In this document: in pieces, positions 1 through 17,219 of the stretch
Layout of the letters: every line of letters starts with the position of its first letter
Numbering within the stretch: position 1 is the stretch's first letter
NCBI GenBank assembly: GCA_903920405.1
Contig: CAIXMC010000151.1
Location: 1-17,219, forward strand
DNA: 17,219 nucleotides
Direction of reading: 5' to 3'
From: an uncultured beta proteobacterium
GTDB lineage: Bacteria > Pseudomonadota > Gammaproteobacteria > Burkholderiales > Burkholderiaceae_C
Made by a program: the position numbers and the translations under genes
The notes under the pieces: generated by a model
What the model was told of the DNA's origin: nothing
Database searches by the model: none
What the model saw: the letters and a program-made list of their open reading frames with translations, nothing else

Positions 1-121
1 GAACCAAAAAACTGGTCTTTTGACGTGAAATAACGAGCAAATCAACCACTACAAAAACTGAAGCAACGTAAGTCGTTGATTTGTAAAAGTGTTTTTTGGG
101 TGATGTTAAACATCGGCTAGC
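1..121. other. Non-coding DNA upstream of the intI fragment
   Basis: No convincing gene is seen here. The stretch precedes the 5' fragment of a second integron integrase, so by analogy with other integrons it could be the remains of an attI and promoter region. It contains a 13-nt palindrome, GATGTTAAACATC (102-114), just before the fragment's start codon. A short sequence CGTAAGTCGTTGATT (67-81) recurs in diverged form near 351-365. It shows no clear similarity to the DNA upstream of the intact intI apart from CTAGC next to the ATG. Confidence 0.3.
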
Positions 122-160
122 ATGACAGTCGACACCCCTGCGCCCCCAAGCTGCTGGATC
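122..160 (+). pseudogene. intI': 5' fragment of a second integron integrase gene
   Basis: The sequence from the CTAGC before the start codon to the GCTGGATC at 153-160 matches the first codons of the intact intI at 2226. Roughly three quarters of 45 aligned bases agree, with one base missing. It would encode MTVDTPAPP and, after the one-base shift, KLLD. The continuation across the inserted element (CAGC at 1384-1387) gives KLLDQ, a typical IntI N-terminus. After that, integrase similarity stops and an attC half-site begins. The fragment is therefore truncated at about codon 15, frameshifted and interrupted by a mobile element. Its presence in the same orientation as the intact gene suggests that a second integron once lay here. 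Confidence 0.7.
153..160. repeat. Left target-site duplication GCTGGATC
   Basis: This 8-bp sequence directly abuts the GTAACC end of the inserted element at 161 and is repeated exactly after the opposite end at 1377-1384. An 8-bp duplication is the known signature of IS66-family transposition. Removing 161-1384 restores an uninterrupted intI fragment reading KLLDQ. Confidence 0.85.
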
Positions 161-315
161 GTAACCGTTTAGACCCCCCTCAGCATTTTTAGGATTTTGG
201 CATTGTGTGCAGTCTTGGCGATCACAGGGTTATATACAGATCAACAACTTCTGATCATCGCTATGGACGGTTATGGACAAATTTCCCAAAAGTGGGAGGG
301 AGTCTAAACGGTTAA
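161..315. mobile_element. Short MITE-like unit at the left end of the composite
   Basis: The left end GTAACCGTTTAGACCCCCCT (161-180) is matched by an inverted copy, GAGTCTAAACGGTTAA, ending at 315. This gives a 155-bp unit with inverted ends of about 20 bp. The right end differs from the consensus in its last base (A for C). No 8-bp duplication flanks this unit alone: GCTGGATC is on the left and GCTGTCAA on the right. Either it decayed or the inner end is no longer used. No coding potential is seen inside. Confidence 0.55.
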
Positions 316-421
316 GCTGTCAATAATAAGTTTTATACCTACTTTTACATCGTAAGTTGTTGATTACAAATAGAACAGATACTATTTATACGTATCTAAT
401 TTATTATCCAACGATTACGCA

Positions 422-901
422 TTATGAGTATTTGATAACAATATACAGATAATATGGAGAATTTCCATAATTACCACCTCCACCACTTATTTGATTATCA
501 CAATCATCCCAATGTTGTTCAATAATTTCTATCTCACTCTTCCGAATGGAAGCTAAACTCGTTGTTTTATAAACAACGTGCATTTCATCGTAACCATTAT
601 TTCTGTATGCATTGATAAATCGGCCTTCAGGATTATTTGTTATACCAATCTTATAACTATCCTTATCTTTAACCAAGGCTTTGACCTTTTTTTTAATATC
701 ACAAATAACATTTGTTTGTACACCAGTAATATAACAATAGATAACACATTCATTTTCTTCTATTTTAGATGAACTATCATTTTCTTCAGTTTTGTCACAT
801 GTTCTGGAATTATGCCCAGGTTGATTGCAGATTCCGCAGCGCCGAACATCCGGACACGTTCTCAAGTTATGGCCTTCTTTATCACAATAACTACATTTCA
901 T
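422..901 (-). CDS. Zinc-knuckle protein with GIY-YIG-like nuclease domain
   Basis: This 159-residue protein has two CCHC zinc knuckles of the form CX2CX4HX4C: C3, C6, H11, C16 and C22, C25, H30, C35. Each contains the GHNxRTC signature. An acidic linker follows (about 36-52), then a domain with a GIY-YIG-like layout: YCYIT (55-59), YKIGIT (83-88), an arginine (R94), glutamates (E123-E128), N136 and a GGGG turn (140-143). GIY-YIG domains cut DNA and zinc knuckles bind nucleic acid, so a DNA- or RNA-directed nuclease is a reasonable inference. The start is supported by GGAG nine bases upstream. GHNxRTC knuckles are, to my knowledge, commoner in eukaryotic and giant-virus proteins. The gene is AT-rich and is the passenger of the surrounding element. 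Confidence 0.7.
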   Translation of the reverse strand: MKCSYCDKEGHNLRTCPDVRRCGICNQPGHNSRTCDKTEENDSSSKIEENECVIYCYITGVQTNVICDIKKKVKALVKDKDSYKIGITNNPEGRFINAYRNNGYDEMHVVYKTTSLASIRKSEIEIIEQHWDDCDNQISGGGGNYGNSPYYLYIVIKYS

Positions 902-1164
902 TTAAAATCTCCAAGAAAAAATTTTTATGTACCCATGAGTACCGTTTATGATATGACTAAAAATAACTTCCAGACATCAAACTTTCGCTGGAGTAGAATA
1001 GAATCACCAGATGGAAACATCCATATCTGGAACTAATTGTTGACCATATCCTTAATTACTTACAGCCTCCAACTAACTGACATTCTTTGCGAAGTGTCTC
1101 AAAATGAGCTGTTAGTTCTCTATTTTGAGTATCACATCTCGTTGCTATGGCTGTCATCTCAGAC
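902..1164. other. Upstream region of the zinc-knuckle gene
   Basis: This AT-rich stretch lies between the zinc-knuckle gene and the next internal copy of the GTAACC end motif. It must hold the promoter of the leftward gene. The ribosome-binding GGAG is at its left edge. A possible 33-codon ORF is annotated separately. Nothing else is recognised. Confidence 0.4.
1056..1157 (-). CDS. Possible small protein (33 aa) upstream of the zinc-knuckle gene
   Basis: An ATG at 1157 opens a 33-codon frame ending TAA at 1056-1058. The product begins MTAIATRCDT and ends VGGCK, with three cysteines and a mostly polar, helix-like middle. An in-frame stop lies just upstream in the GTAACC end motif, so the frame does not extend further. 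It reads in the same direction as the zinc-knuckle gene, about 155 bases before it. No family is recognised and no convincing ribosome-binding site is seen, so this may be chance. Confidence 0.2.
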   Translation of the reverse strand: MTAIATRCDTQNRELTAHFETLRKECQLVGGCK

Positions 1165-1376
1165 GTAACCGTTTAGATCCCCCTCCTTTGACCGTCGAAA
1201 TTCGCAATTTATAGGCAAGAAATTGTTTTCACTTTTTGGAGTTCATCTTCAAAGACGTAACCATTTAGACCCCCCTTGCGATTTTTTTCGCAGTGTTCTC
1301 CAAGTGAAGTGATTGATTTTTTTGGGACGCTGTCCTGCCACGGCCTCAAAACAGAGGGGGGGGTCTAAACGGTTAC
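1165..1376. repeat. Stacked IS66-type ends at the right of the composite
   Basis: Two same-orientation copies of the left-end motif start at 1165 (GTAACCGTTTAGATCCCCCT) and 1257 (GTAACCATTTAGACCCCCCT). One inverted copy, GGGGTCTAAACGGTTAC, closes the element at 1376. The pair 1257-1376 forms a 120-bp MITE-like unit, and the copy at 1165 is unpaired. Both left ends follow the trinucleotide GAC. The arrangement suggests repeated insertion or partial deletion of short related elements. Confidence 0.6.
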
Positions 1377-1384
1377 GCTGGATC
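1377..1384. repeat. Right target-site duplication GCTGGATC
   Basis: This is the exact repeat of 153-160 and lies directly after the terminal GGTTAC. Together they mark a single insertion of the whole 161-1376 unit into the intI fragment. Confidence 0.85.
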
Positions 1385-1387
1385 AGC

Positions 1388-1415
1388 GAAGCTCCGCTTG
1401 AACGTTGGGTTAGGC
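1388..1415 (-). other. attC: Half of an attC recombination site closing the hicBA cassette
   Basis: Read on the minus strand, the sequence just after the hicA stop is GCCTAAC, CCAAC, GTTCAAGCGGAGC. This matches the first half of an integron attC site: an RYYYAAC core followed by a GTTCAAGC-type inner box. The complementary second half (GCTTGAAC...GTTAGGC in the correct order) is missing. After GAGCTTC the sequence becomes the reverse of an intI 5' fragment. The site should therefore not fold into the normal attC hairpin, and excision of the cassette from this end is probably lost. Confidence 0.6.
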
Positions 1416-1421
1416 ATTGAT

Positions 1422-1628
1422 TTATAAATCACCTTCAGTAATACCCGCAACTTTCATAAAATGCTTAAGCAAACCGACTTTCAAATCTTCATTGCCATGT
1501 ACAGGCAAGGAAATACGGGCTGGATTTCCTGTCTTCATATAAACATGGTGGCTACCGTTTATCCGAACCAAATGCCAATCGCGACTTTCCAGAATTTTGG
1601 AAAACTTTTTGCCAGAAATTGATTTCAC
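1422..1628 (-). CDS. hicA: HicA family mRNA interferase toxin
   Basis: This 68-residue protein has the compact HicA fold, a dsRNA-binding-like domain that cleaves mRNA in the family. Visible signatures are the N-terminal SGKKFSKIL, the catalytic-region GSHHVY (residues 25-30) with histidines 27 and 28, [14 protein letters not shown] (41-54) and the C-terminal helix ending AGITEGDL. The start is a GTG at 1626-1628 that overlaps the hicB stop as GTGA, so the two proteins are translationally coupled. The gene is the second in an integron cassette, and toxin-antitoxin cassettes are known to stabilise integron arrays. Length and motifs are intact, so the toxin is probably functional. Confidence 0.88.
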
Positions 1629-1828
1629 ACTGCAAGCTCCAACACTCTGTCATCCTTGGAGATTTCAATTTGTTCCAAGTCCACAGAAAGACAGCCTTCC
1701 ACTGCTTCATATATGTTTGACAGCAGTTCTTCAAAAGTATCGCCTTGTGTGGCGCACCCTTGAATTGCAGGCACTTCCGCCCAAAACCCACCTTCTTCTG
1801 CGGGATGAATAATTACTTTTATTTTCAT
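1625..1828 (-). CDS. hicB: Short HicB family antitoxin
   Basis: This 67-residue protein matches the partial-RNase-H-like HicB fold (UPF0150 type): an N-terminal [18 protein letters not shown] strand-turn-strand, then [24 protein letters not shown], which is the usual xGDTxEEAxxNxxEA segment. HicB binds and neutralises HicA. This is the short form. It lacks the C-terminal ribbon-helix-helix or HTH domain that longer HicB proteins use to repress their promoter, so autoregulation cannot be assumed. The gene precedes hicA, which is the reverse of the commonest hicA-hicB order but is also seen in nature. No strong ribosome-binding site is seen before the ATG. Confidence 0.87.
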
Positions 1829-1975
1829 GTTTGGCTTTGTCGCTTGTTTAGCACTAACACATTTTAATTAGGAATAAGGTATTTCCTTTAACTACATCAC
1901 TGTTTTTCGCAAGGGATACCATCGATATTTCCATCTATTTTTGTCTCATACATGGTAGATATTCTATTACAGGAT

Positions 1976-1982
1976 GCCTAAC
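1976..1982 (-). other. attI: Integron core site GTTAGGC (attI or attI/attC junction)
   Basis: On the minus strand the heptamer GTTAGGC matches the GTTRRRY core cut by IntI and leads straight into the hicB leader. It lies about 245 bases upstream of intI, in the expected position and orientation for attI. The preceding bases (CCGCTTGCGGG...TTTAC) could instead be the end of an attC. The full extent of attI cannot be fixed from one sequence. Confidence 0.5.
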
Positions 1983-2225
1983 GTAAAGTATATCCCGCAA
2001 GCGGTGCATACTCAAAATAATACAACGGTATATAAGTCAAAGCATATAAGTTCTTTACCATTATATAATACTGGAAGCCTATAAGAAGTTGTATAAAAAC
2101 AACATGTTTGAATAATTACATAATAGGTTTCAAATAACAACTAATGAAAAAAACTTATATGCTTTGACTCAGCTCATTAAATTTTCCTTAAAATACGAGA
2201 ATATGCACTCATTCTTCTCCCTAGC
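1983..2225. promoter_or_regulatory. AT-rich attI-intI intergenic region
   Basis: This region separates the core site from the divergent intI and should hold the intI promoter, the outward cassette promoter and integrase-binding sites. A TATAAT-like hexamer is near 2063, inside a near-symmetric TATATAAT. No LexA box of the CTGT-N8-ACAG type is visible, so SOS control of intI is not supported here. The main structure is the 17-bp inverted repeat described separately. Confidence 0.4.
2036..2168. repeat. 133-bp unit bounded by a perfect 17-bp inverted repeat
   Basis: GTCAAAGCATATAAGTT (2036-2052) is matched exactly in inverted orientation by AACTTATATGCTTTGAC (2152-2168). The enclosed 99 bases are very AT-rich and non-coding. 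No target duplication is evident, so it may be a regulatory or cruciform structure of the integron platform or an old MITE. Confidence 0.7.
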
Positions 2226-3203
2226 ATGACAGCCGAAACACCCTCACCACCCAAATTGCTGGACCGGTTGCGTGAGAAAATTCGTGTCCGTCACTATAGC
2301 ATCAGTACCGAGACACAGTACGTCCACTGGGTCAAGCGTTTTATTCTGTTTCACAACAAGCGCCACCCCAATATTTTGGGCGCGGTCGAGGTCGAGGCGT
2401 TTTTGACACATTTGGCTGTGGATGGCAATGTAGCCGCCTCGACGCAAAATCAGGCTTTGTCGGCCTTGCTTTTTTTGTACCGTGAAGTGCTAGGGCAGGA
2501 TTTGCCTTGGATGAAAGACATGGTGCGCGCCAAGCGTCCTACACGTTTGCCAGTGGTGTTAACGCAGCGCGAGGTGGTGTCGGTGCTGGATCGGATGGAG
2601 GGCACGCATGGGCTGATGGCGCGTTTGCTTTATGGCACCGGCATGCGCCTGATGGAAGTGGTGCGTCTGCGCGTCAAGGATGTGGACTTTGAACGTAACG
2701 AAGTGCTGGTGCGCGACGGCAAGGGCGCAAAAGACCGCGTGACCATGCTGCCGCAAACGCTCCACGAGCCGCTGAAAGCTCATTTACAAAGGCGTCGATG
2801 CCAGTTTGACGACGATCTGGCTCTGGGCAAGGGCGACGTGTTTTTGCCGGACGCGCTGGCACGCAAATATCCCAATGCACCTACACAATGGGCTTGGCAA
2901 TATGTGTTCCCTTCGGGCAGTTATTCGGTGGACCCGCGCAGTGGGGTGGAGCGACGTCACCATATGGATGAGAAACTGCTGCAACGCGCCATGAAAAAAG
3001 CGGTGCAAACAGCAGGCATCACCAAACTGGCCACTCCGCACACTCTGCGCCACAGCTTCGCTACGCATTTACTGCAAAACGGTTACGACATTCGCACCGT
3101 GCAGGAATTGTTGGGTCATGCCGACGTGGCAACCACCATGATCTACACCCATGTGCTCAACAAGGGGGGCAAGGGTGTTACCAGTCCGCTGGATGCTTTG
3201 TGA
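2226..3203 (+). CDS. intI: Integron integrase (tyrosine recombinase)
   Basis: This 325-residue tyrosine recombinase belongs to the integron integrase branch. The N-terminal SAM-like core-binding domain covers about 10-100, with [18 protein letters not shown] at 23-40. The catalytic domain has R141 (YGTGMR), H272 and R275 (PHTLRHS), H298 (LLGHAD) and the nucleophile Y307 (IYTHV). Between the catalytic boxes it carries the IntI-specific insertion, including [12 protein letters not shown] (236-247), which is absent from XerC/D and needed for binding the folded attC strand. The C-terminus GVTSPLDAL is typical and the length matches IntI1 (337 aa). It is intact and divergent from the hicBA cassette. 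Several chromosomal IntI types would fit; the class cannot be set without a tree. Confidence 0.95.
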
Positions 3204-3265
3204 ATTGTGAGCTTACAAGACACATAACTTTCGTGACTGAATTTTCATGGTCTTCTCCTGTCCTG

Positions 3266-3489
3266 TCAGGCAACTGGGACAGGATGTGCAGTTTCATGCG
3301 AAAGCACATCGCCCCGCAGTGTCAGTGCGGGTTTCGGTGATGCGCACATCCGCCATCTGCCCTATCAGATTGGGCTGGCCAACAAAATTGACCACTCGGT
3401 TCTGCCCATCAGTTCGTTGCTGTCGCGTCTGGATGTACCCTCTACCAAAATACGCTGCACCGTGCCAACACGACGCCAGGTGGAAGATG
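3266..3489 (-). pseudogene. miaB: C-terminal remnant of miaB (tRNA methylthiotransferase), frameshifted
   Basis: On the minus strand the sequence encodes, in three successive frames, [17 protein letters not shown] and NELMGRT, then [23 protein letters not shown], then LRGDVLSHETAHPVPVA followed by a stop at 3266. These are the linker and TRAM domain of MiaB, the radical-SAM enzyme that methylthiolates i6A37 in tRNAs. Two frameshifts (near 3395 and 3320) and loss of everything upstream show that it is dead. The break coincides with the start of the 140-bp repeat at 3487. A working copy presumably exists elsewhere in the genome. Confidence 0.8.
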
Positions 3490-3625
3490 CGATTCAAAGT
3501 GATGTGGAGGCGGCAATATTCACCAGTCAAGCTGCGCAAACTTGAGTGAGTTTTTTTGTATAACAAATCGGCCTCTAGCGCCCGTCCTGCTTGCGTAGAT
3601 AGCTATCTTTTTGATAGTTAAATAG
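3487..3625 (+). repeat. Left arm of a 140-bp inverted repeat (Comamonadaceae-type intergenic repeat)
   Basis: From TGCGATTCAAAGTGATGTGG to GATAGTTAAATAG this segment matches the reverse complement of 11656-11795, with about nine in ten bases identical. It includes AACAAATCGGCCTCTAGCGC, a run of T and the hairpin GATAGCTATCTTTTTGATAG. The second half resembles an intergenic repeat I associate with Comamonadaceae genomes. The first half holds the GATTCAAA motif found four times in this window. Confidence 0.85.
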
Positions 3626-3680
3626 GCGAATAAATTCGTCTAACATGTGTCCTTGTATGTATCCATGTTTGCTGCTCTAT

Positions 3681-3700
3681 ATCACTTTGAATCGCACCCC
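3681..3700 (-). repeat. Additional copy of the GGGGTGCGATTCAAAGTGAT motif
   Basis: The plus strand reads ATCACTTTGAATCGCACCCC, the exact complement of part of the repeat arm at 11772-11798. It lies between the left repeat arm and the IS66 remnant. It may mark the end of an unidentified repeated element. Confidence 0.6.
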
Positions 3701-3720
3701 CAGGTGGGTGATGGCGATCA

Positions 3721-3962
3721 TTCTAGATTCCTCAGTTATGACACAGGCTGGTGTGCCGTTCACCAACAACCTGGCCGAACAGGCAGTGCGTATGCCAAAG
3801 GTGAAGCAAAAAGTCTCTGGCTGCTTTCGTAAACCCGAAGGCGCCAAAACCTACTGCATCATCCGATCCTATTGTGCGACCATGCACAAACAAGGAGCAA
3901 ATATCTTTGAGTCTCTTGTCGCTGCCTTTAATGGCTCTACGCCTCAGCCAAACTTCGTCTGA
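3721..3962 (+). pseudogene. 3' remnant of an IS66-family transposase gene
   Basis: Only the C-terminal 70-80 residues remain: GVPFTNNLAEQAVRMPKVKQ, then GCFRKPEGAKTYCIIRSY and KQGANIFESLVAAFNG, ending PQPNFV. The NNLAEQ box holds the third acidic residue of the IS66 DDE active site; the first two are lost. Just before it the reading frame looks shifted (FLSYDTG in another frame). The fragment is followed by the right end of the element at about 4000. The left part is replaced by repeat sequences. Confidence 0.85.
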
Positions 3963-6895
3963 GTTCTGTCTATCTGCCCAAGGTGGGGCTGAGTAGTTAC
4001 GAGGTCTAACTTTGAAAAAGTTCCTTGATAAACCCATTCGTGGTTGAGTACTTCCTTCACGGGCTTCCAAGGGGGATCGTCTGAACCGTCGGGGCATCGC
4101 AGTTGCAGCAAAGGATTGGGAAGGTAGTGGCCGTTGGCAGTGCGTATCCACAATCGCCGGGCGGGTTGGTATTGACTTTGCGCCTCTGCTCGTGCCAGCA
4201 CGCTATTGATATAGCTGCGCTTGCGTCGTTTTTGTATCCACAGGTGCTCAGGCAGGCATTCCAGAGTGGCTTGCAACATTTCGGCAAAAAAACCCTGCTG
4301 GAATTTGTAGTAAGGCTGTGATCGGTCTGCGCAGCGCGTGTACAAGGTTTTGTAGCCCGCCAACATCAAACTCAGCAACCAATACTCACCTTGATGGTGG
4401 GTCAATCTCACCAATCGATCATCGGTTTGTACATCCAACACGGGCGGTGCAAGACGTTCGAACAGGGGTCCAACGGACTTTTTTGCAAATTCGAGATCAT
4501 CGATGGCACGGTTCAAACAGGCCAACCAAGGGGTTTGACCAAATTCATCGGTCAGTTGTGGGTTGGCACCACGTTCAAGCAAGGCATTCACCAAGGCCAG
4601 GTTGCCGGCGCGTGCGGCCATTTGTAGCGATGTGGCGCCGACTGGGCAGGCGTAATCAACACCGTACTGATCGCACTGGCGCAAGAGGTCTTTGAAATTG
4701 TGAGCGCTGTAAGGCTGCAAATGGCGTTGGCGCAGTGTTGTCACATGACGCAAGGCACGGACTTGGAAATAAGATATATCCATATCGTCATAGTTGAAGA
4801 TGGGAACACCAAAATGACCTTCGGGTGCCACAGTACGTGCAAGCTGAAATTGTGCTTCGGTGGCCAATTTTTCAATCCAGACGTGTTGCCCATGCCACAG
4901 TGCGTAATCCATCAAGGTTTGACGTGGTTTGTTGGAGGGCTGCGTTTTATCTAGTGCGCGTGGTATCAAATCGCGCAGCAAAGGTTCAGACCAGGGTGTC
5001 CAGGGTACTTCTTTGGCTTTCAAGAAAGTGTCATGAATGGCTTTGGCCTGCTCTACTTTGCCCTGCATGGCCAGTTTGCGTGCCTCTTGTGCCCATTCCT
5101 CTTTGCTTGATGTTTGTGCGGGCACGTTCGCAATGATGGTTGTAGCATCCGCCACTTTCAGGCCCAAAAGACCCAGTAACGGATGGTTGATGTCGGATTC
5201 GACCAGCACCAGACTTTGCACGGCACGCGTCATGGCAACGTACAGGGCATTGACATAAAACTTGTACAGTTCCAAAGACTTGTCGCCCTTGTCGCGTGCG
5301 CGGCTGTAAGCCAGAGACTCTACTTCCAAATCAGCCGCAGTCACCCCGTCGCAGACTTCGGCATAAGCACTGCGCTGACCCGAGACCAGGGCAAACAAGA
5401 TGACGTGAGGGTATTCCAGACCCTTGGCTTCATGCACTGAAAACACCAGTGGCGTGGCAAAATGTTCACGCGCTGCACGCTTGTCTTCATCGCGCAGCAC
5501 CACTACGGCATGTTGTACCGAGGCACGGGTTCGTGTATTGATATCCTTCAATGTGGCATCACGCGCCGCCAGCAATTGAACAGACCCCTCCTGGATCGAC
5601 GCACTTTGCACCAGAAAATTGCTTTCACGGTCAATTGATCCAAAACGTGCCTGCTTGATTTTGAGAAGGGTGTTGGCCAGTTCGGTCACCGTGCGGGTGT
5701 TGCGAAAGTTGGCTTGCAACACAGAGAGCGTTTGGCGCTGGGCGGCCTCACCGGCCAAGCCATGCCAAAACAGGGTGCGTACCGCAGCCCACGAGAAAAA
5801 GTTGGGGTGAACAATCTGGTTAGAGTCTCCGCACAGCAAAAACTGCCCTGGTTTTTTCAAGCAGGCCAGCACCAAAGCCAATTGCACATTGGTCAAATCC
5901 TGCACTTCGTCAATGACTACAAAGTCGTAGGTGGGTTTTGCCAGCGGCATCCATTCATGCGCGACCAGATTGAGGTCATACAAATGAGCCTCCGAGAGCC
6001 ATTGCCGGTAGCGTTCAAACAAGGCATGTGCTGCGGTTCTGGCCTGTTCATTGAGCAAGGACTGGCGTGATCCCAATGCCAAATAACTGGGCAAATCCAG
6101 AGGTCCCTGAGCGTTAGCACCAATCACACCGCGAAACTCTTCAAACAGGGCGTGGGCATCGATATCGCCGAGCGAACTGCGCAAGGACTGGCGATGGCGT
6201 TCAAACCAGCCCCCAAAAGCCGGAAAGGTCAGCTCACGGCCTTTGGGGACATGCAGGGTTTCAACAAATTCACGGTAGCTTAAAAAGCTGGCCTCTTGAG
6301 CAGGATTTTCAAAACCATGCGCTTCATACAAGGCGCGTGCCGACTGTGCCAGATAAGCCGAGTGAGTGACATACAAAACCTCGCCTTCAGCCTCACGCAG
6401 TCTGGCCAGGGTGACTGCCGTTTTGCCGGACCCTGCTGAACCGACTACCACCACGGGGGCGACAAGTCGGCGCACAGACTCCTGGGCATCATCAAACACA
6501 AGGGGTTTATCAAGCAATTCAAATTCATTGCGTGTGGCATGAAGCCAGCGCATGGGAACGACATCCTGCGTGGTCGCCACAGTGCTGTCCATGGTCAGCG
6601 TGGGTTCAGTTTCAATTTTGGATTCATCAATCACAGCCCCGCGTAAAAACCGCGACTGGTTGTAAGCATGGTTTTCAATGACCTCCAGTGCCAGACACAC
6701 AGTTTCAGTGCCGCAGCGTGCAAATTGCAGTAGCAAGCGGTTGCTGTAGTCCAATTTGGCACGCCAATAGTGACTGGGATTGAGTTTTTTGACATCTGCC
6801 GAGCGAAAGTCATCCGCTTCAATGAATGCACGCACTTTGGCAAAAGCGGACTTGACGCGTCGGGTATTGATATCTTTGTAGGTGAGAAATCGCAT
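3944..6895 (-). CDS. SF1 (UvrD/Rep-type) helicase with ParE-like N-terminus and ankyrin repeats; 3' end replaced by IS
   Basis: The predicted product has 983 residues. Residues 1-90 resemble a RelE/ParE-type fold (HYWRAKLDYSNRLLLQFAR, 41-60; SRFLRG, 81-86). An SF1 helicase core follows: Walker A GSAGSGKT (152-159), Walker B DEVQD (329-333), CGDSNQ (355-360), QANFRN (394-399), VHEAKGLEY (488-496) and YVAMTRA (552-558). Residues 753-790 form at least one ankyrin repeat (GATSLQMAARAGNLALVNAL). The role is likely ATP-driven DNA or RNA unwinding; the substrate is unknown and a defence or repair role is possible. Codons 966-983 (VTTQPHLGQ... to the stop) are the inverted IS66 end, so the native C-terminus is lost. 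It lies downstream of pepA-holC but is separated by 111 bases. No clear ribosome-binding site precedes the ATG. Confidence 0.9.
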   Translation of the reverse strand: MRFLTYKDINTRRVKSAFAKVRAFIEADDFRSADVKKLNPSHYWRAKLDYSNRLLLQFARCGTETVCLALEVIENHAYNQSRFLRGAVIDESKIETEPTLTMDSTVATTQDVVPMRWLHATRNEFELLDKPLVFDDAQESVRRLVAPVVVVGSAGSGKTAVTLARLREAEGEVLYVTHSAYLAQSARALYEAHGFENPAQEASFLSYREFVETLHVPKGRELTFPAFGGWFERHRQSLRSSLGDIDAHALFEEFRGVIGANAQGPLDLPSYLALGSRQSLLNEQARTAAHALFERYRQWLSEAHLYDLNLVAHEWMPLAKPTYDFVVIDEVQDLTNVQLALVLACLKKPGQFLLCGDSNQIVHPNFFSWAAVRTLFWHGLAGEAAQRQTLSVLQANFRNTRTVTELANTLLKIKQARFGSIDRESNFLVQSASIQEGSVQLLAARDATLKDINTRTRASVQHAVVVLRDEDKRAAREHFATPLVFSVHEAKGLEYPHVILFALVSGQRSAYAEVCDGVTAADLEVESLAYSRARDKGDKSLELYKFYVNALYVAMTRAVQSLVLVESDINHPLLGLLGLKVADATTIIANVPAQTSSKEEWAQEARKLAMQGKVEQAKAIHDTFLKAKEVPWTPWSEPLLRDLIPRALDKTQPSNKPRQTLMDYALWHGQHVWIEKLATEAQFQLARTVAPEGHFGVPIFNYDDMDISYFQVRALRHVTTLRQRHLQPYSAHNFKDLLRQCDQYGVDYACPVGATSLQMAARAGNLALVNALLERGANPQLTDEFGQTPWLACLNRAIDDLEFAKKSVGPLFERLAPPVLDVQTDDRLVRLTHHQGEYWLLSLMLAGYKTLYTRCADRSQPYYKFQQGFFAEMLQATLECLPEHLWIQKRRKRSYINSVLARAEAQSQYQPARRLWIRTANGHYLPNPLLQLRCPDGSDDPPWKPVKEVLNHEWVYQGTFSKLDLVTTQPHLGQIDRTQTKFG
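3963..4000. mobile_element. Right terminal end of the IS66-family remnant
   Basis: Read inward from the outside, the end is GTAACTACTCAGCCCCACCT. The GTAA start is the known IS66-family terminus, and it lies 38 bases after the transposase stop. It is placed inside the helicase reading frame. The other end and its target duplication are gone. Confidence 0.7.
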
Positions 6896-6974
6896 GGCAG
6901 TAGGATGGATCAGGTCAGAAAGTTGTCAGAAAATTATATGAAAAATAGTACTCCATCCCTTATGCAGTAAGCGT

Positions 6975-6997
6975 TGATAGCTACTAAAATTATAGCG
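6975..6997. terminator. Degenerate GATAGC/TATAGC hairpin in the gap before the helicase
   Basis: GATAGCTACTAAAATTATAGC resembles the hairpin part of the 140-bp repeat arms (GATAGCTATC...GATAG). It lies between the end of the pepA-holC operon and the helicase. It may be a remnant of the same intergenic repeat family and act as a weak terminator. Confidence 0.35.
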
Positions 6998-7006
6998 TCA
7001 AACGCA

Positions 7007-7339
7007 TCATGCCGAACTGGATGTGTCGGCACTGGACACATCCAGTGACAAATGATGGTGCGAGTTTGTGGGGGCTGGCTCACTGAGCGCACCCAGCACC
7101 GCCTGACGCAGGGCAAGGGTTAATTCTTCTTGCAATTCGGCGCGAAGGAGGGCAACATGACGGGTCATGAAGTTTTGTATGACGCGATCTGTGGCCTGTT
7201 CAATGCACTGCGCCAGAACAGGATCCAAGTGTTGTAGAAAGAATTCTGACAAGGTCTGAACAGTTTTTGGCAGCAGTTGCGCCGGATCGACTACCTCGGT
7301 CAGGGTGGGAATACAACCTTGTGGTGCAGGCGCAGTCAT
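7007..7339 (-). CDS. Conserved-looking small protein downstream of holC
   Basis: This 110-residue protein is mostly helical and acidic. The middle contains VQTLSEFFLQHLDPVLAQCIEQATDRVIQNF (28-58) and a second amphipathic helix, RAELQEELTLALRQAVLGAL. The tail is low-complexity, rich in Ser and Asp. No catalytic motif, signal peptide or membrane segment is seen, and I do not recognise the family. The ATG overlaps the holC stop (ATGA), so it is translationally coupled to the polymerase III chi subunit. In related genomes valS usually follows this block; here it is absent and a helicase follows instead. Confidence 0.75.
   Translation of the reverse strand: MTAPAPQGCIPTLTEVVDPAQLLPKTVQTLSEFFLQHLDPVLAQCIEQATDRVIQNFMTRHVALLRAELQEELTLALRQAVLGALSEPAPTNSHHHLSLDVSSADTSSSA
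7017..7045. terminator. Strong hairpin at the 3' end of the pepA-holC operon
   Basis: CTGGATGTGTC (7017-7027) and GACACATCCAG (7035-7045) form a perfect 11-bp stem with a 7-base loop. It lies inside the last codons of the 110-residue protein. No T tract follows directly on the minus strand, so it may stabilise the mRNA or attenuate transcription rather than act as a classical terminator. Confidence 0.5.
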
Positions 7340-7770
7340 GGCGTGGTCTGTGTGTTGTGGGCTGTGGGCACGAACCCAAGGGCAGCATAGCGCTTCCAGC
7401 GAAGTCGAGCCAGGTGTTTGTCATGGTCATCCATCCCCACAATTTCAATGACACGCTCAAACTGATCAAACCCTTCTGGAACATCGTCACCCAAATTCAC
7501 AACATTCTGTTGGAAAGGTAGGGATGCCAATGTTGAACTGAGCACAATTTTGGTTTTGGACAAGACCCTTGGAGGGGCGTTTGACATGCAGTGTGGCACA
7601 AAATCGGTCTCGAAGAAGCGCCAGAGATAAAGGTCGAATTGAGACAACATTTCGACAGAACCTGTGACCCCAATGGTGTTACCCTGCCGAATGACCTTGC
7701 GCAAAAGCCGACAGGTGTAGGTCAGTCGATCTTGCACATTGGAATAAAAAACAATGTCAGGCACGGCCAT
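7336..7770 (-). CDS. holC: DNA polymerase III subunit chi
   Basis: This protein of about 144 residues matches HolC, which binds psi (HolD) and single-stranded-DNA-binding protein in the clamp-loader complex. Recognisable segments are VPDIVFYSNVQDRLTYTCRLLRK at the N-terminus, LYLWRFFETDFVPHC, NLGDDVPEGFDQFERVIEIVG and HDKHLARLRWKRYAALGF near the C-terminus. These last two are typical of the family. The ATG at 7768-7770 is preferred; a TTG one codon upstream is possible. The ATG overlaps the pepA stop as TGATG, so the pair is coupled, as in many proteobacteria. Confidence 0.93.
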   Translation of the reverse strand: MAVPDIVFYSNVQDRLTYTCRLLRKVIRQGNTIGVTGSVEMLSQFDLYLWRFFETDFVPHCMSNAPPRVLSKTKIVLSSTLASLPFQQNVVNLGDDVPEGFDQFERVIEIVGMDDHDKHLARLRWKRYAALGFVPTAHNTQTTP

Positions 7771-9212
7771 CAAGCCTTTGTGTCCTGCGAGAGCAAATAG
7801 TCCAGCAGCAGGCCAACAGGACGACCCGTGGCGCCTTTGGAATCGCCACTTTTCCAGGCCGTACCTGCAATATCAAGATGCGCCCAGGAAAATTTGTCGG
7901 CAAAGCGCTGCAAAAATTTGGCCGCAGTAATGACACCGCCTGGGCGTCCCGCCACATTGGCCAGATCAGCAAAGTTTGATTTCAAGCCTTCAGCGTAGTC
8001 TTCATCCAGTGGCATCGGCCAGCACAGGTCTTGCGATGATTCACCGGCTGCCTGCAATGCTGCAGACAGCTCGGTGTTGTTGGAAAACAAGCCACTGCGC
8101 ACCTTGCCCAAAGCAATCACGCAGGCCCCGGTGAGTGTGGCAATGTCTATCACAGCACGCGGTTTGAAGCGCTGGGCATACACGAGGGCATCGCACAACA
8201 CCAGTCGTCCTTCGGCATCGGTATTGAGAATTTCAATGGTTAAACCATTCATACTGGTCACCACATCGCCGGGTTTGATGGCGTGGCCGCTGGGCAAATT
8301 TTCGCAAGCCGGAATCAAACCAACTACGGAGATGTCAGGCTGCAACAGGGCCAGTGCATGAAAAACGCCCAAAACGCTGGCTGCACCGGACATGTCAAAC
8401 TTCATCTCGTCCATGTCTGGCGAGGGTTTGATGCAGATGCCCCCGCTGTCAAAGGTAATGCCCTTGCCCACCAACACCACCGGTGGACGACCTTTACCAT
8501 GCACGTTGTAACGCAACACGATGAACTGCAAAGGCTGTGCAGAACCCTGCGCCACAGCCAAAAATGCACCCATGTTGAGCTTGGCGACCGCTTTGGCATC
8601 CAGTACTTGGCACTTGATGTTTGGAAATTTTTCCAGCGATTGCGCTGCCTGTGCCAAAAGCGTTGGAGTGGCATGGTTGGCAGGCCGATTCGCCCATTCT
8701 TTGGCAAATTCAATGCCATGCACGGCCGCCACTGCAATATCAAATGCCTTATTGAGCGCTGTGGTGTCAGGCATGGCCACCTTGACGTTTTCAAGGGAAC
8801 GCCCTTCGGTTTTTTCACCTTTTGTGGTGGTGTAGCGGTAGCTGGCCTCTGCCAGTGTGATGAGTGCCACCCGAAGCGCCTGTGAACTGGGGGTTTTCTC
8901 AAAATATAAAATAATATTGTGAGGTTTAGCCGTTGCTATCAAAGTCACGGCTTTATGTACAGCCTCTCGCACATCATGGGCATTTCCGCTGGCAGCCTGA
9001 ACCAGCACCAGGCGTTTGCATGACAACCCGTTGGGGCGGTACATATCCAGCAAACTACCGGCCTTGCTTTCCAAATCACCACCTGCTTGCTCTACCAAAG
9101 TAGAAAGCACACCTGGGGCGGGTTTAACGTCGGATGTCAGTAGCAGCAGCAAGACATCACAGGGTTGGTGGGCTGCACCATCGGCATCCATAGCAGTCAA
9201 TTCAAAGTTCAT
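7770..9212 (-). CDS. pepA: Leucyl aminopeptidase (M17 family, PepA)
   Basis: This 480-residue cytosolic metallopeptidase removes N-terminal residues from peptides. All expected active-site residues are visible: K250 and D255 in VGKGITFDSGG, K262, D273 (KFDMSGAA), and D332, E334 and R336 in NTDAEGRL. Together they bind two metal ions and the carbonate cofactor site. The N-terminal half (1-165) is the Macro-like domain. In E. coli, PepA also binds DNA and assists Xer recombination; whether this one does is unknown. It is the first gene of the operon with holC and is divergent from lptF, with only 41 bases between the start codons. Confidence 0.97.
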   Translation of the reverse strand: MNFELTAMDADGAAHQPCDVLLLLLTSDVKPAPGVLSTLVEQAGGDLESKAGSLLDMYRPNGLSCKRLVLVQAASGNAHDVREAVHKAVTLIATAKPHNIILYFEKTPSSQALRVALITLAEASYRYTTTKGEKTEGRSLENVKVAMPDTTALNKAFDIAVAAVHGIEFAKEWANRPANHATPTLLAQAAQSLEKFPNIKCQVLDAKAVAKLNMGAFLAVAQGSAQPLQFIVLRYNVHGKGRPPVVLVGKGITFDSGGICIKPSPDMDEMKFDMSGAASVLGVFHALALLQPDISVVGLIPACENLPSGHAIKPGDVVTSMNGLTIEILNTDAEGRLVLCDALVYAQRFKPRAVIDIATLTGACVIALGKVRSGLFSNNTELSAALQAAGESSQDLCWPMPLDEDYAEGLKSNFADLANVAGRPGGVITAAKFLQRFADKFSWAHLDIAGTAWKSGDSKGATGRPVGLLLDYLLSQDTKA

Positions 9213-9253
9213 AATGCAATTTTTACCTTGTTATTTTCAATTTTTCCCTGCCG
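9213..9253. promoter_or_regulatory. Short divergent spacer between pepA and lptF
   Basis: These 41 AT-rich bases separate the two start codons. Any promoters must overlap the spacer and the start of each gene, so the two operons probably share or block each other's control sites. Neither start has a strong ribosome-binding site. Confidence 0.35.
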
Positions 9254-10336
9254 ATGTTATTCCATTCTTCCATTCAACAAGAGTTATCGCGCAGTTTTGG
9301 TGCTGTTGTGATTGTGCTGATCACGGTGGTCATGACCATGACCTTGATTCGGACTTTGGGACTGGCTTCAGGTGGCAGTCTTGACCCTGCAGACGTGATG
9401 CTGGTGATGGGCTACACCGTTTTGGCCTACATGCCCACTTTACTGACGATGAGCTTGTTCATCGCCATCATTGCCAGTGTGTCGCGTATGTACAAAGACA
9501 GTGAAATGGTCATCTGGCTGTGCAGCGGGCGAGGTCTTTTGTCCATGTTGCCTGCGCTTTTTCGCTTTGCCTGGCCGGTGCTGGCTGTGGTGGCGGGCTT
9601 GTCACTGTTGGTCTTGCCTTGGACCAACTTTCGCATTGAAAACATGAAAGACCAGTTTGAAAGACGCGGTGATCTGGATCGCGTTGCGCCGGGGCAATTT
9701 CAAGAATCTGCCAATGGTTCGAGGGTCTTTTTTGTTGAAAAAAATGCTACGGGGCAGTCATCAGGCTCCAATGTTTTTATTGTCAGTACAGAGCGCGGCA
9801 AACAAACCATCACATCGGCACGTCAGGGGCGTGTGGTTCATTTCCCCCATGGCCGATTTTTGATGCTCAGCCACGGCCAAAGCCTGGAAAGAACCTTGGG
9901 TACGAATGAAATCAAAATGAGTGCCTTTGAAGAATACGGCTTAAAAGTGGGGACTGCAGCCTCCACAGCAGACCATCTTGTACCGGCAAATTCCCTTTCT
10001 ACCTTAGCCTTATTCAAGCATCTCACACCCATCAACAAGGCCGAGCTGTCGTGGCGTTTTGGCTTAATCATGGCATCGGTGAACTTTGTGCTGATGGGTC
10101 TGGCGGTATCTGGTGTCAGCCCTCGCCGAGGCCAAGGTTTGAATATGGTCTTTGCCTTGTTTACCTTTGTCGTTTATTACAACCTGCTTAGCTTGGGAAA
10201 CAACTGGATTACCACAGAAAAAATCACCTGGTGGCAATGGATTTTCGGCCTGCACTTGAGTGTTTTTCTGGGTGTGCTGATCTGGCTTGCCAAACTTCAT
10301 AACAACTGGCATTGGCAAGATGTACGCTTAGGATAG
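9254..10336 (+). CDS. lptF: LPS export ABC transporter permease LptF
   Basis: This 360-residue inner-membrane protein is one of two permeases of the LptB2FGC complex, which extracts lipopolysaccharide from the inner membrane for transport to the outer membrane. It has three N-terminal membrane segments (about 15-37, 52-75, 105-125), a periplasmic beta-jellyroll region (about 126-270) and three C-terminal segments (about 272-350). FRIENMKDQFERRGDLDRVAPGQF (131-154) and VSGVSPRRGQGLN (286-298) are typical of the family. It is followed after 8 bases by lptG, so the two are an operon. The gene looks intact. Confidence 0.95.
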   Translation: MLFHSSIQQELSRSFGAVVIVLITVVMTMTLIRTLGLASGGSLDPADVMLVMGYTVLAYMPTLLTMSLFIAIIASVSRMYKDSEMVIWLCSGRGLLSMLPALFRFAWPVLAVVAGLSLLVLPWTNFRIENMKDQFERRGDLDRVAPGQFQESANGSRVFFVEKNATGQSSGSNVFIVSTERGKQTITSARQGRVVHFPHGRFLMLSHGQSLERTLGTNEIKMSAFEEYGLKVGTAASTADHLVPANSLSTLALFKHLTPINKAELSWRFGLIMASVNFVLMGLAVSGVSPRRGQGLNMVFALFTFVVYYNLLSLGNNWITTEKITWWQWIFGLHLSVFLGVLIWLAKLHNNWHWQDVRLG

Positions 10337-10344
10337 GGTCAGCA

Positions 10345-11451
10345 ATGAAAACCATACGCAAACTGATTTACACCGAGGTCATCAGCGCCGTGGCGTTTGT
10401 GACGTTGGGTTTTTTGGCACTTTTTTTCTTTTTTGATCTGGTGGAAGAAATTCAGTCCGTCAGCACATTTTCTACTGCCGGTTACACCCTGATGCATGGC
10501 TTGAGTTATGTGGCCTTGACCATTCCCAATCACCTGTATGAACTGATGCCCATTACCGTGTTGATAGGCACTATTTTTGTCATGGCGCGGCTGGCCCAAA
10601 GTTCTGAATACACCATTTTGCGCACCAGTGGCCTAGGGCCTGGGCGGGCGCTTAAAACCTTGCTGCTGCTGGGTTTTGGTTTTGTTGTGCTGACGTTTGT
10701 GCTGGGAGACTACCTCTCGCCCTTGGCCGATCGCACAGGAAGCCTGCTCAAAGCCCATTACACCGGGCGCATCACCGTGGGGCAAACAGGGGCATGGCTC
10801 AAAGAGAAGCAAACCATCAGTCACTTCATGGTCAATGTGGGCGAAATGGCATCAGATGGCAGTTTGCGTGACATTCAGATTTTTGAATTTGAGAATCAAG
10901 GCGGCCTGATCTCCACCCTGTATGCCAAGTCTGCCCGCATGAATGAAGACAACGCATGGCTGTTGGAACAGGTAGAGCGTACCCAATTCCCGCCCACTCA
11001 GACCCAAGCCGGGCAAATTGTCCAACTTCGGTTGGATACGCTGCGGTGGCCCAATCGCCTAAGTGCTGAAATGGTATCAACCGCTTTACTCAAGCCCGAA
11101 CGTATGCGAACGATTGATTTGTTTGAATACATTGACCATTTGAAAAACAATGGTCAATCAGCGCAGCGCTATGAAATTGCATTCTGGAAAAAAGTGTTTT
11201 ACCCTTTAAGCTGTCTGGTGATGGTGGTGTTGGCTTTGCCATTTGCTTATCTGCACTTTCGATCGGGCAGCATCACCACTTATGTTTTTACGGGCATCAT
11301 GGCAGGCATCAGTTTTTTCTTACTGAACAATGTGATGGGCTATGTGGGAAACCTGCAAAATTGGGCACCCTGGCTAACGGCTGCATTACCGGGACTGCTT
11401 TATTCGCTCTTGTCTTTGACAGCTTTTGGCTGGTTGGTCTGGCGCAGATAA
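10345..11451 (+). CDS. lptG: LPS export ABC transporter permease LptG
   Basis: This 368-residue partner of LptF has the same plan: three N-terminal membrane segments (about 15-37, 60-80, 103-125), a periplasmic jellyroll (about 130-270) and three C-terminal segments (about 280-360). Family segments include FFFDLVEEIQSV, YELMPITVLIGTIF (about 67-80) and SSEYTILRTSG. The ATG at 10345, 8 bases after the lptF stop, gives the usual MKTIRKLIYTEV start; an upstream in-frame start at 10312 would overlap lptF and is less likely. In many relatives cysB follows lptG, but here repeats and ppx follow, which points to rearrangement. Confidence 0.94.
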   Translation: MKTIRKLIYTEVISAVAFVTLGFLALFFFFDLVEEIQSVSTFSTAGYTLMHGLSYVALTIPNHLYELMPITVLIGTIFVMARLAQSSEYTILRTSGLGPGRALKTLLLLGFGFVVLTFVLGDYLSPLADRTGSLLKAHYTGRITVGQTGAWLKEKQTISHFMVNVGEMASDGSLRDIQIFEFENQGGLISTLYAKSARMNEDNAWLLEQVERTQFPPTQTQAGQIVQLRLDTLRWPNRLSAEMVSTALLKPERMRTIDLFEYIDHLKNNGQSAQRYEIAFWKKVFYPLSCLVMVVLALPFAYLHFRSGSITTYVFTGIMAGISFFLLNNVMGYVGNLQNWAPWLTAALPGLLYSLLSLTAFGWLVWRR

Positions 11452-11489
11452 AACATCTGCATTCTGACAACGGCCTACAAGGTGGGTGC

Positions 11490-11494
11490 GATTC
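11490..11494. repeat. Left 5-bp target duplication GATTC
   Basis: GATTC directly precedes the CCCGAACGCAG terminus and recurs directly after the opposite terminus at 11582-11586. Uninterrupted GTGCGATTCAAA copies elsewhere in the window show the empty site. Confidence 0.75.
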
Positions 11495-11581
11495 CCCGAA
11501 CGCAGATGAATTTGATTCAAAAAGCCATCATCTGTAGAGCTGGTTTTGAGGATATTCAACTCAAATCCGCCTGCGTTCGGG
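11495..11581. mobile_element. 87-bp MITE-like element with 11-bp terminal inverted repeats
   Basis: It starts CCCGAACGCAG and ends CTGCGTTCGGG, a perfect 11-bp inverted pair, and is flanked by the duplication GATTC. Internally the arms continue to pair imperfectly (GAATTTGATTCAAAAAGCC against a diverged complement at 11551-11570), so the whole unit can fold into a long hairpin. It has no coding capacity. Located 44 bases after lptG, it could also serve as that operon's terminator. Confidence 0.7.
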
Positions 11582-11586
11582 GATTC
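11582..11586. repeat. Right 5-bp target duplication GATTC
   Basis: This is the second copy of GATTC, after the terminal TTCGGG. It is followed by AAAATGATGTGGAG, which continues the motif begun at 11484. Confidence 0.75.
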
Positions 11587-11655
11587 AAAATGATGTGGAG
11601 CAGCCAACTTGGCCGCATACAAGGAGACGAGTTTAGCGAATGCGAATATTGTTGT

Positions 11656-11795
11656 CTATTTTTACTATCAAAAAAATAGCTACCAACGCAAGCAGGACGG
11701 GCGCTAGAGGCCGATTTGTTACACAAAAAAACTCACGCAAGTTCGTGCAGCTTGACAGGGAAATATTGCCGCCTCCACATCACTTTGAATCGCAC
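11656..11795 (-). repeat. Right arm of the 140-bp inverted repeat
   Basis: The reverse complement of this segment matches 3487-3625 over its whole length at roughly nine in ten bases. It ends 23 bases before the ppx stop codon. Its hairpin (ACTATCAAAAAAATAGCTA) and T/A runs could terminate both lptG and ppx transcripts. The two arms enclose about 8 kb, including the helicase, pepA, holC, lptF and lptG. Confidence 0.85.
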
Positions 11796-11818
11796 CCCTA
11801 CAAGATGGCCACCGTTCA

Positions 11819-13327
11819 TCAGGCATCGACCAATGTCAGTGAACAGGGTGTTTTTTGCCACGCTAAACACTCTTCGTGTAAAAGGTGAGCGGATTGTGGG
11901 TACAACTGTGACCAACTGTTCAGACATGTCAACACAAAACCACACGGTGTGTAGGTATCGTGTGCCAGGCTGATACCTGTCAGGTCGGGGTCTCTGCGGG
12001 CATGGCACAAAACCACCGCCAGGCGCAACACTAACAATTGCTGCACAAAAACATCGTCACCAAAATCAGCTTCAAGTTTGCGCAGTTTGCCGCGATGCCC
12101 CAGAACCAGTAGGCTAAGTTTGTGAAGTTCATTCAGCGCAAAACCCATTGCATCAGCGTTGTCAAGAATATAAGCACCATGTTTGTGGTAGTCGGTGTGC
12201 GAAATATGACTTCCAATTTCGTGCAACTGACCTGCCCAGCGCAATTTGAACGCAACCCTCTCCAAATTGCCGGGAGGGTACTGGGGATGACTCTCATGGA
12301 GCTGAGCAAACAAGGCATTGGCCACCCGACCGACGCGCCCTCCCTGAACGGCATCCGCGCAAAACTTGGCTGCGAGACGATCGACTGAATGGATTCGCAA
12401 GTCAGACTGTGGCTGTCCGTGGCCCATGAGTTCAAACAACAAACCATGACGCAGGCCGCCGGTGGCTTGTTCAAGTTTACGAATGCCCAAAAGATCAAAA
12501 AGTGCCCTCAAAATACTCACACCACCTCCGATGATGGCTTTTCGGTCGTCTTTCATGCCCGCTAAACGTAAGCGGTCCGTGCCTTGTGCTGCTATTAATT
12601 TTTCAAGAAGCCAGTTCAATCCTTCAAGGGTGATGGCATCGTCTGACCAACCGGCTGCCACCAGGACATCGCCTACCGCATTGACCGTACCTGCCGAGCC
12701 ATATGCAGTATCCCATTGGTCTGGCGTGCAAAAGGTCAGCGCTTCATCAAACACCGCCTTGGCCGCAATTTCTGCCATTTGAAACGATCGTTTGGTGAAC
12801 AGACCTTCAGGAAAATAGCGCAATGACCAGGCAATGCTGCCCACGCGGTAAGACTCCATGTAGTTGGGCTGCATGGCGCTACCCACAATGATTTCCGTCG
12901 AACGTCCGCCAATGTCAATCACCAACCTGCGATCGTTGTCCGGCGGCAGGGCTTGTGCAACACCCAGGTAGATCAAACGCGCTTCTTCACGCCCGGAAAT
13001 GACATCGATGGGAAACCCCAGTAACTTGCAAGCAGGGTTCAGAAAGTCTTCACGATTGCGGGCTTCGCGCAGAGTTTGCGTTGCCACGGCACGCACTTCG
13101 TCTACAGCAAAATCTGCCAGGCGTTCTCCAAACCGTGCCACACAATCCCATCCACGCTGCATGGCATCTGGTGTCAGATTACGGTTTTCATCCAAACCAC
13201 CACCTTGGCGAACGGTTTCCTTCAGGTACTCTGTGCGGTAAAACTGACCCTGTTCAATTCTGCCAATTTCAAGGCGAAAGCTGTTGGAACCTAAATCTAC
13301 AGCCGCCAGACGCGATCCATTTTGCAT
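11819..13327 (-). CDS. ppx: Exopolyphosphatase (Ppx/GppA family)
   Basis: This 502-residue enzyme of the ASKHA fold releases phosphate from the ends of polyphosphate or hydrolyses pppGpp. The phosphate-1 loop is AAVDLGSNSFRLEIG (8-22), the catalytic-glutamate region is SGREEARLIY (111-120), the phosphate-2 loop is VIDIGGRSTE (136-145), and a second glycine loop is YGSAGTVNAVGD (209-220). The C-terminal half contains an HD-like region (LHEIGSHISHTDYHKHGAYIL) as in E. coli Ppx, whose length (513 aa) is similar. Ppx and GppA cannot be separated by sequence inspection. ppk is not in the window. No clear ribosome-binding site precedes the ATG at 13327. Confidence 0.93.
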   Translation of the reverse strand: MQNGSRLAAVDLGSNSFRLEIGRIEQGQFYRTEYLKETVRQGGGLDENRNLTPDAMQRGWDCVARFGERLADFAVDEVRAVATQTLREARNREDFLNPACKLLGFPIDVISGREEARLIYLGVAQALPPDNDRRLVIDIGGRSTEIIVGSAMQPNYMESYRVGSIAWSLRYFPEGLFTKRSFQMAEIAAKAVFDEALTFCTPDQWDTAYGSAGTVNAVGDVLVAAGWSDDAITLEGLNWLLEKLIAAQGTDRLRLAGMKDDRKAIIGGGVSILRALFDLLGIRKLEQATGGLRHGLLFELMGHGQPQSDLRIHSVDRLAAKFCADAVQGGRVGRVANALFAQLHESHPQYPPGNLERVAFKLRWAGQLHEIGSHISHTDYHKHGAYILDNADAMGFALNELHKLSLLVLGHRGKLRKLEADFGDDVFVQQLLVLRLAVVLCHARRDPDLTGISLAHDTYTPCGFVLTCLNSWSQLYPQSAHLLHEECLAWQKTPCSLTLVDA

Positions 13328-13478
13328 ATTCGTGGGTTGTTTGTGAATGAGTTGTTCTCTGCAATGGTAACTGAATGGTCAAAATAAACAATCCAAACAG
13401 CAGGGGTCGGCCAATTTTCTGAAAGCTAAAGTTTGAAAAGAGCTTATTTTCCAGTGGATTTTGACCGATATATGGCTC

Positions 13479-14534
13479 ATGAAGATCGATCAATCCACCA
13501 TCGCCATGCAAAGCCAGCACGCCAGTTTGTCGCTGCGCACTTCCCACACCACCCTGCGTGCCTGGGTTGGTCACCAGCGCCCGGATTTTGAAGGGCGGAA
13601 TTCCATGGCAGGTGTCAGTGTGTCATTGTCATCTGCAGCACGCGCCAGGGTGACTATGCCAGCGCAGCCTTTGGTTCATTCTGGAAAAACAGATTCAGTC
13701 ACATCCAAGGATGATGCGGTGCAAATTGACCCACGTCTGCGCCTTTTGATGAACATGATTGAAGCCATCACAGGGCGGGCGGTGAAGGTGTTTGATGCCC
13801 GAACCCTTCAGGCTCAGCCAAGTATGCAGGTATCAGCACCAAATGTAGCCGCTACCGAGCCAGCTCAGCCAGGTTGGGGTATGGAGCTTGATACACATGA
13901 GAGCGTTGCAGAATCAGAAACCACTCAAGTCAGTGCGTCAGGTGTGGTGCAAACGGCAGATGGCAAACAGATTAACTTTTCCCTGCAACTTAACATGAGC
14001 CGCGTTTATGTTGAAGAAAACAGCACATCGATTCGATCAGGCGATGCTGTTCGCAAAGACCCTCTCGTCATTAATTTTGCAGGCAATAGCGTAGAACTCA
14101 CCAATACCCAATTTTCTTTTGATCTCAATGCAGATGGCAACCAAGAGAACATTGCTTTTGTGGCAGGTGGCAGTGGTTTTCTGGCACTTGACAAAAACAG
14201 CGATGGCCACATTAACGATGGCACAGAACTGTTTGGAACGCGCAGTGGCAATGGTTTTGCCGACTTGGCAAAGTTTGATCAAGACGGCAACCACTGGATT
14301 GACGAAAACGACGCGGTTTATAGCCAGTTGCGTGTGTGGCAGAAGGATGCCAGCGGGCAAGACACTTTAAGCAGTTTGTCCCAAAATGGCGTTGGGGCGC
14401 TGTACCTAGGGCATGTCGCCAGCCCGTTTTCAGTCAATACCGCCACCAACCAAACCCTGGGTATGGTGCGCAGCACGGGTTTATTTTTATACGAATCAGG
14501 CCAGGCAGGCTCTTTGCAGCAGGTGGATTTGTAG
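13479..14534 (+). CDS. Protein with EF-hand-like calcium-binding motifs
   Basis: This protein has about 351 residues from the ATG at 13479; a TTG at 13461 is the only earlier in-frame start. No signal peptide or membrane segment is visible. The N-terminus has LRAWVGHQRPDFEGR (about 27-41), a segment I associate with a Burkholderiales and gamma-proteobacterial hypothetical family. The C-terminal half has DPLVINFAGNSVEL (194-207), then DLNADGNQEN (215-224), LDKNSDGHINDGTELFG (237-253) and DQDGNHWIDENDA (267-279). These are Asp-rich loops like EF-hand or dockerin calcium sites, seen also in secreted calcium-binding proteins. Calcium binding is likely; the biological role is unknown. It is convergent with ygiQ, 19 bases apart. 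Confidence 0.8.
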   Translation: MKIDQSTIAMQSQHASLSLRTSHTTLRAWVGHQRPDFEGRNSMAGVSVSLSSAARARVTMPAQPLVHSGKTDSVTSKDDAVQIDPRLRLLMNMIEAITGRAVKVFDARTLQAQPSMQVSAPNVAATEPAQPGWGMELDTHESVAESETTQVSASGVVQTADGKQINFSLQLNMSRVYVEENSTSIRSGDAVRKDPLVINFAGNSVELTNTQFSFDLNADGNQENIAFVAGGSGFLALDKNSDGHINDGTELFGTRSGNGFADLAKFDQDGNHWIDENDAVYSQLRVWQKDASGQDTLSSLSQNGVGALYLGHVASPFSVNTATNQTLGMVRSTGLFLYESGQAGSLQQVDL

Positions 14535-14553
14535 CACAGGTTACGGTGGATTG

Positions 14554-16641
14554 TTACGGTTTATTTTGGCTAGGTATTAAGTGATGTTTACCGTTACCAA
14601 TCAAATCAACACGTCCCATCGTTTGAAGGGCTTCACGCAATAGAGGCCAGTTTTTCGGATCGTGGTAACGCAAAAAAGCCTTGTGCAAACGTCTGCGTTT
14701 GTCGCCACGCACAACCTCCACGGTTTCATCGTCACCTTCAATGTGGCGATGCAGTTTATGCAAGGGGTTTCGTCCGGTGTGGTACATGGCAGTAGCAGTG
14801 GTCATAGGGCTGGGGTAAAAAGTTTGTACCTGATCAAGACGAAAACTGTTTTTCTTGAGCCACAACGCCAAATTCAGCATGTCCAAATCGCTGGTGCCTG
14901 GATGGGCTGCGATAAAGTAGGGAATCAAGTACTGTGTTTTACCGGCTTCTAATGAAAACTTGTCAAATAATGTCTTGAATTGTTCATAACTACCCATGCC
15001 GGGCTTCATCATTTTGGATAGTGGCCCAGGCTCTGTATGTTCAGGGGCAATTTTTAAATAACCGCCCACATGGTGTTGCACCAGTTCCTTCACATAATCT
15101 GTATGAAGCACAGCCAAGTCATAACGAACACCTGAACCAATGAGTATTTTCTTGATGCCTGGAAGAGTTCTTGCCCTGCGGTAAATCTGGATAAGCGGTG
15201 TGTGGTCGGTGATGAGATTTTTACAAACCACAGGAAAGACGCAACTGGGTTTTCGGCAAACTGTTTGAATATCAACACTCTTGCAGCCTAGTCGGTACAT
15301 ATTGGCAGTCGGGCCGCCAAGGTCAGAAATGGTGCCGGTAAAACCTTTGACCTTGTCGCGAATCTCTTCAATTTCACGGATCACTGAATCCGCTGAACGA
15401 TTTTGGATGATTTTACCTTCGTGCTCGGTAATGCTACAAAAAGTGCAGCCACCAAAGCAGCCGCGCATGAGAATGACACTGGTGCGAATCATCTCCCATG
15501 CAGGAATTTTGGTGTCGGCATCAAAGTTGCCATTCTTATCGGCATAGATAGGGTGTGGGCTGCGAGCGTAGGGCAAGGCAAAAATGTCATCCATCTCGGC
15601 AGTGGTCAAAGGGATTGGCGGCGGGTTGATCCAGACATCTTTGGCTGTAACACCCTCACCGTGAGCTTGAACCAATGCACGGGCATTACCAGGGTTGGTT
15701 TCCTGATGCAGCACACGACTGGCATGGGCATACAGCACTGGGTCAGACTTGACTTGTTCGTAACCAGGCAAGCGAATAACAGTTTGATCACGCGGCAAAA
15801 GTTGAATGCCATTTTGACCTGTAAGGCGCATGGAATAAGGGTAAGTAGCTATTGATTGTGTAGTGTTTTGACAATGGACAGCTTGCTCACTAGTGGTGTG
15901 ATAGGGGTTGATGTGCGGCTCGATGCGGCCTGGTTCATCCACTTGCGTAGAGTCCCATTCAAACCAGGCCGTACCATCCGATCTGCGAACAAAAGCAGTG
16001 CCGCGCACATTGGTGATATGTTCTACGGGTTCGCGTGCGGCAAGACGATGGGCAATTTCCACAATGGCACGTTCGGCATTACCAAACAGCAGCAGGTCGC
16101 ACTTGGCATCAACTACGATGCTGCGGCGCACCTTATCGCTCCAATAATCGTAGTGTGCTGTACGGCGCAGGCTGGCTTCAATGCCACCGATCACCACAGG
16201 AACGTTTTTGAAAGCTTCGCGGCAGCGCTGGCTATAAACAAGGGCAGCTCGGTCAGGACGTTTACCCGCAATGTTACCTGGGGTGTAGGCATCATCGGTG
16301 CGGATTTTGCGATCTGCCGTATAGCGGTTGATCATGCTGTCCATATTGCCTGCTGTCACCCCCCAAAATAGATTGGGTTTCCCTAAACATTTAAAGGGTT
16401 CAGCGCTGTGCCAGTCGGGCTGGGCGATGATGCCCACCCTGAAACCTTGCGCTTCCAACACACGACCAATCACCGCCATACCAAAACTGGGGTGATCGAT
16501 GTAGGCATCTCCCGTGACCAACACAACGTCGCAACTATCCCAGCCCAAAGTGTCCATCTCAAGACGACTCATGGGTAAAAAAGGGGCGATGCCAAAACGC
16601 GCAGCCCAAAACTTGCGGTAGCTGTTCAATGACTTAGTCAT
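14554..16641 (-). CDS. ygiQ: YgiQ family radical SAM protein
   Basis: This 695-residue protein matches E. coli YgiQ (UPF0313) almost throughout. The N-terminus has [21 protein letters not shown], followed by [13 protein letters not shown] and [19 protein letters not shown]. The radical SAM cluster motif CFGGCTFC gives C395, C399 and C402 as 4Fe-4S ligands. Downstream are [17 protein letters not shown] and [20 protein letters not shown]. The reaction is not known. The start at 16641 ([17 protein letters not shown]) is chosen because family members begin near here; a further in-frame ATG at 16737 would add 32 residues with no family similarity. Compared with E. coli the basic C-terminal tail is shorter. 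Confidence 0.95.
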
Positions 16642-17040
16642 GACAATGTATTGTTCGCAGTCACCATTTAAGGTGATTTCTTTGATTTTGAAAATATAAA
16701 TTAATGAAGGTAAGCGGTAGAGTTTAAGCGACACCACCCCATCTGAAGGTCAAAATTCCATTAACAACACTGTGGAAAAGTTTTGAACAACATGACAGTT
16801 ATCCACAGATCATTTAAAAACCAGGCCTTATTCACATAAACATAACACCAGAAAAGCAGACCTGTCCACTGTTGTTAAGTAATGATAAATGATTGATTTA
16901 TAATATAAAATTTAACTTATACACAGGTTGGTGTCATGCTTATCTATTATAATTATATTATTTAAAATCAAAGTAATATAAAGACAGGAAGTTAAAATTC
17001 ATCCATCATAAAATAAATGATGGTCAGAAGTAGGTAACCA
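16642..17040. other. oriC: AT-rich region with DnaA-box cluster; candidate replication origin
   Basis: Four DnaA-box-like 9-mers lie within 155 bases: TTTTCCACA on the minus strand (16771-16779), TTATCCACA (16799-16807), TTATTCACA (16828-16836) and TTATACACA (16917-16925). The last three equal the R1/R4, R3 and R2 boxes of the E. coli origin. They surround very AT-rich DNA (16880-16985) that could unwind. A small hairpin (CCATCAT/ATGATGG, 17003-17023) follows. This is the composition of a bacterial origin. Against it, the usual neighbour rpmH is not seen on the left, and dnaA, expected nearby, would have to lie beyond the window. It might instead be a secondary origin or a DnaA-titrating locus. 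Confidence 0.5.
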
Positions 17041-17219
17041 TTGAGACTCTAAAAAGCAAAATGCAGTCATTCCTGCGAAGACAGAGTGATGTGAAGCAGC
17101 GGGGACACATACCGATGGCAGGCTAAGGATGTGGTCAGTAATAAGTTCCCCATTTGGCTCGTCAGATTTGGGCGCACTGCGTCGTTACAAATCGCTTATG
17201 TGGCATGGCCACACCGCGC
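17041..17219. other. Unassigned sequence at the right edge
   Basis: No gene is recognised. The segment GTCATTCCTGCGAAGACAG (17067-17085) resembles a common intergenic repeat (GTCATTCCxGCGAAGGCxGG). Short open frames cross the remainder but show no family signature. Confidence 0.3.

Follow-up and report, generated by a model that had tools for sequence, protein, structure and literature searches.

A probable MITE-bounded composite with IS66-type ends and a GIY-YIG-like passenger gene in a decayed integron

Positions 161 to 1376 of the window (the whole analyzed stretch of 17,219 nt) probably form a composite bounded by MITEs, for which the term mobile insertion cassette is equally suitable; it would have jumped as one unit and taken along a GIY-YIG-like gene as a passenger. 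The left end GTAACCGTTTAGACCCCCC begins at position 161, the right end GGGGGGGTCTAAACGGTTAC finishes at position 1376, and the two copies of GCTGGATC which flank the unit match in 8/8 positions. The ends and the exact 8-bp target duplication described in the initial annotation were therefore borne out. This also applies to the claim that the unit contains no transposase. The ORFs of at least 60 aa within 161-1376 comprise the 159-aa ORF, which the domain scan covered, and three shorter ones (60-74 aa) in the opposite direction, and a search of the whole genome with PF03050 gave no match in the unit.

The coordinates of all features are summarized in Table 1. A repeat search and a pattern search of the genome revealed five ends of the same family within the unit: 161 (+), 298-315 (-), 1165 (+), 1257 (+) and 1376 (-). 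The three inner ends had been overlooked in the initial annotation, which took the unit for one IS derivative carrying a nuclease-like gene. This reading is ruled out by the inner ends together with the existence of free-standing copies of MITE A.

Table 1. Features of the window around the unit. C-labels denote loci in the window's own genome (G000), L-labels stretches from other genomes.
Feature	Position	Strand	Remarks
3' end of a different repeated element, to the left of the unit	1..115	+	similar stretches at C152, C410, C169
44-bp stretch (second copy) resembling an integron integrase gene start	117..160	+	direct repeat 117-147 / 2221-2251, 77%
Left 8-bp target duplication	153..160		GCTGGATC; within the intI remnant
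Whole unit	161..1376		1216 bp; GTAACC... / ...GGTTAC ends
MITE A, complete	161..315		155 bp; 95.5% to C329, 94.8% to C355, 80.3% to C426
Remnant matching a second-family MITE end	319..332	+	14 bp, GGATATGGTCAAYAATAAGTTCC; comparison by eye
159-aa ORF	422..901	-	two CX2CX4HX4C zinc knuckles (1-35), GIY-YIG-like domain (~51-157)
Probable degenerate second-family MITE	949..1051		103 bp; right end 1 mismatch, left end 6/23 mismatches, TTA at either side
Truncated left part of another GTAACC-ended element	1165..1256	+	1162-1256 identical to C442:5883-5977
MITE B	1257..1376		120 bp; 81.7% to C435:244-354; right 23 nt as in the L122 IS66 right end
Right 8-bp target duplication	1377..1384		GCTGGATC
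Half attC-like site	1385..1421	-	GCCTAAC...CGTTCAAGCGGAGCTTCGCT; by eye; cut off at the insertion site
Cassette-like toxin-antitoxin pair	1422..1828	-	hicA 1422-1628, hicB 1625-1828
Integron integrase, intact	2226..3203	+	TIGR02249, E 6.5e-150

The segments 161-315 and 1257-1376 are MITE-sized units in their own right, and their interiors differ. Free-standing MITE A is found at C329 and C355, each time with an 8-bp duplication of its own that matches in 8/8 positions. A stand-alone MITE at each edge is what characterizes a MITE-bounded composite; this is less firm for MITE B, since its sole near relative with both ends found in the own genome, C435 (81.7%), has flanks that match in 1/8 positions. 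The right flank of MITE A (GCTGTCAA) and the left flank of MITE B (TCAAAGAC) have no partner, which is expected if their partners remained at the donor site. The sequence of C442 diverges past the stretch that is identical to the window. A search of plasmids with MITE A gave no match at E 1e-5.

Ends of this type are frequent in the own genome (2.68 Mb in 458 contigs, 89.8% complete). Allowing up to 3 mismatches, 39 forward and 34 reverse ends were detected, 73 in total, compared with 1 + 3 = 4 for a reversed control pattern; 68 of the 73 fall outside the unit. The units of the family have lengths of 85-94, 111-120, 138-141 or 154-156 bp and several unrelated interiors, as expected where one transposase serves many hitchhikers. 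Duplications were counted for 63 distinct ends with full flanks, which are part of the 73. Ten of 21 simple units showed 8/8 matches, two showed 7/8 and nine at most 4/8, the last group including 161-315 and 1257-1376 of the window. Among six nested pairs only 161/1376 reached 8/8. Other copies with different 8-bp duplications, which the initial annotation had suggested to look for, are thus present.

Scanning a genome contig collection of 84,980 species, from which the own genome is perhaps absent, with an 18-base end yielded 58 stretches from other genomes: 30 from KT_bin-2367, 20 from Loclat_bin-01332, one each from Loclat_bin-12181, a Rubrivivax MAG and a Gammaproteobacteria MAG, and five from three MAGs of Magnetococcales. 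The KT_bin-2367, Loclat_bin-01332 and Loclat_bin-12181 MAGs are all titled uncultured beta proteobacterium. The flanks matched in 8/8 positions in 17 of 40 simple units and in one of 17 nested pairs (L134 626-891), and 22 of the 40 simple units had at most 5/8. Simple units with at most 5/8 matches (9/21 and 22/40) indicate that flanks are often rearranged or that pairs were wrongly joined. An exact 17-mer of the ends was absent from 59 relatives, and the ends were not found in viral contigs.

These counts bear on the question of whether two unrelated MITE insertions could have matching outer flanks by coincidence. MITEs are dense in the own genome and the inner flank GCTGTCAA of MITE A has GCTG in common with GCTGGATC, but we regard a chance match as highly improbable. 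When all pairs of the 63 fetched ends were compared, 12 of 1953 pairings matched in 8/8 positions. Eleven of these fall, by unit count, on partner ends (the 10 simple units plus 161/1376), which leaves one further match. The rate for non-partner pairs, counted as 1953 pairings minus 11 partner pairs, is therefore 1/1942 (~0.05%) in the own genome; at the other loci, where 23 of 7503 pairings matched, 18 of them partner ends by unit count, it is 5/7485 (0.07%). Furthermore, only four end pairs are testable in the window: 161/1376 matches in 8/8 positions, the remaining three in 4, 3 and 2 of 8.

The interior of the unit also contains traces of a second MITE family with the ends GGATATGGTCAACAATAAGTTCC and a frequent length of 159-160 bp. 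This family outnumbers the GTAACC family, with 160 forward and 161 reverse ends (321 in total; control 0) in the own genome. By reading, 16 of 21 listed pairs have the same TTA or TAA on both sides. The right end of this type at 1051 may pair with 949, and the gene at 422-901 sits among pieces of other MITEs. Outside the unit, the stretches at C152, C410 and C169 that resemble 1-115 are followed by TTAG or TTAA, and CTAG follows 1-115 in the window. Rfam gave nothing at gathering scores for the window.

For the origin of the unit we propose the following course. Two short elements, both non-autonomous and with ends of the IS66 type (ISBst12-like), would have ended up on either side of some 0.94 kb of largely AT-rich DNA, in which the GIY-YIG-like gene and fragments of further MITEs are located. 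The outermost ends, the left one of MITE A and the right one of MITE B, would have been used by a trans-acting IS66-family transposase, and everything between them would have moved into an intI remnant joined to a half attC-like site, with duplication of GCTGGATC. One event on the outermost ends accounts for the outer duplication and for both orphan inner flanks, and we infer that both outer ends moved in this way. A second composite-like case is L134 626-891, in which the outer flanks match in 8/8 positions and those of the inner pair 747-891 in 5/8. Two findings count against movement as one unit: the own genome contains one copy of the whole unit, a search for a second copy being negative, and the empty insertion site which had been predicted was detected in none of 60 genomes (the own genome and 59 relatives). 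A homologous locus that could show 161-1376 as ancestral sequence was not found at all, and other copies as well as IS66 elements share the ends.

Stepwise assembly would lead to the same arrangement by more steps. A GTAACC element would have inserted into GCTGGATC, nested MITEs and the DNA with the gene would have followed, and the inner duplications would have been lost through recombination of ends with like orientation or through integration of a circle with one such end; in this case the outer duplication would predate the cargo. Nested insertions do occur: a 141-bp MITE lies inside the right end of another one at C8, a second-family MITE end is located inside a GTAACC element at C188, and at L134 a truncated MITE abuts an intact one within one outer duplication. 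A precedent is also given by the available part of a study which proposes circle integration via recombination between MITE copies for other MITEs (PMC13367494). Nevertheless, we consider this course rather unlikely, because it demands a series of insertions plus either a circle or no fewer than two deletions, whereas movement by the outer pair is one event and also covers both orphan inner flanks.

The composite reading needs a transposase in trans, and full-length IS66 elements sharing the ends, which the initial annotation had suggested to look for, were found in two genomes. The element L122 876-2697 (Loclat_bin-12181) has a length of 1822 bp, two perfect ends and one ORF for an IS66 transposase of 564 aa (PF03050, E 3.6e-37; NF033517, 223.5 bits versus a cut-off of 180). 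This ORF leaves 97 and 30 bp at its sides and no room for further IS66 genes, and 23 nt of the right end are identical to 1354-1376 of the window. The element L100 599-3519 (Rubrivivax MAG; 2921 bp) has ends with 1 and 0 mismatches and codes for an IS66 transposase and a protein with a DruA domain (PF14236). The right-end identity to L122, the PF03050 and NF033517 matches of its transposase and the 8 bp in short copies place the ends of the unit among IS66-derived non-autonomous elements, in line with the IS66-type ends described initially; the 8-bp duplication rests on the short copies, as the flanks of L122 (2/8) and L100 (1/8) show none. The single ORF of L122 fits the layout of the ISBst12 group in the accessible part of PMC12898284.

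Judged by these sequence matches, the L122 type is likely to be the autonomous partner type for the ends of the window, and the transposase responsible for the movement was presumably of this L122-like IS66 type. Mobilization in trans, as suggested in the initial annotation, is consistent with the ends shared with L122 and L100. Against a partner of the L122 type count the missing duplications of L122 and L100 and two end-rich genomes without a match, the own one and Loclat_bin-01332. The L122 transposase was searched for in six genomes behind these loci, KT_bin-2367 not being among them. It was recovered from its source genome; the Rubrivivax MAG yielded a 39% relative plus one weak match, two genomes of Magnetococcales yielded weak matches, and Loclat_bin-01332 and the Gammaproteobacteria MAG yielded none. 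The 458 contigs of the window's own assembly gave no match either. Repeats are often lost from such assemblies, and the true partner transposase may be more distant than the L122 type. The PF03050 search revealed two IS66 fragments in the own genome, and no GTAACC-type ends were found at the fragment locus C255. Positions 3738-3848 of the window contain a C-terminal IS66 fragment, whose C-terminal sequence is by eye unlike that of L122. Beside this fragment the 22-bp inverted repeat TGCGATTCAAAGTGATGTGGAG is located at 3488-3509 and 3675-3696; at C400 a 138-bp MITE has inserted into a similar motif.

The passenger gene differs in composition from its surroundings, with a GC content of 0.325 for the ORF and 0.489 for the window. 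A zinc-knuckle/GIY-YIG-like gene, as claimed initially, is present, but its typing is weak: the two CX2CX4HX4C motifs were spotted by eye and all Pfam hits of the protein are under the curated cut-offs. A search that admits lengths of 0.55-1.75 x query identified 32 relatives besides the protein itself (91-119 aa), which were retrieved without genomic context. MUG113 matched 20 and T5orf172 16 of 21 members (Pfam, E up to 0.1), and R94, E123 and N136, which we take to be the conserved R, E and N of the GIY-YIG motif, are invariant in all 21 aligned rows. The structure model reaches high confidence in its core only (pLDDT 89-94 per block across 51-130). A GIY-YIG-like fold is likely, and from the sequence the protein may have nuclease activity. 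The zinc knuckles, which this bacterial protein combines with a GIY-YIG-like domain, are absent from all 20 aligned relatives. No solved structure was found by sequence at E 1 and NCBIfam gave no match, while PHROGs searched with the protein and two relatives gave only matches with E 0.0028 to 0.036. With the relative P0013 as query no match was found in plasmids or phages at E 1e-5. With the alignment as query, 398 further genomes of the order yielded one weak match (20 bits), 397 further genomes of the phylum yielded none at E 1e-5, and viral contigs yielded one short match of 38%.

A dedicated gene-carrying element seems very unlikely to us, be it a transporter IS (tIS) or a mobile insertion cassette in which the nuclease aids transposition or target choice. 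The ORF has remained open and the invariant residues R94, E123 and N136 would fit such an element, but the unit holds only five of the 73 ends and the gene was found once in the own genome, where it sits among fragments of other MITEs and without a second copy of the whole unit. The same counts speak against the self-mobilizing or target-choosing role considered in the initial annotation. The gene is presumably an AT-rich passenger without any link to transposition and would have played no part in it. The tIS assignment itself is unsupported because there is no transposase inside the unit, which is bounded by two different MITEs. According to the accessible part of PMC9330008, tISs are IS derivatives with passenger genes, and in contrast to the unit the tIS66 ISPa75 carries a transposase of its own (PMC12888890, available in part).

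The left copy of the duplication lies in an integrase-like remnant, and the right copy is followed by the half attC-like site, the hicA/hicB pair and an intact integrase; the unit is thus located in a decayed integron. The segment 1385-1421 was typed as attC-like by comparison with the attC consensus. The intI-attC junction may predate or postdate the insertion of the unit. No attC is visible by eye downstream of the gene across 316-421. We give hardly any credence to the far-reaching idea that IS66-type MITE composites carry genes into and around beta-proteobacterial integrons, with the zinc-knuckle/GIY-YIG cargo kept since its DNA cutting aids their spread.

Comparison with known systems, based on the accessible parts of the cited sources, shows that the unit is of a known kind. 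In IMU, TIME-COMP and the Acinetobacter composites with 439-bp MITEs, two short transposase-less elements likewise bound other DNA; in MITE-bounded composites the target duplication is usually around the whole, and integron-associated cases are published (PMC13367494, PMC3934969, PMC10969869). These systems have Tn3-type or unmatched ends and 5-bp duplications (none for IMU), whereas the unit has IS66-type ends, 8 bp and two bounding MITEs that differ inside. With GTAACC ends, 8 bp and an IS66 partner type it is no Tn3-derived TIME-COMP. Bracketed by inverted repeats and a target duplication, and holding a passenger gene and no detected transposase, it also fits the definition of a mobile insertion cassette. 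MIC231 and mic-qnrD have the same attributes (PMC3913671); in contrast to them, the unit is bounded by whole MITEs and is internally a mosaic of pieces from other MITEs. It shares GTAAC ends and an 8-bp duplication with IS66/ISBst12, and its presumed partner L122 has one transposase ORF. Published are IS66 ends GTAACCGTCCGGGCA with 8-bp duplications, ends starting GTAACCG (PMC12888890) and an 8-bp repeat at an element of the ISBst12 group (PMC12898284). Since composites around integrons are known and the cassette definition fits, the IS66-type ends are the new detail: the literature matches listed contain, in the parts available, no report of IS66-ended MITE composites, and both 14-base end strings were absent from the literature searched.

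Taken together, a window that resembled one exotic element resolves after counting of the inner ends. The analysis links a large family of short elements with a type of IS66 partner and contributes, beside an integron, an IS66-type example of the MITE-composite route by which genes move.
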